Positions 1-64,000 of a stretch of 64,000 bases of DNA are shown here, piece after piece. Below the pieces are notes generated by a model. That model worked only from the letters and a program-made list of their open reading frames with translations, was not told where the DNA came from and ran no database searches. Position numbers and translations under genes: made by a program. The DNA comes from Martelella limonii (GTDB lineage Bacteria > Pseudomonadota > Alphaproteobacteria > Rhizobiales > Rhizobiaceae), in assembly GCF_013344475.1 (NCBI RefSeq), contig NZ_JABUOU010000003.1:372001-436000 (forward strand), in the 5' to 3' direction. How positions within the stretch are numbered: the first letter of the stretch is position 1; the number at the start of each line of letters is the position of its first letter.

Positions 1-96
1 ATGAGCACGCTCTCCGAAGGCCAGAAGGTGACCTTTGACATCGTTGCCGACAGCAGGTCCGGCAAAAGCGCTGCGGAAAACCTGCGCGCTGCATAA
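1..96 (+). CDS. cspA: Cold-shock domain protein, C-terminal fragment
   Basis: Only the last 31 codons are in the window; reading frame 1 runs from base 1 to TAA at 94-96. The peptide contains SEGQKVTFDIV and ends GKSAAENLRAA, the closing strands of the CspA OB-fold, which binds single-stranded RNA/DNA and melts mRNA structure in the cytoplasm. The ATG at base 1 is most likely an internal methionine, because CspA proteins are about 70 residues and this is less than half. The true start lies upstream of the window. Family is clear; which csp paralogue is not. Confidence 0.85.
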   Translation: MSTLSEGQKVTFDIVADSRSGKSAAENLRAA

Positions 97-273
97 GGAT
101 TGTCTTTGCTTCCGTGACCACGGATGTACTGGCACGAAGTATCGAGACGAATGGATTGGTCGGGCTATGCGCCCGGCCTTTCTTGCTTTTGAGCGCCCGG
201 CAAGGTCCGCGCGCCCTTTTCAGACAGATTATCACGCGTCCCGGTCAAGCGTATACCGGAGCTAGGAAAAGCC

Positions 274-1299
274 TTGGACAGCACGACAGAGAAGGCTGCG
301 ATCGAACGGAACCACCGCTCATGGATTGCGGCGCTTGCGCCTTACCGCAAGCCCAGCGCGTTGCGCAGCACGGCCGAAATCGCGGCGACGGCATTGCCCT
401 TTGTCAGCCTCTGGGTGCTGCTTGCCTTCGCCGTCCTGAACGGCCATTGGTGGGCGCTGTTCCTGACGGTTCCTGCCGCCGGCTTCCTCGTCCGCCTGTT
501 TGTCCTGCAGCATGATTGCGGGCATGGCGCCCTGTTTGCCCGCAGGGGCGTCAATGACTGGACCGGACGGGTGATCGGCGTGTTCACGCTGACGCCTTAT
601 GATTACTGGCGCCGCACCCATGCGGTCCACCACGCAACGACGGGCAATCTCGACAAGCGCGGCATCGGCGACGTCGATACGCTCACGGTCCGGGAGTATC
701 GCGCCCTGTCGGCTGCGGGAAGGCTGCGCTATCGCCTTTATCGCCATCCCGCCATCATGTTCGGGCTTGGTCCCGCCTGGCTGTTCATCTGCCAGTACCG
801 CTTGCCGCTCGGCCTGATGCGCTCGGGACTCGAGCCATGGACATCGACGGTCGTCACCACGGCCGGGGCGGCCGTTGCCATTGCCCTGCTGATGTGGCTC
901 ATGGGACCGCTGGCGTTCTTGACGGTCCAGTTGCCGATCACGCTGATGGCTGCGACAGCCGGGGTCTGGCTGTTCTACATCCAGCATCAATTCGAGGAAA
1001 CGCACTGGTCCGGTGCGCGCAACTGGGATTTCCAGAATGCGGCGCTTAATGGCAGCTCGCATTACGACCTCCCGCTGCCGCTGCGATGGATCACCGGCAA
1101 TATCGGCATCCACCACGTGCACCACCTGGCCGCCAAGGTGCCGTTCTATCGGCTGCCGGAAGTGCTGCGCGATTATCCGGAGCTGCACGAAACAGGCCGG
1201 ATCACGCTTCTTCAAAGCCTGCGCTGTGTCAGGTTCGTGCTTTGGGATGAAAGGACCAACCGACTGGTTTCATTCCGGCAGGCGCGCCTGAGCGCATGA
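274..1299 (+). CDS. Fatty acid desaturase (membrane di-iron, delta-12/omega-6 type)
   Basis: A 341-residue integral membrane protein with the three histidine boxes of membrane fatty acid desaturases: HDCGH near residue 83, HAVHH near 115 and HHVHH near 275. Hydrophobic segments flank the boxes (about 38-75 and 190-235). These enzymes insert a double bond in acyl chains using O2 and an electron donor. The start is TTG at 274, preceded by AGGAAA about 5 bases upstream; an in-frame ATG at the same place is absent. It follows a cold-shock gene, which fits a role in membrane fluidity at low temperature (inference). Regiospecificity cannot be read from sequence; carotenoid ketolase/hydroxylase relatives are less likely because of the box spacing. 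Confidence 0.85.
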   Translation: MDSTTEKAAIERNHRSWIAALAPYRKPSALRSTAEIAATALPFVSLWVLLAFAVLNGHWWALFLTVPAAGFLVRLFVLQHDCGHGALFARRGVNDWTGRVIGVFTLTPYDYWRRTHAVHHATTGNLDKRGIGDVDTLTVREYRALSAAGRLRYRLYRHPAIMFGLGPAWLFICQYRLPLGLMRSGLEPWTSTVVTTAGAAVAIALLMWLMGPLAFLTVQLPITLMAATAGVWLFYIQHQFEETHWSGARNWDFQNAALNGSSHYDLPLPLRWITGNIGIHHVHHLAAKVPFYRLPEVLRDYPELHETGRITLLQSLRCVRFVLWDERTNRLVSFRQARLSA

Positions 1300-1370
1300 T
1301 GCGCTGCACGGTTTCCTTGAAGCAGACCCTGTCACCAATCACTCGTCTACCCCACCCGAAGGAGAAACAG

Positions 1371-1538
1371 ATGATACGATTTGCCAGAAATACGAAAGCC
1401 GTCGAGAACGAAGCCGCACCCGCCGACAAGACCAAGAATACCGAGAAGTCCTCGGAACGGCCGGCGAAGGCCGCCGACAAGACGAAGCAGAACAAGACCG
1501 CGGCCGATAGCAGCGACAGCAGCGACAAGCTGCTCTGA
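1371..1538 (+). CDS. Small highly charged hypothetical protein
   Basis: A 55-codon frame with a good ribosome site (GGAGAAAC just upstream of ATG 1371). After a short N-terminus (MIRFARN) the peptide is almost wholly Lys, Glu, Asp, Ala, Ser and Thr, with repeated AADKTK-like units, so it is probably disordered. It has no membrane segment and no cysteine. It lies 71 bases after the desaturase on the same strand and is followed by a strong terminator at 1650. I do not recognise a family. A larger frame opens upstream at 1296, but the ribosome site favours 1371. Confidence 0.6.
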   Translation: MIRFARNTKAVENEAAPADKTKNTEKSSERPAKAADKTKQNKTAADSSDSSDKLL

Positions 1539-1649
1539 ACGCCTTCGATATGCCGGCAAGATTGCCGCAGGCGCATCGATTGCGTGCCGGCGGCATGAGT
1601 TCCACTGAAGCCGGCATCCGATCGCAGACACCCAATATCCTGACATCAC

Positions 1650-1681
1650 GGAAGGCCTGCGCAATGCAGGCCTTCCGTTTG
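1650..1681 (+). terminator. Intrinsic terminator after the small charged protein
   Basis: An 11-bp perfect stem (GGAAGGCCTGC, five-base loop, complement) followed by a T-rich tail, 112 bases after the stop of the 55-residue gene. It probably ends the desaturase transcription unit. Confidence 0.75.
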
Positions 1682-1819
1682 TCGGTTTTACCCTCACCAC
1701 TTTCCTGATCGATGGAGATGGCCACCGTCTTGATCTTCGGCGCGCGCGCGCAATTTAGTTGCTGACGGCCCCGCTTCTCAAGGCAAGGCGCCGGTTTTTC
1801 AACGGATGGAGCGGATGCG

Positions 1820-2719
1820 ATGGAGTGGAGAGGCCGGCGACAAAGCCGCAATGTCGAGGATCGTCGAGGATCGCGGGGCGGAAGCCCGTTCGGGCGCGGC
1901 GGCGGCATAAGGATGCCCTCACGCGGCATTCGCGTTGGCCGCGGCGGCGGCGGCAGCATTCTCGCCCTGATCGTGGTCGGCGCGATTCTCTTCATGATGG
2001 GGATCAATCCGCTCGCCCTTCTCGATGACGGCAGCGGCTCATATGCGCCGAGCCAAACCGGCCAGGTTACCACTGGCAGCAATGACGAGATGAAGCAGTT
2101 CGTCTCGACCGTGCTCGCCGAGACCGAAGACGTCTGGCATTCCATCATGGAAAGCCAGGGCCAGGCCTATCCCGAACCGTCGCTGGTGCTCTTTTCCGGC
2201 GCGGTCCGTTCGGCCTGCGGGTCGGCAAGTTCGGCAATGGGCCCCTTCTACTGCCCCGTAGACGAGAAGGTCTATATCGACCTCGATTTCTACGACGAAC
2301 TCGCCCGCCGCTTCGGTGCATCGGGTGACTTCGCGCAGGCATATGTTCTGGCGCATGAAGTCGGCCACCATGTGCAAAACATCATCGGCGTGCTGCCCCA
2401 GTTCAATCGCATGCGCGAGCAGATGACCGAGGTCGAAGCCAACCAGATGTCGGTGCGGGTCGAGCTGCAGGCAGATTGCTTTGCCGGCATCTGGGCTCAT
2501 TTCACGGCGCAGAAGGGCCTGCTTGAAACGGGCGACCTGGAAGAAGCCCTGAATGCGGCACGCCAGATCGGTGACGACACGCTCCAGAAGCGCACCCAGG
2601 GCTATGTAGTGCCCGATTCCTTCAACCACGGCACCTCTGCCCAGCGGATGACGTGGTTCAAGAAGGGCTATGACAGCGGCCGCCTTTCCGCCTGCGACAC
2701 CTTCAACAATCCGGTCTGA
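1820..2719 (+). CDS. Neutral zinc metallopeptidase, YpfJ family, membrane anchored
   Basis: 299 residues. The zinc-binding motif HEVGHH lies near residue 180, and a conserved VELQAD stretch near 216 supplies the third ligand glutamate, as in the predicted metalloprotease family of E. coli YpfJ. One transmembrane segment (about 46-64, ILALIVVGAILFMMG) puts the catalytic domain in the periplasm. The first 45 residues are unusually rich in Arg and Gly (RGG-like runs) and would stay in the cytoplasm. The start at ATG 1820 has only a weak upstream GGATG. The peptidase substrate is unknown for the whole family. A shared terminator follows the stop. Confidence 0.85.
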   Translation: MEWRGRRQSRNVEDRRGSRGGSPFGRGGGIRMPSRGIRVGRGGGGSILALIVVGAILFMMGINPLALLDDGSGSYAPSQTGQVTTGSNDEMKQFVSTVLAETEDVWHSIMESQGQAYPEPSLVLFSGAVRSACGSASSAMGPFYCPVDEKVYIDLDFYDELARRFGASGDFAQAYVLAHEVGHHVQNIIGVLPQFNRMREQMTEVEANQMSVRVELQADCFAGIWAHFTAQKGLLETGDLEEALNAARQIGDDTLQKRTQGYVVPDSFNHGTSAQRMTWFKKGYDSGRLSACDTFNNPV

Positions 2720-2753
2720 ACCGCCAGCATTCATCGGGCTGCGCGTTCAAAAA

Positions 2754-2782
2754 GGGCACCACCTCGGCGGTGGCGCCCTTTT
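2754..2782. terminator. Bidirectional terminator between zinc peptidase and thuA-like gene
   Basis: Hairpin GGGCACCACC / GGTGGCGCCC with one mismatch and a five-base loop, flanked by A5 on the left and T4 on the right, so it can end transcripts from both converging genes. Confidence 0.7.
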
Positions 2783-2822
2783 CATCACGCGTGCGTCCGC
2801 CGCACTCCTTTTTCATGAAGGC

Positions 2823-3464
2823 TCAGCGCGCGGCCCAGTTGGCGCCGCGGCGGAAGATGGTCGCCATTTCCGCGACCTTGAACTCGCTCGCGACATGGCC
2901 GAGCGAGGAATAGAACACCCTGCCCTTGCCGTGGCGGCGCTTCCAGGCGACTGGCATGACCACGCCATCGATCCATTCGGCATGCTCACCGGTGAACGTC
3001 GTGGTTGCCAGCACCTCGTTGGAGGGGTCGACATGCATGTAGTATTGCTCCGACGTGTAGGGGAAATCCGAAATTCCCTCCATGATCGGATCATCCGGCT
3101 TGGTGATGTTCACGCGGTAATCGATGATGTTGCCGGGGTGCGCCACCCACTGGCCGCCGACGATGAACTGGTAATCAACCGATTCACGAAACGCATCGCC
3201 GGCGCCGCCGTGATAGCCCGCAAGGCCAACGCCGCCCTGGATGGCTTCGGACAGGTTCTTCACCTCTTCCTTCTCGATCTTCGACATGGTGACGATCGGG
3301 ACGATGAGGCTCAGATCCTTGATCTGCGGGTCGGCAAAGGCCTCGGTCGAATGCTCGACATAGACCTTGAACCCGTCCTCCTGCAGCATGTCGCGGATGA
3401 CGGCGGCGCATTCCTCCGGCTCGTGGCCGCTCCAGCCGCCCCAGACGATGAGTGCTTCACGCAT
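2823..3464 (-). CDS. thuA: ThuA-like protein (trehalose/disaccharide utilisation)
   Basis: 213 residues, the usual size for the ThuA family (a class I glutamine-amidotransferase-like fold). It has the family hallmarks WGGWSGHEP near the start, a central GYHGG and QWVAHPG, and a late GRVFYSSLGH. In Sinorhizobium meliloti thuA and thuB are needed to use trehalose and related disaccharides through 3-keto intermediates. Here the gene follows the Gfo/Idh/MocA gene with a 57-base gap, on the strand opposite a sugar ABC transporter, as expected for a ThuAB pair. Substrate in this organism is inferred only. The GT-rich upstream stretch AGGAGG at 3472-3477 gives a good ribosome site. Confidence 0.8.
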   Translation of the reverse strand: MREALIVWGGWSGHEPEECAAVIRDMLQEDGFKVYVEHSTEAFADPQIKDLSLIVPIVTMSKIEKEEVKNLSEAIQGGVGLAGYHGGAGDAFRESVDYQFIVGGQWVAHPGNIIDYRVNITKPDDPIMEGISDFPYTSEQYYMHVDPSNEVLATTTFTGEHAEWIDGVVMPVAWKRRHGKGRVFYSSLGHVASEFKVAEMATIFRRGANWAAR

Positions 3465-3521
3465 GATTTTCCTCCTGTTCGTGGCGCCGGCGTCTGGCCG
3501 GCAAAGTGCGAATTGCTGGAA

Positions 3522-4622
3522 TTACTGGGCAAGCATGCCGTCAACGAGCGATGCCGACAGCGGATCGGGACGGCGCGTCGTCGTGGTGATGTCGACGGTC
3601 TTCCCGGTTTCGGCGGCGACATTGAAGGCCTCCATGACCTCCAGCACGTGCAGGGCGAGGCTGCCGCTTGCACGGTGCGGGCGGTTGGTGCGGATCGCAT
3701 AGGCCATGTCGGCAAGACCGAGAGAGCGGTAATTGCCGTCGGCATAGGGCAGCGTCACCGGATAATCTTCAAACTCGCCGCCCTTCTTGAGCACCTCGAC
3801 AGGCCCCTTGAAGAAATTCGGATCGGGCACAAGCATCGAACCTTCCGTGCCGTAGATCTCGATCGGCGAATGCCTGTGACCGGCGACGTCGAAGCTCATC
3901 GTCACCTGCACAACGGCGCCGCCTTCGAAGGACAGAACGCCGGCGATATGGGTCGGCACCTTCACCGAAATCGTCTCGCCCTTGCGCGGTTCGCTGGTAA
4001 TCACGCGTTCCTTGCGCAGCATGGTCGCAAAACCCGCGACCCTGCTGACGGGCCCGAACAGGTTGACGAGATCGGTGATGTAATAGGGGCCCATGTCGAG
4101 CATCGGGCCGCCGCCGATATCGTAATAGAAATCGGGGTTCGGGTGCCAGCTTTCATGGCCCGGCCGCATGAAGGTCGCAGAGCCTCCGATCGCCTGGCCA
4201 AGCACGCCGGAATCGATCACTTCGCGTGCGGCCTGATGACCGCCGCCAAGGAAGGTGTCCGGCGCCGAACCGATGCGCAGGCCCGCCTTCTCCGCGGCAT
4301 CGGCGAGCCGCTTGCCTTCCTCGAAATTGATGCCGAGCGGTTTTTCGCTATAGGTGTGCTTGCCCGCAGCAAGCGCCTTCAGGCCAACCTCGACATGGGC
4401 GCGGGGAATGGTGAGGTTGAGGATGACCTCGACGTTCGGATCAGCGAGAAGGCCGTCGATCGTTGCGACCGGCACGGAGAATTCCTCCGCCTTCCCCTTG
4501 GCCGCCGCCTCGTTCATGTCCGCAACGCCGCGAATATCGAGAATCTCGAAACCGGTCATCGCCTTCAGGTACGCGCCGGAGATATTGCCGCATCCGATGA
4601 TACCGATACCAACTTTTTCCAT
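3522..4622 (-). CDS. thuB: Gfo/Idh/MocA-family oxidoreductase, ThuB-like
   Basis: 366 residues with an N-terminal Rossmann motif GIIGCGNISG (residues 7-16) and EKPLG near 97, the NAD(P)-binding and catalytic-lysine region of the family, followed by the C-terminal beta-sheet substrate domain. Such enzymes oxidise a sugar hydroxyl; the S. meliloti partner of ThuA, ThuB, belongs to this family. The gene lies between the ROK regulator and the ThuA-like gene in one minus-strand unit. The presence of both partners beside a binding-protein-dependent sugar importer is the reason for the symbol; sequence alone would only support 'sugar dehydrogenase'. Confidence 0.75.
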   Translation of the reverse strand: MEKVGIGIIGCGNISGAYLKAMTGFEILDIRGVADMNEAAAKGKAEEFSVPVATIDGLLADPNVEVILNLTIPRAHVEVGLKALAAGKHTYSEKPLGINFEEGKRLADAAEKAGLRIGSAPDTFLGGGHQAAREVIDSGVLGQAIGGSATFMRPGHESWHPNPDFYYDIGGGPMLDMGPYYITDLVNLFGPVSRVAGFATMLRKERVITSEPRKGETISVKVPTHIAGVLSFEGGAVVQVTMSFDVAGHRHSPIEIYGTEGSMLVPDPNFFKGPVEVLKKGGEFEDYPVTLPYADGNYRSLGLADMAYAIRTNRPHRASGSLALHVLEVMEAFNVAAETGKTVDITTTTRRPDPLSASLVDGMLAQ

Positions 4623-4678
4623 GATCTTTCCTCCCGAAAGCTGAGGCCAGCACCGGCCTCAAGGTATGAGAAATCCGC

Positions 4679-5878
4679 CTAGAGAGCCGGCCCCGTTGTC
4701 CCCCAGGTCGATTCGTAGAGTTCGTGCAGGGCAACAGCAGCGGCGCCCCGCGCCCAGAAGAAGTCGTCGCTGTCATCGAAGACCAGCTCGCTGACATCGC
4801 GCAATGATGGCGGAACGGCTGCGAGATAGGCCTGCCGCAAGCCCTCGATGAAGGGCGGCCCGAGCGCCAGGCTCGAGCCCACCAGAATGACCCGCGGCGG
4901 GGCAAATAGCGTCACGATATTGGCAAGCGTCACGCCGATCGCCTCTGCGGCGCGCCTGGCGTTCGCCAGCATCTGCGCATCCTCCTCCGCCATCAGGGCC
5001 TGAGCGTGAGACATGCCGCGCCCGAGCCGGATCGCATCCGCATAAAGCCCTTCCTGCGGCGCCTTTCCCAGGATCGCGCTTTCGCCTGCAAGGGCGCCAA
5101 GCCTTTCGACGCAGGACACGTCCGCCCCGAGCACCAGATCGCCGAGATTGTGGCTGAGGCCGCCGGCGCCACGAAACAGGCTGGAATTGTGGAGCACGCC
5201 GAGGCCGAGCGTCTGCTCCAGCGAGATCAGCACCATGTCCTCCAGATGCCGGGCCTTGCCGAACCAGTGATGGGCAAGCGTGATCGCGTGGACATCGCTT
5301 TCAACGATGGTGCGGATGCCGAAGCGGGGCGCGATCACGCCGGCGAAATCCACCTTCTCGTCGGAAAAGATCGGGCTTGCCCGGACAATTCCGGTGCGAT
5401 GCTCGACCACACCCGGAATGCCGAGACAGATCGCATCGATCTCGCCGAGCGTCAGCCTCGCATCGATCACGCAGGCCCTGACGCCGTCGTCGACCAGATC
5501 GGCGATGACGCCGATCGGCATCCGGTCGATGCGCACCGGCAGCGAATATTCCGACAGCACAGCGCCGCAGAAATCCGTGACCACGAATGTCATGCGGGTG
5601 GCGGTGATCTTTGCGCCGACGACGCGCGCGGCATCCGGGTTGATTTCCAGCATCACCCGCGGGCGACCTCGTGCCGCGGAAGATCTGAGGTCGCCTTCAT
5701 GGCGCGACAGGATGAGGCCGTCATCCATCAGCGAGGCGGTGATGGCCGAGACCGTGCTGGTGGAAAGCTGTGTTCCCTGGCTGATCTCGATGCGCGAAAT
5801 GGCGCCATGGCGGCGGATCGTGTCCAGCACGCTCAACCTGTTGATCGCTCGCATCAATTCTGGATCGGCAGTTTTCAT
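4679..5878 (-). CDS. ROK-family transcriptional regulator
   Basis: 399 residues: an N-terminal winged helix (about 10-65, ISRIEISQGTQLSTSTVSAI) and a C-terminal ROK sugar-kinase-like domain. The kinase-like part carries the weak ATP site and a late glycine-rich region (FAPPRVILVGSSLAL) but I do not see the full cysteine zinc motif typical of active ROK kinases, so it is likely a regulator only. It is the first gene of the minus-strand unit and diverges from the sugar ABC operon, so it probably controls both, with a sugar or sugar phosphate as inducer. A 15-base palindrome starts 26 bases upstream of its ATG. Confidence 0.85.
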   Translation of the reverse strand: MKTADPELMRAINRLSVLDTIRRHGAISRIEISQGTQLSTSTVSAITASLMDDGLILSRHEGDLRSSAARGRPRVMLEINPDAARVVGAKITATRMTFVVTDFCGAVLSEYSLPVRIDRMPIGVIADLVDDGVRACVIDARLTLGEIDAICLGIPGVVEHRTGIVRASPIFSDEKVDFAGVIAPRFGIRTIVESDVHAITLAHHWFGKARHLEDMVLISLEQTLGLGVLHNSSLFRGAGGLSHNLGDLVLGADVSCVERLGALAGESAILGKAPQEGLYADAIRLGRGMSHAQALMAEEDAQMLANARRAAEAIGVTLANIVTLFAPPRVILVGSSLALGPPFIEGLRQAYLAAVPPSLRDVSELVFDDSDDFFWARGAAAVALHELYESTWGTTGPAL

Positions 5879-5903
5879 TTCGGCCCGGACAACATGCTGA
5901 AGA

Positions 5904-5918
5904 CGGATAATTTATCCG
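5904..5918. promoter_or_regulatory. Palindromic operator candidate for the ROK regulator
   Basis: CGGATAA-T-TTATCCG is a perfect 7-1-7 inverted repeat, 26 bases upstream of the ROK start codon and in the 225-base divergent region before the sugar ABC genes. Position and symmetry suit autoregulation by a dimeric repressor. Binding is inferred. Confidence 0.5.
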
Positions 5919-6034
5919 CCATGCGAATTAAATACCGCGGCAGTTTTAGGCCCGAAACCCGCAAAAGCGCAAGGGATTTTTCCAAAACATGCCTAAATCG
6001 CAGGCATCCTGCCCAAAGTCTGGATAGCAGTCTA

Positions 6035-6063
6035 TTGACAAAAACCCAAACCGCCCGTTTATT
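6035..6063 (+). promoter_or_regulatory. Sigma-70-type promoter candidate for the sugar ABC operon
   Basis: A consensus TTGACA (6035-6040) is followed 17 bases later by TTTATT (6058-6063), 41 bases before the binding-protein ATG at 6104. The -10 match is only partial. Confidence 0.4.
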
Positions 6064-6103
6064 TAATCCGGACACTGCAAAAAGTACTTTGGGAGGAGTG
6101 CAC

Positions 6104-7399
6104 ATGCCAGTCGCTATCAAATGGCCACGTCACGTGGCTGCCGCCACCGTCGGCTTTTCCGCTCTTGTCGCAGGCGCGACGACCGCTTCGGCCGACACGG
6201 TCATCAAATGGCTGCATCTTGAAAATCAGGAACCGGTGGTCGAGATCTGGCGCCAGGTCGCCGACGAGTTCGAACAGGCCAATCCCGGTGTAACCATCGA
6301 GATGCAGTTCCTGGAAAACCAGGCTTTCAAGGCAAAGCTGCCGACCCTGCTGCAATCATCCGAAGTGCCGAGCCTGTTTTATACCTGGGGCGGCGGCGTG
6401 TTGAAGGCGCAGGAAGAAACCGGCGTTCTGCGTGATATTTCGCCCGCGCTCGATGCCGACAACAACAAGTGGCGCGACACGCTGAAGCCGTCTTCCATCG
6501 CCGGCATGACCTATGACGACAAGGTCTGGGCGGCGCCGGTGCTGAACGGCGTGGTTTCCTTCTTCTACAACAAGGAACTGTTCGACAAGGCCGGCGTAGA
6601 CGCCAGCCAGATCACCACCTGGGACGATCTTCTGACCACCGTCCAGACGCTGAAGGACGCCGGCATCACGCCGATTGCGGGCGGCGGCGGCGACAAGTGG
6701 CCGATCCACTTCTACTGGGGCTATCTGGCCATGCGCGAGGCGGGTCACGACGGCTTCACCGCCGCCAAAGCCAACGAGAACGGCGGCTTTACCAACGAGG
6801 CCTTCGTCAAGGCCGGTCAGCATCTGGCCGATCTCGGCGCACTGGAGCCGTTCCAGAACGGCTATCAGGGCGCGACCTGGAACGATGCGCTCGCAACCTT
6901 CGGCGATGGCCGCGCGGCGATGATCCTGTCGTTCGAAAACACCGGCCGCACCCAGGCGAGCAACGCCACCGATGGCAAGGGCCTCGATCCGGCCAATATC
7001 GGCCGTTTCGCCTTCCCGACGATCGAAGGCGCGCCGGGTCTCGTCACCGACAATATGGGCGGCCTCACCGGCTGGGCCGTCACCAGGGATGCGCCGCCCG
7101 AGACGGAGAAATTCCTTGAATACTATACCAGCCCCGAGGTTTCCAAACGTATCTCCGAGGTACAGAAGGTAATCCCGGTGACCGTCGGCGTGGCCGATTC
7201 CATCACCGATCCGCTTCTGAAGAGCAGCGCGGAAGCACTTGCCGATGAAACCTGGCACCAGAATTATCTCGACCAGGATCTCGGCCCCAATGTCGGCGCC
7301 GTCGTCAACGACATGAGCGTCGCCATTGTCTCCGGCCAGACATCGCCGGAAGATGCCGCACAGCAGATCCAGGACACGTTCGAACTGGAAAACATGTAA
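6104..7399 (+). CDS. Sugar ABC transporter periplasmic binding protein (CUT1 family)
   Basis: 431 residues with a signal peptide (about 1-30, ending TASA). It has the extracellular solute-binding family 1 fold: an early KWLHLE strand, a GMTYDDKVWAAPVLNG hinge region and a C-terminal helical lobe. It delivers an oligosaccharide to the two permeases downstream. The start is ATG 6104 with a strong GGGAGGAG site; the frame is open far upstream but that part overlaps the ROK gene. Next to ThuA/ThuB-like genes, a disaccharide such as trehalose, maltose or sucrose is a reasonable guess, not a demonstrated substrate. Confidence 0.85.
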   Translation: MPVAIKWPRHVAAATVGFSALVAGATTASADTVIKWLHLENQEPVVEIWRQVADEFEQANPGVTIEMQFLENQAFKAKLPTLLQSSEVPSLFYTWGGGVLKAQEETGVLRDISPALDADNNKWRDTLKPSSIAGMTYDDKVWAAPVLNGVVSFFYNKELFDKAGVDASQITTWDDLLTTVQTLKDAGITPIAGGGGDKWPIHFYWGYLAMREAGHDGFTAAKANENGGFTNEAFVKAGQHLADLGALEPFQNGYQGATWNDALATFGDGRAAMILSFENTGRTQASNATDGKGLDPANIGRFAFPTIEGAPGLVTDNMGGLTGWAVTRDAPPETEKFLEYYTSPEVSKRISEVQKVIPVTVGVADSITDPLLKSSAEALADETWHQNYLDQDLGPNVGAVVNDMSVAIVSGQTSPEDAAQQIQDTFELENM

Positions 7400-7410
7400 T
7401 CCCTTGGCTT

Positions 7411-7440
7411 GCCGGATGCCGGATCTCTCCGGCCTCCGGC
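7411..7440 (+). other. Stable hairpin after the binding-protein gene
   Basis: A 13-bp stem (GCCGGATGCCGGA / TCCGGCCTCCGGC) with a four-base TCTC loop and one mismatch begins 12 bases after the stop. It has no T-run, so it may stabilise the upstream mRNA end or cause partial termination before the permease genes rather than stop transcription fully. Confidence 0.55.
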
Positions 7441-7539
7441 GGCCAGGCCCTCTCATGTTCCGCGCGGACGGGCCCTGCCCGAGGATCGAAAGGCCGTTTG
7501 TCCTTCCGTTTCCTGATGTGCGGCAAAGCGGGAAAAGCG

Positions 7540-8475
7540 ATGACGACCACCGATTCCATTCTGCCACCGCCGGTCGGGCCCGCGCCTGCAAGAGCCAGAC
7601 GCCGCAGATCGCTCGCCCATACCAAATGGCCGGTGCTGATCCTGTTCATGCCGCCGGCGCTGGTGCTGTTCACGCTGCTCGTGATCCTGCCCATGGGCGA
7701 GGCGGCGTGGTATTCCTTCTTCCACTGGAACGGTTATGGCACGCCGGAAAAATGGGTCGATTTCCGCAACTACCAGCTCATTTTCCGCAATGCCGCCTTC
7801 AAGACCGCGCTGTTCAACAACGGGCTGATCCTGTTCGTGTCCATCGTCGTTCAGCTGCCGCTGGCGCTCTGGCTGGCATCCATGGTCACCAAGCATATCA
7901 GGGGCGCGCTGTTCTTCCGGCTGATCTTCTTCCTGCCCTATGTGCTGGCAGATGTCGCCGCCGGCATGATCTGGCGCTTCGTCTATGATGGCGATTTCGG
8001 GCTGGTTGCGGGCATCTGGCATTTCTTCGGCGCAGAGCCGCCCTTCGTTCTTGCCAATCCAGATACCGCGATGTCGGCAATCCTTGCGGTGGTCGTGTGG
8101 AAATATTTCGGCTTTCACATGATGCTGTTCATCGCCGGGCTGCAGGCGATCGACAAGTCGATCCTGGAGGCTGCCGATATTGACGGGGCGACCGGCTGGC
8201 AGAAGTTCCGTCTGGTGACGCTGCCGATGCTGGGCTCCACCGTCCGCCTTTCGGTGTTCTTCGCGGTCATCGGCTCGCTGCAGCTTTTCGACCTGATCAT
8301 GCCGCTGACCGGCGGCGGACCGTCGAACGCGACCCAGACCATGGTGACCTTCCTCTACAATTTCGGCGTCACCCGCATGCAGGTCGGTTTCGGCAGCGCG
8401 GTCGGCGTCATTCTGTTCGTCATCTGCGTCACGCTCGCCTTCAGCTACAAACGGATATTCATGAAAAATGACTGA
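7540..8475 (+). CDS. Sugar ABC transporter permease (MalF-like)
   Basis: 311 residues with about six membrane segments. The EAA loop that contacts the ATPase is at about residues 208-227 (EAADIDGATGWQKFRLVTLP). The start is set at ATG 7540, which has GGGAAAAG closely upstream; a TTG frame extension at 7498 lacks a ribosome site. It is the second gene of the transporter operon and overlaps the next permease gene by 8 bases, implying translational coupling. Confidence 0.85.
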   Translation: MTTTDSILPPPVGPAPARARRRRSLAHTKWPVLILFMPPALVLFTLLVILPMGEAAWYSFFHWNGYGTPEKWVDFRNYQLIFRNAAFKTALFNNGLILFVSIVVQLPLALWLASMVTKHIRGALFFRLIFFLPYVLADVAAGMIWRFVYDGDFGLVAGIWHFFGAEPPFVLANPDTAMSAILAVVVWKYFGFHMMLFIAGLQAIDKSILEAADIDGATGWQKFRLVTLPMLGSTVRLSVFFAVIGSLQLFDLIMPLTGGGPSNATQTMVTFLYNFGVTRMQVGFGSAVGVILFVICVTLAFSYKRIFMKND

Positions 8476-9352
8476 TATCTCCGAAAGCGCGCCGATCGAT
8501 GCGGCAAAAACGGGCGGCGAGGGACGCAAGCTCAAGGCCGGCACCCAGACCTATCTCTATGTCTCGCTGCTGATCGTGGCGGGCATCGTCATCGTGCCGC
8601 TGCTGACAACGGCGCTCGGCGGCTTCAAGACCCTGCCGGACCTGCGCGGCAACCCGTTCGGGCTGCCCACCGAATGGCAATGGTCGAACTACACCGATAT
8701 CCTGTTTTCACAGCGCTATTGGCTGCAGATGGGCAATTCGCTGCTGATCGCGGTGATGACGGTGTTTCTGACCGTGGTGATCGCCGCGGCGGCCGCCTTC
8801 TGCTTTGCCCATATCCGGTTCTTCGGCTCGGACTATCTCCTGAACTATTTCCTGATCGGGCTGATGTTTCCGGCAGCAACGGCAATCCTGCCGCTTTACA
8901 TCCGGATCCGCGATCTTGGCCTGCTCGACACCTATTGGGGCGTCATCCTGCCGCAGGTGGCCTTCGGGCTTGGCATGAGCATCCTGCTGTTCCGCAATTA
9001 TTTCCGCAACCTGCCGCATGAATTGTTCGACGCCGCCTTTGTCGATGGCTGCGGCTATATCGGTTTCTTCTGGCATGTGACCATGCCGCTGTCGCGGCCG
9101 ATCATCGCCACGGTCGGCATCATCTCCTTCGTGCAGAGCTGGAACAGCTACATCATCCCGCTGATCATGCTGAACACCGAGGACCGCTATCCCTGGCCGC
9201 TCGGCATCATGGTCTACAAGGGCGAATTCGCGACCGAATGGCAGCTGGTGCTGGCCTTCATCACGCTCACCATCCTGCCGACGATCATCGCCTTCTTCCT
9301 CGCCCAGAAACACATCATTGCCGGCCTCACCGCCGGCGCCGTCAAGTCGTGA
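8468..9352 (+). CDS. Sugar ABC transporter permease (MalG-like)
   Basis: 294 residues; six predicted membrane segments and an EAA loop (FVDGCGYIGFFWHVTMPLSR, about residues 192-211). The alanine-rich start of the loop is replaced by FDAAFVDG, which is common in CUT1 inner-membrane proteins. Its hydrophilic N-terminal stretch of about 25 residues is cytoplasmic. Start overlaps the previous gene's stop; the ATPase gene follows after 19 bases. Confidence 0.85.
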   Translation: MTDISESAPIDAAKTGGEGRKLKAGTQTYLYVSLLIVAGIVIVPLLTTALGGFKTLPDLRGNPFGLPTEWQWSNYTDILFSQRYWLQMGNSLLIAVMTVFLTVVIAAAAAFCFAHIRFFGSDYLLNYFLIGLMFPAATAILPLYIRIRDLGLLDTYWGVILPQVAFGLGMSILLFRNYFRNLPHELFDAAFVDGCGYIGFFWHVTMPLSRPIIATVGIISFVQSWNSYIIPLIMLNTEDRYPWPLGIMVYKGEFATEWQLVLAFITLTILPTIIAFFLAQKHIIAGLTAGAVKS

Positions 9353-9371
9353 AAACGTGGAGCTTTAAGAC

Positions 9372-10448
9372 ATGGCATCCGTCGAACTCAACAATGTCAG
9401 AAAGGCCTACGGCGCGCTCGAAGTCATTCACGGCGTTTCTCTGGCGATCGAAGATGGAGAATTCGTGGCTCTTGTCGGCCCTTCCGGCTGCGGCAAGTCC
9501 ACGCTGTTGCGCATGATCGCGGGGCTGGAGGAAATCACCGGCGGTGATATCTCGATCGGCGGCGAGATCGTCAACGATCTTACCCCGCGCGAACGCAATA
9601 TCGCGATGGTGTTCCAGTCCTATGCGCTCTATCCGCATATGACGGTCGCCGAAAACATGGGCTTCAACCTGCGCCTTGCCAAGCGGCCGAAGGAGGAGAT
9701 CGAAAAGCGCGTCGGCGAGGCCGCGCGCATGCTGGACCTGACCGAGCTTCTCGACCGCAAACCCTCGCAGCTTTCCGGCGGCCAGCGCCAGCGCGTGGCC
9801 ATGGGCCGCGCCGTGGTGCGCAACCCGGCCGTCTTCCTGTTCGACGAGCCGCTTTCCAATCTCGACGCGAAACTCAGGGTTCAGATGCGCTCGGAAATCA
9901 AGACGCTGCATCAGCGTGTCAAGACCACCTCGGTTTACGTCACCCACGACCAGATCGAGGCGATGACGCTGGCAGATCGGGTGGTGGTGCTGAACAAGGG
10001 GCATATCGAGCAGGAAGGGACACCGATCGAGCTTTACAAGAAGCCCGCCAACCTGTTTGTCGCCGCCTTCATTGGCTCGCCGGCCATGAACCTGCTGCCG
10101 GCCACGGTCGAGAGCGTCGATGGCGCACCCTCGGTGCGCTTTTCGGATGGCAAGACGCTTTCGATCTCGAAAGGCCATGCTGGCATGAAGCCCGGACAGA
10201 AGGTGACGGTCGGCCTCAGACCGGAGCATCTGAACCCGGATATCGGCGATGGCGCGGTGATCGAGGGCACGGCGCTTTTGGTCGAGCCGACGGGCGCGCA
10301 GAGCCATGTGGTCTTCGAACTTGGCGGCCAGCATGTGACGGCGATCGTGGACGGTGAACGGGACGTTCACCATGGGCAGCCCTTCGAAGCCAGGATCGAT
10401 CCGGAACGGGTGCATATCTTCGACAGCGAGACCGGCGCGGCGCTTTAA
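9372..10448 (+). CDS. Sugar ABC transporter ATP-binding protein (MalK/UgpC type)
   Basis: 358 residues. Walker [10 protein letters not shown] near residue 37, signature LSGGQRQR near 134, Walker B VFLFDEP near 153 and the switch histidine in YVTHDQ near 190. The C-terminal 120 residues form the MalK regulatory OB-fold domain (GLRPEHL). With the binding protein and two permeases it makes a complete importer in one operon. MalK-type subunits can be shared between transporters, so it may also power others. Confidence 0.9.
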   Translation: MASVELNNVRKAYGALEVIHGVSLAIEDGEFVALVGPSGCGKSTLLRMIAGLEEITGGDISIGGEIVNDLTPRERNIAMVFQSYALYPHMTVAENMGFNLRLAKRPKEEIEKRVGEAARMLDLTELLDRKPSQLSGGQRQRVAMGRAVVRNPAVFLFDEPLSNLDAKLRVQMRSEIKTLHQRVKTTSVYVTHDQIEAMTLADRVVVLNKGHIEQEGTPIELYKKPANLFVAAFIGSPAMNLLPATVESVDGAPSVRFSDGKTLSISKGHAGMKPGQKVTVGLRPEHLNPDIGDGAVIEGTALLVEPTGAQSHVVFELGGQHVTAIVDGERDVHHGQPFEARIDPERVHIFDSETGAAL

Positions 10449-10727
10449 CCCGAGTGCGGGTTTCACGGGAACGCCAGACCGCTCGATCTTCCTGTTTCGA
10501 CGCATTTTCGCGTGGGTCAGGCGTTGCAAGCTGACTGCGAAATGCTCTGGGCCGGCGAAAACCGGCGGCACGGCCAAAACGGGGGAAACGATGCCGGCGG
10601 TGGTCCATGCCGGCGAGAGGAAGCATATGGCGATCGCTCAGGATCGTCTGGCTTCCAGCGCGCGCCTGTCATCGGTTACCTCCACCGGTGGCAGGCCGCG
10701 CGCCTTGCTGAAGAATGAGGGCAGCAA

Positions 10728-11423
10728 TCAGAACCGGCGGACGAAACCGATCGACAGCTTGTCCATGTTGGGACTGACCTTGTCGTCGCTGGCAGGCAGG
10801 ATGCTGAAGCGCTTGGAATCGTACTGCACCCGGCGATATTCCAGGCGAAGTCCGTTGGTGTTGCTCCAGAGATATTCGACGCCCGCGCCGCCGGTCCAAC
10901 CCGACATGTAATCGGTCTCAGAAATGCCCAGCGTGGCATTCTTCACATGGGTATTGGTGAAGGCATAGCCGCCGATTGCATAGATCAGCGTGCGGTCCAG
11001 GAGGAAGCCGGTGCGGCCGCCGACATAGCCGTCGAAATCGGCAAAGGCCTTGTAATTGTCGCCACCGTTGACGCTCGACTGGTTGCCGCTTGTGAAGTTG
11101 TAGTTGAATTCACCTGACGGACCGATCAGGAAACGATCGAAGGTGAAATCGTAGCCGCCCGAAATACCAAGCGTGATGCCGCCTGCATCCTTCAGGAACG
11201 TATTGTCGAACGACATCGTCTCGTAGCCGATGTTCGGCTTCAGATAGAAGCCGTTCCAGGCAGAGGCGGACGGATCCTGGGAGTAATTCGGGATGACGAG
11301 GTTCAGCGGTCCCTTGAGATTGCCGAGAGGCTGCAGGGATTCAGGAAGATCCTGGGCAAGCGAGGCAGACGACACAAGCGCTGTGGTCGCAAGGGCAAAC
11401 CAGAAAGTCTTAGCTGCGATCAT
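10728..11423 (-). CDS. Outer membrane beta-barrel protein (Omp25/Omp31-like porin family)
   Basis: 231 residues with a signal peptide ending about residue 23 (SASLA/QDL). The mature part has WNGFYLKPNIGY, alternating polar/hydrophobic strands and the terminal aromatic residue (VRRF) needed for barrel insertion, as in the eight-stranded rhizobial/Brucella Omp25-Omp31 group. I chose ATG 11423, which gives a proper signal peptide and has AGGAAA upstream; a longer frame starts at 11468. It stands alone: 279 bases without a gene lie between it and the sugar ABC operon. Its role is probably structural or in surface interaction. Confidence 0.8.
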   Translation of the reverse strand: MIAAKTFWFALATTALVSSASLAQDLPESLQPLGNLKGPLNLVIPNYSQDPSASAWNGFYLKPNIGYETMSFDNTFLKDAGGITLGISGGYDFTFDRFLIGPSGEFNYNFTSGNQSSVNGGDNYKAFADFDGYVGGRTGFLLDRTLIYAIGGYAFTNTHVKNATLGISETDYMSGWTGGAGVEYLWSNTNGLRLEYRRVQYDSKRFSILPASDDKVSPNMDKLSIGFVRRF

Positions 11424-11562
11424 GACGTATTTCCTGAAACCTTTGACTGGACCCGCTGCGCATCGCAAGAGCGGCCTATATCAGTTTGTTACACATATAC
11501 TACCTATGCTGCAAGTAGGCCCTTACCCATTAGCCGTCTGTTTTCAAAGCGCTTTCCAAAGC

Positions 11563-11598
11563 AAAACCCGGCGTGCCATTTCTGACACACCGGGTTTT
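11563..11598 (-). terminator. Intrinsic terminator of the PNPOx-like gene
   Basis: A 13-bp stem (AAAACCCGGCGTG / CACACCGGGTTTT, one G-U pair) with a ten-base loop, about 80 bases past the stop of the minus-strand gene at 11681. The A-run becomes the U-tract in the leftward transcript. Confidence 0.7.
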
Positions 11599-11680
11599 GC
11601 CTCTTGAACAGCGTCATAGTCCGCCGGATGGCTCTCCAACGCCTGAAGAGAGAGGCCAGACGGCAGCATCGGCTTGCTCG

Positions 11681-12139
11681 TCAGAAACGCACTTCGAAGT
11701 GGTCACCCATGTCGGGCTTTTCGTCCGTCAGCTTGGACTTGGCGATCTGGATCGCGAAACCAAGCGCGTTCTTCGTCGCCCACACCTCGGCAAAGTCCGG
11801 ATCGAACTTGATCAGCCGGATATCGGGATCGTCGATGCCGTCGAACCAGCTGGAGGCAACCGGGTTCCAGAGTTCTTCGAGCTTGGCCCGATCCTGCACC
11901 AGGGAAGAGGCGCCTTCGACCCGGGCATGCATGTCGCCATTGCCGGTCACAATCAGCGAGCTTTCCGTTTCGCCCTTCTCCAGCGCCTTCACCAGATCGG
12001 TGCCCTGGGCGGTGATGAACCAGATCGCCTGATCGTCCTCGACTGGGTAAGGTGACATCGGCACGTGGCGGGCGGACCCGATCCCCAGCATGGCGGCCCG
12101 AACATCATCCATTTCTTTCCAGAATTCGGTCTTTGACAT
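11681..12139 (-). CDS. Pyridoxamine 5'-phosphate oxidase-family protein (general stress protein 26 type)
   Basis: 152 residues, all one split-barrel flavin-binding domain. The N-terminal MSKTEFWKEMDDVRAAMLGIG and the central IWFITAQGTDLVKALEKG match the small general-stress (GS26/YzzA-like) branch, which binds FMN or FAD but lacks the pyridoxamine-specific C-terminus. Its reaction is unknown. A GGAGAACAC ribosome site lies before ATG 12139. It is divergent from recR and has its own terminator. Confidence 0.75.
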   Translation of the reverse strand: MSKTEFWKEMDDVRAAMLGIGSARHVPMSPYPVEDDQAIWFITAQGTDLVKALEKGETESSLIVTGNGDMHARVEGASSLVQDRAKLEELWNPVASSWFDGIDDPDIRLIKFDPDFAEVWATKNALGFAIQIAKSKLTDEKPDMGDHFEVRF

Positions 12140-12274
12140 TGTGTTCTCCTTCGAGAGAGAAACGCATCGCCTCTGAAAAGGTTGCGTCGCACCAGGGGCT
12201 GCTGCGGCACTCCGCGATAACGGCTCTTGTCAAAAACGGATTTCGTTTTCCGGGCCGATGCGCTAGGGGAGGCT

Positions 12275-12880
12275 ATGGCAAAGCGAGTCACCGGCCCCGA
12301 AATCGAAAAACTGATCCAGCTTCTGGCGAAAGTGCCGGGGCTTGGACCGCGTTCGGCGCGCCGGGCGGCGCTTCACCTGATCAAGAAGCGCGACCAGTTG
12401 ATGGGCCCGCTTTCCGGGGCCATGCAGGACGCCTATGACAAGGTGAAGATCTGCTCCACCTGCGGCAATGTGGATACAGTCGATCCGTGCACGATCTGCA
12501 CCGATCCCAGCCGCGACCAGGGTCTGGTGATCGTGGTGGAGGATGTCGGCGATCTGTGGGCGCTGGAACGCGCTGCCGCGCTCAACGCCGCCTATCATGT
12601 GCTCGGCGGCACGCTGTCGCCGCTTGATGGCATCGGTCCGGATGACCTGACCATCTCCGCCCTTGTCGACCGGGTGAAGACCGGCGAGGTGCGCGAACTG
12701 ATCATCGCCGTCAACGCCACCGTCGAGGGGCAGGCAACCGCCCATTATATCACGGACCAACTCGACGGGCTCGATATCAAGGTCACCCGCCTCGCCCACG
12801 GCGTACCGGTCGGCGGCGAGCTCGACTATCTCGACGAGGGCACGCTGGTGGCAGCGCTCAGAGCGCGAACCAGCCTGTAG
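12275..12880 (+). CDS. recR: Recombination mediator RecR
   Basis: 201 residues, the normal length. The helix-hairpin-helix [19 protein letters not shown] is at residues 14-32, a four-cysteine zinc finger (CSTCG...CTIC) near 60-75, and the Toprim domain ([14 protein letters not shown]) after it; the C-terminal [16 protein letters not shown] is diagnostic. RecR with RecF/RecO loads RecA on gapped DNA. The start is ATG 12275 with a strong AGGGGAGG site; a frame opens further upstream at 12227. The usual dnaX-ybaB partners are not adjacent. Confidence 0.95.
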
Positions 12881-12960
12881 CGCAGCCAACCGCCACAGAT
12901 TCAGCTTGTGCATCCGTGTCCTGCTGCTGTAATCTCGCCTGATGGTTGCAGGAGGGCGCA

Positions 12961-13248
12961 ATGATCGTCGAATATCTCCGCTATACGGTGCCTGAAGCGC
13001 AGCAGGCCGCATTCATCCTTGACTATCAGGCGGCGAAAGAGCCGCTGATGCGCTCGCCCCATGCGCGCGCCTTCGACATGGCGCAGTGCGAGGAAGACCC
13101 CGCGCAATTCATCATCCGGATCGAATGGACATCTGCCGAGGATCACCTGCGTTCCTTCAGGGGAAGCGCGGAGTTCCGCGCCTTCTTCGCCCATGTCCGC
13201 CCCTATGTCGGCATGATCCAGGAAATGCGTCACTACCGGCCCTGCTGA
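12961..13248 (+). CDS. ABM-fold (antibiotic biosynthesis monooxygenase-like) small protein
   Basis: 95 residues with the pattern of the ABM ferredoxin-like dimer fold: IVEYLRYTVP at the start, RIEWTSAEDHLRSF in the middle and FFAHVRPYVGMIQEMRHY at the end. Members include heme-degrading and quinone monooxygenases, but most are uncharacterised. AGGAGG lies 6 bases before ATG 12961. It follows recR with an 80-base gap on the same strand; a functional link is not evident. Confidence 0.65.
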   Translation: MIVEYLRYTVPEAQQAAFILDYQAAKEPLMRSPHARAFDMAQCEEDPAQFIIRIEWTSAEDHLRSFRGSAEFRAFFAHVRPYVGMIQEMRHYRPC

Positions 13249-13380
13249 CCCGCACTTTGGGCAAGGGTTGCGATCCCGGCGCTGAGGGCGGTGATCTCCG
13301 GGAGCTGCGCGCTGGTGCAGTGTCATCCATTGCGCCACCTCCCCCGGATCATCCGCCCGTCACCGGGACACAATCAACGC

Positions 13381-13412
13381 TTGACAGTCTCCACATATCC
13401 ATTATTCTGGAT
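13381..13412 (+). promoter_or_regulatory. arsR promoter with overlapping operator
   Basis: TTGACA at 13381-13386 and TATTCT at 13403-13408 are 16 bases apart. The -10 hexamer lies inside an inverted repeat ATCCA-N6-TGGAT (13397-13412), and the arsR ATG is at 13415. A repressor bound here would block RNA polymerase; the transcript would be leaderless or nearly so. Confidence 0.55.
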
Positions 13413-13414
13413 TT

Positions 13415-13768
13415 ATGGATGAAAAAGACACGATAGCGGCGCTCGCCGCCCTCGCGCAGCCGACCCGGCTGCAGACCTTCCGCCTGCTGGTGGCGGCAGA
13501 GCCCGAAGGCATTGCCGCGGGCGTGCTGGCCCAGCAACTGGCGGTACCACAGAACACGATGTCGGCGCACCTTGCCACCTTGTCGCGGGCGGGGCTCGCA
13601 ACCAGCACGCGCGACGGTCGATCGATCATCTACCGTGCCGATCTGGATGGGCTGCGCTCGGCGATGCTGTTTCTCGTGAACGATTGCTGCGGCGGCGATG
13701 CCGCGCTGTGTGCGCCCCTGATCGCTGACCTTTCGCCCTCCTGTCCTCCTGCAGAAAAGTGCTGCTGA
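13415..13768 (+). CDS. arsR: ArsR-family arsenic-responsive repressor
   Basis: 117 residues: a winged-helix domain (about 5-80) with recognition helix region VPQNTMSAHLATLSRAGL, then a Cys-rich tail. Cysteines at 91, 92 and 99, plus 110, 116 and 117, give the CC-xn-C pattern used for As(III) binding in the Acidithiobacillus-type ArsR branch rather than the alpha-3 CxC site of the plasmid R773 protein. It is followed after 3 bases by acr3. The start codon is only 7 bases beyond the predicted -10 box, with no ribosome site. Confidence 0.85.
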   Translation: MDEKDTIAALAALAQPTRLQTFRLLVAAEPEGIAAGVLAQQLAVPQNTMSAHLATLSRAGLATSTRDGRSIIYRADLDGLRSAMLFLVNDCCGGDAALCAPLIADLSPSCPPAEKCC

Positions 13769-13771
13769 TCC

Positions 13772-14842
13772 ATGTCTCTGTTTGAACGTTACCTTACCGT
13801 CTGGGTCGGGCTGTGCATCGTGGTGGGCATTGCGCTCGGCCATGTCATGCCCGGCCTGTTTCAAACGGTCGGCAGACTGGAAGTCGCGCGGGTCAACATT
13901 CCGGTCGCGGTGCTGATCTGGCTTATGGTCATCCCCATGCTGCTGAAGATCGATTTTGGCGCCATGCGCACCGTTGGCCGGCACTGGCGCGGCATCGGGG
14001 TCACACTCGCCGTCAACTGGGCGGTGAAGCCGTTTTCGATGGCGCTGCTTGGCTGGCTGTTCATCGGCTACCTGTTCCGCCCGCTGCTGCCGGCGGGCGA
14101 GATCGACAGCTATATCGCCGGCCTGATCATCCTCGCCGCAGCCCCCTGCACCGCCATGGTGTTCGTTTGGTCCAACCTGACCAAGGGCGAGCCGCATTTC
14201 ACCCTGTCCCAGGTGGCGCTCAACGATGCGATCATGATCGTCGCCTTCGCGCCGATCGTCGGCCTGCTGCTCGGTCTTTCGGCGATCACCGTTCCCTGGT
14301 TGACGCTGGCGCTGTCGGTGGCGCTCTATATCGTCATTCCGGTGATCGTCGCCCAGTTGATCCGCACCGCGCTGACACAGGGCGGCAAGACCGCCCGGCT
14401 TGACGCCCTGCTCAAGAGGCTCCAGCCCCTGTCGCTCGTTGCCCTGCTTGCCACGCTGGTGCTGCTGTTCGGCTTCCAGGGCGAACAGATCCTCGCCCAG
14501 CCGATGATCATCGCGCTTCTGGCCGTGCCGATCCTGATCCAGGTCTATTTCAACGCCGGCCTTGCCTACCTCATGAACCGCGCCGCCGGCGAAGAGCACT
14601 GCGTTGCAGGCCCCTCGGCACTGATCGGCGCCTCGAATTTCTTCGAGCTCGCCGTCGCCGCCGCCATCAGCCTTTTCGGCTTTCAGTCCGGCGCAGCGCT
14701 TGCCACCGTCGTCGGCGTCCTGATCGAGGTACCGGTGATGCTGTCGGTGGTTGCCATCGTCAACCGCAGCAAGGGCTGGTACGAAAGAGGCAATGCCGTC
14801 TCCCGTGCTCAGCGCCCAAGCAGCGAATCCAGCGCCTCGTAG
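13772..14842 (+). CDS. acr3: Arsenite efflux permease, ACR3 family
   Basis: 356 residues with ten likely membrane segments (first about 8-28). The ACR3 hallmark APCTAMVFVWSNL (near 126-138) holds the conserved cysteine needed for arsenite transport; a late GASNFFELAVA is also typical. It exports As(III), and often Sb(III), using the membrane potential. It forms a two-gene unit with arsR; no arsC arsenate reductase is next to it. Its last 34 bases overlap the 3' end of dsbB on the other strand. Confidence 0.9.
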   Translation: MSLFERYLTVWVGLCIVVGIALGHVMPGLFQTVGRLEVARVNIPVAVLIWLMVIPMLLKIDFGAMRTVGRHWRGIGVTLAVNWAVKPFSMALLGWLFIGYLFRPLLPAGEIDSYIAGLIILAAAPCTAMVFVWSNLTKGEPHFTLSQVALNDAIMIVAFAPIVGLLLGLSAITVPWLTLALSVALYIVIPVIVAQLIRTALTQGGKTARLDALLKRLQPLSLVALLATLVLLFGFQGEQILAQPMIIALLAVPILIQVYFNAGLAYLMNRAAGEEHCVAGPSALIGASNFFELAVAAAISLFGFQSGAALATVVGVLIEVPVMLSVVAIVNRSKGWYERGNAVSRAQRPSSESSAS

Positions 14843-15360
14843 CTGACCGGATTGTCCGGGCAAAGGCCGAGACCGCATTCGGCAACCGTGGAAATGCCAT
14901 TGCCGAGCGACGCCAGCATGAAGACGACGACCGCCGCAAGACCGAGGCCGGAGAGCCTGCGGCGCTGGCCGGAGGAAAACCCGCCAAGCATCAGCATCAC
15001 GGCGGAGCCCAGGATCACCAGCGCAAATACCAGAAACGCCCAGGTGTAGAAGTGTAAGCCGAAGAAGGCGTCGCCATAGGCGCCCGTTCCCGGAACCACG
15101 TGGAGCGCCACCTGCCGCAATGCGGCAACCCCGCCCGCGACAGCACCGGCAATCATCAATCCGTAATATTGCGGCGCGACGCCGAGGATGATGTTGAGGC
15201 TGAGCCCCACACCAACCATGACGAAGCCAGCGCGCTGCAGCAGGCACAGCGGACACGGTAATTCGCCATCGGCGAACTGGGCATAAAAGGCGAACAGCAG
15301 GACGAAGGAGATAGCCAGAAGGCCGAGGCTGTTCAGCGTTGACGCCAGACGTTCGTTCAT
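14809..15360 (-). CDS. dsbB: Disulfide bond formation protein DsbB-like
   Basis: 183 residues, four to five membrane segments. CPLCLLQR near residue 34 is the first periplasmic redox pair, and a second pair ECGLGLC lies near 163, so both cysteine pairs of DsbB are present. DsbB reoxidises DsbA using quinone. ATG 15360 is chosen because it gives the MNERLAS N-terminus and has GGGAGG upstream; a longer frame continues into the next gene. It follows a DUF5993 gene by 10 bases and converges with acr3, overlapping 34 bases. Confidence 0.85.
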   Translation of the reverse strand: MNERLASTLNSLGLLAISFVLLFAFYAQFADGELPCPLCLLQRAGFVMVGVGLSLNIILGVAPQYYGLMIAGAVAGGVAALRQVALHVVPGTGAYGDAFFGLHFYTWAFLVFALVILGSAVMLMLGGFSSGQRRRLSGLGLAAVVVFMLASLGNGISTVAECGLGLCPDNPVSYEALDSLLGR

Positions 15361-15370
15361 GACGGCCTCC

Positions 15371-15526
15371 CTACAGCGCGATGTCGAGCGTATCGGTGGC
15401 GTGGAGCCTGTAGAGCACAAACAACAGCAACACCCCCAAAACGGCGACCAGCAGCGCCGCCCCACCCCGATCTTTCCAGGCCAGATAAACGGCGCCAGCG
15501 CCAATGAAAAACGGCAAAGCCATCAT
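15371..15526 (-). CDS. DUF5993-like small membrane protein
   Basis: 51 residues with two hydrophobic segments (about 3-16 and 22-40) separated by WKDRGG. AGGAGG lies 10 bases before ATG 15526; a second ATG follows at once. Small proteins of this kind commonly sit directly upstream of dsbB in Rhizobiales, suggesting a partner role in the disulfide system, but no function is established. It is hidden inside a longer open frame that begins far upstream and overlaps rppH on the other strand. Confidence 0.7.
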   Translation of the reverse strand: MMALPFFIGAGAVYLAWKDRGGAALLVAVLGVLLLFVLYRLHATDTLDIAL

Positions 15527-15755
15527 GATAAACCCCTCCTCTGCATAGGGGGTCAGAGATGACAGTCTTTCTGCGCGGTCGCAACCGACTGGACGGCAGT
15601 AAAGCAATCCGGCATGCAACCGCGAAAACCGCAGGCTTCCGTGGCGCAGCGGGTGACGTTTGGAACAGGGCGACTGCGGCCAAACAAAGCCATTCCACTC
15701 AAACGAAGTTTGCGCTACGCAGAACGTCAATGATCCCCACCCGAGAGCCCTTTTC

Positions 15756-16262
15756 ATGCGCAAAGCCCACGAACTGCCGTATCGCCCGAATGTCGGCGTG
15801 ATGATCATCAATCGCCAGGGCAAGATCTGGCTCGGCCGCAGGTTGTCGGAAAACAATTCGGAATCCGACGGCTCGCCGCAGCTCTGGCAGATGCCGCAGG
15901 GCGGCATCGATCCGGGCGAGACGCCTGCCGATGCCGCAGCGCGGGAACTCTATGAGGAGACCGGCATCCGCTCGGTCGAACTCCTCGGCGAATCTGCCGG
16001 CTGGATCAATTACGATCTCCCCGATCATCTGATCGGCATCGGTCTGCGCGGCAGGTTTCGCGGCCAGACCCAGAAATGGTTCGCCTACCGGTTTCTGGGC
16101 GACGACAGCGAGATCGCGATCGATCCGCCGCCCGAAGGGCACGCGCGCGAATTCGACGCCTGGCAATGGGCCGATCTCGACGCCCTGCCAGAGCTGATCG
16201 TCGCATTCAAGCGCGCGGTCTATGAACAGGTGGTCGCGGAATTTCGCCACCTGGTGCGCTGA
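15756..16262 (+). CDS. rppH: RNA pyrophosphohydrolase, Nudix family
   Basis: 168 residues. The Nudix box begins GGIDPGETP near residue 49 and ends RELYEETGI, with the catalytic REx2EE glutamates. [11 protein letters not shown] and [13 protein letters not shown] are typical of RppH/NudH (also called IalA). It converts 5'-triphosphate mRNA ends to monophosphates, opening them to RNase E decay. The start is ATG 15756 with only a weak GAGAG; the frame is open upstream from 15660. It is divergent from dsbB. Confidence 0.9.
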
Positions 16263-16341
16263 CGGCCTGTCTTCGCCGTTGCCCGCGCAAGCGGCACGAG
16301 CGACGGCAGAGGATCAGGAACCGGCGAGGCGCCATCCGAAC

Positions 16342-16369
16342 AAAAAAAGGCCCGGCAAAACCGGGCCTT
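16342..16369 (-). terminator. Terminator of bfr
   Basis: AAGGCCCGG - CAAAA - CCGGGCCTT hairpin, with seven A on its left side that become the U-tract for leftward transcription from bfr. It lies 29 bases past the bfr stop and could also stop rppH transcripts. Confidence 0.8.
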
Positions 16370-16397
16370 CAGAGATCATGCAATGAGTCGAAAAGGC

Positions 16398-16883
16398 TTA
16401 CTCGGCCTTGTCGCTCGATTCAGCGTTGAGCAGAGCGTATTTCTCTTCGCCAAGCGAATCGAGAAGATCAAGCTGGGTTTCAAGGAAGTCGATATGGCCT
16501 TCCTCGTCGATCATCAACTCTTCGAAAAGCTTCATGCTGACGTAATCGCCAGCTTCGTGACAGATATCACGGCTTTCCTTGTAGGAATTACGCGCTTCAT
16601 ACTCGCCGGCGAGATCGCCCTCGAGCACTTCCTTGACGGTCTGGCCGATACGCAGCGGCGCAACAGTCTGCAGGTTCGGGTGGCCTTCGAGAAAGATGAT
16701 CCGGTCGATCAGCTTGTCGGCGTGGTTCATTTCCTCGATCGACTCGGCGCGCTCCTTGGCGGCGAGCTTGGTCAGACCCCAGTCCTTGGTCAGACGGTAA
16801 TGCAGCCAATACTGATTGACGGCACCAAGCTCAAGAAACAGAGCTTCGTTCAACCGTTCGATAACCTTTTTGTCGCCTTTCAA
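16398..16883 (-). CDS. bfr: Bacterioferritin
   Basis: 161 residues, standard size. It begins [15 protein letters not shown]. The ferroxidase ligands are visible: E18, E51 and H54 (EEMNHADK), E94 and E127/H130 (MIDEEGH). M52 in EEMNH is the heme-binding methionine, so this is a heme bacterioferritin rather than a ferritin. It stores iron as a 24-mer in the cytoplasm. The start overlaps 53 bases of the bfd gene, which provides its reductant partner. A terminator follows. Confidence 0.95.
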
Positions 16884-17160
16884 TGTCCGCTCTCCTGTTC
16901 TTTTGGTGGAACTCTTTGAGGCGGCTCAAAAAATCACAGATTTCCGCATCGGTCGAGTCTCGATTTTTGTGATAATCCTCGGTCGTGCGCACAATGATGT
17001 CGGCGACATTCGGGAAGCATCCGCAGCACCGGCCGCGCTTGGCCATTCGGTGATAGACCTTCGCAGGGACGATAAGCTGCCAGCAGTCCTCGTCGAGAAG
17101 CTCGACGATGGTCTGTTCAATGTCCTTCGCGGTTATGAAATTGCAACTGCAAACCAGCAT
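16831..17160 (-). CDS. bfd: Bacterioferritin-associated ferredoxin (Bfd-like, [2Fe-2S])
   Basis: 109 residues. CSC at 4-6 and CCGC at about 45-48 supply the four cluster cysteines in the BFD arrangement (CxC...CxxC). The usual protein is about 65-100 residues; the tail here is a long, charged helix ([20 protein letters not shown]) that reaches 53 bases into bfr in another frame. Bfd reduces the ferric core of Bfr to release iron. Overlap indicates tight co-translation. A TTGACA (17218-17223, minus) upstream may be the -35 element. Confidence 0.85.
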
Positions 17161-17292
17161 GCTTCCACCATTGACATCAGTCTCTGATGACTGGTGTTTT
17201 GCTAAAGGCGAGGCTGATTGTCAAGATTAAATCTGAACCCTCGCCCTCACGAAACGGAGAGCGCGGGCGTGCAGTATTTCAAAAGAAGGGAA

Positions 17293-17442
17293 TTAGTTGG
17301 TGGAGGCCAGCGCGCAAGGATCGACACCGTAGGCGGGTGCGCAGCCAGGCTTGCTTGCAGCAATGCTGCCGGGCGCAACGAGTGAAGCTGCCATGATCAT
17401 CAGAGCCGCGCCTGCAAACAGTACCGCGATCGATTTACCCAT
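17293..17442 (-). CDS. Small exported peptide of 49 residues
   Basis: A 49-codon frame from ATG 17442 to TAA 17293 with GAAGG upstream. The N-terminal 28 residues are a clear signal peptide (K at 3, hydrophobic run AVLFAGAALMIMAASLV, then PGSIAA). The mature part is about 20 residues with two cysteines (KPGCAPAYGVDPCALASTN) that could form a disulfide. It is too short for usual gene-length cut-offs and lies alone between bfd and the NDUFA9-like gene, in a region otherwise empty. I do not recognise a named family. Confidence 0.6.
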   Translation of the reverse strand: MGKSIAVLFAGAALMIMAASLVAPGSIAASKPGCAPAYGVDPCALASTN

Positions 17443-17597
17443 TGTCTTAGTAACCTTCTAGATCAAGAACCCGCAAGATCATCCTGCCGATGACCTTTCA
17501 ATAAACAGTAAAGGCACAAGGGCAGGGACAGGTTCCCAAATGTGGCGAAATTTTTGCAAGAGTGTGCGCGAACATATGCGCCCGCACAACCATAACG

Positions 17598-18569
17598 TCA
17601 AGCGGCTTTTCCGAACTGACCGTGTTGACGGTACTGAACGAGGTAAGTTGGCAACACTGCCTCGAGCTGGGCCGGGCGAATGCCGAGACCATCGAGCGTG
17701 CGGCCTTCCTTTTTCGCTTCCTCGGAGACGACATTGTCCGTCTTCAGGAGCTTCACCTGATCCGATGTCAGCGGCGGGGTCACGAAAGGAACAAGGCTTG
17801 CGACGCCGCCGAACAGCGATGCAAGGCCGAAGGGCATGGAAACGAGCGCCCGCTTGCGGCCGGTGATCGACAGCACCAGCTCGAGACATTCGCGGAAGGT
17901 CAGGACATCGCGGCCGCCCAGCTCGTAAATGGTGCCGGCCTGAAGCTTGCCCTCGACGGAGCGCGCGATCACCTCTGCGACATCACCGACATAAACGGGC
18001 TGGAACTTCGTCTCGCCGCCGCCGATGACCGGCAGCATCGGCGAAATCAGCGACATCTTGCCAAACTTGTTGAAGAAGTCGTCTTCGGGGCCGAAGATGA
18101 TCGAAGGACGCACGATCACGGCATCCGGCACGATCTTGCGGATATCCGCCTCGGCCTTGCCCTTGGAGCGGGCATAATGCGATTCGCTGCCTTCGCCGGC
18201 GCCGAGCGCCGAAACATGGGTAAGCTTCGCGCCGGCGGCACGGGCGGCTTCCGCCACCATGCGCGCGCCCTTTTCCTGCACGGCGTCGAACCCGTTCTTG
18301 CCGTCTTCGAAGAGGATGCCGACGCAGTTGACGACATGATCCGCACCGTCCACGGCGCGGCGGATCGTTTCCTCGTAGCGCAGATTGGCCTGCATGAAGG
18401 TGATCTGGCCGACATTGCCGAGCGGCTGGAGGAACAGCGCGAGATCGGGCCGGCGCACGGCAACGCGGATCCGGTATCCCCGTTTCGCAAGCGCCCTGAC
18501 GACATAGCGACCGACAAAACCGGAACCGCCGAAGACCGTAACCAGCGGGGGGATGTTCGATAGCGTCAT
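17598..18569 (-). CDS. NDUFA9-like atypical short-chain dehydrogenase/epimerase
   Basis: 323 residues. The Rossmann motif is VFGGSGFVGRYVV (residues 11-23), followed by VNCVGILFEDGKN and YARSKGKAE, with the YxxxK pair in place. The pattern matches the complex I NDUFA9 subunit family found in alphaproteobacteria, believed to help complex I assembly or stability. It binds NADPH. The gene is single on minus, about 170 bases from pyrF; the nuo operon is not in this window. A generic NAD-dependent epimerase is the alternative. Confidence 0.8.
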   Translation of the reverse strand: MTLSNIPPLVTVFGGSGFVGRYVVRALAKRGYRIRVAVRRPDLALFLQPLGNVGQITFMQANLRYEETIRRAVDGADHVVNCVGILFEDGKNGFDAVQEKGARMVAEAARAAGAKLTHVSALGAGEGSESHYARSKGKAEADIRKIVPDAVIVRPSIIFGPEDDFFNKFGKMSLISPMLPVIGGGETKFQPVYVGDVAEVIARSVEGKLQAGTIYELGGRDVLTFRECLELVLSITGRKRALVSMPFGLASLFGGVASLVPFVTPPLTSDQVKLLKTDNVVSEEAKKEGRTLDGLGIRPAQLEAVLPTYLVQYRQHGQFGKAA

Positions 18570-18736
18570 GACAAGCCTCTAGTTTCGATGATGTGATTTC
18601 CTTAGCCCAATCTCCGGCCAAGGTGAAGGGACAACACGTCGCGGCGGTTAACGATCCCTCGCCAAGAGCGGCTGCCGTGACCCTGCCGACACAGCGCCTG
18701 CCGCAGGCACGTCTCGATCTGCCGCCGCAATCTGTC

Positions 18737-19438
18737 TCAGGCCGAAGGCGCAGCGCTTTCGATTTCAGCGACGATGCGCGCTGCCACCGCCTTCGGATCC
18801 TCCGCCTTGACGATCGGACGGCCCACCACGAGATGGCTTGCGCCCGCGCCGATCGCATCGCGCGGGGTCATGACGCGCTTCTGGTCGTCGGCGATGGAAC
18901 CCTGAGGCCGGATGCCCGGGGTAACCACGGCCATGTCGGCGCCGATCTGGCGGCGCACGAGCTCTGCTTCCGCTGCCGAACAGACCAGACCGCCCATGCC
19001 CGCTTCTTTCGCCTGGCGGGCGCGCTTTTCCACCAGCGCCTCGGCGGTGTCGCTGTAGCCGGCCTCGATCAGATCGTCATTGTCCATGGAGGTCAGAACG
19101 CTGACGCCGAGCAGGCAGAGATCCGATCCGCGCGCGGCCGCGACGGCGGCGCGCATCGCCTTCGGATAGGCGTGCAGCGTCAGCATCGTCATGCCCATTT
19201 TCGCGATGTTCTCGACGCCCTTGGCCACCGTGTTGTCGATGTCGAGGAGCTTCATGTCGAGAAACACATGCTTGCCATCCTCGGCAAGCTCGCGGGCAAA
19301 GGAAAGCCCGCCGGCAAAAACCAGCTGATAGCCGACCTTGTAGAAGGAAACGGTGTCGCCCAGCGTGGCAACCATGGCTTCCGCTTCGGAAACCGTCGGG
19401 ACGTCCAGCCCCACAATCAGTCTGTCGCGTGCATGCAT
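18737..19438 (-). CDS. pyrF: Orotidine 5'-phosphate decarboxylase
   Basis: 233 residues. The catalytic [10 protein letters not shown] region (around 62-71) contains the Asp-Lys-Asp of the active site, and VTPGIRP and [11 protein letters not shown] bind the phosphate. It makes UMP, the last step of de novo pyrimidine synthesis, as a cytoplasmic TIM-barrel dimer. ATG 19438 begins [14 protein letters not shown], the normal N-terminus; an ATG 30 bases upstream is less likely. No other pyrimidine gene is adjacent. Confidence 0.95.
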
Positions 19439-19548
19439 GTTCTCGGCCCTCGTTTCACCGGGGTGCAAGTCGCATAAAAACGGCTCGGGGAAAAGCGCTT
19501 ATTGGCAACACGCCACACGCTTTTCCAAATCGGAACATGCCCGACGCG

Positions 19549-20667
19549 CTAGACGCGCATCGGCATCAGAACGTAAAGCGCGTTCTCGCTGTCGGTGTCG
19601 CGCACCAGGGTCGGCGAGCCGGCATCGGCAAACAGGAAGATCGCCTCGTCGCCGGTCAGTTGGCCGGTGATGTCGAGCAGATACTTGGCATTGAAGCCGA
19701 TATCCATCGGCTCGCTGTCATAACCGACGGCGAGCTCATCGGTGGCGCTGCCCGAATCGGGATTGTTGACGGTGAGCGTGAGCTGGCCTTCGGCAAGCGA
19801 CAGCTTGACAGCGCGCCCGCGCTCGGAAGAAACCGTGGACACGCGGTCTACGGCCTTGGTGAAATCGGCGCAGTCGATCCGCATCTCGCGGTCGTTATTG
19901 GCCGGGATCACGCGCTGGTAATCCGGGAAGGTGCCGTCGATCAGCTTGGAGGTGATCACCACCGAGCCGATGGTGAAGCGGATCTTGGCATCGGAGACTT
20001 CGACGGTCACGATGATTTCCGGATCGTCGAGAAGCTTCTGCAGCTCGCCGACCGTCTTGCGCGGAATGATCACGCCCGGCATGTTCTCGCAGCCGGACGG
20101 CGCGTCGATTTCGGCACGCGCCAGACGGTGGCCGTCGGTGGCAACCGCGCGCAGCTTCAGCGCCTTGCCCTCGGCCATCGCGTGGAAATAGATGCCGTTC
20201 AGATAATAGCGGGTCTCTTCGGTCGAAATCGCAAACTGGGTGCGGTCGATCAGCATCTTCAGATCGCTCGCCTTCAGCTTGAAGGAATGGCTGAAGGAAC
20301 CGGCGGTCAGGTCCGGAAAATCTTCCTGCGGCAGGCACTGCAGCGAGAATTTCGACTTGCCGGAGGCAACCGAGATGGTCTGGCCGTCGGTGGCGGTCGC
20401 AAGCGAGACTTCCGCGCCATCGGCAAGCTTGCGCACGATGTCATACAGAAGATGCGCGGGAACCGTGGTCGCGCCTGCCTGTTCGACCATGGAGGCGGTC
20501 TTTTCGGTGATTTCGAGATCGAGGTCGGTCGCCTTCATCTCCAGATCCGCGCCCTCGGCCTTCAACAGCACATTGGAGAGAATCGGAATGGTGTTCCGCC
20601 GCTCGACCACGCGATGCACGTGGTTCAGGGACTTCAACAGATTGGATCTCTCAAGCGTGATACGCAT
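19549..20667 (-). CDS. dnaN: DNA polymerase III beta subunit (sliding clamp)
   Basis: 372 residues. It begins MRITLERSNLLKSLNHVHRVVERRNTIPIL-like and ends with the invariant YVLMPMRV; three repeated clamp domains fit the length. The dimer rings DNA and holds Pol III on the template. ATG 20667 is chosen by the family N-terminus although the frame is open to 20916. dnaA and recF are not nearby, so dnaN stands outside an oriC-type dnaA-dnaN-recF block. It diverges from rsmI. Confidence 0.97.
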   Translation of the reverse strand: MRITLERSNLLKSLNHVHRVVERRNTIPILSNVLLKAEGADLEMKATDLDLEITEKTASMVEQAGATTVPAHLLYDIVRKLADGAEVSLATATDGQTISVASGKSKFSLQCLPQEDFPDLTAGSFSHSFKLKASDLKMLIDRTQFAISTEETRYYLNGIYFHAMAEGKALKLRAVATDGHRLARAEIDAPSGCENMPGVIIPRKTVGELQKLLDDPEIIVTVEVSDAKIRFTIGSVVITSKLIDGTFPDYQRVIPANNDREMRIDCADFTKAVDRVSTVSSERGRAVKLSLAEGQLTLTVNNPDSGSATDELAVGYDSEPMDIGFNAKYLLDITGQLTGDEAIFLFADAGSPTLVRDTDSENALYVLMPMRV

Positions 20668-20868
20668 GACTTTCGCTTTCACTCTCATTGCGCGGACGGC
20701 GACGGGCTTGCACCTTCGAAGGGCGCAGGCGGGGGGACAAAATGACAGCAATTCCAGCCGGATTGCAAGGCCTCCCGCCGTTCCATCCCCATTGATCACA
20801 GGGCGGACCCGCAGCGCCCCTTGCGACACCCCTTGAGCCGTGGTCAAACGGGGAAGGAAAATGCCGGG

Positions 20869-21765
20869 ATGAAGACCATGGACAATGACAGCAATCGGTT
20901 CGAGATCGCAGGCCACGCGATCGAGGCGCGGCCCTTAGCGCCCGGGCTTTATCTGGTCGCAACCCCGATCGGCAATCTCGGCGACATCACCATCCGCGCG
21001 CTCGAGACCATTGCCGGCTGCGATATTCTGGCCTGCGAGGACACCCGCGTCACCCGCAAGCTGCTCGACCGCTTCGCGATCCGCAAGCGGCCCTATGCCT
21101 ATCATGAGCACAATGCCGAAAAGGCCGGCGAGAAGCTTTTGGAAGCGCTTGGCGACGGCAAGACGGTAGCGCTCGTCTCCGATGCCGGAACGCCAATGGT
21201 CTCCGACCCCGGATACCGCCTCGCCCAGCATGCCATTGCCGCCGATATCAACGTGGTGCCGATCCCCGGCGCCTCCGCCCCGCTTGCAGCCCTCGTCGGC
21301 GCTGGCCTTCCAAGCGATGCCTTCCTGTTTGCAGGCTTCCTGCCTTCCAAGGACAAGGCGCGGCGCGACCGGCTTTCAGAACTTGGCGGAGTACCGGCAA
21401 CGCTTGCCTTCTTCGAATCACCCCACCGCATTGCCGCAACGCTTGATGCCGCAGCCGACGTGCTCGGCGGTGAACGCCCCGCAGCCGTCTGCCGCGAACT
21501 GACGAAAACCCACGAGACCTTCAAGCGCGGCACACTCCTGGCACTTGCGGACTTCTACCGCGACGAAACAGTGAAGGGCGAGATCGTGCTGTTGATCGGC
21601 CCGCCGCCGGCCGACCGGGTTCCGGAGGCAGCCGATGTGACCGCTCTCCTGAAACGGCTTGCTGGCGAGATGCCCGCGGCAAAGGCCGCAGCCCAGGCCG
21701 CGAAGGAGACCGGCCTGCCGCGCAAGGATCTCTACCAGCAGCTTCTGGCGCTGAAGAATGGCTGA
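20869..21765 (+). CDS. rsmI: 16S rRNA (cytidine1402-2'-O)-methyltransferase
   Basis: 298 residues. LYLVATPIGNLGDITIRAL, ACEDTRVTRKLL, LVSDAGTPMVSDPG and FFESPHRI are the SAM-binding and substrate motifs of RsmI. It methylates C1402 in the ribosomal P site. I chose ATG 20869, with GGAAGG about 11 bases upstream; ATG 20878 is possible. It overlaps yraN by 8 bases. The pair rsmI-yraN normally runs into gshB in this order, but here ugp genes come between. Confidence 0.93.
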   Translation: MKTMDNDSNRFEIAGHAIEARPLAPGLYLVATPIGNLGDITIRALETIAGCDILACEDTRVTRKLLDRFAIRKRPYAYHEHNAEKAGEKLLEALGDGKTVALVSDAGTPMVSDPGYRLAQHAIAADINVVPIPGASAPLAALVGAGLPSDAFLFAGFLPSKDKARRDRLSELGGVPATLAFFESPHRIAATLDAAADVLGGERPAAVCRELTKTHETFKRGTLLALADFYRDETVKGEIVLLIGPPPADRVPEAADVTALLKRLAGEMPAAKAAAQAAKETGLPRKDLYQQLLALKNG

Positions 21766-22120
21766 GGCGGGCGACAGCCGCCGAAAGGCCGAACGCCGTG
21801 GCCGATCCGCCGAGCGGATCGCAATCCTCTATCTCCGCTTCAAATTCTACCGCATCATGGCAACCCGCTACAAAACCCATGCCGGAGAGGTCGACATCAT
21901 CGCCCGCAAGGGCGACCTCGCCGTCTTCATCGAGGTCAAGGCGCGGCGGGAGGCGCAGGTGGCACTCGATGCCGTCACGCCATCTGCCATGCGCCGCATC
22001 CGGGCGGCTTCCGATGTCTGGCTTTCGCGCCAGCCCGATTTTGCGCGCCTGTCGCAGCGCTATGACATCATTGCCTGCCTGCCCGGACGTCTGCCGCGCC
22101 ATTTTCCCGATGCTTTCTGA
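21758..22120 (+). CDS. yraN: YraN family (UPF0102) nuclease-like protein
   Basis: 120 residues with the endonuclease-like core GEVDIIARKGDLAVFIEVKAR (GExDxx...EVK), typical of the YraN/UPF0102 family; the fold resembles Holliday-junction nucleases but activity is unproven. It overlaps the 3' end of rsmI. The N-terminal GRSAE and FYRIMATRYKT are also conserved family features. Confidence 0.9.
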   Translation: MAEAGDSRRKAERRGRSAERIAILYLRFKFYRIMATRYKTHAGEVDIIARKGDLAVFIEVKARREAQVALDAVTPSAMRRIRAASDVWLSRQPDFARLSQRYDIIACLPGRLPRHFPDAF

Positions 22121-22155
22121 GGTTTGCCCAGCGGTTTTACATTCCTGAAACAAAA

Positions 22156-22173
22156 CCGTCGTCTCGCCGTCAT
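22156..22173 (+). promoter_or_regulatory. Pho box candidate upstream of ugpB
   Basis: Two 7-base direct repeats 4 bases apart, CCGTCGT-CTCG-CCGTCAT, match the PhoB half-site CTGTCAT in spacing and 5-6 of 7 bases. It lies 64 bases before the ugpB ATG. ugpBAEC is PhoB-controlled in other rhizobia, which supports but does not prove the call. Confidence 0.4.
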
Positions 22174-22236
22174 GCAGCGGGACTACCTCCCCGATCATCA
22201 TCGACGTCGATGACCTTTGAACCGGGGACCTTGATC

Positions 22237-23535
22237 ATGAAGAAATTCGTTCTGGCCGCGCTCGCCGCTGGCCTCTCCACCTCGACCGCATTCGCCGCCA
22301 CCGACATCACCTGGTGGCACGGCATGGGCGGCAAGAACCAGGAAGTCATCAACCAGATTTCCGAGAAGTTCAACGCCTCGCAGGACGCCTGCAGCCTGAC
22401 GCCGGTTTCCAAGGGCACCTATGAAGAAGCGCTCGCCTCCGGTATCGCCGCTTTTCGTTCGGGCGAACAGCCGAACATCCTGCAGGTCTTCGATGCAGGC
22501 GCCGCCACCATCATCAACGCCAAGGGCGCTGCTGTTCCTGCCGAAGACCTGATCAAGGACGCCGGCTACGACTTCAACCGCGAAAACTTCATCGAAGGCG
22601 TGCGCTACTTCTACGCCGATGCCGATGGCAAGTTTGTCGGCATGCCCTTCAACTCGTCGGCGCCGATCATGTACATCAACACCGAAGCCTTCGAAAAGGC
22701 CGGTGTCGAGCCGCCGAAGACCTGGGAAGAGTTCGAGACGATCGCCCCTGCCCTGAAGGACGCCGGCTATATTCCGCTGGTCCAGTCGCAGCTGACCTGG
22801 GAAATGACCGAGAACTTCTTCTCGCGCAACAACCTCCAGTTCGCGACCAACAACAACGGCTACGACAGCGTCGACGGCACCGAGATCCTCGTCAACACGC
22901 CTGAGCACATCATGATGTATGAGAAGCTCAAGGAATGGTACGACGCCGGCTATTTCGGCTATTTCGGCGCCGGCTGGTCCGACAACCAGAAGCCCTTTGA
23001 AGAAAACAAGGTTGCGCTTTGGGTCGGTTCGTCCGGTTCGTTCGGCGGCCTCACCAGCACGGCCCAGATGCCGTTCTCGGCAACCTTCCTGCCCTATTGG
23101 GGCTCGATCGACGGCGCCGGCACCAACTCCTTCATCGGCGGCGCGGCCCTGTTCGCGCTTTCCGGCAAGTCCGACGACGAGAACAAGTGCACGGCGGCCT
23201 TCTTCGAATTCCTGACCTCGCCGGAAATACAGTATTTCTGGCACAAGTCGACCGGCTATGTTCCGGTCACGACCGCGGCCTATGAGCTGGCCAAGGAAGA
23301 TGGCTGGTACAAGGAACAGCCGATTGCCGAAGTCGGCATCCAGCAGCTTTCGCTGCCGGGCGGCGAATGGTCCAAGGGCTACCGCATGGGCTTCTACCCG
23401 CAGATCCGCGAAGTGATGGAACGCGAATACAACAAGATCTTCGCAGGCGAGACCTCGGTTGAAGACGCGATGGCAACGATCGAGCAGGAAGGCAACGCCC
23501 TTCTTGCCCGCTTTGCCAAGACCGCAAACAACTAA
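22237..23535 (+). CDS. ugpB: sn-Glycerol-3-phosphate ABC transporter binding protein
   Basis: 432 residues with a signal peptide (1-21, ending AFA/ATD). ITWWHGMGGKNQEVINQIS at the mature N-terminus, MPFNSSAPIMYINTE and FAPYWGS-like FLPYWGSIDGAG are UgpB features. It captures sn-glycerol-3-phosphate and glycerophosphodiesters in the periplasm, giving the cell phosphate and carbon. ATG 22237 is preceded by GGGGACC. The order B-A-E-C is the standard operon. A hairpin and 550 bases of repeat-rich DNA separate it from ugpA, which is unusual. Confidence 0.93.
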   Translation: MKKFVLAALAAGLSTSTAFAATDITWWHGMGGKNQEVINQISEKFNASQDACSLTPVSKGTYEEALASGIAAFRSGEQPNILQVFDAGAATIINAKGAAVPAEDLIKDAGYDFNRENFIEGVRYFYADADGKFVGMPFNSSAPIMYINTEAFEKAGVEPPKTWEEFETIAPALKDAGYIPLVQSQLTWEMTENFFSRNNLQFATNNNGYDSVDGTEILVNTPEHIMMYEKLKEWYDAGYFGYFGAGWSDNQKPFEENKVALWVGSSGSFGGLTSTAQMPFSATFLPYWGSIDGAGTNSFIGGAALFALSGKSDDENKCTAAFFEFLTSPEIQYFWHKSTGYVPVTTAAYELAKEDGWYKEQPIAEVGIQQLSLPGGEWSKGYRMGFYPQIREVMEREYNKIFAGETSVEDAMATIEQEGNALLARFAKTANN

Positions 23536-23558
23536 GTCTTTCGATAAGAGACTGCCTG

Positions 23559-23583
23559 ATCCGGGGGCATGCCCCCGGATTTT
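23559..23583 (+). terminator. Terminator-like palindrome after ugpB
   Basis: ATCCGGGGGCATGCCCCCGGAT is a perfect 22-base palindrome ending in T3, 23 bases past the ugpB stop. It should form a very stable hairpin and attenuate transcription into ugpA or protect ugpB mRNA. Confidence 0.65.
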
Positions 23584-23656
23584 GGCGTATTCTCAAAAAG
23601 AAATAGCGACTGAAAACGGCGGTCAGTTTGTTGGCAAACCTGTCCTTAAACGCGGC

Positions 23657-23771
23657 GTCATCCTCGTGCTTGACACGAGGATCCAGGCGGCACGGCGGAG
23701 TGTTCGCAATCAGACTTAGGAAATTTAATCCCCTAAGTCGCCTGGATGCTCGGATCAAGTCCGAGCATGAC
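23657..23771. repeat. RIME-type intergenic palindromic repeat, copy 1
   Basis: Two hairpins, CCTCGTG-CTTGA-CACGAGG (23662-23680) and GCTCGGA-TCAAG-TCCGAGC (23748-23766), frame about 65 bases. The outer bases read GTCATCC...GCATGAC. The same architecture recurs at 59611-59688. This is the organisation of Rhizobium-specific intergenic mosaic elements (about 100 bases, two palindromes). Confidence 0.75.
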
Positions 23772-23888
23772 TCGTGTGGGTGAGGCTGGCGTGAGCGAAA
23801 ATATCGGAAGCTGTCGCTGTGTCAGCAGCCTGGCTAACCAAAACGGCGTTCGCGTTTGTCCATGGTAACGATGCTTGCTCCCGATACT

Positions 23889-24024
23889 CTCTCCCGCTTG
23901 CGGGAGAGATGCCCCTTAAGGGGCAGTGAGGGTGATGCAGACTTTCCAATCGTGAGGGCTTTCGCAGGGTGGGTCTCCCCCCCTCACTGTCGCTGCCGCG
24001 GCATCTCTCCCCTCCGGGGCGAGA
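23889..24024. repeat. Second palindromic element between ugpB and ugpA
   Basis: Contains hairpins CTCTCCCGC-TT-GCGGGAGAG (23889-23908) and GCCCCTTAAGGGGC (23911-23924). The stretch GGGAGAGATGCC...CAGTGAGGG is repeated in inverted form near 23980-24012, so the whole unit can fold as a long imperfect hairpin. No coding function seen; the 551-base gap 23536-24086 holds only this and the RIME-type element. Confidence 0.6.
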
Positions 24025-24086
24025 ATACTTTGGGGGCTATGCGGCATGGGCGGGTTGGTCGCCCCGACTGCAACAGGAAACAGAAA

Positions 24087-24968
24087 ATGAAGCGCGTCCA
24101 GTTCAATTCGGCATTGCTGCCGTATCTCTTCCTGCTGCCTCAGATGGCGATCATCGTGATCTTCTTCTACTGGCCGTCAGCGCAGGCGATCCGATCATCC
24201 TTCTTTCTGGAGGACCCGTTCGGCTTTGGCGAAACCTTCGTGGGCTTTGCCAATTATGCCGATGCGCTGACCTCGCCCTACTACCTGCACGTTGCGAGGT
24301 TCACGGTGATCTTCACCATCCTCGTGACCTTCCTGTCGCTGTCACTCGGCCTGCTGCTTGCCACCAAGGCGGACGGCGTGATCCGGGGATCGAGCAGCTA
24401 CAAGACCCTTCTGATCTGCGTCTATGCGATCGCGCCGCCGGTGGCAGGCCTTCTCGGGATGATGTTCTTCGACCAGCATATCGGCCCATTCGTGAAGTTT
24501 GCGGCCTGGTTCGGCTGGGACATCAAGGTGGGTATCGACTATTACGACACCGCCTTCGCCATGATCGTGGTCTCGGTCTGGAAACAGATTCCCTATAATT
24601 TCATCTTCTTCCTCTCCGGACTTCAGTCGATCCCGGTCTCGGTGCGCGAGGCGTCCGCGATCGACAACCGCTCGCCCTTCGGCCGGTTCCGCACCGTGAC
24701 GCTGCCGCTTTTGGCGCCCACCGCCTTCTTCCTGCTGATCATCAACATGACCTATGCGCTGTTCGACACGTTCGGCATCATCGACGTGATCGTGAAGGAC
24801 AAGGCCGCCAACAACCCGATCACCCTTGTCTACAAGGTCTATATGGACGGCTTCCGCGGCAATGACATCGGCGGCTCCGCCGCCCAGTCGGTGATCCTGA
24901 TGATCATCGTTCTGGTGCTCACCTTCTTCCAGTTCCGCTTCATCGAGCGGCGCGTTCACTACAATTGA
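24087..24968 (+). CDS. ugpA: sn-Glycerol-3-phosphate ABC transporter permease UgpA
   Basis: 293 residues, six predicted membrane segments. N-terminus MKRVQFNSALLPYLFLLPQ and the EAA loop EASAIDNRSPFGRFRTVTLP (about 190-209) fit UgpA, except the second conserved Gly of the loop is Asn-Arg (IDNRS instead of IDGAG), an odd substitution. ATG 24087 has AGGAAA upstream. The frame is open back into the repeat but that part is not conserved-looking. Separated from ugpE by 10 bases. Confidence 0.9.
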   Translation: MKRVQFNSALLPYLFLLPQMAIIVIFFYWPSAQAIRSSFFLEDPFGFGETFVGFANYADALTSPYYLHVARFTVIFTILVTFLSLSLGLLLATKADGVIRGSSSYKTLLICVYAIAPPVAGLLGMMFFDQHIGPFVKFAAWFGWDIKVGIDYYDTAFAMIVVSVWKQIPYNFIFFLSGLQSIPVSVREASAIDNRSPFGRFRTVTLPLLAPTAFFLLIINMTYALFDTFGIIDVIVKDKAANNPITLVYKVYMDGFRGNDIGGSAAQSVILMIIVLVLTFFQFRFIERRVHYN

Positions 24969-24978
24969 GGCCGGGCCC

Positions 24979-25821
24979 ATGCATCGCACAAAACTGACCG
25001 ATCACCTCATCCTGCTCTTCGGCGTGTTCATCATGATCGGCCCCGTCTTCGTGGCCTTCATGACCTCCACCCATGATGCGATCGACGTTCACATGAATGG
25101 GCTGCAGGTAAGCTGGGGCGGCGATTTCGTTGAAACCTACACGGAACTGCTCACCCGCAAGGGCGGCTTTACCGGCGAGGTGACCGGCGCGCGGATGGTG
25201 ATGAACTCCTTCATCCTCGGCATCGGCTTTGCCGTCGGCAAGATCGTCCTTTCCATGCTCGCCGCTTACGGCCTCGTCTATTTCCGCTCGCGGTTTTCGA
25301 CGGTGCTGTTCTGGATGATCTTCACCACGCTGCTTCTGCCGCTGGAGGTGCGCATCCTGCCCTCCTACGACGTGATGACCAAGCTTGGGCTTATCAACAC
25401 CTATACCGGCCTGATCGTGCCGCTGCTGGCATCGGCCACCGGCACCTTCTATTTCCGGCAGTTTTTCAAATCGGTGCCGGATGAATTGCTGGAGGCCGCG
25501 CGCATCGATGGCGCAGGTCCGTTCAAGTTCTTCATCGACATTCTCGTGCCGCTGTCGCGCAACATGATCGCCGCGATCTTCATCATCATGTTCGTCTATG
25601 GCTGGAACCAGTATCTCTGGCCGATGATCATGACCAATGAGGAAAGCTTCTACACGCTGGTGCGCGGCATCAAGCAGATCCTCCTTGTCTGGGTCGGTTC
25701 CCAGATCCCCGAATACAATCAGGCCTTTGCCCTTGCCGTGCTCGCCATGCTGCCGCCCGTGCTGATCGTGGTGGTGTTCCAGAGCTGGTTCATCAAGGGC
25801 CTGACCGAAAGCGACAAATAG
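24979..25821 (+). CDS. ugpE: sn-Glycerol-3-phosphate ABC transporter permease UgpE
   Basis: 280 residues, six membrane segments, EAA loop [20 protein letters not shown] (about 174-193). [16 protein letters not shown] and [10 protein letters not shown] near the start match UgpE. It pairs with UgpA in the inner membrane. The ATPase gene follows after 11 bases. Confidence 0.92.
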
Positions 25822-25832
25822 GAAAATCGACC

Positions 25833-26885
25833 ATGTCTGCCATCGAAATCTCGAAGGTTTCCAAGATCTATGCCGGCGATGCGCGCGCCGTCGACAGCGT
25901 CGACATTGCCATTGAAGACGGCGAGTTCATCGTGCTCGTCGGCCCGTCGGGCTGCGGAAAGTCCACGCTTTTGCGCATGGTCGCAGGGCTTGAGACGATC
26001 ACCGAGGGCGAGGTCAAGATCGCCGGGAACGTGGTCAACAAGAAGGACCCGGCCGAGCGCGATATCGCCATGGTGTTCCAGAACTACGCGCTCTACCCGC
26101 ATATGACGGTCTATAACAACCTTGCCTATGGCCTGAAGAACCGCGGCACGCCCAAGGCCGAGATCGCGGCACGGGTGGCGGAGGCGGCGCGCATGCTGGA
26201 GCTTGAGCCCTATCTGGAGCGCAAGCCCCGCGCCCTTTCCGGCGGCCAGCGCCAGCGCGTGGCGATGGGACGGGCGATCGTGCGCAAGCCCGCAGCCTTC
26301 CTGTTCGACGAGCCGTTGTCGAACCTTGATGCCAAGCTGCGCGTTTCCATGCGCGGCGAGATCAAGCATCTGCAGAAGCGGCTCGGCACCACCTCGATCT
26401 ACGTCACCCACGACCAGCTGGAAGCGATGACGCTTGCCGACCGGCTGGTGGTGCTGAACGGCGGCAAGATCGAGCAGATCGGCACGCCGCTCGACGTCTA
26501 TCACAAGCCGGCTTCCATCTTCGTCGCCAATTTCATCGGCTCGCCGGCGATGAACCTGCTGGACGCGACGGCATCCGCCAACCGGCTGACGATCGGCGAC
26601 AGCGTGCTGGATCTTGCAGGCCCCCTCCCCGCTGAAGGTGCGGTCACGCTCGGCATCCGCCCGGAGGACATGCATCCGACGTCGGGCGCCGGTCTTGCTG
26701 CCAAGCTCGACTATGTCGAGGAACTGGGGGCGACCCGGCTTGTGCACTGCCTTGCCGGCGAGCAGAAACTGACGGCGGCGCTTTCGCCGAACATTCCGCT
26801 TGCCGACACGATGACCTTCGCGCTTGCCCCCGAAAAGCTGCACTTCTTCGAAGCCGCCACCGGCAAGCGGCTTTCGCGCAACTGA
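25833..26885 (+). CDS. ugpC: sn-Glycerol-3-phosphate ABC transporter ATPase UgpC
   Basis: 350 residues. Walker [10 protein letters not shown] near 37, signature LSGGQRQR near 134, Walker B FLFDEP near 157, switch His in YVTHDQ near 190, and a C-terminal OB-fold regulatory domain (GIRPEDMHP). It drives UgpAE. UgpC and MalK are interchangeable in E. coli. It closely resembles the ATPase at 9372, as expected for paralogues. The last gene of the ugp block; gshB begins 71 bases on. Confidence 0.93.
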
Positions 26886-26956
26886 AACAGCCGATTGCCA
26901 AGGGGCGACGCGATCACTAAATATCGGGTCGCCTCAACCAACCGGGACACGCTTTC

Positions 26957-27904
26957 ATGGCCGCAATCAAAAACGTCGCCGTCCAGATGGATCATATTTC
27001 CACCGTCAAGATCGCTGGCGATTCCACCTTTGCCATGAGCCTTGAAGCGCAGAACCGGGGCTACAACCTGTTTCATTACACGCCCGACCGGTTGTCGATG
27101 CGCGACGGCAAGGTGTTCGCCACCGTCGAGCCGATGACGCTGCGCGACGCGGAAGGCGACCACTACACGCTGGGCGCGCCAGAGCGGATCGATCTTTCGA
27201 CCATGGATGTGGTGCTGCTGCGCCAGGACCCGCCCTTTGACATGGCCTATATCACCTCCACGCATCTTCTGGAGCGGATCCACCCGAAGACGCTGGTGGT
27301 CAACGATCCGGCCTGGGTGCGCAATTCGCCGGAGAAGATCTTCGTTACCGAATTCGCGGATCTGATGCCGCCGACGCTGATCACCAAGGATACCGGCGAG
27401 ATCCAGCGCTTCCGCGCGGAGATGGGCGACATCATCCTGAAGCCGCTATACGGCAATGGCGGCGCGGGCGTGTTCCATTCCACCCGCGACGACCGCAATT
27501 TCACCTCGCTCCTGGAAATGTTCGGGCAGATGTTCCGCGAACCCTACATCGCCCAGGCCTATCTGCCGGCGGTGCGCAAGGGCGACAAGCGCATCATCCT
27601 GATCGACGGCGAATTCGCCGGCGCGATCAACCGGGTGCCCGCCGAAACCGACAGCCGCTCGAATATGCATGTCGGTGGACGCGCCGAGGCGGCGGAACTG
27701 ACCGAGCGCGAAAAGGAAATCTGCGCCCGCATCGGCCCATCGCTCAAGGAACGCGGCTTCATCCTCGTCGGCATCGACGTGATCGGCGACTACATGACGG
27801 AAATCAACGTCACCTCGCCGACCGGCATTCGCGAAGTCAAGAAATTCGGCGGCGCGGACATCGCCGGCCTGATGTGGGATGCGATCGAGAAGAAGCGCCT
27901 ATGA
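26957..27904 (+). CDS. gshB: Glutathione synthetase
   Basis: 315 residues. An ATP-grasp enzyme: [27 protein letters not shown] (ATP-binding glycine loop, near 160) and [22 protein letters not shown] (metal site) are GshB motifs. It joins glycine to gamma-glutamylcysteine. Start ATG 26957 follows GGGACACGC weakly. In relatives it directly follows yraN; here the 4.7-kb ugp block separates them. Its last 6 bases overlap the convergent TM2 gene. Confidence 0.96.
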
Positions 27905-28231
27905 GCGCTGCTGCGCCAGCGCCTGCTGCGTGAGGCTCTGGCGCAGCGCGCCCTTGTCGGCGTCGATCAGGCCTGCGATCAGGAACAGGTCGATGATCCA
28001 CCAGACGCCCCAGATGCCAAGAAACAGGAAGCCGATCAACAGGAACGCCGTCAGCCCGCCGACGATGTTCAAAAGCAGCATCACGATCGCCGATCCGGGG
28101 CGGCCGAGATAGAAGCGGTGCGCGCCGGCCCAGCCAACGAAGAACCAGAGAAGATAGGCAGCAGCCGGTGACTTGGCGCTGTTGGCCACGCGTTGCTCGA
28201 TCAAAATCTGCTCTTCGGTCGTAAGCCCCAT
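27899..28231 (-). CDS. TM2-domain membrane protein
   Basis: 110 residues. After a soluble head of about 30 residues comes the TM2 pattern: [25 protein letters not shown], then a second hydrophobic hairpin ending in [21 protein letters not shown]2 proteins have two membrane helices and a DRF/HRFYLG turn; function is unknown. ATG 28231 is preferred because GAGAGGG precedes it and the upstream part of the longer frame looks non-coding. Divergent from comM. Confidence 0.8.
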
Positions 28232-28325
28232 CACACCCTCTCTGGCAGCCCCTGCATTTGCATCCGCCCGAGCTCTACCGACACGGCTGAGCCCTGTCCA
28301 TCGCGCGCCTGGAACCATGGTAAAA

Positions 28326-28340
28326 GTTCTCTTTTTGTTC
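28326..28340. promoter_or_regulatory. LexA (SOS) box upstream of comM
   Basis: GTTC-N7-GTTC, an exact match to the direct-repeat SOS box of alphaproteobacterial LexA, followed at once by TTGCAA (28341-28346) and, 17 bases on, AATCAT. It is 59 bases before the comM ATG, so LexA would occlude the -35 element. Confidence 0.65.
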
Positions 28341-28398
28341 TTGCAAGTAAACGAGAACTGTGGAATCATTGCAACCTGAAGATTAGAGAGCGGGCGGG

Positions 28399-29943
28399 AT
28401 GGCAATGGTCTCACGGGTTCATACGGTTGCATTTCAGGGCATTGAAGGCGTTCCCGTCGACGTTCAGGTGATGGTCGCGCCCGGCAAGATCGGCATGCAG
28501 ATCGTCGGCCTGCCCGACAAGGCCGTGGCTGAAAGCCGGGAACGGGTGCAGGCAGCGCTTCATGCGACCGGGCTTGCGCTGCCGCCCAAGCGGGTGACGG
28601 TCAATCTGGCGCCGGCCGACCTTCCGAAGGAAGGATCGCATTTCGATCTGGCGATTGCGCTTGGCCTGATGGCGGCACTGGGCGCCGTGCCGGCGGATGC
28701 GCTTTCCGGCTACATGGTCATCGGCGAGCTCAATCTCGATGGGACGATTGCAAGCGTGGCGGGCGCGCTGCCTGCGGCGATTGCCGCCAATGCGCTCGAC
28801 ATGGGGCTGATATGCCCGGCAGATTGCGGGCCGGAAGCGGCCTGGGCGAGCGCCGATATCGATATTCTCGCACCACGAAGCCTGATCGGGATTGCCAACC
28901 ACTTCAAGGGCACGCAAGTGCTCTCAAGACCGCATCCGGCCGTGCGCGGCGCGGCACTGGACCTGCCCGATCTTGCCGACATCAAGGGCCAGGAAAGCGC
29001 CAAGCGCGCGCTCGAAGTGGCGGCCGCCGGCGGGCATAACCTTTTGATGGTCGGCCCGCCGGGCGCGGGCAAATCCATGCTTGCCGCACGGTTGCCATCC
29101 ATCCTGCCGCCGCTCTTGCCGCAGGAATTGCTCGATGTCTCGATGGTGCATTCGATCGCCGGCAAGCTTGCCGGGGGAAAACTCTCCGACCGCCGCCCGT
29201 TCCGCGCGCCGCATCATTCCGCAAGCATGGCCTCTCTCGTTGGCGGCGGCCTGAAGGCGCGTCCGGGCGAGGCATCCCTTGCCCATCACGGCGTCCTGTT
29301 TTTAGACGAGTTTCCCGAATTCACGCCGCAGGTTCTCGATGCCCTGCGCCAGCCACTTGAGACCGGCGAATGCGTGATTGCGCGCGCCAATCACCGGGTT
29401 TCCTACCCGGCGGCGTTCCAGCTCGTGGCCGCAATGAACCCCTGCCGCTGCGGCATGGCGGGCGAACCCGGGCATATATGCGCGCGCGGTCCACGCTGCG
29501 CGGCGGACTATCAGGCCCGCATTTCCGGCCCGCTGATGGACCGTATCGATATCCGGATCGACGTTCCTGCCGTGAGCGCGATCGATCTGATCGGGGCAAA
29601 GTCGACCGGCGAGGCAAGCAGCGCTGTCGCCCGCCGGGTGGAACGCGCCCGCAATGCCCAGCGCGAACGGTTCGCGGCTCTTGAGGAAAGATCGACCACG
29701 ATCAACGCCCGCTGTTCGGCGAGCCTGATCGAGAAGCTCGCCGAGCCGGATGCGCCGGGCCTTGCCCTGCTGCGGGAGGCCGCTGAAAAGATGCGGTTTT
29801 CCGCACGCGGTTATCACCGGGTCCTGAAGGTCGCCCGCACCATTGCCGATCTCGACGGCAAGGCAAGGGTCGGCCGCATGCATGTCGGCGAGGCCATCGC
29901 TTACCGGATCGCCACGGCCGAGCGGACCGGCGCGGTGGCATGA
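28399..29943 (+). CDS. comM: YifB/ComM family AAA+ ATPase (Mg-chelatase-like)
   Basis: 514 residues. The N-terminal ChlI-type domain (QGIEGVPVDVQVMVAPGKIGMQIVGLPDKAV-like, residues 10-40) is followed by Walker A GPPGAGKSM near 222, Walker B LFLDEFPEF near 300 and a late FSARGYHRVLKVARTIADL. ComM is a hexameric branch-migration helicase aiding recombination of incoming DNA. The SOS box upstream suggests induction by DNA damage. ATG 28399 follows GGGCGGG. Same strand as gshB; TM2 gene lies between on minus. Confidence 0.93.
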   Translation: MAMVSRVHTVAFQGIEGVPVDVQVMVAPGKIGMQIVGLPDKAVAESRERVQAALHATGLALPPKRVTVNLAPADLPKEGSHFDLAIALGLMAALGAVPADALSGYMVIGELNLDGTIASVAGALPAAIAANALDMGLICPADCGPEAAWASADIDILAPRSLIGIANHFKGTQVLSRPHPAVRGAALDLPDLADIKGQESAKRALEVAAAGGHNLLMVGPPGAGKSMLAARLPSILPPLLPQELLDVSMVHSIAGKLAGGKLSDRRPFRAPHHSASMASLVGGGLKARPGEASLAHHGVLFLDEFPEFTPQVLDALRQPLETGECVIARANHRVSYPAAFQLVAAMNPCRCGMAGEPGHICARGPRCAADYQARISGPLMDRIDIRIDVPAVSAIDLIGAKSTGEASSAVARRVERARNAQRERFAALEERSTTINARCSASLIEKLAEPDAPGLALLREAAEKMRFSARGYHRVLKVARTIADLDGKARVGRMHVGEAIAYRIATAERTGAVA

Positions 29944-30233
29944 CGCTGCTAGCCCTGCATAGGATCAGGCACGGCCTTGCGGAATGGAATTGCTCCTGAA
30001 GGTGACCAGACGGACGAGGCGCGCTGCTTTCATGCCTCCTCCCGGGAGGACGAATCATGTCCTGAAGCCTTGAAATTGTCCTTCGGCCGTTCGGCGACTT
30101 CGCAACGGCGATGCCGCCGCTTCAATTGAGGGCAGGAGACATGCGACCTTCGGCTCCCTTCGCGCCAACCCTTTTCCCCGCGATCTTGCGACGCGCTAGG
30201 CTTGAGGCACCGCAGAACGCGAAGGAGATTTGC
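29944..30233. other. Gap of 290 bases without a supported gene
   Basis: Nothing coding supported. It holds a perfect palindrome TCCTCCCGGGAGGA at 30037-30050 and a ribosome site for the next gene. No terminator with a T-run is seen after comM. Confidence 0.5.
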
Positions 30234-31271
30234 ATGTCGGAGACAACATCGAGGCTTGGCCTACCCTTCATCATGCCGGCCCAGGCCCAGAAACACGTGA
30301 CCCATAACGAGGCGCTGCAACGTCTTGATGCGCTGGTGCATCTGGTGATTTCGGGCACGGCATTCGCACCGCCGCCGGCGCCTGCTGAAGGCGCGTGCCA
30401 TATCGTCGGGCCCGGAGCAAGCGGCGTGTTTACCGGGCATGAAGGCGAGATCGCGATCTTTCAGGATGGCTATTTCCAGTTCATCGCCCCTGTCGCCGGC
30501 TGGTCGGCCTGGTTTTCCAGCGCAGGAGAAATGCGCGTTTTCGACGGCGCTTCATGGATTGCGGCGGCCCTGCCTTCCGAGGCCGGGTTCCAGACCGTCG
30601 GCGTCAATGCCGGAGCGGATTTTGATAACCGCCTTGCCGTTTCAGCCCCGGCAACGCTTCTCACCCATGCCGGTGCCGGCCACCAGCTCAAGATCAACAA
30701 GGCAACGACAGGCGACACCGCCTCGCTGCTGTTCCAGAGCGGCTGGTCCGGCCGCGCCGAAATGGGCCTTGCCGGCAGTGACGGATTTGCGATCAAGACA
30801 AGCCCTGACGGCGTGACCTGGCATGAGGCGCTGAAGGTCCTCCCCTCCGGCGCCGTCGTTGCGCCGCAACGCCCGCTGGTGAGGGCAGCACTTGCCGCCG
30901 GCTTGACGGCGATCGCAACGCCGTCAAGCCGCGGCTTCGATACGCTCTATGTCGAACAGGGCGGCTATGGTCTCGGCGCGGCGGTTTCCGGCGGCGGACA
31001 GAGCCTGGTCTTCCCCGTCAGCGGCTATTACATGATCATGCTCAATGTTGCCGCATCGGCAACGGGTGCCTATTTGGTAACGCTTGAAAAAAATGGCACG
31101 GAAAACGTTGCGATCGTGCGGGGCAGCGCAACCGGCGGAACGGAATGCTCGTCCTCAACGAGCGCGCTCGCCTATTTTGCCGCCGGAGACACTGCGCGGC
31201 TGACATTTTCGGGGGCCGCTACCTACAATCTCGGCTACGGCGCGACCGAACTTGTCGCAATCCTTGCCTGA
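30234..31271 (+). CDS. DUF2793-domain protein (phage/GTA tail-associated type)
   Basis: 345 residues. The N-terminal half is DUF2793: RLGLPFIMPAQAQKHVTHNEAL, then VPSGVFTGHEGEIAIFQDG-like beta repeats and WSAWFS / FDGASW. The C-terminal 110 residues are beta-rich (VSGYYMIMLNVAASATGAYLV), C1q/trimeric-adhesin-like in pattern. DUF2793 proteins occur in prophages and near gene transfer agents in alphaproteobacteria. There is no other phage gene here, so it is a stand-alone remnant or domesticated surface protein. ATG 30234 has GAAGGAG upstream. Confidence 0.75.
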   Translation: MSETTSRLGLPFIMPAQAQKHVTHNEALQRLDALVHLVISGTAFAPPPAPAEGACHIVGPGASGVFTGHEGEIAIFQDGYFQFIAPVAGWSAWFSSAGEMRVFDGASWIAAALPSEAGFQTVGVNAGADFDNRLAVSAPATLLTHAGAGHQLKINKATTGDTASLLFQSGWSGRAEMGLAGSDGFAIKTSPDGVTWHEALKVLPSGAVVAPQRPLVRAALAAGLTAIATPSSRGFDTLYVEQGGYGLGAAVSGGGQSLVFPVSGYYMIMLNVAASATGAYLVTLEKNGTENVAIVRGSATGGTECSSSTSALAYFAAGDTARLTFSGAATYNLGYGATELVAILA

Positions 31272-31338
31272 ACGGGTTGAATGCAGGCCCATATCGGTAC
31301 TATCTCTGGCAGGACAACACAGGGGAAGGATAGAAGGC

Positions 31339-31569
31339 ATGGCCGTCGACTGGCGAAAGAATTTCGATCTCAAGCATCCTTCCCTGAAACCGCTATGGGT
31401 GCGGATCCTTGCCGTTGTCCTCTCGGCTGGCTGGGCGATCGCCGAACTCTTCATAGGCTCGCCCTTCTGGGCGATCCCGTTTGCAGTGGCAGCGCTCTAT
31501 ATGGCTTATGTGTTTTTCCTGTCTCCCGACCGGCATTATTTCAACGAGCCCACCGAACCCGGGGCGTGA
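31339..31569 (+). CDS. Small two-helix membrane protein (possibly DUF3329-like)
   Basis: 76 residues: a short soluble head (VDWRKNFDLKHPSLKPLWVR), two hydrophobic helices (about 21-38 and 42-58) and an acidic-aromatic tail. GAAGG precedes ATG 31339. The pattern P-x-LW-R-I...GWAI-E-L-GSPFW resembles small DUF3329 proteins of rhizobia, but I am not certain. No partner is evident; it converges on the minus-strand operon with a 4-base gap. Confidence 0.6.
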   Translation: MAVDWRKNFDLKHPSLKPLWVRILAVVLSAGWAIAELFIGSPFWAIPFAVAALYMAYVFFLSPDRHYFNEPTEPGA

Positions 31570-31573
31570 GCCT

Positions 31574-32617
31574 TTACTCCGCGCAACCGAGCGCGTGGAA
31601 ATGATCGCCCCAGTCGGCGATCGCGATCTTGAAATAACCCGCGCCGTCAAAGCGGTCTTCACCGCCCCATATGAGGCTGCCATCGCGCGTCGCGCCGCGC
31701 AGATAGATGACGCCGTTCTGCGTCCCGAGCGGAAGCAGCGCGCTATGCCCACCGTCGATCGTGCCTGATACGGAGGCGAAGGGCACGTTCTTCGGCGCTT
31801 CCGGCGCGCGATAGCGGGCGACATAGCTGATCGGCTGCTCGCAGCGATTGGCAAGAACGAGCGTGATCAGCGGCTGATAGCCGGCCTCCAGTGCGGTAAA
31901 GGCGCCGGGCGGCTGACCGCTCACGATCCGACCGATTGCTGCCGCTTCGGCCTTGCCGATATAACGGCCCCTGCCCGGCCCGAGATAGATAGCGGCAATG
32001 CCGGAGCCCGAGCGCAAGGCAGCACCCTCCGCGCCTTTCGGCAGGGAGCATGACAGCGGCATCAGATCGCCGGCTTCTATCATGAGCGCAGCACAGCCGA
32101 GGCTTATCATCTGGCCGCCGTTTTCCGCATCGTAGAAGGCGATGGCAAGGGCCTCGTCACTGCCTGCCTGACCGTAATGAAAGCCGATCCGATCGGTCAC
32201 CTCGGCAAATGCCGTCTGCTCCGCACTTCGCCGGACCTCCACCACGGCCAACTGGTTGTCGCGCTCGGCACCCGGACCGAACGGCGCATCGGCATCCGGC
32301 AGGAAGACGCGGTTGATGAAGCGGCGAGTGACCGGTATGGCGCCGCCCGCAAGGTCGACGCGCGGCATGACGGCGCGGTCCTCGAATGGCGCGCCGGTTT
32401 CCGGATCGATCACGCAGTCAGCGGCCGTGAGCACATGGCGCGGTCCGATCACCGTTGCCGAACAGACGATGTCGTCAACCCCGGCGATGATGGCGGCAAG
32501 CGCGTGGTCAGGCTTGTCCGCCTTTTCGAAAAACGTTTCCGACCGGACGCCGGATGACGATAGAGATGCGGCAAGAATCGTCGCCACGCAAAGCAGGCTG
32601 CGCATGGTGTTCATCAC
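31574..32617 (-). CDS. Trypsin-fold protein with lost catalytic residues (pseudo-protease)
   Basis: 347 residues with a signal peptide (1-26). The N-terminal 200 residues follow the S1 peptidase pattern: VCSATVIGPRHVLTAADC (52-68), a charged RDNQLAVVEV (119-128) at the place of the catalytic Asp, and CSLPKGAEGA (190-199). The catalytic His is Asp (TAADC for TAAHC) and the GDSGG serine position reads GAEGA, so it cannot work as a serine protease. The cysteine framework remains. The last 110 residues are a second domain rich in aromatic residues that I do not recognise. The start overlaps the previous gene by 4 bases. Confidence 0.7.
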   Translation of the reverse strand: MMNTMRSLLCVATILAASLSSSGVRSETFFEKADKPDHALAAIIAGVDDIVCSATVIGPRHVLTAADCVIDPETGAPFEDRAVMPRVDLAGGAIPVTRRFINRVFLPDADAPFGPGAERDNQLAVVEVRRSAEQTAFAEVTDRIGFHYGQAGSDEALAIAFYDAENGGQMISLGCAALMIEAGDLMPLSCSLPKGAEGAALRSGSGIAAIYLGPGRGRYIGKAEAAAIGRIVSGQPPGAFTALEAGYQPLITLVLANRCEQPISYVARYRAPEAPKNVPFASVSGTIDGGHSALLPLGTQNGVIYLRGATRDGSLIWGGEDRFDGAGYFKIAIADWGDHFHALGCAE

Positions 32618-33612
32618 TGTTCCTCCGCGGCCGGCACCGGCGCCTGTTCTGATGCCTGTTCTGGCGCACGCTCGACCGGCTTTTCCGCAGCATCGAGATA
32701 GGACGCGCGGTCGCGCTCCATCAGCGAGATGATTTTATTGGCCTCGCTCATCGCCTGATCATAGGCGGCGGGATCGCCCTGCTTCAGGCCCACCGGCAGG
32801 TTCTGCAGCCTTTCAAGCTTGCGCAGCAGCGCGATCGGCACACCACGCCTGAAGGCCGGCTCGAGATAAAGCCCGGGGTCTTCGCGCAGGTCCTCGACCT
32901 GATAGCCGAAGCTGCGCGCCGCGCCATCGAGCACCCGGTTGACTGCCTCGGCGATCGCAATCGCACGGCTTCGCATATTGTGTTCTGCCATGAACCGCAT
33001 CAGATCCGCCGCAGACCAGCTTGCCTCGATAACCGTGACGCCCTCCGGCTGAAGCTCGCCCTGCCAGACCGACCGCGCCGTTTCCGCCGAAAGCCATTCG
33101 CCCTTGTTGATGCCGCTCAGCCAGACAAAGGTATTCTCCCAGCCGGGCCGTTGCGGGCTACTGTCTGTCCACGCGCCGGGCGCACCGGGGTTTGCAATCT
33201 GTTGTGCGATGCCGACACGGGAATTCTGCGCCGGCGCGTAGAACCGGAACATCAGCCCGATCTCTGTGGGCTGAATGCGCGGCGCCTCCTGCGGAAAAGC
33301 GCGCGCGTCTTCCGACGACCAGATCTGCCGCTCGCCGGGCCCGATTGCAGGCAGCACGTAGCGCCACGCGCCGAAACGATAGCGAAACCGGGTGGAAAGC
33401 ACCGGCGCATCATTTTCCAGCGCCATGCTGAGATCGGCCTCGAAGATGATCGTTGCGGAGGACGGAGCATCCTGACCGACATCGGGCGCGACAAAGCGCG
33501 CCTGGTATTCCTGGCCGCGCGCCTCGACAATGCGCACGTCCTCGGCAGCAAAGGCGGCGGTCGTCGCCATGGTGAAAAGGGCAAGCAGCAGGAACGTTAC
33601 ATAGCGAGCCAT
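32614..33612 (-). CDS. Exported protein of unknown function
   Basis: 332 residues with a signal peptide (about 1-22, ending AFA/AED). The body has beta-rich segments (ATIIFEADLSMALENDAPVLS, TRFRYRFGAWRYV) followed by helices, and the C-terminus is a Glu/Pro/Ala-rich tail (about 305-332) likely to be extended. No cysteine in the mature part and no membrane helix beyond the signal. I recognise no family. It overlaps both neighbours (4 bases with the pseudo-protease, 16 with the upstream gene), so all three are surely translated together in the envelope. Confidence 0.6.
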   Translation of the reverse strand: MARYVTFLLLALFTMATTAAFAAEDVRIVEARGQEYQARFVAPDVGQDAPSSATIIFEADLSMALENDAPVLSTRFRYRFGAWRYVLPAIGPGERQIWSSEDARAFPQEAPRIQPTEIGLMFRFYAPAQNSRVGIAQQIANPGAPGAWTDSSPQRPGWENTFVWLSGINKGEWLSAETARSVWQGELQPEGVTVIEASWSAADLMRFMAEHNMRSRAIAIAEAVNRVLDGAARSFGYQVEDLREDPGLYLEPAFRRGVPIALLRKLERLQNLPVGLKQGDPAAYDQAMSEANKIISLMERDRASYLDAAEKPVERAPEQASEQAPVPAAEEQ

Positions 33613-34169
33613 GCGGCAAACCCCTCCTCTTGTTCCTGGGGCACGAAGAGCCGGCGCTTGCCGCCGAGCGGAGCGATGCCGGCACGGCTACTAAAGTAAC
33701 CGTCGCTATCGCCGCGGTCGCTGGCAAGGGGCATGTACGAGAGCACCAGCCAGGCTGCCGCGCAGATGACGATCAGGGCGAGGGAAAGTCCGCCGAGCCA
33801 GAGCGCGATCCTGCGGGGCGACGGTCCGGGTATGGCCTTGGGCTTGCCGTCCCACACCTCGTCGTCGACATCGTCATCCCAGGCGGGTATGGTCAGATCG
33901 GTCTTGGGCTCAACACCCGGTTCGTCAGATGCGGTATCGATCTCGATCAGATCTTCCGGAGCGGTGATGAGATCGCCGGCCGCAATCGGCAGGGTCAGCG
34001 CGCGTCCGGCATGGGAGGCGCGAATGCGCAGCTGGCGGCCATTGGCAGCGGCAAGATCGTAAAGCGGATCACCTGCGACGATCACGTCGCCGCGATTGAA
34101 ATAGGTGCGTTCGACCCGGAGCGGGTAGAACGCATCGCCGGCAGGCGACTGCATGCTCACACGCGACAT
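33597..34169 (-). CDS. Single-pass membrane protein with biotinyl/lipoyl-like domain
   Basis: 190 residues. Residues 13-78 resemble a biotinyl-lipoyl barrel (YPLRVERTYFNRGDVIVAGDP...GDLITAPEDLIEID), but the turn that would carry the modified lysine reads RASHAGRALTL, with no Lys, so it is not a prosthetic-group carrier. An acidic linker (WDDDVDDEVWD, 97-107) leads to one membrane helix (121-146); the C-terminal 40 residues would be periplasmic. GGAGAG precedes ATG 34169; an in-frame start further upstream (34283) lacks support. First gene of the three-gene operon. Confidence 0.6.
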   Translation of the reverse strand: MSRVSMQSPAGDAFYPLRVERTYFNRGDVIVAGDPLYDLAAANGRQLRIRASHAGRALTLPIAAGDLITAPEDLIEIDTASDEPGVEPKTDLTIPAWDDDVDDEVWDGKPKAIPGPSPRRIALWLGGLSLALIVICAAAWLVLSYMPLASDRGDSDGYFSSRAGIAPLGGKRRLFVPQEQEEGFAAWLAM

Positions 34170-34390
34170 CTTCTCTCCGTCCTGGAAGCCCCTTTTCGGG
34201 GGCACGTCAACACGTCCGGACCGTTGCGCACAAGCCGGAATGCTGCCATTGCAGCCGGCGCCGGAGCAGGCGCCAGACTGCAATCATGCACATGATAACA
34301 GACAAATCTTTACGGAGGGTATGCGAAGGTGATGATCGTCAAAAATGGTCATCAGACCGGCTTCGGCGGGCACGGCGCGCCGGCGATCGC

Positions 34391-34579
34391 TTAGTCCTCG
34401 ATCGCGCGCGCTTCCGAACCAAGCAGGATCGGCACGCCATCGCGGATCGGATAGGCAAGTTTTGCCTTTCGCGAGACAAGCTCCTGGCGCTCGCCATCAT
34501 ATTCGAGCCGGCCCTTGGTCAGCGGACAGACCAGAAGTTCGAGCATCTTGGGATCGATCCCGGCTTCCTTGGCAAGCAT
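34391..34579 (-). CDS. Trm112/YcaR-family small protein
   Basis: 62 residues. [20 protein letters not shown] and [14 protein letters not shown] are the Trm112-like (UPF0434) signature. Only one cysteine of the zinc-ribbon remains, as is common in the rhizobial branch. It may stabilise a methyltransferase, as Trm112 does in eukaryotes. The ATG at 34579 lies 8 bases after the LON-domain gene's stop; the start at 34546 is a fallback. Confidence 0.8.
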
Positions 34580-34586
34580 GGCGCGC

Positions 34587-35252
34587 CTATTGCAGACGGT
34601 CGCCGGGGTCTCCGGCAAGCGCGAATTCGATGATTGCGATAAACAGCTCCGCGCGCGCCTTCAAATCAGGCGCTTCGAGCAGGGCCTGCTTTTCAGCCGG
34701 GCCGAACGGGGCAATCATCGAAAGCGAATTCACGAGCGTAAGATTGCTGGCCTGCTCGATGTGATCCCACTCGGTCTCAAGCCCCTCGGAATCGAGATAG
34801 TCGCGAAAGGCAGCAATCAGGCCGGCGCGATCGACACCCTCGTCCTGCGCTTCGGATTTGAGATCCGAGAGGAATGGCGCGATCGAAAAGCTTCGGAAAG
34901 GGCGGCCGGCATGCTCCTCGCCGGTAAGGCGCACCCGGCATATCCCGGTCAGCGCCACCAGATAGCGTCCATCGCCGGTTTCGGCAAACGAGGTTATCCG
35001 CCCCAGGCAGCCGACGCCTGCAAGCGGCGTATCGGCCTTCACGGCAAGCGTCTCATCGTGGTGCGCGGGCTGCGCCATGACGATCAGCCGGTTACCGGCA
35101 ATCGCGTGGTCGATCATGGCGAGGTAGCGCGGTTCGAAGATGTTGAGCGGCAATTGCCCGTGCGGCAGCAGAACGCCGCCCGTCAGCGGAAATACCGGCG
35201 CGGTGTCCGGCAGGTCCTTCTCGGTGAGATAGCGGGCATTGCCGACCTGCAT
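34587..35252 (-). CDS. LON peptidase substrate-binding-domain protein
   Basis: 221 residues that make only the N-terminal substrate-binding part of Lon: [32 protein letters not shown] and a helical C-terminal half. No ATPase or protease domain. Such stand-alone proteins are widespread in alphaproteobacteria and uncharacterised. It lies between the thioredoxin-TPR gene (14-base gap) and the Trm112-like gene, in the same conserved order seen in rhizobia. Confidence 0.85.
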
Positions 35253-35266
35253 GGTCTTCTTGTCCT

Positions 35267-36244
35267 TCAGGAAAACAGGATGGTGGAAAGGCGGCGGCGC
35301 GCGGCAATCGTCGCCGGATCCTTCGGGCCCCAGGCCTCGAAGAAGGCGATCAGCTGCTTGCGCGCGCCATCGTCATCGAATGTGCGGTCCTTGCGCATGA
35401 TCGTCAGCAGATGATCGGCCGCAGCATCGCGCTTGCCTTCGGCATTCAGCACCTTGGCAAGCTTCATGCGCGCTTCGTGATCATCCGGGTTTTCCGCAAG
35501 CGCGCTTTCAAGCGCTGCAGGATCGCCGAACTTGCGGGCTTCCTCGATCTGTTCGATCTTCGTCGCCAGCGCCTTGATGGCATCATCCTCGCGCATCTCC
35601 TCCGGCACCTGCTCCAGCACCTGGCGGGCGCGGTCGATCTGGCCTGCCGCCACCATGCAGCGGCCGATCCCGGCAAGCGCCTTCGGATTTTCCGGGTCCG
35701 CCTGCATCACGGCGGCAAAGAGCTGGCTTGCCTCCTGCAGCTTTTCATCGGCAAGCAGCTGCTCCGCATCGTCGAGCGCCGCGGCGATCTCCGCCTTCCG
35801 GTCCTTTTCGGACGGGCTGCTGGAAGAGAGCTTGGCGATGAATTCGGTGATCTGGCTTTCCGGCACGGCGCCCATGAAGCCATCGACGGGCTGGCCCGCG
35901 GAAAAGGCGATGACGGCGGGAATGGACTGGATGCCGAGCTGACCGGCAATCGAGGGATGGTCGTCGATGTTCATCTTGACGAGCTTGACCTTGCCGCCCG
36001 CCGCATTCACGGCCTTTTCAAGAACCGGTCCCAGCTGCTTGCAGGGGCCGCACCAGGGCGCCCAGAAATCGACGAGTACAGGCTGGGCCTTGGACTCCTC
36101 GATGACATCCTTGCCGAACGCGGCGGTGGTCGTGTCCTTGATCAGCCCGCCGGCCGGTGCTGCGCCATCCGCAGCGCCATTGGCCGAAACATTCATCTGG
36201 CCGCCGAAGGAACCGCCATAGGGGTTGTCAAATCCGCTCATCAT
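35267..36244 (-). CDS. cnoX: Thioredoxin-TPR chaperone (CnoX/YbbN-like)
   Basis: 325 residues. Residues about 35-140 are a thioredoxin domain with an intact WCGPC (64-68), followed by TPR-like helices (about 150-325) with repeated AxxLF and GDPAAL units. E. coli YbbN/CnoX lacks the second cysteine of the motif and protects unfolded proteins under bleach stress; here CGPC is complete, so it may also be an oxidoreductase. It begins with a Gly/Asn-rich tail. First gene of the unit cnoX-LON-Trm112. Confidence 0.85.
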   Translation of the reverse strand: MMSGFDNPYGGSFGGQMNVSANGAADGAAPAGGLIKDTTTAAFGKDVIEESKAQPVLVDFWAPWCGPCKQLGPVLEKAVNAAGGKVKLVKMNIDDHPSIAGQLGIQSIPAVIAFSAGQPVDGFMGAVPESQITEFIAKLSSSSPSEKDRKAEIAAALDDAEQLLADEKLQEASQLFAAVMQADPENPKALAGIGRCMVAAGQIDRARQVLEQVPEEMREDDAIKALATKIEQIEEARKFGDPAALESALAENPDDHEARMKLAKVLNAEGKRDAAADHLLTIMRKDRTFDDDGARKQLIAFFEAWGPKDPATIAARRRLSTILFS

Positions 36245-36295
36245 ACTCTCCGTCCGGCCCTTCGGGCCCGTCTCATCTGGGTGTTAGATCGTGCG

Positions 36296-36793
36296 CTACT
36301 CGGTGACTTTCAAGACGAGCGGCTCATGGCCGGTCGCCCTGATGAAGGCAATGAGGTCGTCCCGACCGATCGAGGTCGTGGCGGTGTTGCGCAAGGGGTG
36401 GCAATTGATGATCTCGTTTTCCATCAGGCTCTCGTCCAGAATGAAGGTCACCTGATGGGTGTCGTCATTGATCGCGCCGAGCGCTGTCACCGAACCGGGT
36501 TCCACGCCGAGATATTCCATCAGCGGCTCGGGCTTGCCGAAGGAGACGCGGCCGGTGCCACCGATCAGCGTATGCACCTTCTTCAGGTCGACGGTCGCAT
36601 ATTCCTCGACCGTCAGCAGGAAATAGCGGCTCTTCTTGTCCTTGACGAACAGGTTCTTGGTGTGGCCGCCGGGAATGTCGGCGCGCAGGTCTTCGCCCTC
36701 TTCCACCGTGAACACGGCGCGGTGCTCCGTATTGCTGTAAGCGATGCCGAGGCTGTCGAGCAGCGCGAATACATCATCTGAGGTCTTGGTCAT
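36296..36793 (-). CDS. Prolyl-tRNA deacylase (ProX/PrdX, YbaK fold)
   Basis: 165 residues. It has EHRAVFTVEEGEDLRADIPGGHTKNLFVKDKK, the GGHTKNLFLKD-type motif of PrdX/ProX trans-editing enzymes that remove Ala from mischarged tRNA-Pro. GAINDDTHQVTFILDESLM completes the pocket. Start ATG 36793 gives the normal length; ATG 36832 would add 13 residues. RBS is weak. It is followed by the cnoX gene 51 bases on. Confidence 0.88.
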   Translation of the reverse strand: MTKTSDDVFALLDSLGIAYSNTEHRAVFTVEEGEDLRADIPGGHTKNLFVKDKKSRYFLLTVEEYATVDLKKVHTLIGGTGRVSFGKPEPLMEYLGVEPGSVTALGAINDDTHQVTFILDESLMENEIINCHPLRNTATTSIGRDDLIAFIRATGHEPLVLKVTE

Positions 36794-37084
36794 CGGGCCG
36801 TTCCATCTGGCAAACTGCGCCTGTTTCACCATCAATCCCAGGCGAATGCAACCAGGGCCGGCGCAGGCCGGGCATATCGGGGCCCGCTTGCGGCCACGTT
36901 CCGCGATGCGCCGCCAGACCTGGAGACAAACGATTGAAAAATATCCATTTTTATAAGAGCCCAAAAAAAACGGAAAATCCCGTCATTTCTCTGTTGCATT
37001 TGAAATCCGCTTAGGCCATATACGCCTCGTCGCCGCTGAGGCGGCACAGACGACCAAGACTTACCCCACGGTCGGATGTTCTGA

Positions 37085-37159
37085 GCGGGTGTAGCTCAGG
37101 GGTAGAGCACAACCTTGCCAAGGTTGGGGTCGAGGGTTCGAATCCCTTCGCCCGCTCCA
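37085..37159 (+). tRNA. tRNA-Gly (GCC)
   Basis: 75 bases including an encoded CCA. The acceptor stem GCGGGTG pairs with CGCCCGC (one G-U), the anticodon arm is CAACC-TTGCCAA-GGTTG with anticodon GCC, and GGTTCGAATCC forms the T arm. D arm GCTCAGGGGTAGAGC is normal. Confidence 0.97.
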
Positions 37160-37388
37160 GTTTTCCTTCAGATATCGACATTTCCTGGATGACGCGCAGC
37201 GCGAACGTGATGCGTCTTTGCCGTGCGCAATCATGCGCCCGTCATCCTGTTGCAGGTCTGCGACCGGTCCTTGCGCTGCCCTCTCGCGCAAAAACCTGGT
37301 TACCAGAGCGTTACACTCCCCTTAGTCAAATTTTAAAAGTGTGGCGCTAGTTTGTGAGCGTAGGTTGTGAGTTTGTGTAGAGAGTACA

Positions 37389-37664
37389 ATGACCGAGCTA
37401 GCCCGCGTTCGCGCAAAATATGTCATAGGTCCTGACGGCAGTCCGCTGACGGTTGCCGACCTGCCCCCTTCCAACACGCGGCGCTGGGTCATCCGGCGAA
37501 AGGCAGAGGTGGTGGCCGCGGTGCGCGGTGGTCTTTTGAGCCTCGAAGAGGCCTGCGAGCGCTATCGCCTGACGGTTGAGGAGTTCCTGTCCTGGCAGGC
37601 CTCGATCGACGATCACGGCCTGGCCGGCCTGCGCACCACGCGCATCCAGCAATACCGCAACTGA
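37389..37664 (+). CDS. sciP: SciP-like CtrA inhibitor (DUF1153)
   Basis: 91 residues. VIGPDGSPLTVADLPP, RRWVIRRKAEVVAAVRGGLLSLEEACERY and LTVEEFLSWQ are the DUF1153/SciP signature; it is a helix-turn-helix protein that binds CtrA and blocks its transcription activation in Caulobacter. AGAGAG lies upstream of ATG 37389. It sits about 970 bases from ctrA, separated by the fliJ-like gene on minus, which is the common order. Confidence 0.9.
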   Translation: MTELARVRAKYVIGPDGSPLTVADLPPSNTRRWVIRRKAEVVAAVRGGLLSLEEACERYRLTVEEFLSWQASIDDHGLAGLRTTRIQQYRN

Positions 37665-37799
37665 TCGATCGCGCCGGGCGTTTCCGGTGCCGGCTTTCGT
37701 TTTGACATGATTGATCGCGCGATGCAGCGCTCCCAGGCGGCAAGCCGCAGACGGAGCGCGCCGCGCGATTTTTTTGTGCGCGCCGAAAGCGGACATAGC

Positions 37800-37830
37800 A
37801 AAAGGCCGCATCTTCCGACGCGGCCTTTTT
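37800..37830. terminator. Bidirectional terminator between sciP and fliJ-like gene
   Basis: AAAAGGCCGC - 10-base loop - GCGGCCTTTTT, about 135 bases after sciP and 23 bases past the end of the convergent gene. A-run and T-run on both sides allow use from either direction. Confidence 0.75.
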
Positions 37831-37852
37831 GATGTCCCCTCGCCTCTTTGCT

Positions 37853-38203
37853 TCAGGCGCGCTTGCGGCCTGACGCGTCGCGCTCCTCAAGCGCTGCGGC
37901 GCGCTCGTATTCCTGCTCCATTTCGGCAAGTTCGGCTTCCGCCCGGTCGCGCTGCTGGCGCAGATCGGCGACGGATACCGCCAGATTGTCCGCGCGCTGG
38001 CGCGCCGACTTCGCAAATGTCGAATAGGCGAAATGGCCGGGATCGGTGATCCCCGACTTCTTCTCTTCGGCTCCGATCTGCTGCATGAGTTCGGCCGACA
38101 TGCGGGCGAATTCATCCATCATCAGTTGCAATTGCTGCAATTGCCGCTTCTTTTCCTTCACCTGAAACGCCTTGAGACGCAACAGACTGTTTCGTGCCTT
38201 CAT
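37853..38203 (-). CDS. fliJ: FliJ-like flagellar export chaperone
   Basis: 116 residues, almost wholly helical coiled coil (KARNSLLRLKAFQVKEKKRQLQQLQLMMDEFARMSAELM, then AEAELAEMEQEYERAAALEE). FliJ is the stalk-like export ATPase component of that size and pattern. Sequence conservation is low, so the call rests on helicity plus its place next to ctrA. ATG 38203 has GGGGAG 8 bases upstream; a TTG two codons earlier is possible. Confidence 0.65.
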   Translation of the reverse strand: MKARNSLLRLKAFQVKEKKRQLQQLQLMMDEFARMSAELMQQIGAEEKKSGITDPGHFAYSTFAKSARQRADNLAVSVADLRQQRDRAEAELAEMEQEYERAAALEERDASGRKRA

Positions 38204-38632
38204 ACGCAAAACTCCCCGGCTGACGAACGCATACCAAAAAGGTCCCCCCCCGACGGATGATTCGTTTCGACAAGTTGTCGATTGATTAACGAATTCGAAA
38301 TCGCGGTAACCTTTCGTTTACAGTCATGACCGATCATAGCCCTCATGGCTTAAGGGTCGGTAAACCGCAAACGCGGATTCAAACAAAAACTAGCGAGTCG
38401 GATGAGTCACTTAGCTATTTTGGTTAATCTTTTTTATCGACTTTTGAGATTTAAAAAACGCAACGAAATCAATGCCCTTCTTATGTTCATTAATATCTTC
38501 TGTGCGTCTTGCCAAAAAGAATCAGAATTTGTTAACCATTAGATGGCAGCTTCCACATCAGGTCATCACTGAGTCCGTATCGCGTCGGGGGCGACAACAG
38601 ACCTTTCAAAGCGGCGGTTCAAGGGGAAAGAC
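38204..38632 (+). promoter_or_regulatory. ctrA regulatory region with GANTC and CtrA-type sites
   Basis: The 429-base gap upstream of ctrA is AT-rich and holds six GANTC (CcrM methylation) sites: 38259-38263, 38376-38380, 38395-38399, 38404-38408, 38519-38523 and 38571-38575. It also has a TTAACCAT (38532-38539), the core of a CtrA binding site. Two sites are 9 bases apart. This fits methylation- and CtrA-controlled expression. Confidence 0.65.
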
Positions 38633-39334
38633 ATGCGGGTTCTTTTAATCGAAGACGACGGCGCCACGGCTCAGAGCATCGAATTGATGCTCAAGAGCGA
38701 AAACTTTAACGTGTATACGACGGATCTGGGCGAGGAAGGCGTCGACCTTGGCAAGATCTACGATTACGACATCATCCTTCTCGATCTGAACCTTCCGGAC
38801 ATGTCCGGTTACGAGGTGCTCAAGGCGCTTCGGGTTTCCAAGATCGCAACGCCGATCCTGATTCTCTCCGGCATGTCGGGAACAGATGACAAGGTGCGCG
38901 GCTTCGGCTCGGGCGCGGACGATTATCTGACGAAGCCGTTCCACAAGGAAGAGCTTGTCGCCCGCATCCATGCGATCGTCCGCCGCTCCAAGGGCCACGC
39001 CCAGTCGATCATCTCCACCGGCGATCTCGCCGTCAATGTCGATGCCAAGACCGTCGAAGTCGGCGGACAGCGCGTCCATCTGACCGGCAAGGAATACCAG
39101 ATGCTGGAGCTGCTTTCGCTGCGCAAGGGCACGACGCTCACCAAGGAAATGTTCCTCAACCACCTTTATGGCGGCATGGACGAGCCGGAACTGAAGATCA
39201 TCGACGTCTTCATCTGCAAGCTCAGGAAGAAACTGGCCAACGCCGCCGGCGGCACCAATTTCATCGAGACGGTCTGGGGCCGCGGCTATGTGCTGCGTGA
39301 GCAGGACCATCAGGAAATGCAGAAACGCGCCTGA
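38633..39334 (+). CDS. ctrA: Cell-cycle response regulator CtrA
   Basis: 233 residues. The receiver has DD at 8-9, phospho-accepting D51 (LLDLNLPDM), T/S near 79 and K near 101 (LTKPF); the OmpR-type winged helix (about 125-230) reads [15 protein letters not shown] and [10 protein letters not shown]. CtrA is the essential alphaproteobacterial master regulator controlling division, flagella and DNA methylation, and its phosphorylation comes from CckA-ChpT. A terminator follows. Regulatory sites upstream are listed separately. Confidence 0.97.
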
Positions 39335-39361
39335 CGCAATCAGCGTCGGGACACGGAAAAC

Positions 39362-39387
39362 GCGGCGCCAGGGCGCCGCTTTTTTTT
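39362..39387 (+). terminator. Terminator of ctrA
   Basis: GCGGCGCC/GGCGCCGC hairpin with a two-base loop (four if the inner pair opens), followed by T8; starts 28 bases past the ctrA stop. Confidence 0.85.
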
Positions 39388-39443
39388 GTGCAGTGCGCTC
39401 CGGCGGACGTCGCACCCGCGACGGTTGGTGCCTGGCAATGGCC

Positions 39444-40385
39444 TTATTGCGGCGAAGGCGGAAGGTGGCGGCGCGCCTGGAGCGTTGCGATCATCGCCGC
39501 CAGTTCCTGCAACAGATAATCGACGAACAGGCTGGTTGCCGCATCGAGCGGCGCGCGGGCGCGGGCGAAGAGCTTCATCGGCTGATGGCGCACATGCGGA
39601 TCGGCGACCGGCCGGAACACCAGTTCCCCCTTGCTGCAATCATCATAGACATCGAGCGGATTGAGGAAGGTGAGGCCCGTGCCGCGCTTGACCAGCTGTT
39701 TCAGCATTTCCGAGGCGTTCGATTCCACGACCGGCTCGATCGGCAGCGGCAGCGGCGAAAGCATCAGGTTGATGACATTGCGCAGGCTGGTTCCCGACTG
39801 CGCCAGAACCAATGGCTCCTGCACGACATCGGCCACGTTGACCCGTTCTTCACCGGCAAGCGCATGGCCCGGCGGCAGCACGGCGCCGATCGGCACGTCG
39901 AAGGAAGCGACGGTGCGGATGCCGGGAGTGGGCGGAATGTTGAAGCCGAGCCCGAGATCGACATCGCCGGTGACGACCGAGGCGATGGTGGTATCGCCGA
40001 TATCGGAGCGCAGATGAATGCGGATGCGCGGATTTTCCGCCACGAAGCGGGCTATGATCTCCGGCAGGGGACCCGCGGCAAGCCCGACGGTTGTCACCAG
40101 CGTGACCTTGCCCGCCTGCGGCATCTTCAACGCACGGATACGCGCCTCAAGACGTTCATAGCTTTTCAGCACCTCGCGGATATGCTCGACGCACATCTCT
40201 CCCGCCGCCGTCAGCCTCAGCCCGCGCGGCAGCCGTTCGAACAACGGCGCGCCGAACTCTTCCTCAAGGGCAAGGATCTGCCGGTTGACCGCCGAGGAGG
40301 CGACGTTCAACCTCTGGGCCGCCTTGCGGATCGATCCGCAACGCGCGATTTCATCGATATATTGCAGTTTGCGGGAGTGAAGCAT
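39444..40385 (-). CDS. LysR-family regulator
   Basis: 313 residues. N-terminal winged helix (RKLQYIDEIARCGSIRKAAQRLNVASSAVNRQILALE, 5-41) and a periplasmic-binding-like effector domain (TLVTTVGLAAGPLPE onward). It diverges from the NMT1-type transporter operon, as LysR regulators do from their targets, with 177 bases between starts. ATG 40385 gives the family N-terminus; a GTG nine codons earlier is less likely. Effector unknown; probably the transported heterocycle or a product. Confidence 0.85.
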   Translation of the reverse strand: MLHSRKLQYIDEIARCGSIRKAAQRLNVASSAVNRQILALEEEFGAPLFERLPRGLRLTAAGEMCVEHIREVLKSYERLEARIRALKMPQAGKVTLVTTVGLAAGPLPEIIARFVAENPRIRIHLRSDIGDTTIASVVTGDVDLGLGFNIPPTPGIRTVASFDVPIGAVLPPGHALAGEERVNVADVVQEPLVLAQSGTSLRNVINLMLSPLPLPIEPVVESNASEMLKQLVKRGTGLTFLNPLDVYDDCSKGELVFRPVADPHVRHQPMKLFARARAPLDAATSLFVDYLLQELAAMIATLQARRHLPPSPQ

Positions 40386-40562
40386 GGCGGTGGGCGTGCC
40401 TCGCGTGACCAAATTTTGCGCAGTGCGATTACAATTACATCAATCCCGCAGGCTGTGCAAAAAAAGCATCAATGCGCACGAAAATTGATACTTCTCAAAC
40501 AGCACTTATACCGCTCAAATGCCAGCCATAAAGCTTCAGCACAAACGCGAAGGGGAACGAAC

Positions 40563-41573
40563 ATGTCAATTCAATCGAGGCTCGGCGGCCTGGCCGCGCT
40601 CACCGGCCTGTCGCTTGCAGCAGCCGCGCCGGCGTTCGCGCTGGACGAGGTTTCCTACGGCACCAACTGGCTGGCGCAGGCCGAGCATGGCGGCTTCTAT
40701 CAGGCCGTTGCCGACGGCACCTATGAGAAATACGGTCTCGACGTCACCATCGTTCAGGGCGGTCCGCAGGCGGCGAACCGCGCGCTTCTGATTGCCGGCA
40801 AGGTCGATTTCTACATGGGCTCGCCCCAGGGTGAGTTCGACGCCGTAGTCGAGGGCATTCCGCTGATCGATGTCGCCGCGATCTTCCAGAAGGACCCCCA
40901 GATCCTGATGGCGCATCCCGATCAGGGCATCGAGGAATTCGGCGATCTCGCCGAACTGCCGACGATCTTCATGGGCAAGGACGGCTTTCTGTCCTATTTC
41001 CAGTGGATGAAGGCCAATTTCGAGGGCTTCAGCGACGAACAGTACAAGCCCTACACCTTCAACCCCGCCCCGTTCATCGCCGATCCGAAATCGGCCCAGC
41101 AGGGCTATCTGACGTCGGAGCCCTATTCGGTCGAAAAGGAAGCCGGCTGGACGCCGAAGGTATTCCTGCTCGCCGACAGCGGCTATTCGCCCTATTCGAC
41201 CATGATTACCGCCCAGCAGAAGATGGTCGACGAGAACCCGGATCTGGTCCAGCGCTTCGTCTATGCCTCGATCGAGGGCTGGTACAACTATCTCTACGGC
41301 GACAACACTGCCGCCAACGATCTGATCAAGAAAGACAATCCGGAAATGACGGATGAGCAGATCGCCTATTCGATCGAGAAGATGAAGGAATATGGCATCG
41401 TCGTTTCCGGCGAGGCCGAGGAAGGCGGCATCGGCTGCATGACCGATGAACACTTCAAGACCTTCTTTGACGATATGGTCGACATCGAACTCTACAAGCC
41501 CGACCTCGACTACACCAAGGCCTATACCACCCAGTTCGTGTGCAAGGGCGTTGGCAAGGAATTGATGAAATAG
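40563..41573 (+). CDS. NMT1/THI5-like ABC transporter binding protein
   Basis: 336 residues, signal peptide to about residue 27 (AFA/LDE). TNWLAQAEHGGFYQAVADGTYEKYGLDVTI and GPQAANRALLIAGKVDFYMG are typical of NMT1/THI5-like binding proteins, which bind pyrimidine-like or aromatic small molecules. ATG 40563 is preceded by GAAGGGGAACG. Here the downstream CodA-like amidohydrolase makes a nitrogen heterocycle the likeliest ligand (inference). A strong hairpin follows the stop. Confidence 0.8.
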   Translation: MSIQSRLGGLAALTGLSLAAAAPAFALDEVSYGTNWLAQAEHGGFYQAVADGTYEKYGLDVTIVQGGPQAANRALLIAGKVDFYMGSPQGEFDAVVEGIPLIDVAAIFQKDPQILMAHPDQGIEEFGDLAELPTIFMGKDGFLSYFQWMKANFEGFSDEQYKPYTFNPAPFIADPKSAQQGYLTSEPYSVEKEAGWTPKVFLLADSGYSPYSTMITAQQKMVDENPDLVQRFVYASIEGWYNYLYGDNTAANDLIKKDNPEMTDEQIAYSIEKMKEYGIVVSGEAEEGGIGCMTDEHFKTFFDDMVDIELYKPDLDYTKAYTTQFVCKGVGKELMK

Positions 41574-41592
41574 GCCCTTTACTCCGCCCTTT

Positions 41593-41624
41593 CCGCCCCG
41601 CGCCATGCGCGGGGCGGTGCTTTT
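41593..41624 (+). other. Stable hairpin after the NMT1 binding-protein gene
   Basis: CCGCCCCGCGC - CAT - GCGCGGGGCGG, an 11-bp GC stem, then TGCTTTT, 20 bases past the stop and 19 bases before the ATPase gene. It can attenuate or protect the upstream message, so that the binding protein is made in excess. Confidence 0.6.
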
Positions 41625-41645
41625 GGCTCATCTCAGGAAAACCGC

Positions 41646-42452
41646 ATGGCGCCTGCCCAGGCACTCTCTCAAAAGCCGCTGGTAAAGCTGGAACACGTCA
41701 CCAAGATCTTTTCCAACGGCACGATCGCGCTCAAGGATATGAGCCTGACGGTGTGTCAGGGGCAGTTCGTGAGCCTGCTCGGGCCTTCGGGTTGCGGCAA
41801 GTCGACGGCGCTCAGGATCATGGCATCGCTCGGCGACGTTACCCAAGGCTCGATCGACTGGCCGACCTCGCGCATTTCCGCCAAGGGCAAGCCGGAGGGC
41901 GATATCAGCTTCGTGTTTCAGGAACCGACGCTGATGCCCTGGGCGACCGTGTTCGACAATGTCTTTCTGCCTCTCAAGCTGCGCGGCAAATCGAAAGCAG
42001 GCGTGCGCGACGAAATCATGGCGGCACTTTCCACCGTCGGGCTGCAGGATTTTCTGAATGCGTATCCGCGCGAACTCTCCGGCGGCATGAAGATGCGGGT
42101 ATCGATTGCGCGCGCGCTGGTGACCAAGCCCAAGCTTCTGCTGATGGACGAGCCCTTTGCGGCGCTTGACGAAATCACCCGCCAGAAGCTCAACGACGAT
42201 GTGCTGCGGCTCTGGCACGAAACCGGCATCACGGTGATCTTCGTGACCCATTCGGTGTTCGAATCCGCCTATCTCTCGAACCGCATCGTGGTGATGCGCG
42301 CCCGCCCCGGCCAGGTGTTCGACGATTTTCCGCTCGATACCAGCCAGGAGCGCGACGAAACCTATCGCACTTCGGAAGAATATCGGCTGGCCTGCGAGAA
42401 AGTCTCGCGCTCGCTGCAGGGCGCCATTCAGGCAGCGGGAGGCGACCACTGA
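41646..42452 (+). CDS. ABC transporter ATP-binding protein (SsuB/TauB/ThiZ type)
   Basis: 268 residues. Walker [10 protein letters not shown] near 40, Q-loop VFQEPTLMPWATV, signature LSGGMKMR near 143, Walker B LLLMDEPF near 162 and VTHSVFE. The MPWATV Q-loop and VFDNVFLPL are typical of the nitrate/sulfonate/taurine/thiamine-precursor branch. The TGATG overlap (42449-42453) couples it to the permease gene. Confidence 0.88.
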   Translation: MAPAQALSQKPLVKLEHVTKIFSNGTIALKDMSLTVCQGQFVSLLGPSGCGKSTALRIMASLGDVTQGSIDWPTSRISAKGKPEGDISFVFQEPTLMPWATVFDNVFLPLKLRGKSKAGVRDEIMAALSTVGLQDFLNAYPRELSGGMKMRVSIARALVTKPKLLLMDEPFAALDEITRQKLNDDVLRLWHETGITVIFVTHSVFESAYLSNRIVVMRARPGQVFDDFPLDTSQERDETYRTSEEYRLACEKVSRSLQGAIQAAGGDH

Positions 42453-43279
42453 TGAACGATGAAACCTATCAGCGTCCGGGCTTCTTCGCCCGCAATGGCG
42501 AGACCATTCTGAAGATCGCGATCCCGATTGCCGTCCTGGTGCTGCTGGTCGCGATCTGGCAGGCGATCGTGGTGATCTACCAGACGCCGCATTACATTCT
42601 CCCCGGCCCGGCGCTGGTAGCGGAAGCCTTTTTCGAGGACTGGGGCACGCTTGCACCGGCGCTCTGGGTCACCACCAAGATCACCTTCATCTCGCTCGCG
42701 CTCGCCCTTGTCGGTGGCGTCGGCCTTGCCGTGATCATGGTGCAGTCGCGCTGGATCGAGACCGCGCTCTACCCGATCACCGTGATCCTGCAGGTCACGC
42801 CCATCGTCGCGATCGCGCCGCTGATCCTGATCTACACGCCGACGACGCAGGTGGCGCTTCTGATCTGCGCCTTTCTGGTGGCGTTCTTCCCGATTCTCTC
42901 CAACATGGCGCAGGGGCTGAAGAGCGTCGACCATAATCTGCTCAACCTGTTCGAGCTTTACGGCGCCTCGCGCTGGCAGACGCTGATCCATCTGAAACTG
43001 CCCGCATCGCTGCCCTATTTCATGACCGGTCTTCGCATCGGCGGCGGGCTGGCGCTGATTGCAGCCGTCGTCGCGGAGTTCGCTGCGGGCTCTGCCGGGG
43101 CGGGCTCGGGCCTTGCCTTCCGGCTCCTGGAATCGCAGTACCGGCTCAACATTCCGAGGCTGTTTGCGGCGCTGTTCATGCTCGCCTGCCTCGGCGTCGC
43201 GATCTTCGCGCTCACCTCCTTCATTTCCTGGCTGTTCCTGCACCGCTGGCATGAAAGCAGCCTGAAGAGGGAAAACTGA
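42452..43279 (+). CDS. ABC transporter permease (SsuC/ThiX type)
   Basis: 275 residues, six membrane segments, with the EAA-like loop LLNLFELYGASRWQTLIHLKLP (about 168-189). The long N-terminal helix (LKIAIPIAVLVLLVAIWQAIVVIY) is typical. Together with the preceding two genes it makes a complete importer. Its stop overlaps the ATG of the amidohydrolase by one base, so import and processing are co-translated. Confidence 0.85.
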   Translation: MNDETYQRPGFFARNGETILKIAIPIAVLVLLVAIWQAIVVIYQTPHYILPGPALVAEAFFEDWGTLAPALWVTTKITFISLALALVGGVGLAVIMVQSRWIETALYPITVILQVTPIVAIAPLILIYTPTTQVALLICAFLVAFFPILSNMAQGLKSVDHNLLNLFELYGASRWQTLIHLKLPASLPYFMTGLRIGGGLALIAAVVAEFAAGSAGAGSGLAFRLLESQYRLNIPRLFAALFMLACLGVAIFALTSFISWLFLHRWHESSLKREN

Positions 43280-44589
43280 TGACCGGCTTTGTGAACCTTC
43301 CTGACGCTCCATCCTTCTTGCTTCTCAACGCGACCGTCCCCGCGATCTGCCTGAAGGATGCCACGGGCTTTGAAGCGCGCGAAGGCTTGATTGCCGCCGA
43401 TATCACCATCGAAAACGGACGCATCGGCGCGATCACAGCGCCCGGAACCGCGCCGCCCGCCCTGCCTGCCATCGATCTTCTTGGCGGCATGGCATGGCCG
43501 ACCTTTACCGACATGCACACCCATATCGACAAGGGCCATATCTGGGACCGCCGCCCGAACCCCGATGGCACCTTCATGGGCGCGCTCGAAAATGTCGGCG
43601 CCGACCGAGAGGCAAACTGGTCGGCGGACGATGTCACTGCCCGCATGGAATTCTCGCTGAAATGCGCCTACGCCCACGGCACCGGCCTGCTGCGCACCCA
43701 TATCGACAGCCTGCCGCCGCAACACGAGATTTCCTTCGAGGTGTTTTCCGATCTGCGGGAACGCTGGGCGGACCGGATCGAACTCCAGGCGGTCGCGCTG
43801 TTTTCGATCGACATGATCCTCGAGCCGTTCTTCGATGATCTGGTTGCCCTGTTGAAACGCCGGGGCGGCCTGATCGGCGGCGTCACCCAGATGCTGCCGG
43901 ACCTTGATGCCCGACTTGACCTTATGTTCCAGGCAGCAAGCGACGCCGGCCTCGACATCGATCTTCATGTTGACGAAACCGAGGCGCGCGAGGTGCTGAC
44001 GCTGAAGGCGATCGCGGAAGCCAAGATCAGAAACGGTTTCGAAGGCGCGGTCACCGTCGGCCATTGCTGCTCGCTGGCGCGGCAGGACGAGGAGACGGCA
44101 AGGCGGACCATCGACCGTGTTGCCGAAGCCGAGATCGCGGTCGTCTCTCTGCCGATGTGCAACATGTATCTGCAGGACCGCCACCAAGGCCGCACCCCGC
44201 GCTGGCGCGGCGTCACGCTGTTCAAGGAGCTTGCGGCCGCAGGCGTCAAGACCGCCGCCGCCTCCGACAATACCCGCGACCCTTTCTATGCCTACGGCGA
44301 CCTCGACCCCGTGGAGGTGATCCGCGAGGCGGTGCGCATTCTCCAGCTCGACCATCCTCTGGATGACACGGCCCGCATCATCACCCGCACACCGGCCGAG
44401 ATCCTCGGCCGCCCGGAGCGCGGGCTGATCGCCGAAGGCGGCCCCGCCGATCTGGTTCTGTTCAGCGCACGGCGCTGGAGCGAATTCCTTTCCCGTCCGC
44501 AGGCTGACCGCATCGTGATGCGGAATGGCAAGGGCATCGACCGCAGCCTGCCGGATTATCGCGAACTTGACCCGCTGATGGATAAGTGA
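43279..44589 (+). CDS. CodA-like amidohydrolase (cytosine deaminase family)
   Basis: 436 residues. Metal ligands HTH at 80-82 (FTDMHTHIDKGH), HVDET near 230, GHCCSLA near 261 and the catalytic SDNTRDPFYAYGD near 330. These match cytosine deaminase and its isocytosine/creatinine/s-triazine relatives. It hydrolyses a C-N bond of a small cyclic amine in the cytoplasm. Substrate cannot be told from motifs. It is translationally coupled to the permease, so the imported ligand is probably its substrate. Confidence 0.8.
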   Translation: MTGFVNLPDAPSFLLLNATVPAICLKDATGFEAREGLIAADITIENGRIGAITAPGTAPPALPAIDLLGGMAWPTFTDMHTHIDKGHIWDRRPNPDGTFMGALENVGADREANWSADDVTARMEFSLKCAYAHGTGLLRTHIDSLPPQHEISFEVFSDLRERWADRIELQAVALFSIDMILEPFFDDLVALLKRRGGLIGGVTQMLPDLDARLDLMFQAASDAGLDIDLHVDETEAREVLTLKAIAEAKIRNGFEGAVTVGHCCSLARQDEETARRTIDRVAEAEIAVVSLPMCNMYLQDRHQGRTPRWRGVTLFKELAAAGVKTAAASDNTRDPFYAYGDLDPVEVIREAVRILQLDHPLDDTARIITRTPAEILGRPERGLIAEGGPADLVLFSARRWSEFLSRPQADRIVMRNGKGIDRSLPDYRELDPLMDK

Positions 44590-44591
44590 AC

Positions 44592-46001
44592 ATGCCGGAC
44601 TATCAAAAGATCAAGGCCGAGCTCGAAGGCATCGCCATCGAGGACAATCCCAATCTCGTCTCCCGCAAGAGCCGCGATTTCTACTGGTACTCACCCATCC
44701 TCAAGGCACAGCTTGAAAACGTGACCGGCGATCTGATCGTCTCGCCCGCAAGCGAGGAAGAAGTGATCCAGGTGCTGAAGGTTGCCTTCCGCCATGACGT
44801 GCCGGTCACCGCGCGCGGCGGCGGCACCGGCAATTACGGCCAGTGCATGCCGCTCTCCGGCGGTATCGTGCTCGATATGACCAAGATGAACCGGATCAAG
44901 GAAATTCACCCCGGCCGCGTCATCACCGAACCGGGCATCATCTGCGCCCAGCTCGACAAGGAGCTGAAGGAGCAGTCCGGCCAGGAGCTTCGCTTCCACC
45001 CCTCCACCACAGGCCAGGCCACCCTTGGCGGCTTCATCGCCGGCGGTTCCGGCGGCGTCGGCTCGGTCCACTGGGGCGGGCTGCGCGATCTCGGCAATGT
45101 GCTGAGACTGCGGATCGTGACGCTCGAGGAAGAGCCGCGGGTGATGGAATTGACGGCGCGCGATCTTCTGAAGGTCTCCCACGCCTACGGCACCAACGGC
45201 ATCATCACCGAAGTCGAAATGCCGTTGGCGCCCGCCTATGACTGGGTCGATGTCATCGTCGGCCATGAAAGCTTCATGGATGCGGTTCGGTTTTCCGACC
45301 GGCTGGCGAAATCATCCGGCATTCTCGTCAAGGAAATCGCGCCGATCGCAGCCCCCGTGCCTTATGACTTTTTCACCCGCCACAAGCCCTGGCTGAAAGA
45401 GGGCGAGGCCGTCACGGTGGTCATGGTCGCACCCCATGCGCTCGCCCCGTTCGAGGCACTGGTGAACCTGATGAAGGGCGAGATCCGTTTCCGCGCCGAC
45501 GAGGTTGACAATCTGCGCGGCATTCCGCGCGCCTATGAGCTTGGCTGGAACCACACCACGCTGCGCGCGCTGAAGATGGAGCCTGACAGCTTCACCTATC
45601 TCCAGGTCCAGTACCCCGGCCCCGACCATGTCGAAAAGGTCCGCGAGATGACCGAACTCTTCGGCGACGAGGTCATCGGCCATTTGGAATTCCTGCGCTT
45701 TGACGGCGCGGTGCAGTGCTCTGGCCTGCCGCTGGTGCGCTACACCACGCCGGAACGGCTGGAGGAGATCATCACAATCCATGAGGCCCATGGCTGCCCG
45801 ATCTTCAATCCGCACCGCTACACGCTGGAAGAAGGCGGCATGAAGCAGACCGACGAGCTCCAGCTTGCCTTCAAGAAGGAAACCGATCCCAAGGGGCTGA
45901 TGAACCCCGGCAAGATGATTGCCTGGGAAAACCCCGATTTCGATTTCAAGGCCGGCAAGAACTTCCTGTTCAAGGGGCTCGCCGAGACCGGGGCGGAGTG
46001 A
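44592..46001 (+). CDS. FAD-linked oxidase (PCMH/GlcD-like)
   Basis: 469 residues. The PCMH FAD-binding motif is VTARGGGTGNYGQ (72-84), with GFIAGGSGGVGS as the second FAD loop, and a C-terminal cap domain ending in NPGKMI, typical of the glycolate/D-lactate oxidase and alkylglycerone synthase families. It oxidises a hydroxyl or amine-type substrate by FAD. Start at ATG 44592, two bases after the amidohydrolase stop; GTG 44586 is an alternative. Function probably follows deamination. Confidence 0.75.
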   Translation: MPDYQKIKAELEGIAIEDNPNLVSRKSRDFYWYSPILKAQLENVTGDLIVSPASEEEVIQVLKVAFRHDVPVTARGGGTGNYGQCMPLSGGIVLDMTKMNRIKEIHPGRVITEPGIICAQLDKELKEQSGQELRFHPSTTGQATLGGFIAGGSGGVGSVHWGGLRDLGNVLRLRIVTLEEEPRVMELTARDLLKVSHAYGTNGIITEVEMPLAPAYDWVDVIVGHESFMDAVRFSDRLAKSSGILVKEIAPIAAPVPYDFFTRHKPWLKEGEAVTVVMVAPHALAPFEALVNLMKGEIRFRADEVDNLRGIPRAYELGWNHTTLRALKMEPDSFTYLQVQYPGPDHVEKVREMTELFGDEVIGHLEFLRFDGAVQCSGLPLVRYTTPERLEEIITIHEAHGCPIFNPHRYTLEEGGMKQTDELQLAFKKETDPKGLMNPGKMIAWENPDFDFKAGKNFLFKGLAETGAE

Positions 46002-46002
46002 G

Positions 46003-46584
46003 ATGCGCGTCCTCGTTCTCTTCGCCCATCCGGTCGAAACCAGTTTCGGCGCGGCGCTTCATCGTCAGGTGGTCGAAAGCCTGACGAGCGCCGGCCACGA
46101 GGTCGATGACTGCGATCTCTATGCGGAAAATTTCCAGCCCGTGCTGACGCGGGAGGAACGCATCCGGTACCACGACTATCCGGACAATACCGGTCCTGTC
46201 GCATCCCACGTCGAACGCCTGAAACGGGCGGAGGCGCTTGTGATCGTCTCGCCGGTCTGGAACTTCGGCTATCCTGCGATCCTGAAAGGCTATTTCGACC
46301 GCGTCTGGCTGCCGGGCGTTTCCTTCGCGCTGGAAGACGGCAAGCTCACCCCGACGCTGCGCCACATCACCAAGGCCGCCGCCGTCTTCACCTATGGCGC
46401 GACACCGATGCGCGCCTTTCTTGCGGGAAACCCGCCGAAGAAGATGATCAAGCGCGTTCTGCGCGCCCAGATCAAGATCGGCGCGCCGGTGGATTTCATG
46501 GCCCATTACGCCATGGACGTCAGCACCGACGAAACCCGCGCCCGGTTTATGGAAAAGGTGAAGGCGAAGATGGCGGCTTTCTAG
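46003..46584 (+). CDS. Flavodoxin-fold NAD(P)H dehydrogenase (quinone)
   Basis: 193 residues. VLVLFAHPVETSFGAALH and SPVWNFGYPAILKGYFDRVWLPGVSF are the KefF/MdaB/NQO1-type signatures; it binds FMN/FAD and reduces quinones with NAD(P)H in two-electron steps. It starts 1 base after the FAD oxidase stop and is the last gene of the operon. It may reduce or recycle a product of the FAD oxidase, but a detoxification role is also possible. Confidence 0.8.
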   Translation: MRVLVLFAHPVETSFGAALHRQVVESLTSAGHEVDDCDLYAENFQPVLTREERIRYHDYPDNTGPVASHVERLKRAEALVIVSPVWNFGYPAILKGYFDRVWLPGVSFALEDGKLTPTLRHITKAAAVFTYGATPMRAFLAGNPPKKMIKRVLRAQIKIGAPVDFMAHYAMDVSTDETRARFMEKVKAKMAAF

Positions 46585-46777
46585 GCCTGCCGCCCTTTAC
46601 ATCCTGGCCTGACGCATTAGGTCTTAAGCTGTTGCCGCGCGTCAAAGACGTGCGGGCACGGCGTTATTGGCTCAGTCGACAACAGGCTCCGTCACCCTGC
46701 GCTTTTTTGAATCTCAGGCGCCTGATCCTTCCAGGGATTGCGGGCGGCAACCGTCGAATGCCAGGAAACGGAGCCGA

Positions 46778-48487
46778 ATGAACATGCATGACCTGACCGC
46801 CGCAGACGAGACCCGCCTTCGCAAATTGCGGGGCAATGTTCCGGTCAATGCAGTGCTTCATGTGTGGCTCAAGGCCGTGCATCCCCATGCGCCCGCTGAA
46901 CTCCGGCTTGCGCTGAACGATCGGGTGTTCGGCAATGTCTATGTGCAGAATTCCGAGGAATACGAATTCCGGATGTTCTTCGTGCCGCATGGCGGCGAGC
47001 TTGAATGCGCCTATGACCCGGAGACCACGACGATTTCGGTCGCCTACTGGTTTACCGATGCCAAGGTCCTGGAAGAGGGCATCACGGTGCTGCGGACCCA
47101 CGCGGCCAATGCGCCGGCGCCGGCGCCCGGCTCCTACCATTTCCGCCCGCCCTTCGGCTGGATGAACGATCCCAACGGTTTCGGGCGTTTCAACGGCTCG
47201 GCGCATCTGTTCTACCAGCATTATTCGCACGGCCTGAAATGGAACACCATGCATTGGGGCCATGCGGTCTCGGAAGATTTCCTGCACTGGCGGCACCTGC
47301 CGATCTTCCTGTTCCCCTCGGAGGAACTGACCGCGAAGCCCGACAAGCGCGGCGGCGCGTTTTCGGGCTCGGCCATTCCGCTCGAAAATTCGGCCGGCGT
47401 GCGCGTGTTCTTTACCGAAAGCGTGGTCGAGCGCGATCCCGAGCGCGAAATCCAGATGGTTGCCACCTCGCAAGCACTGATCTTTGCGGGCGCGGCCAAG
47501 CCCCTTATCGACAAGCGCCCCGATCTCGAGGGACTGACGCTCGATTTCCGCGACCCTTATGTCTTCCGCGGACCGGACGGTTACTGGAAGATGCTGCTCG
47601 GCAGCCGGAAGGGCGAGGAAGGCGTGGTACTGCTCTACCAGACCGCCGATGTGACGGCGGCCAGCGGCTGGGAATTCGTGGATGTGCTCCACGGCGAAAG
47701 CCGCTTCAACACGCAGGTGATCGAGTGCCCCTGCCTGCTGCCGCTCGACGGCCCGGCGGGCGATCCTTCCACGCATTGGGTGCTGATCTGCGGGCTGATG
47801 CATAGCCATGATGAGGAGACCGGCCGCAAGAACCTGACCACGGCGACGGTCGGCAAGTTCGACGGCACAACCTTCACGCCGCATTTCGAGCAGGAACTCG
47901 ATTTCGTGACCGACAATTACGCCTTTCAGGCCTTCCTCGATCACGGCACGCCGGTCGGCATCGGCTGGCTTGCAAACTGGGCGGATGCGGCCCCCGAAAT
48001 CGATTTTCCGACCGCAATGACACTGCCGCGCAACCTGGTCTACGACCCCGCCGACAACACACTGCTGACCCCGCCGATCGAAGGCGTGGAAAGCCTGCGC
48101 GACCATCTGATCGACGACACGATGCTGCAGCGCGGCGAGCTTGTGAACCTGGACAGCGGCCAGGCCGAGATCGTCATCGATCTCGCCGGTCCGACCCTGG
48201 AGCTCGACCTCTACCACAACAATATCGAGATCGTGATCACGCTTGACGAGGAAGGCCTCAGCCTCGTCTACCGCGACGATATCGAAAAGCCGACGCCGCG
48301 CTACATCGCGCGCGGCGCAACGCCGAGCCACATCCGGATATTCCTGGACATCGGCTCCGTCGAAGTCTTTGCCGACAATGGCCGCTGGACCGGAACCAAG
48401 CGCGTTGCCGGCTTCGACCCGGTCCATTCGCTGCGGATCCGCGAAGGCGATATCCGCTCCGCAAAGGTGTGGGCGCTGTCGCTGTGA
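46778..48487 (+). CDS. Glycoside hydrolase family 32 (sucrose/fructan hydrolase)
   Basis: 569 residues. WMNDPNG (near 128) carries the catalytic nucleophile Asp, FRDPYVF near 255 is the transition-state stabiliser and ECPCLL near 306 holds the acid/base Glu; these three are the complete GH32 set. The C-terminal beta-sandwich is present. The first 120 residues form an extra domain not usual in invertases. There is no signal peptide, so the enzyme is cytoplasmic and would act on imported sucrose or fructans. ATG 46778 follows ACGGAG. It precedes a PF04392-type ABC operon on minus. Confidence 0.88.
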   Translation: MNMHDLTAADETRLRKLRGNVPVNAVLHVWLKAVHPHAPAELRLALNDRVFGNVYVQNSEEYEFRMFFVPHGGELECAYDPETTTISVAYWFTDAKVLEEGITVLRTHAANAPAPAPGSYHFRPPFGWMNDPNGFGRFNGSAHLFYQHYSHGLKWNTMHWGHAVSEDFLHWRHLPIFLFPSEELTAKPDKRGGAFSGSAIPLENSAGVRVFFTESVVERDPEREIQMVATSQALIFAGAAKPLIDKRPDLEGLTLDFRDPYVFRGPDGYWKMLLGSRKGEEGVVLLYQTADVTAASGWEFVDVLHGESRFNTQVIECPCLLPLDGPAGDPSTHWVLICGLMHSHDEETGRKNLTTATVGKFDGTTFTPHFEQELDFVTDNYAFQAFLDHGTPVGIGWLANWADAAPEIDFPTAMTLPRNLVYDPADNTLLTPPIEGVESLRDHLIDDTMLQRGELVNLDSGQAEIVIDLAGPTLELDLYHNNIEIVITLDEEGLSLVYRDDIEKPTPRYIARGATPSHIRIFLDIGSVEVFADNGRWTGTKRVAGFDPVHSLRIREGDIRSAKVWALSL

Positions 48488-48506
48488 TGGCGCGCGCCCT
48501 GCCCGA

Positions 48507-49304
48507 TCAGGTCAGCATCAGCTGATCGTCGTCGATTTCCGTTCCGGCGGCCCGCCCGAAACGCTCCAGCAGGTCGGAGACCTTCAGCTTCGAGCGCTCA
48601 TCGCCCTCGATGTCGAGCACGATCTGGCCGGCATTCATCATCAGGGTGCGCGAACCGTAAGCCAAGGCATCCTTCATCGAATGGGTCACCATCAGCGTCG
48701 TCAGCCGGCCCTCATGGGCGATTTCAGCGGACAGCGTCAGCACCTTGTGGGCCGCAGACGGATCAAGGGCTGCGGTATGCTCGTCAAGCACGAGGATCTT
48801 CATCGGCAGCAGCGTTGCCATCAGCAGGCTGACGGCCTGGCGCTGGCCGCCCGACAACGCGCCGATCGGCGTTGCCATGCGGTGCTCCAGGCCGAGACCC
48901 AGCTTTTCCAGATGTTCGGCAAACATATGCTTCTGGCCGCGCTTGCCGAGCGCAAGCTTCAGCCCGCGTTTCTTGCCGCGCGAGGCGGCAAGCGCCAGGT
49001 TTTCCTCGATCGACAGCGATGAACATGTGCCGAGGCGCGGCTCCTGAAACACCCGGCCGACGAGGCCTGCGCGCTTGGCCGCAGGCCAGTTGGTAACATC
49101 GTTGCCGGCAAGATGGATCGTGCCGCGATCGGGCTTTGCGGTACCAACCACGGTCGACAGCAGCGTCGACTTGCCGGCGCCGTTGGAGCCGATGACGGTC
49201 ACGAACTCGCCCTCGGCGATATCGAGCGAGACACCGCGCAGCGCCCGGACTTCGGTTGCCGTGCCTTCGTTGAAGGTGATGAAGATCTCGGAAAGCTTCA
49301 GCAT
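48507..49304 (-). CDS. ABC transporter ATPase (partner of PF04392-type binding protein)
   Basis: 265 residues. Walker A GSNGAGKST near 37, signature LSGGQRQAV near 150, Walker B ILVLDEH near 170 (the usual Glu-Pro is Glu-His, LDEHTAALDP) and VTHSMKDALAYG. This type accompanies PF04392 ('ABC_sub_bind') transporters, often called tryptophan/tyrosine systems without proof. TGATG at the junction with the permease gives coupling; ATG 49304 preferred to GTG 49307. Confidence 0.85.
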   Translation of the reverse strand: MLKLSEIFITFNEGTATEVRALRGVSLDIAEGEFVTVIGSNGAGKSTLLSTVVGTAKPDRGTIHLAGNDVTNWPAAKRAGLVGRVFQEPRLGTCSSLSIEENLALAASRGKKRGLKLALGKRGQKHMFAEHLEKLGLGLEHRMATPIGALSGGQRQAVSLLMATLLPMKILVLDEHTAALDPSAAHKVLTLSAEIAHEGRLTTLMVTHSMKDALAYGSRTLMMNAGQIVLDIEGDERSKLKVSDLLERFGRAAGTEIDDDQLMLT

Positions 49305-50242
49305 CACTTCTTCCCCTCGTCCGGTTGTTCCGCACCGCGCACGAGGCGGAAGTTGAACAGCGACTTGCCGCCCTTCTTGCCGCGGCGCTGGGACAGCACG
49401 ACGGCAACGGCAACGACGATGGCGGTGATCAGGTTCAGATCCTGCGGACGGATGCCGATGAAGCCTGCCGACAGCGCGAAGGCGATGAACAGGCGGTAGA
49501 CGACCGCGCCGATGACGCAGCCGAGCGTTGCCAGAAACACCGTGCGGCGACCGAGGATCGCTTCGCCGATGATCAGCGCGGCAAGGCCGGTGACGATGGT
49601 GCCGACGCCCATGGTGACGTCCGCCACGCCCTGCATCTGCGCAAACAGCGAGCCCGCGAGCGCGCAGAGCGCGTTGGCGATCGCCATGCCGAGCAGGGTC
49701 ATCGCGCCGTTGCGGATGCCCTGGGCTTCCGCCATGGCCGGGTTCTCGCCCGATGCCCTGAGGCCAAGACCGAGTTCGGTCTTCAGGAACCAGTCGATGA
49801 TGAACTTGGCGCCAAGCGCGATGATCAGCAGCAGGATGGTGTTGCTCCAGAGCCCGGCATTGACCAGCCCCTCGAAGCGGGTGAACACCGTGTCCTGACC
49901 GTAAACCGGCAGGTTGGGACGGCCCATGATCCTGAGGTTGATCGAAAACAGCGCGACCATCGACAGGATGCCCGCCAGAAGGTTCATGATCCCGAACCGG
50001 ACATTGAGCAGTCCGGTGACGAAACCGGCAACCGCGCCCGCCAGCATGCCGAAGATGGTTGCGATGAAGGGATCGATCCCGTGGATGATGGCGGCGGCGG
50101 AAACCGCCGCGCCGAGCGGAAAGCTTCCATCCACCGTCAGATCCGGAAAGTCCAGAACCCGGAAGGACATGAAGATGCTCAACGCCACGAGGGCGAAGAG
50201 CAGGCCGGTTTCAAACGCACCGGCAAGTGCGAAAAGCGTCAT
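49304..50242 (-). CDS. ABC transporter permease (PF04392-associated type)
   Basis: 312 residues, eight or so membrane segments (LFALVALSIFMSFRVLDFPDLTVDGSFPLGAAVSAA and following), in the LivH/RbsC-like permease family. DLTVDGSFPLG near 34 is a family landmark. Only one permease gene is present, so it probably works as a homodimer. Stop overlaps the ATPase ATG. Confidence 0.85.
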   Translation of the reverse strand: MTLFALAGAFETGLLFALVALSIFMSFRVLDFPDLTVDGSFPLGAAVSAAAIIHGIDPFIATIFGMLAGAVAGFVTGLLNVRFGIMNLLAGILSMVALFSINLRIMGRPNLPVYGQDTVFTRFEGLVNAGLWSNTILLLIIALGAKFIIDWFLKTELGLGLRASGENPAMAEAQGIRNGAMTLLGMAIANALCALAGSLFAQMQGVADVTMGVGTIVTGLAALIIGEAILGRRTVFLATLGCVIGAVVYRLFIAFALSAGFIGIRPQDLNLITAIVVAVAVVLSQRRGKKGGKSLFNFRLVRGAEQPDEGKK

Positions 50243-50244
50243 TT

Positions 50245-51219
50245 TTACTCGATGACCTTCTTGGCGCTGTCCTTGATGTCGGCGGGCACTTCAACGCCCA
50301 TGGCCTTGGCGGCCTTGAGGTTCAGGAACAGGTCCTGATTGCCGGGAACGACGACCGCGATATCGGCAACGGCCGTGCCGCCGAGGATTTCGGCAACCAT
50401 GTCGCCGGTGACCTTGCCCATCTCGGCATAGTTGAAGCCGAGGGCCGCCACCGCGCCGCGCTCAACGGAATCGGTATCGGTGGTGAAGACCGGCAGCTTG
50501 GCGCGTTCGCCGACGGTGATGATCGCTTCCAGCACCGAAATCACCGAATTGTCGGTCGGCAGCAGGATCGCATCGGCCTTGCCGACGAGATTGCGGGCCG
50601 CATCCGGAACCATGGTGGACTGGGCGGCCGGGCTTTCGACGACGGTCAGGCCCAGCTCTTCGGCGCCGGCCTTGATCTCGTCGACCTGGACGACCGAGTT
50701 TGCCTCGCCCGGATTGTAGATCACGCCGATGGTTTTCACGCCCGGAACCAGCTTCTGGATCAGCTCCAGCGCCGGCTTCGGCGGCTGCTTGTCGGAGGTG
50801 CCGGTAATGTTGGCTTCCGGCTTTTCCGGGTTCTCGATCAGGCCGGCTGCGACCGGATCCGTCACGGCTGCGAACACCACCGGCGTATCGCCCATGGAAT
50901 TCTTCAGCGCCTGTGCGGACGGCGTCGAAATGCCGACCGTCACGTCAGGCTTCAGCCCGGCGAACTCATCGGCGATCTGGCTCTGCGTCGTCATGTTGCC
51001 CTGGGCGGAGCGTGCGACAACCTTCAGGTTCTTGCCTTCGGTGTAGCCCTTTTCTGCGAGGCTTTCGATCACGCCTTCGCGCACGGCATCAAGGGCGGGG
51101 TGTTCCACGATGTAGGTAATGGCAACGGTCTTGGTGTCCTGCGCGACGACCGGCGCGGCAAATCCGGCGAAAGCGGCGAGTGCCGCAGTGGCGAATACCG
51201 TTTTGTTAAAATTGAGCAT
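50245..51219 (-). CDS. ABC transporter periplasmic binding protein (PF04392 type)
   Basis: 324 residues, signal peptide to about 26 (VAQ/DTK). ITYIVEHPALDAVREGVIESLAEKGY, DVTVGISTPSAQALKN and VFAAVTDPVAAGL are the ABC_sub_bind landmarks, a fold related to periplasmic purine/tryptophan binders. The ligand is not readable. ATG 51219 gives the signal peptide; a longer open frame upstream (to 51756) overlaps ung and is rejected. First gene of the three-gene importer; no hairpin follows it. Confidence 0.85.
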   Translation of the reverse strand: MLNFNKTVFATAALAAFAGFAAPVVAQDTKTVAITYIVEHPALDAVREGVIESLAEKGYTEGKNLKVVARSAQGNMTTQSQIADEFAGLKPDVTVGISTPSAQALKNSMGDTPVVFAAVTDPVAAGLIENPEKPEANITGTSDKQPPKPALELIQKLVPGVKTIGVIYNPGEANSVVQVDEIKAGAEELGLTVVESPAAQSTMVPDAARNLVGKADAILLPTDNSVISVLEAIITVGERAKLPVFTTDTDSVERGAVAALGFNYAEMGKVTGDMVAEILGGTAVADIAVVVPGNQDLFLNLKAAKAMGVEVPADIKDSAKKVIE

Positions 51220-51399
51220 TTCGTAACCCCCTGTCAGAATTGTTCTGCGCGCGATGTGATTGTGCGCGGCAGTTTGTACTGCCGCATCGCGCCGGTCAAC
51301 GCCGAGGTTGCGCGGTGAACATATTTTCAACGCGGACGCGGTTTGCAAATCCGCGCAGGCGACGCTAACACGGCAGGAGAAGGCCAGATAGGGGAGCGA

Positions 51400-52107
51400 A
51401 TGACCATGGGTGAAGGCGAAATCCGCCTGGACGAGAGCTGGCGTGAAAAGCTGAAACCTGAATTCGAGAGCGCCTACATGGCAAAGCTTCGCGCGTTTCT
51501 GGTGGCTGAGCGGCAGGCCGGGCAGACGATATTTCCGAAGGGCCCCGAATATTTCCGCGCGCTCGATCTCACACCGCTTGACCGGGTGAAGGTCGTCATC
51601 CTCGGCCAGGACCCCTATCACGGCCCCGGGCAGGCCCATGGGCTGTGCTTTTCGGTGCGCCCGGACGTGCGCACGCCGCCCTCTCTGGTGAACATCTACA
51701 AGGAGCTTCACACCGATGTCGGGTTCCAGAAAGTCGATCACGGCTTTCTGGAGCACTGGGCGCGCCAGGGCGTGCTACTGCTGAATTCCGTGTTGACGGT
51801 TCGCCGGGCCGCCGCCGCCTCCCATCGCGGCAAGGGCTGGGAGCAGTTCACCGATGCCGTCATCCGCGCGGTCAACGCGGAGTGCCCGCATGTCGTCTTT
51901 ATTCTGTGGGGCGCCTACGCCCAGAAGAAGGCGAGCTTTGTCGACAGCGCGCGCCATCTCGTGCTGAAGGCGCCGCACCCCTCGCCGCTTTCGGCCTATA
52001 ACGGCTTTTTCGGAAGCCGCCCGTTTTCGAAGGCCAACCAGTTTCTGCTCGCCCACGGAATCGAACCGATCGACTGGCAATTGCCGAAAGATCCGCACGA
52101 GGCGTGA
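51400..52107 (+). CDS. ung: Uracil-DNA glycosylase
   Basis: 235 residues. [21 protein letters not shown] (water-activating Asp) and [15 protein letters not shown] (His) are the UDG family-1 active-site motifs, with [12 protein letters not shown] between. It excises uracil from DNA. ATG 51400 follows AGGGGAGCG; a longer frame starts at 51343. It is divergent from the ABC operon. Confidence 0.96.
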
Positions 52108-52192
52108 TCAAACCCTTGCCTTCTGCGATACCCGGCAACACATGTGGGCCATAAACAAAACCCTGCGGGGCGAACGAAAAACGGAGAGCGTC

Positions 52193-53617
52193 ATGTCGCA
52201 TCACACACAGTTCTACATCAACGGCGCATGGGTCGAGCCTGATCAGCCGAAGACGCTGGACGTGATCAATCCTGCAACCGAAGAGGTGATCACGCAGATC
52301 GCGCTCGGTCAGGCCTCCGATGTCGACAAGGCCGTGACGGCTGCCCGCGCCGCCTTTGAAAGCTTCTCGCGCACCACGAAGGAAGAGCGGCTCGCGCTCC
52401 TCGGTCGCGTTCTCGAATGCTACAAGGCGCGGTTCGACGATCTGGTGGAAGCGGTCTCCAGCGAAATGGGCGCGCCTCTTTCGCTGGCGAAGAGTTCGCA
52501 GGTGCCGGTCGGCGCCTCGCATATCAAGTCCACCATGAAGGCGCTCGAGGCCTTCACCTTCTCAGAACCTCGCAACAAGGGCATGATCGTGCGCGAGCCG
52601 ATCGGCGTCTGCGCGCTGATCACGCCGTGGAACTGGCCGCTGAACCAGATCGCCGCCAAGGTGGCGCCGGCACTTGCGACCGGCTGCACCATGGTTCTGA
52701 AGCCCTCCGAGATCGCGCCGCTTTCCGCCATCATCTTCGCCGAAATCATGGACGAGGCCGGGGTTCCGGCGGGCGTCTTCAACCTCGTCAACGGCACCGG
52801 CCCCGATGTCGGCCAGGTCATGGCCGGCCACAAGGAGGTCGACATGATCTCCTTTACCGGCTCCACCCGCGCCGGCATCATCGTTGCCAAGACGGCCGCC
52901 GATACGGTCAAGCGCGTCTGCCAGGAGCTGGGCGGCAAGTCGGCAAACATCGTGCTGGAAGATGCCGATCTCGAAACGGCGGTTGCCAATGGCGTCACCG
53001 GCTGCTTCCAGAACAGCGGGCAGTCCTGCGATGCCCCGACGCGCATGCTGGTGCCGCAAGCCCGCCATGACGAAGCGCTCGACATCGCGCGCAAGACCGC
53101 CGAAGGCCTGAAGGTCGGCGACCCGGCTGCAGAAGATACCAATCTCGGTCCGGTGGTCAGCGCGCAGCAATATGACAAGATCCAGGGGCTGATCGAAAAG
53201 GCGATTGCCGAAGGCGCAACGCTCGTCACCGGCGGGCCGGGGCGTCCGGATGGCATCAACCACGGCTATTACGTGAAGCCCACGATCTTCGGCGGCGTTC
53301 ACAACGACATGACGATTGCGCGCGAGGAAGTGTTCGGCCCGGTTCTCGCCATCCTGCCCTACAAGGACGAGGAAGATGCGATCGCGATTGCCAACGACAC
53401 CGATTACGGCCTTGCGGCCTATGTCCAGGGCGAACTCGACCATGCCCGCGCTGTGGCGCTGCGCCTTCGCGCCGGCAATGTCTCGATCAACGATCCCGAC
53501 TGGGACACGATGATCCCCTTCGGCGGCTACAAGCAATCCGGCAATGGCCGCGAATTTGCCGACTGGGGCATGGAAGATTTTCTCGAAATCAAGGGGATTC
53601 GCGGCTACACGGCTTAA
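52193..53617 (+). CDS. NAD(P)-dependent aldehyde dehydrogenase
   Basis: 474 residues. TPWNWPLNQIAAK (cofactor), FTGSTRAGI, catalytic Glu in CQELGGKSANIV (near 246) and catalytic Cys in FQNSGQSCDAPTR (near 280) are complete. The GQSCDAPTR loop and IPFGGYKQSGNGREFADWG resemble the broad aldehyde/betaine-aldehyde group. ATG 52193 has ACGGAG upstream. Substrate unknown; RidA-like and hexuronate genes follow, but the 125-base gap makes a shared transcript uncertain. Confidence 0.88.
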   Translation: MSHHTQFYINGAWVEPDQPKTLDVINPATEEVITQIALGQASDVDKAVTAARAAFESFSRTTKEERLALLGRVLECYKARFDDLVEAVSSEMGAPLSLAKSSQVPVGASHIKSTMKALEAFTFSEPRNKGMIVREPIGVCALITPWNWPLNQIAAKVAPALATGCTMVLKPSEIAPLSAIIFAEIMDEAGVPAGVFNLVNGTGPDVGQVMAGHKEVDMISFTGSTRAGIIVAKTAADTVKRVCQELGGKSANIVLEDADLETAVANGVTGCFQNSGQSCDAPTRMLVPQARHDEALDIARKTAEGLKVGDPAAEDTNLGPVVSAQQYDKIQGLIEKAIAEGATLVTGGPGRPDGINHGYYVKPTIFGGVHNDMTIAREEVFGPVLAILPYKDEEDAIAIANDTDYGLAAYVQGELDHARAVALRLRAGNVSINDPDWDTMIPFGGYKQSGNGREFADWGMEDFLEIKGIRGYTA

Positions 53618-53742
53618 AATCCGCGGCGAACCCGCTACATTAGTCCCGCGCCCGGCTGTTCGACAGCCGGGCTTCTTACGATCACCTGTTTATGATCCCC
53701 CGGTCATAGACGTCAGGCACGGCATTTTTCGGAGGCGGTTAC

Positions 53743-54132
53743 ATGAAAAAGAGCATCAACCCACAAGGCGTGCGCAAGCCCTTCGGAAATTACAGCCATG
53801 GCCTGTACGTGCCGCCCGGCGCCGGGCTCCTGGTCACTTCCGGTCAGCTCGGCATCGGGCCCGACGAGGTGATCCCGCGTTCGGTCAAGGGCCAGGCGGA
53901 GCTCTGTTTTGCGGCCATCGGCAAGATCCTTGCCGAAGCCGATATGAGCTTTGAGGATATCATCCGCATCAATGGCTATGTGACCTCGCGCGAGGATTTC
54001 CCGGCCTATATGGAGGTCCGCGACCAGTTCATCTCGGAGCCGCTGCCGGTTTCAACGCTGCTGATCGTATCAGGCTTCACCCGCGCCGAATTCCTGGTCG
54101 AGGTCGAGGTCACCGCAGCCAAGCTCGTCTGA
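53743..54132 (+). CDS. RidA/YjgF family protein
   Basis: 129 residues. PFGNYSHGLYVPPGAGLLVTSGQLG, IRINGYVTSREDFPAYMEV and the C-terminal TRAEFLVEVEVTA with the conserved R that binds the carboxylate are RidA features. RidA deaminates reactive enamines/imines made by PLP enzymes. GGAGGCGG precedes ATG 53743. It converges with kdgK, with a 9-base gap. Confidence 0.85.
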   Translation: MKKSINPQGVRKPFGNYSHGLYVPPGAGLLVTSGQLGIGPDEVIPRSVKGQAELCFAAIGKILAEADMSFEDIIRINGYVTSREDFPAYMEVRDQFISEPLPVSTLLIVSGFTRAEFLVEVEVTAAKLV

Positions 54133-54141
54133 GAGCAGACC

Positions 54142-55050
54142 TTACCGGCTCACGGCATCGGCGACCAGCGCGCCGCGGGCGCCGATGACGCGGCCTGAAA
54201 GCGATGCGCCGGCACGAATGGCCTCTGCAAGACCTGCACCACCGGCGCGTGCCGCAATCAGCCCGGCATTGAAGCTGTCGCCCGCCGCCGTGGTGTCGAC
54301 CACATTTTCGGCCGGTACAGGCTGGAAGGTGAGTTCGCCCTCGACATGGCAGCCTGCATGGATGACGTCGACGCCGTTCTTGACGACCACTGTCTTCACG
54401 CCGGCCTTCCGGTAGCGTGCGATGGTCGCATTCTGGTCCGCATCTGCGAACACCGCGCTGTCCTCGTCAAAGGAGGGCAGCACCATGTCGCTGACGGAAG
54501 CCGCCTGCATGATCGCCTCCTGCATCATCGTGGACGACGGCCAGAGCCTCAACCTCATATTGGGATCGAAGGCGATCGTGGTTCCCGCCGCGCGCGCTTG
54601 CGAAAGCACGTCAAGCAGCGTTGCCCGATCTTCGGAATTCACCACCGCCATGGTGATCCCGGAAAACAGGATGAGGTCCCGTCCCTTCACGGCCTTTGCA
54701 AGCGCATCCCGGTCTGCGGCGAGGCACTTGGCTGCGGACTGGCCGCGCCAATAGGAAAACGACCGCTCGCCATCCTTCAGTGCGATCATGTAGAGGCCGA
54801 CCGTGCGGTCCGGCACCCGGCGCACGCACGCCGTGCCGACGCCCGCCTGCTCCATGAAGGCGATCATCTCGTCGGAGACCGCGTCCGTGCCGACGCCGGT
54901 GAAATAATCGACCGTCGAGCCTTGGGGCATCAGCTTTGCCAGATACCAGGCGGCATTGAAGGTGTCGCCGGCAAAGCCGCGCATATAGGCGCCGTCGGCG
55001 CGCGGGGCCATTTCGACCATGCATTCGCCGATGGAGAGGATATTGTTCAT
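54142..55050 (-). CDS. kdgK: 2-keto-3-deoxygluconate kinase (PfkB family)
   Basis: 302 residues. The N-terminus ILSIGECMVEMAP, YMRGFAGDTFNAAWYLA and the C-terminal DTTAAGDSFNAGLIAA (ATP/anion hole and catalytic Asp) show a PfkB sugar kinase; the first motif fits KdgK. It phosphorylates KDG from hexuronate breakdown to KDPG. The gene overlaps gntR by 4 bases and lies opposite uxaC, supporting the call; other PfkB ribokinases are less likely. Confidence 0.85.
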   Translation of the reverse strand: MNNILSIGECMVEMAPRADGAYMRGFAGDTFNAAWYLAKLMPQGSTVDYFTGVGTDAVSDEMIAFMEQAGVGTACVRRVPDRTVGLYMIALKDGERSFSYWRGQSAAKCLAADRDALAKAVKGRDLILFSGITMAVVNSEDRATLLDVLSQARAAGTTIAFDPNMRLRLWPSSTMMQEAIMQAASVSDMVLPSFDEDSAVFADADQNATIARYRKAGVKTVVVKNGVDVIHAGCHVEGELTFQPVPAENVVDTTAAGDSFNAGLIAARAGGAGLAEAIRAGASLSGRVIGARGALVADAVSR

Positions 55051-55736
55051 GACTGGTCCTGATCGAATAAGTCCGGGTGGGTCTCGTGGATCCGCGCAAT
55101 GCTCTCGGCGATCCGGGAAAGGTGATGGCGCATGGCGGCGATGGCCGCCTCGCCATTGCCCGCCTTGATGGCGGCAACGATATTCTCGTGCTCGGCCAGC
55201 GCATCATGGGCGGTGAAGGAAAGCGACAGGAACCGGATCCGGTCCATATGGGCCTTGTGCTCGCGGATCAGCGCCCAGGTGTAACCATGGCCGGAGAGGT
55301 CGCATATGCGGTGGTGAAGTTCGTCGTCAAGGCGGTGAAACCGCATCCGGTCATCGGCCTCGATCGCCTTCTTCTGCGCCTCGAGCAGGCGGTCGAGCTC
55401 TGTCATGTCCCGTCCCGCGCCCGCATCGACGGCCGCCTGCACCGTGGCCGTTTCCAGCGCGGTGCGGATGAACAGCGCCTGCATCACGGCCTCGATCGAG
55501 ATCGGTGCCACCAGCGTTGCGCGCTGCGGGCGCACCAGCAGAAAGCCCTGCTGCGACAGCCGGTAAAACGCATCGCGCACCGGCTGGCGCGAGACGCCGA
55601 GCTTCCGCGCCACATCCGCCTCGGACATCTTGGTGCCCGGCAGCAGCTCGTTTTCGACCACCTGACGGTAGAGCCGGTCATGAATCATGTCGGTCAGCGT
55701 CTCGCGGCCATGCTCCAACTCCAGTTTTTCGGGCAT
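55047..55736 (-). CDS. GntR-family regulator, FadR/FCD type
   Basis: 229 residues. Winged helix (about 12-75: ETLTDMIHDRLYRQVVENELLPGTKMSEADVARKLGVSRQPVRDAFYRL) and an FCD all-helical effector domain with the metal-binding His/Asp pattern (DDELHHRICDLSGH). It resembles UxuR/ExuR-type repressors of hexuronate use. The start is divergent from uxaC over a 75-base gap holding a promoter-overlapping palindrome. Confidence 0.9.
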   Translation of the reverse strand: MPEKLELEHGRETLTDMIHDRLYRQVVENELLPGTKMSEADVARKLGVSRQPVRDAFYRLSQQGFLLVRPQRATLVAPISIEAVMQALFIRTALETATVQAAVDAGAGRDMTELDRLLEAQKKAIEADDRMRFHRLDDELHHRICDLSGHGYTWALIREHKAHMDRIRFLSLSFTAHDALAEHENIVAAIKAGNGEAAIAAMRHHLSRIAESIARIHETHPDLFDQDQS

Positions 55737-55746
55737 GCCGCCTCCG

Positions 55747-55776
55747 TTGACAGAATTCGCATACTAACATATTAGT
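55747..55776 (+). promoter_or_regulatory. uxaC promoter with operator palindrome
   Basis: TTGACA (55747-55752), 17-base spacer and TATTAG (55770-55775) form a near-consensus promoter. A perfect 5-4-5 inverted repeat ACTAA-CATA-TTAGT (55763-55776) covers the -10 box, in the place expected for the GntR repressor. Confidence 0.6.
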
Positions 55777-55811
55777 TTTCGCAGTAAATGCAATCCGCAA
55801 AGGCAGCAACC

Positions 55812-57215
55812 ATGCTTGACGACGACCGCCTCTTTCCGCTTGAACCCAAGGCACGCGATCTGGCACGGGCGCTCTATGCTGAGGTGGCCGACCTGCCGAT
55901 CGTCAGCCCGCACGGCCACACCGACCCGCGCTGGTATGCGGAAAACAAGCCGTTTCCCGATCCTGCGCAGCTTTTCGTGGTGCCGGACCATTACGTCTTC
56001 CGGATGCTGTGCTCGCAGGGGATCGCGCCGGAGCGGCTCGGCGTCGCCCGCATCGACGGCGGACCGGTGGAAACCGACAGCCGCGCGATCTGGCGCCTGT
56101 TTGCCGAAAACTTCTACCTGTTTCGCGGCACGCCGAGCCGCGGCTGGCTGGAGCATTCCTTCGCCCACGTCTTCGGCCTGACCAAGCGCTTCGGCCCGGA
56201 GACGGCCGACGAATTCTACGACCATATCGACGACTGCCTGAAAAAGCCGGAATTCCTGCCGCGCGCCCTCTTCGAGCGCTTCAACATCGAGGTGATCGCG
56301 ACCACGGAAGACCCGCTCGACGATCTGAAATGGCACCGGCAGGTGCGCGAAAGCGGCTGGACCGGCGGACGCGTGATCACCGCCTACCGGCCCGATCCGG
56401 TGGTCGATCCCGAATTCGAGGGCTTTGTCGAAAACATCGAGAAATTCGGCGCGATCACCGGTCTCGACACCACGAAGTTCGACCAGTATCTGGAAGCCCA
56501 CCGCCAGCGCCGCGCCTATTTCAAGGAATTCGGCGCCACCAGCACCGATCACGGCCACGCCACGGCCCGCACGGAGGATCTTCCGAAGGCCGAGGCGGCA
56601 GCACTGTTCGACAAGGCGCTGAAGGGCGCCTGCACGCCCGAAGAGGCCGATGCCTTTCGCGGGCACATGCTGACCGAGATGGCCCGCATGAGCATCGACG
56701 ATGGTCTTGTGCTTCAGATCCATCCGGGCTCGTTCCGCAACCATTCCGCGCCCATGATGGCCCGCCACGGCCGCAATGTCGGCTTCGATATCCCGGTCCA
56801 GACCAGCTATGTCGAGGCCCTGCGTCCGCTGCTCAACGCCGTCGGCATGGACCCGGCGCTCAGCATCATCCTGTTCACGCTGGACGAGACCGCCTATACG
56901 CGCGAACTCGCGCCGCTTGCCGGCGCCTATCCCTCGCTGAAGCTCGGCCCGGCCTGGTGGTTCCATGACAGCCCGGAAGGCATGCGCCGCTACCGCGAGA
57001 TGACCACGGAAACCGCCGGCTTCTACAATACCGTCGGCTTCAATGACGACACCCGCGCCTTCTGCTCGATCCCCGCCCGCCACGATGTCGCCCGCCGCGT
57101 CGACTGCGCCTTCCTGGCAACGCTTGTCGCAAGCGGAAGGCTCGATGAGGACGAGGCCCCCGAGGTCGCCCGCGACCTCACCTACAATCTGGTCAAACGC
57201 GCCTACAAGCTCTGA
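55812..57215 (+). CDS. uxaC: Uronate isomerase (glucuronate/galacturonate isomerase)
   Basis: 467 residues. The metal site begins LPIVSPHGHTDPRW, then LFTLDETAYTRELAPLAG and AYPSLKLGPAWWFHDSPEGM, typical of UxaC. It converts D-glucuronate to D-fructuronate and galacturonate to tagaturonate, the first hexuronate step. ATG 55812 is chosen because the family starts with a short MxxDRLF; ATG 55788 is possible. UxaB/UxuB, UxaA/UxuA genes are not in the window. Confidence 0.93.
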   Translation: MLDDDRLFPLEPKARDLARALYAEVADLPIVSPHGHTDPRWYAENKPFPDPAQLFVVPDHYVFRMLCSQGIAPERLGVARIDGGPVETDSRAIWRLFAENFYLFRGTPSRGWLEHSFAHVFGLTKRFGPETADEFYDHIDDCLKKPEFLPRALFERFNIEVIATTEDPLDDLKWHRQVRESGWTGGRVITAYRPDPVVDPEFEGFVENIEKFGAITGLDTTKFDQYLEAHRQRRAYFKEFGATSTDHGHATARTEDLPKAEAAALFDKALKGACTPEEADAFRGHMLTEMARMSIDDGLVLQIHPGSFRNHSAPMMARHGRNVGFDIPVQTSYVEALRPLLNAVGMDPALSIILFTLDETAYTRELAPLAGAYPSLKLGPAWWFHDSPEGMRRYREMTTETAGFYNTVGFNDDTRAFCSIPARHDVARRVDCAFLATLVASGRLDEDEAPEVARDLTYNLVKRAYKL

Positions 57216-57334
57216 GCCTTTGGCGGCAGAGCCGCATATGTCAAAAATTTAATAATACCTTCGGGCAATACTCATCTATTGCCGCCCTGATCGTGTCGTG
57301 TCATAGAGCTTTGGAAACGTCACGGAAGCAAACC

Positions 57335-57613
57335 ATGCATGACCCGATCATGACGGCGGCGGAACAGGGCCGGATCGTATCGCTGGAAAGCCTTGCGCCC
57401 GGCGAGAGCGGCATTGTCGAAATCGTCGAGGCAGGCGTTTTCGACGCCGGTCTGGCTGTGCGGTTGCGCGCGATGGGGCTTTCAAACCCGCATCGTGTCG
57501 TCATGGTCCGGCGGGGATGGTTCGGTGGCCCGCTCGTGGTGCGCGCGGGCAAGGCCACCGAAATCGCCATCCGCCGCTCCGAGGCGGCGCTCGTCAAGGT
57601 GCGCAAGCTGTAA
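57335..57613 (+). CDS. feoA: Ferrous iron transport protein A
   Basis: 92 residues with an SH3-like fold: VSLESLAPGESGIVEIVEAG...GLAVRLRAMGLSNPHRVVMVRRG and KATEIAIRR are FeoA features. It supports FeoB. CGGAAG precedes ATG 57335. The gap to feoB is 81 bases; no feoC is seen. The AT-rich stretch upstream might hold an iron regulator site, but I could not identify an Irr or RirA box with confidence. Confidence 0.9.
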   Translation: MHDPIMTAAEQGRIVSLESLAPGESGIVEIVEAGVFDAGLAVRLRAMGLSNPHRVVMVRRGWFGGPLVVRAGKATEIAIRRSEAALVKVRKL

Positions 57614-57694
57614 ACGATGATGCCGAAACGGCACACCGGGTCAATCTGCCGGGCGGTTTTGCCCGATATGTCCATTGAAGTCCGGAATTCATAG

Positions 57695-59533
57695 ATGTCC
57701 CATTGCGCGCCGGCCGAAGCCGATCTTTCCGTCAACGACATTCCCCGCATCGCCGTCATCGGCCAGCCCAATACCGGCAAGTCGATGCTCTATAACCGGA
57801 TCACCGGGGCAAGCGCCCATGTCGGCAACTGGCCGGGCATCACGGTGTCGCTTGCCAATGCCCGGGTGAAGATCGGCGGCCGGATGACGGAGGTGGTCGA
57901 CCTTCCGGGCATCTACGATCTCGAGGGCTTTTCCGAAGACGAGACCGTCGTATCCGGCTTTCTGCAGGCCTATCCCGTCGACCTTGTCATCATCGTCGTC
58001 AATGCCAGCCAGATCGACCGACAGATCCTGATGCCGCTGCAGGTGAAACTGCTCGGCCTGCCGGCGGTGGTGATGCTCAACATGGCGGACGAGGCCCGCC
58101 GCAACGGCATCACGATCGATCCGGACGCCCTTTCCGCGCGGCTCGGCCTGCCGGTGCACCTGATCAGCGCGAAATATGGCGAGGGCTATCCGGATGCGAT
58201 TGCCTCGGTCGGCAAGGCGCTATCGGACCATGACGGCAAGCCCGCAGCCTTTGCCGATTACGACACGCTGCGCGCCACGCTGATGACGCCGGAAACGCTG
58301 GCAACGACCATTGACGGCGCTGTCCGCTATCCGGAAACGCCGCCGAAGACAATGACGCAACGGCTGGACCGGGTTCTGCTGCATCCGCTCTTCGGCCTGC
58401 CGCTGTTCTTTGCGGTGATGCTCTGCGTGTTCTACATCGTCTGGGCGCTCGGCCTGCCTTCGCAGGATGCGGCAGGCTGGATCACCGACTGGGTCCAGGC
58501 GCATGTCCTCGAACCGGTGCTCGATCTCGGCCCGGCATGGCTGAAGAATTTCGTCATCAACGGCATCTGGCTTGGCGTCGCCACCGTTGCCTCGTTCATC
58601 CCGCTGATCATGCTGTTCTTCTTCCTGATGGCGGCAGTGGAGGACTCGGGCTATCTCTCGCGCGCGGCCTATCTGATGGATACCTGGATGCGACGGGTGG
58701 GCCTTGATGGCCGCTCCTTCGTGATGCAGATGATGGGCTTCGGCTGCAACGTGCCGGCGCTGATGGGAACGCGGGTGATGCGCTCGCAGCCGCTCCGGCT
58801 GCTCACCATGCTGATCATTCCGTTCTCGCTGTGCTCGGCGCGGCTTGCGGTGTTCGTGTTCATCATCGCCGCCGTGTTTCCGCCCGCGCAAGGCCCGCTT
58901 GTGCTGTTCTCGTTCTATGTCATCAGCTTCGTCGCGGCGTTTCTTGCGGCCGCGCTCTTCTCGCGCTCCAAACAGTTCAAGAACACCGAACCCTTCGTGC
59001 TGGAGCTGCCGCCCTACCGGGTGCCGACCATCAGGCAGGTATGGCTCAGGGGCTATGGGGAACTCCGCATCTTCCTACACCGCGCCACCAATTTCATCAT
59101 CGTCGGCACGATCGCGGTCTGGTTCCTGACCAACTTTCCGACGGACGCGACCGGGCTCAACACCTGGGGCGGGCAGCTCGGCGAATTTCTGCAGCCAGTG
59201 ATGGCGCCGATCGGCATCAACCCCTATCTGACGCTCGCCCTGATCTTCGGCTTCATCGCCAAGGAGGTGGTGATCGGGTCGCTCTCGACCATCTACGCCA
59301 TGTCCGCGGGCCTCGTCGCCCACCAGATCGGTCTCACCGTCTCGCCGGTCGCGGCCTATTCATTCTGCCTGTTCTGCCTGCTCTACACGCCCTGCCTGAC
59401 CACGGTCGCCACCGTGCGCGCGGAAAGCCGCTCGACCCTGTTCATGGTATTTTCGCTGGTGGTATCGCTGGTCTATGCCTGGCTGGTGGCGTTCGTGTTT
59501 TATCAAGGCGCGCGGCTTTTAGGCTTCAGTTGA
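57695..59533 (+). CDS. feoB: Ferrous iron transporter B
   Basis: 612 residues, short for FeoB (E. coli 773) but with an entire G domain: G1 GQPNTGKS (23-30), G3 DLPG (about 69-72), and a TM domain of about eight helices with the FeoB signature VEDSGYLSRAAYLMD and GFGCNVPALMGTR. G4 NMAD replaces NxxD in acceptable form. It moves Fe(II) across the inner membrane using GTP. The GTP-dissociation insert is shortened. Operon with feoA. Confidence 0.93.
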   Translation: MSHCAPAEADLSVNDIPRIAVIGQPNTGKSMLYNRITGASAHVGNWPGITVSLANARVKIGGRMTEVVDLPGIYDLEGFSEDETVVSGFLQAYPVDLVIIVVNASQIDRQILMPLQVKLLGLPAVVMLNMADEARRNGITIDPDALSARLGLPVHLISAKYGEGYPDAIASVGKALSDHDGKPAAFADYDTLRATLMTPETLATTIDGAVRYPETPPKTMTQRLDRVLLHPLFGLPLFFAVMLCVFYIVWALGLPSQDAAGWITDWVQAHVLEPVLDLGPAWLKNFVINGIWLGVATVASFIPLIMLFFFLMAAVEDSGYLSRAAYLMDTWMRRVGLDGRSFVMQMMGFGCNVPALMGTRVMRSQPLRLLTMLIIPFSLCSARLAVFVFIIAAVFPPAQGPLVLFSFYVISFVAAFLAAALFSRSKQFKNTEPFVLELPPYRVPTIRQVWLRGYGELRIFLHRATNFIIVGTIAVWFLTNFPTDATGLNTWGGQLGEFLQPVMAPIGINPYLTLALIFGFIAKEVVIGSLSTIYAMSAGLVAHQIGLTVSPVAAYSFCLFCLLYTPCLTTVATVRAESRSTLFMVFSLVVSLVYAWLVAFVFYQGARLLGFS

Positions 59534-59610
59534 GCGGTTTGGCTCGCTGCCGGACGATTGCCCAGATCATCAAGGTCTATCGCTCTTGCAAGCCCCCTCC
59601 CCCTCTTCGG

Positions 59611-59688
59611 GTCACCCTCGGGCTTGACCCGAGGGTCCAGGCAGCGTCCCCGTGTCGCCTGGATGCTCGGGTCAAGCCCGAGCATGAC
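59611..59688. repeat. RIME-type intergenic palindromic repeat, copy 2
   Basis: CCTCGGG-CTTGA-CCCGAGG and GCTCGGG-TCAAG-CCCGAGC, the same two hairpins with identical loops as at 23657, but with stem pairs changed on both sides together. It lies between feoB and typA, with GTCACCC...GCATGAC at the ends. Confidence 0.75.
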
Positions 59689-59814
59689 TCATCAGAAAAC
59701 CGCTCCAAAACCTCCATCCTGAGGAACGGCAAACGAGGAAAAGTCTCGCTCCACCGCGCCTCAGAATACCCTGCCACAAAACATTCTCTTTCGTTTTGGT
59801 CAAAATATGTGTAA

Positions 59815-59841
59815 GAGCGCCCCCATGAGTACCGGGCGCTC
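59815..59841 (+). other. Hairpin upstream of typA
   Basis: GAGCGCCC - 11-base loop - GGGCGCTC, 45 bases before the typA ATG. It has no T-run and could be in the 5' leader. The 352-base gap 59534-59885 otherwise holds only the repeat at 59611. Confidence 0.4.
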
Positions 59842-59885
59842 CTCCCCAAAACACTGACTGCGCCCCAGCCCCAGAGATTTAAAAC

Positions 59886-61709
59886 ATGGCACTTCGCAAC
59901 ATCGCGATCATCGCGCACGTTGACCATGGCAAGACGACCCTTGTCGACGAGCTTCTGAAACAGTCCGGCTCTTTCCGTGAGAACCAGCGCGTCGACGAAC
60001 GCGTGATGGATTCAAACGACCTTGAAAAGGAACGCGGGATCACCATCCTCGCCAAGGCGACCTCGGTCGTCTGGAAGGACACCCGCATCAACATCGTCGA
60101 CACCCCCGGCCACGCCGACTTCGGCGGTGAGGTCGAGCGTATCCTGTCGATGGTGGATGGCGCGATCGTTCTGGTCGATGCCGCCGAAGGCCCGATGCCG
60201 CAGACCAAGTTCGTGGTCGGCAAGGCGCTGAAGGTCGGCCTGAAGCCGATCGTCGCGATCAACAAGATCGACCGTCCGGATGCCCGCGCCGATGAAGTCG
60301 TCAACGAGGTCTTCGACCTGTTTGCGGCCCTCGACGCCACCGACGAGCAGCTCGACTTCCACATTCTTTACGGCTCCGGCCGCGCCGGCTGGATGAACAC
60401 GTCCCCCGAAGGTCCGAAGGACCAGGGCCTCGGCCCGCTTCTTGATCTCGTGGTCGAGCATGTTCCGGCGCCGACGGTTGCAGAAGGCCCGTTCTCGATG
60501 ATCGGCACGCTGCTGGAAGCCAACCCCTATCTCGGCCGCATCATCACCGGTCGCATCAATTCCGGCACGATCAAGCCGAACCAGGCCGTCAAGGTTCTCG
60601 GCCAGGACGGCAAGACCGTCGAAACCGGTCGCGTCTCGAAGATCCTCGCCTTCCGCGGCATCGAGCGCCAGCCGATCGAGGAAGCCCAGGCAGGCGACAT
60701 CGTCGCGATTGCCGGCCTTTCCAAGGGTACGGTTGCCGACACCTTCTGCGATCCGGCAATCAGCACGCCGCTGACCGCACAGCCGATCGACCCGCCGACC
60801 GTCACCATGTCCTTCATCGTGAACGATAGCCCGCTTGCCGGCACCGAGGGCGACAAGGTCACGAGCCGCGTCATCCGCGACCGACTGCTGAAGGAAGCGG
60901 AAGGCAATGTCGCACTGAAGATCGAGGAAGCCGAGGGTAAGGACTCATTCTACGTCTCCGGCCGCGGCGAACTTCAGCTTGCCGTGCTGATCGAGACCAT
61001 GCGCCGCGAAGGCTTCGAGATCGCCGTGTCGCGTCCGCGCGTCGTCATGCACAATGACGAGGAAACCGGCCAGCTGATGGAACCGGTCGAGGAAGTCGTC
61101 ATCGACGTCGATGAAGAGCATTCCGGTGTCGTCGTGCAGAAGATGGCCGAACGCAAGGGCGAGATGGTTGAACTCCGTCCGTCGGGCGGCGATCGCGTGC
61201 GTCTGCGCTTCTTCGCACCGACCCGTGGCCTGATCGGCTACCAGTCGGAGCTTCTGACCGACACCCGCGGCACGGCGATCATGAACCGCCTGTTCCACGC
61301 CTACCAGCCCTACAAGGGTGAGATCGGCGGCCGCAACCAGGGCGTTCTGCTCTCCAACCAGGCCGGCGAGGCTGTCGCCTATGCGATGTTCAACCTCGAA
61401 GATCGCGGCCCGATGATCATCGAGCCGGGCGACAAGGTCTATGCCGGCATGATCGTCGGCATCCACACCCGCGACAACGACCTCGAGGTCAACGTGCTGA
61501 AGGGCAAGCAGCTCACCAACATCCGCTCGGCCGGCAAGGACGAAGCGGTCAAGCTGACGCCGCCGATCCGCATGACGCTCGACCGGGCGCTCTCCTGGAT
61601 CCAGGACGACGAGCTGATGGAAGTCACCCCGAAGTCGATCCGCCTCAGGAAGATGTATCTCGATTCCAACGAGCGCAAGCGCTTCGAAAAATCCCGCGCC
61701 GCAGGCTGA
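59886..61709 (+). CDS. typA: Ribosome-associated GTPase TypA/BipA
   Basis: 607 residues. G1 AHVDHGKTT (10-18), G2 RGIT, G3 DTPGHADF (71-78), G4 NKID (126-129), then domain 2/3 and the TypA-specific C-terminal domain (GDKVYAGMIVGIHTR, KGKQLTNIRSAG). It aids 50S assembly and stress adaptation, and its start has a weak ribosome site. A strong terminator follows. It is the usual length. Confidence 0.97.
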   Translation: MALRNIAIIAHVDHGKTTLVDELLKQSGSFRENQRVDERVMDSNDLEKERGITILAKATSVVWKDTRINIVDTPGHADFGGEVERILSMVDGAIVLVDAAEGPMPQTKFVVGKALKVGLKPIVAINKIDRPDARADEVVNEVFDLFAALDATDEQLDFHILYGSGRAGWMNTSPEGPKDQGLGPLLDLVVEHVPAPTVAEGPFSMIGTLLEANPYLGRIITGRINSGTIKPNQAVKVLGQDGKTVETGRVSKILAFRGIERQPIEEAQAGDIVAIAGLSKGTVADTFCDPAISTPLTAQPIDPPTVTMSFIVNDSPLAGTEGDKVTSRVIRDRLLKEAEGNVALKIEEAEGKDSFYVSGRGELQLAVLIETMRREGFEIAVSRPRVVMHNDEETGQLMEPVEEVVIDVDEEHSGVVVQKMAERKGEMVELRPSGGDRVRLRFFAPTRGLIGYQSELLTDTRGTAIMNRLFHAYQPYKGEIGGRNQGVLLSNQAGEAVAYAMFNLEDRGPMIIEPGDKVYAGMIVGIHTRDNDLEVNVLKGKQLTNIRSAGKDEAVKLTPPIRMTLDRALSWIQDDELMEVTPKSIRLRKMYLDSNERKRFEKSRAAG

Positions 61710-61732
61710 TCGGTGACACGAGCCTTGAATCG

Positions 61733-61763
61733 AAAAGGGCGGCCCTTACGGCCGCCCTTTTTT
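61733..61763 (+). terminator. Terminator of typA
   Basis: AAAAGGGCGGCC - CTTAC - GGCCGCCCTTTTTT, starting 24 bases past the stop, with T6. Could also be used by anything coming from the right. Confidence 0.9.
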
Positions 61764-61866
61764 CGTTTACCCCACATTGGTGAGACAACGCCCGGAACAT
61801 GGCGCTGGCGTTCGCCGCCCCATAGCCCCTTGACCCCTGCCGTATCCCACGGCATAGATGAGCGCA

Positions 61867-61948
61867 TCCGAGGGGTGTGTCCACGACACTGAGATGGCGA
61901 AAGCCGAACCCTTGAACCTGATCCGGGTGATACCGGCGTAGGAACGGA
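61867..61948 (+). ncRNA. TPP riboswitch (THI element)
   Basis: Core motifs are present in order: P1 5' side TCCG, GAGGGGTG, then CTGAGA (the pyrimidine-sensing loop), AACCCTTGAACCTGATC and CGGGTGATACCGGCGTAGGAACGGA; TCCG at 61867 pairs with CGGA at 61945. These are the conserved TPP aptamer features. It precedes the ThiXY-type genes, so transport of a thiamine precursor should fall when TPP is high. Control probably acts on translation, since no terminator hairpin follows. Confidence 0.92.
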
Positions 61949-61965
61949 GTTTGGTCTTGAGCGAC

Positions 61966-62025
61966 ATGCCCAGAAAATCAGTCTCGTCCTCCGCTTCCCG
62001 GCTTGTCCGGGGAGAGCGGGATTGA
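61966..62025 (+). CDS. 19-codon leader frame after the TPP riboswitch
   Basis: ATG 61966 opens 19 codons ending with TGA at 62023-62025; its stop overlaps the TTG start of the permease gene (62022) in the sequence ATTGA. It has only weak GAG-type spacing from an upstream site. If translated, it would couple the riboswitch output to the permease. Coding value is uncertain. Confidence 0.3.
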   Translation: MPRKSVSSSASRLVRGERD

Positions 62026-62777
62026 AGCGCCATTTATCCTCGACACTCACATTCCTGACGATCACGATGGCGATGCTGGCGCTCTGGCAGGCGATCGTCG
62101 ATCTTGCCGATCTGCCGCGTTATATCCTGCCGCCGCCGGTCTCCGTCGTCGAGAAACTGTGGTCGGCGCGTGTCATGCTGTTTGCCCAGTCGCTGGTGAC
62201 CCTCCGTGAGATCCTGGCGGGCTTTGCGGCCGGCGCCCTCTTCGGCGCGGCCGCCGCCATCGGCATCGCCGCCTTCCCCCGCTTCGGCCGCTTCGTCTGG
62301 CCGGTTCTGGTGGTGCTGCAGTCCTTTCCCGTCTTCGTCATCGCGCCAATGCTGGTGCTCTGGTTCGGCTTCGGCATCGCCTCGAAAGTGGTGATGACCA
62401 CGATCATCGTGTTCTTTCCGGTCGCCTCCAACTTCGCCGACGGGCTGCGGCGGACCGATCCGGACGTGGTGGCCGCCGCAAGGCTCGACGGCGCCGGGCA
62501 TGTCGCGCTGCTACGCTTCATCCGTCTGCCGCTGGCGCTGCCGCAGCTCTTCTCCGGCCTGAGGATCGCCGCACCGCTTGCTCCGCTCGGCGCCGTTGTC
62601 GGCGAATGGGTGGGTTCTGCGGGCGGCCTCGGCTTCGTGATGGTGCAGGCCAATGCCCGGATGCAGACCGACACCGTGTTTGCCGCCATGCTGATCCTCG
62701 CGCTCGAGGCAGTCCTGTTCCGCAAGGCGGTCGATCTGGCCGCCCCCCTCTTCACCCGCTGGTCGCATGAGGATTAA
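62022..62777 (+). CDS. thiX: ThiX-type ABC permease (thiamine precursor uptake)
   Basis: 251 residues, six membrane segments, EAA-like loop VVAAARLDGAGHVALLRFIRLP. The TPP riboswitch 74 bases upstream and the ThiY-like gene after it support uptake of HMP or a formylaminopyrimidine. The start is TTG 62022 with GGGGAG about 8 bases upstream; no ATG start gives as full an N-terminus (next in-frame ATG at about 62067). Distinct from the LysR-controlled permease at 42452. Confidence 0.85.
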   Translation: MKRHLSSTLTFLTITMAMLALWQAIVDLADLPRYILPPPVSVVEKLWSARVMLFAQSLVTLREILAGFAAGALFGAAAAIGIAAFPRFGRFVWPVLVVLQSFPVFVIAPMLVLWFGFGIASKVVMTTIIVFFPVASNFADGLRRTDPDVVAAARLDGAGHVALLRFIRLPLALPQLFSGLRIAAPLAPLGAVVGEWVGSAGGLGFVMVQANARMQTDTVFAAMLILALEAVLFRKAVDLAAPLFTRWSHED

Positions 62778-62800
62778 GCGACCCGACAAAGGAGACTGAC

Positions 62801-63745
62801 ATGTTGAAAACGATCGCGCTCGCAGCGATGCTTTCCCTTGCCCCCGCACTGGCGAACGCCGCCGACAAGCTTCAGGTCATTCTGGAGTGGTATGTGAACC
62901 CGGACCATGCCCCGATGGTGATTGCCGCCGAGAACGGCTATTTCGAAGAAGCGGGCCTCGATGTGGAACTGGTGCCGCCGGCCGATCCCTCGATGGTGCC
63001 GCGCATGGTCGCCGCCGGCAAGGCCGATATCGGCATCCATTACCAGCCCAACCTCTATCTCGATCATGACGCGGGCATCGATATCGTCCGCTTCGGCACG
63101 CTGGTTGCGACCCCGCTCAACACGCTGACGGTGCTGGCCGATGGCCCGGTGACCGACCTTTCCGCCCTCAAGGGCAAGAAGATCGGCTTCTCGGTATCGG
63201 GCATCGAGGACGCCGTGGTGGCCGCCATGCTGCAATCCACAGGCCTGACCAGAGACGACATCACCCTCGTCAACGTCAATTTCGCGCTCACCCAGTCGCT
63301 TCTGTCCGGCCAGGTGGACGCCACGATCGGCGCCTTCCGCAATTTCGAGCTCACCCAGATGCAGATCGAGGGTGAAGAGGGCAAGGCCTTCTATCCCGAA
63401 GAGCACGGCGTGCCGGTCTATGACGAACTGATCTATGTAACCCGCAGCGACATGATCGGCGACGACCGTCTGCCGCGCTTTCTCGATGCGGTGGAAAAGG
63501 CGACGATCTTCATCACCAACCATCCGGAAGAGGCCTGGGAGAGTTTTGCGCGCGCCTATCCCGACCTCGACGACACATTGAACCGGCAGGCCTTCGCCGA
63601 CACGATCCCCCGCTTTGCCAAGCGCCCTGCCGCCAGCGATGAAGAACGCTATCGCCGTTTCGGCGCCTTCATGGCCGAGAGCGGCCTGATCGGCACGGCG
63701 CCCGATGTGGATGCGATTTCCGTGTCAGTTCTTAACGAAAAGTAA
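62801..63745 (+). CDS. thiY: ThiY-type periplasmic binding protein (NMT1/THI5-like)
   Basis: 314 residues, signal peptide to about 20 (ANA/ADK). LEWYVNPDHAPMVIAAENGYFEEAGLDVELV and MVAAGKADIGIHYQPNLY are typical of ThiY, which binds N-formyl-4-amino-5-aminomethyl-2-methylpyrimidine in Bacillus. It follows the permease by 23 bases. The ATPase partner (ThiZ) is not found downstream in the window, so a distant or shared ATPase must serve. Confidence 0.85.
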   Translation: MLKTIALAAMLSLAPALANAADKLQVILEWYVNPDHAPMVIAAENGYFEEAGLDVELVPPADPSMVPRMVAAGKADIGIHYQPNLYLDHDAGIDIVRFGTLVATPLNTLTVLADGPVTDLSALKGKKIGFSVSGIEDAVVAAMLQSTGLTRDDITLVNVNFALTQSLLSGQVDATIGAFRNFELTQMQIEGEEGKAFYPEEHGVPVYDELIYVTRSDMIGDDRLPRFLDAVEKATIFITNHPEEAWESFARAYPDLDDTLNRQAFADTIPRFAKRPAASDEERYRRFGAFMAESGLIGTAPDVDAISVSVLNEK

Positions 63746-63898
63746 ACCGGCCTCAAATTGCCACAAAAGAACTTTAGAAAGAATGGAAAGAGGCGGCCGG
63801 GTGGCCGTCTCGCCATTCGGTCTTTTGTTCAGAAATCCGAGGCGTGCCTCGCAAAGATCGATCTCTTGTCTTGTAGTTGCCGCGTTTGGAGATCGGAC

Positions 63899-64000
63899 AT
63901 GAAACTTGCCGGCCTTGTGCTGGTTGTGGTCGGGCTTGCCGGCCTGACCATCCGTCTATTGTTTTCCTCATACCGCGATGTTGCGGGCACGATCGAGGGC
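63899..64000 (+). CDS. N-terminal fragment of a membrane or exported protein
   Basis: 34 codons reach the window's end. ATG 63899 opens a hydrophobic stretch (LAGLVLVVVGLAGLTIRLLF, residues 3-22) that is either a signal anchor or one membrane helix, followed by a polar segment. It cannot be identified further. The 153-base gap before it holds no supported feature. Confidence 0.45.
   Translation, partial: MKLAGLVLVVVGLAGLTIRLLFSSYRDVAGTIEG

Follow-up and report, generated by a model that had tools for sequence, protein, structure and literature searches.

Within the window, by which we mean the whole 64,000-nucleotide stretch of Martelella limonii DNA analyzed here, a gene for a LysR-type regulator of 313 amino acids (39444-40385, minus strand, ATG start; PF00126 and PF03466) diverges from six plus-strand genes, as the first-pass annotation had described. 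An alternative TTG start would extend the regulator gene to 40412. The six genes encode an NMT1/THI5-type substrate-binding protein (SBP; 40563-41573; PF09084 at 84.9 bits against a cut-off of 20.5), an ABC transporter ATPase (41646-42452; PF00005), an ABC transporter permease (42452-43279; PF00528), a CodA-like amidohydrolase proposed here to be a pterin deaminase (43279-44589; PF07969), a VAO-fold FAD protein related to the protein of PDB entry 6V42 according to phmmer, Foldseek, and a phylogenetic tree (44592-46001, with a possible GTG start at 44586), and a flavodoxin-fold NAD(P)H reductase that we propose as an electron donor (46003-46584; PF02525 at 106.8 bits). Each of the profiles LysR/HTH_1, NMT1, ABC_tran, BPD_transp_1, Amidohydro_3, FAD_binding_4, and Flavodoxin_2 exceeds its cut-off, and the families named initially thus agree with Pfam. 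The junctions of 1 to 19 bases given for these genes have to be corrected: from the ATPase onward they measure -1, -1, +2 (or -4), and +1 bases, none of them 19, and the gap between SBP and ATPase is 72 bases. Two further features belong to this description, namely, a conserved 43-bp motif with the inverted repeat GATGCC...GGCATC (40453-40495, plus strand), which is a likely target of the LysR regulator, and a gene for a RidA-family protein 7 kb downstream of the operon (53743-54132, plus strand), which is a probable partner in the pathway.

Conservation of the gene set and of the upstream motif

CodA-like matches (E ≤ 1e-60) are found in 88 of the 249 genomes of the order, the genome of the window included. 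When the neighborhoods of the 29 best matches from the 87 other genomes were inspected with 1.5-kb flanks, the FAD protein adjoined the CodA-like gene in all 29 and the permease did so in 28; because the best matches were taken first, this sample is biased toward close relatives. The gene order exceeds chance. A collection of named genomes contains at least 579 stretches coding for relatives. We took the best 80 of these, added three chosen plasmid loci, and clustered the open reading frames of the resulting 83 loci to score which genes are present. Among the best 80 of at least 579 plus three, the CodA-like gene is present in 83 of 83 loci, and SBP, ATPase, permease, FAD protein, and reductase are each present in 82. 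Creatininase-family genes occur in 78 of the loci, 76 of them oriented as usual, and RidA genes in 74. A GH32 gene downstream of the operon (46778-48487) was considered as a further member and discarded, since within the same best 80 plus three it occurs only in the Martelella locus L039.

Because the 83 loci are close relatives, loci were also picked by the FAD protein alone, which has matches (E ≤ 1e-60) in 32 of the 398 genomes of the phylum, again including our own. The resulting diverse set comprises 20 of the 31 other genomes; of the 11 omitted, 10 belong to the family of the window and one to its class. Here, the count is 18 of 20 loci for each of CodA-like protein, SBP, ATPase, and permease, 17 for RidA and likewise for a reductase of the flavodoxin-fold or VanB type, and 16 for the creatininase. 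In 16 loci the CodA-like protein is accompanied by all three components of the transporter, and in 14 by both creatininase and RidA, whereas a LysR match is present in only 2. This indicates that the enzymes co-occur widely and the LysR regulator less so. The supposition that amidohydrolase and FAD oxidase are conserved together was thus borne out in the neighborhoods and in both locus sets; the initial gene list holds for its seven genes but overlooked the two usual partners, the creatininase-family gene and RidA.

In the operons of Klebsiella and Pantoea, a PDR/VanB-type reductase is annotated and no flavodoxin-fold reductase is; both types occur in locus L185, and two flavodoxin-fold genes are present in several loci. 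A substitution of this kind fits electron supply better than the recycling or detoxification of a quinone-like product, a role proposed earlier that is weakened by it. One module with a PDR/VanB-type reductase lies on plasmid p2B30155 of Klebsiella pneumoniae, where it is annotated by family names only.

Of the 83 loci (the best 80 of at least 579 plus three), 77 have a LysR match that is divergent from the SBP gene. An alignment of 15 gaps between LysR and SBP, taken from the window and 14 of these loci, revealed a conserved block containing the GATGCC...GGCATC repeat. With a model built without the window, the window's own motif scores 42.6 bits, compared with -1.2 for the best of five shuffled windows. 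The model of all 15 rows, which is partly circular for SBP gaps, was applied with a threshold of 4.4 bits, the maximum over 498 random stretches of the same loci. By this measure, and still within the best 80 of at least 579 plus three, 77 of 82 loci carry the motif upstream of the SBP gene and 71 of 78 carry it upstream of the creatininase gene, with the other seven below threshold. No creatininase region was contained in the model, and the motif before these genes suggests that the creatininase probably belongs to the same regulon as the SBP operon. LysR is predicted to bind the 43-bp motif. RidA was also considered as a member of the motif regulon and rejected, as none of 75 RidA genes from this set of loci reaches the threshold.

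In the genome of the window, the creatininase relative is located on another contig, C2 (8477-9277 of the stretch C2:129000-147000), and is 82% identical to that of Martelella mediterranea. It stands behind genes read as purA and an EamA transporter; in M. mediterranea (L039), the operon adjoins the same purA/EamA neighbors, and creatininase and operon stand together. The motif before the C2 gene is weak, its 1.0 bits falling short of the 4.4 bits of the best control stretch. The RidA protein of the window, whose gene has no motif before it, is 70% identical to the RidA adjoining the operon of Rhizobium johnstonii, a protein that itself reaches 29.6 bits where the RutC cut-off demands 169.1. 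The Pfam family of RidA is Endoribonuclease L-PSP, and in Pantoea and Klebsiella its gene directly follows that of the amidohydrolase.

The FAD protein and its paralogous sets

The best solved relative of the FAD protein is 6V42/6V43 (phmmer, 681 bits, E 6.7e-204), with 62 to 63% identity over a nearly full-length match (residues 5 to 465 of 469). The fold is shared as well: a structure model (mean pLDDT 72) has 6V42 as its top PDB match in Foldseek (E 2e-54). This entry is titled “Crystal structure of the flavin oxygenase with cofactor bound involved in folate catabolism”, so that the substrate, called unknown in the first reading, can now be approached through a relative assigned to folate catabolism, an assignment that stands at the level of the depositors' PDB title. 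A homologue of this sort, already placed in a pathway, is what the first reading itself had named as evidence against its proposal. A literature search by the codes 6V42 and 6V43 found no paper. Among 385 genomes of the class of the window, the protein closest to 6V42 is 67% identical to it.

A tree built from 53 FAD proteins places 6V42 among the window-type rows, in a starred group of three (99/94) whose other members are the proteins of loci L169 and L172, which come from the family of the window. Both loci contain creatininase, RidA, SBP, ATPase, permease, CodA-like protein, FAD protein, and reductase; no LysR match was found in either. The smallest starred set uniting the window protein with 6V42 comprises 35 of the 53 rows and also takes in the versions on contig C38 of our genome (see below) and in Nitratireductor, whereas the narrower forks joining the two (91 to 93%, SH-aLRT 36 to 88) are not starred. 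Because these narrow forks are unstarred, we call the FAD protein of the window a probable orthologue of 6V42 only.

Two paralogous sets are present elsewhere in this genome. The second version (C38:40000-59999) consists of a gene read as IclR followed by creatininase, CodA-like protein, FAD protein, reductase, ATPase, permease, and a putative SBP, and it sits between two FolD-type genes. There are three FolD-type matches in the genome, and one of the two flanking the C38 set is below the catalytic-domain cut-off. FolD was rejected as a general neighbor of the module, being found in only one of 103 other loci (L174), and the neighboring genes therefore give little for folate. The third, diverged version (C39:182000-201500, 8228-13386) holds LysR, SBP, three FAD proteins, creatininase, isochorismatase, amidase, GGT, ATPase, and permease genes; its FAD proteins are in tandem, with the creatininase gene between two of them, its transporter is of the NMT1 type, and its LysR-SBP gap carries the motif at 18.1 bits. 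Versions in other organisms have neighbors of their own: that of Nitratireductor adjoins a hydantoinase/oxoprolinase, and a gene for a TauD-family dioxygenase directly follows that of the FAD protein on the megaplasmid of Ruegeria sp. TM1040 (L195, 10483-11367) and in locus L187 (10261-11154).

As the C38 and C39 sets show, the module has diverged, and other heterocycles may be among its substrates. It is thus conceivable that the operon of the window acts on a different bicyclic or pyrimidine heterocycle (another pteridine, a product of purine breakdown, or a pyrimidine from plants) and that the 6V42 label describes just one branch of the family. The three FAD proteins of C39 (36%) beside amidase, isochorismatase, and GGT genes speak for this alternative, as do the hydantoinase/oxoprolinase and dioxygenase neighbors. 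However, the window protein is considerably closer to 6V42 than to the C38 and Nitratireductor versions (46 to 50%; C38 alone, 46 to 48%) or to those of C39 (33 to 36%), and its grouping with 6V42 in the tree, albeit through unstarred narrow forks, points in the same direction. We therefore regard another heterocycle as rather unlikely, if still a reading to be taken seriously.

The amidohydrolase and the transporter

The CodA-like protein retains the metal ligands and the catalytic Glu/His of E. coli CodA, and H80, H82, H230, E233, H262, and D330 are invariant in 16 aligned relatives. It differs at two positions that bind the substrate in CodA: Gln156 is replaced by Ser in the window and by Pro, Ser, Ala, or Lys in 12 other relatives, and Asp314 is replaced by Asn in all 13, so that neither of these two cytosine-specific residues is kept. 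These observations bear on the possibility that the enzyme is a cytosine deaminase and the operon a salvage route supplying uracil-type compounds. The automatic label points that way, since NCBIfam model NF005759 (“cytosine deaminase”) matches at 657.5 bits against a cut-off of 403 and the best phmmer matches in the PDB are cytosine deaminases. Yet identity to E. coli CodA is only 25%, Gln and Asp never occur at the two positions, and an oxygenase and a creatininase would seem to have no place in salvage, all of which makes this possibility highly improbable.

A better comparison is offered by pterin deaminases. Arad3529 of A. radiobacter K84 was reportedly assigned as such by Fan et al. in 2013. 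A later study showed that the amidohydrolase PDA of Variovorax sp. F1 deaminates folic and pteroic acid and is 37% identical to Arad3529; it also mentions that, in V. paradoxus, the predicted genes have endoribonuclease genes downstream of them (You et al. 2022, PMC9513972). These deaminases are probably related to amidohydrolases of the present kind, and the endoribonuclease gene of V. paradoxus is of the RidA type; the 37% between Arad3529 and PDA resembles the 34 to 37% between window-type CodA-like proteins and the Comamonadaceae version. On the grounds of its genomic context and its residues, the CodA-like protein is likely a pterin deaminase.

A 43.5% relative of the Pantoea amidohydrolase is encoded on plasmid pADP-1 of Pseudomonas sp. 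ADP (L192, 9941-11272), near atzD and an ABC transporter and beside an insertion sequence. It was set aside as a further example of the module, as the 21-kb stretch inspected there has no annotated FAD protein, creatininase, or RidA.

As for the transporter, the 25 NCBIfam models listed (of 189) for the ATPase, SsuB and TauB types included, all remain below their cut-offs, and the scores against SsuABC fall short for ATPase (175.9 versus 395 bits), permease (64.2 versus 347), and SBP (19.1 versus 163.5). Uptake of thiamine or its pyrimidine, which the NMT1 family and the weak similarity of the SBP to PDB entries 3ix1 and 4nmy could suggest, is hardly credible given that the window has a separate thiamine system, consisting of a TPP riboswitch (61861-61961) followed by a permease and an NMT1 SBP, that the SBP of this system is only 28% identical to that of the operon over 153 amino acids, and that no Rfam family matches upstream of the operon at gathering score. 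The operon thus shows neither the close SBP relation nor the TPP control of a ThiXYZ system, and the initial view that it is not for thiamine is upheld.

A proposed regulon for pterin catabolism

Together, we think it quite probable that these genes are best explained as a LysR-controlled regulon for the catabolism of pterin, the ring of folate. The NMT1-type ABC importer would bring in a pterin, from which the CodA-like enzyme would remove the 2-amino group, giving a lumazine. The FAD protein, judging from its relation to 6V42, would then oxygenate this lumazine, with the flavodoxin-fold reductase passing electrons from NAD(P)H to this step. From here on, the scheme follows family chemistry: the creatininase-family amidohydrolase, encoded on contig C2 in this genome, may open the oxidized ring at a cyclic amide, and RidA may hydrolyze an imine or enamine intermediate.

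Several lines of evidence argue for pterin, namely, the match of the FAD protein to 6V42 and its grouping with L169 and L172, the deamination of folic and pteroic acid by Variovorax PDA, the endoribonuclease genes of V. paradoxus, the motif before the creatininase gene in most loci of the best-80-plus-three set, and the position of the C38 version between two FolD-type genes. Counted against it are the NCBIfam label of cytosine deaminase, the diverged C38 and C39 sets, the scarcity of LysR in the diverse loci, and, in this genome, the weak motif of the C2 creatininase gene and the RidA gene without one. The outline drawn at first, an operon that imports, deaminates, and oxidizes a nitrogen heterocycle, stands in that uptake, deaminase, and FAD genes are conserved together; what no longer stands is a substrate left entirely unnamed.

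The scheme recalls the Rut pathway of pyrimidine degradation, in which ring oxidation is followed by the action of a Rid-type protein, RutC. This order would be common to both; in contrast, the present system has a FAD_binding_4 protein and a creatininase-family hydrolase rather than a RutA-type monooxygenase. The pathway is of a mostly known kind, with two enzyme steps that have described relatives and later steps that do not. Whether it amounts to a complete regulon mineralizing the pterin ring from import to RidA, with a creatininase-family hydrolase opening the ring under control of the same regulator, spread through rhizobia and beyond, with undescribed steps after the oxygenase and with unrelated reductases swapped as electron donor, seems to us evenly balanced. 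Our literature search by gene names and PDB codes, from which most subscription papers were absent, found no paper on the whole operon, and this argues only weakly for novelty.

Although cells everywhere release folate and pterins, the literature searched says little about how soil and root bacteria destroy the pterin ring. If the operon can be tied to pterin breakdown, this would correct the usual label of “cytosine deaminase”, explain a conserved and often plasmid-borne gene set of rhizobia, and narrow the search for the missing steps of ring opening to a few enzymes that can be tested.
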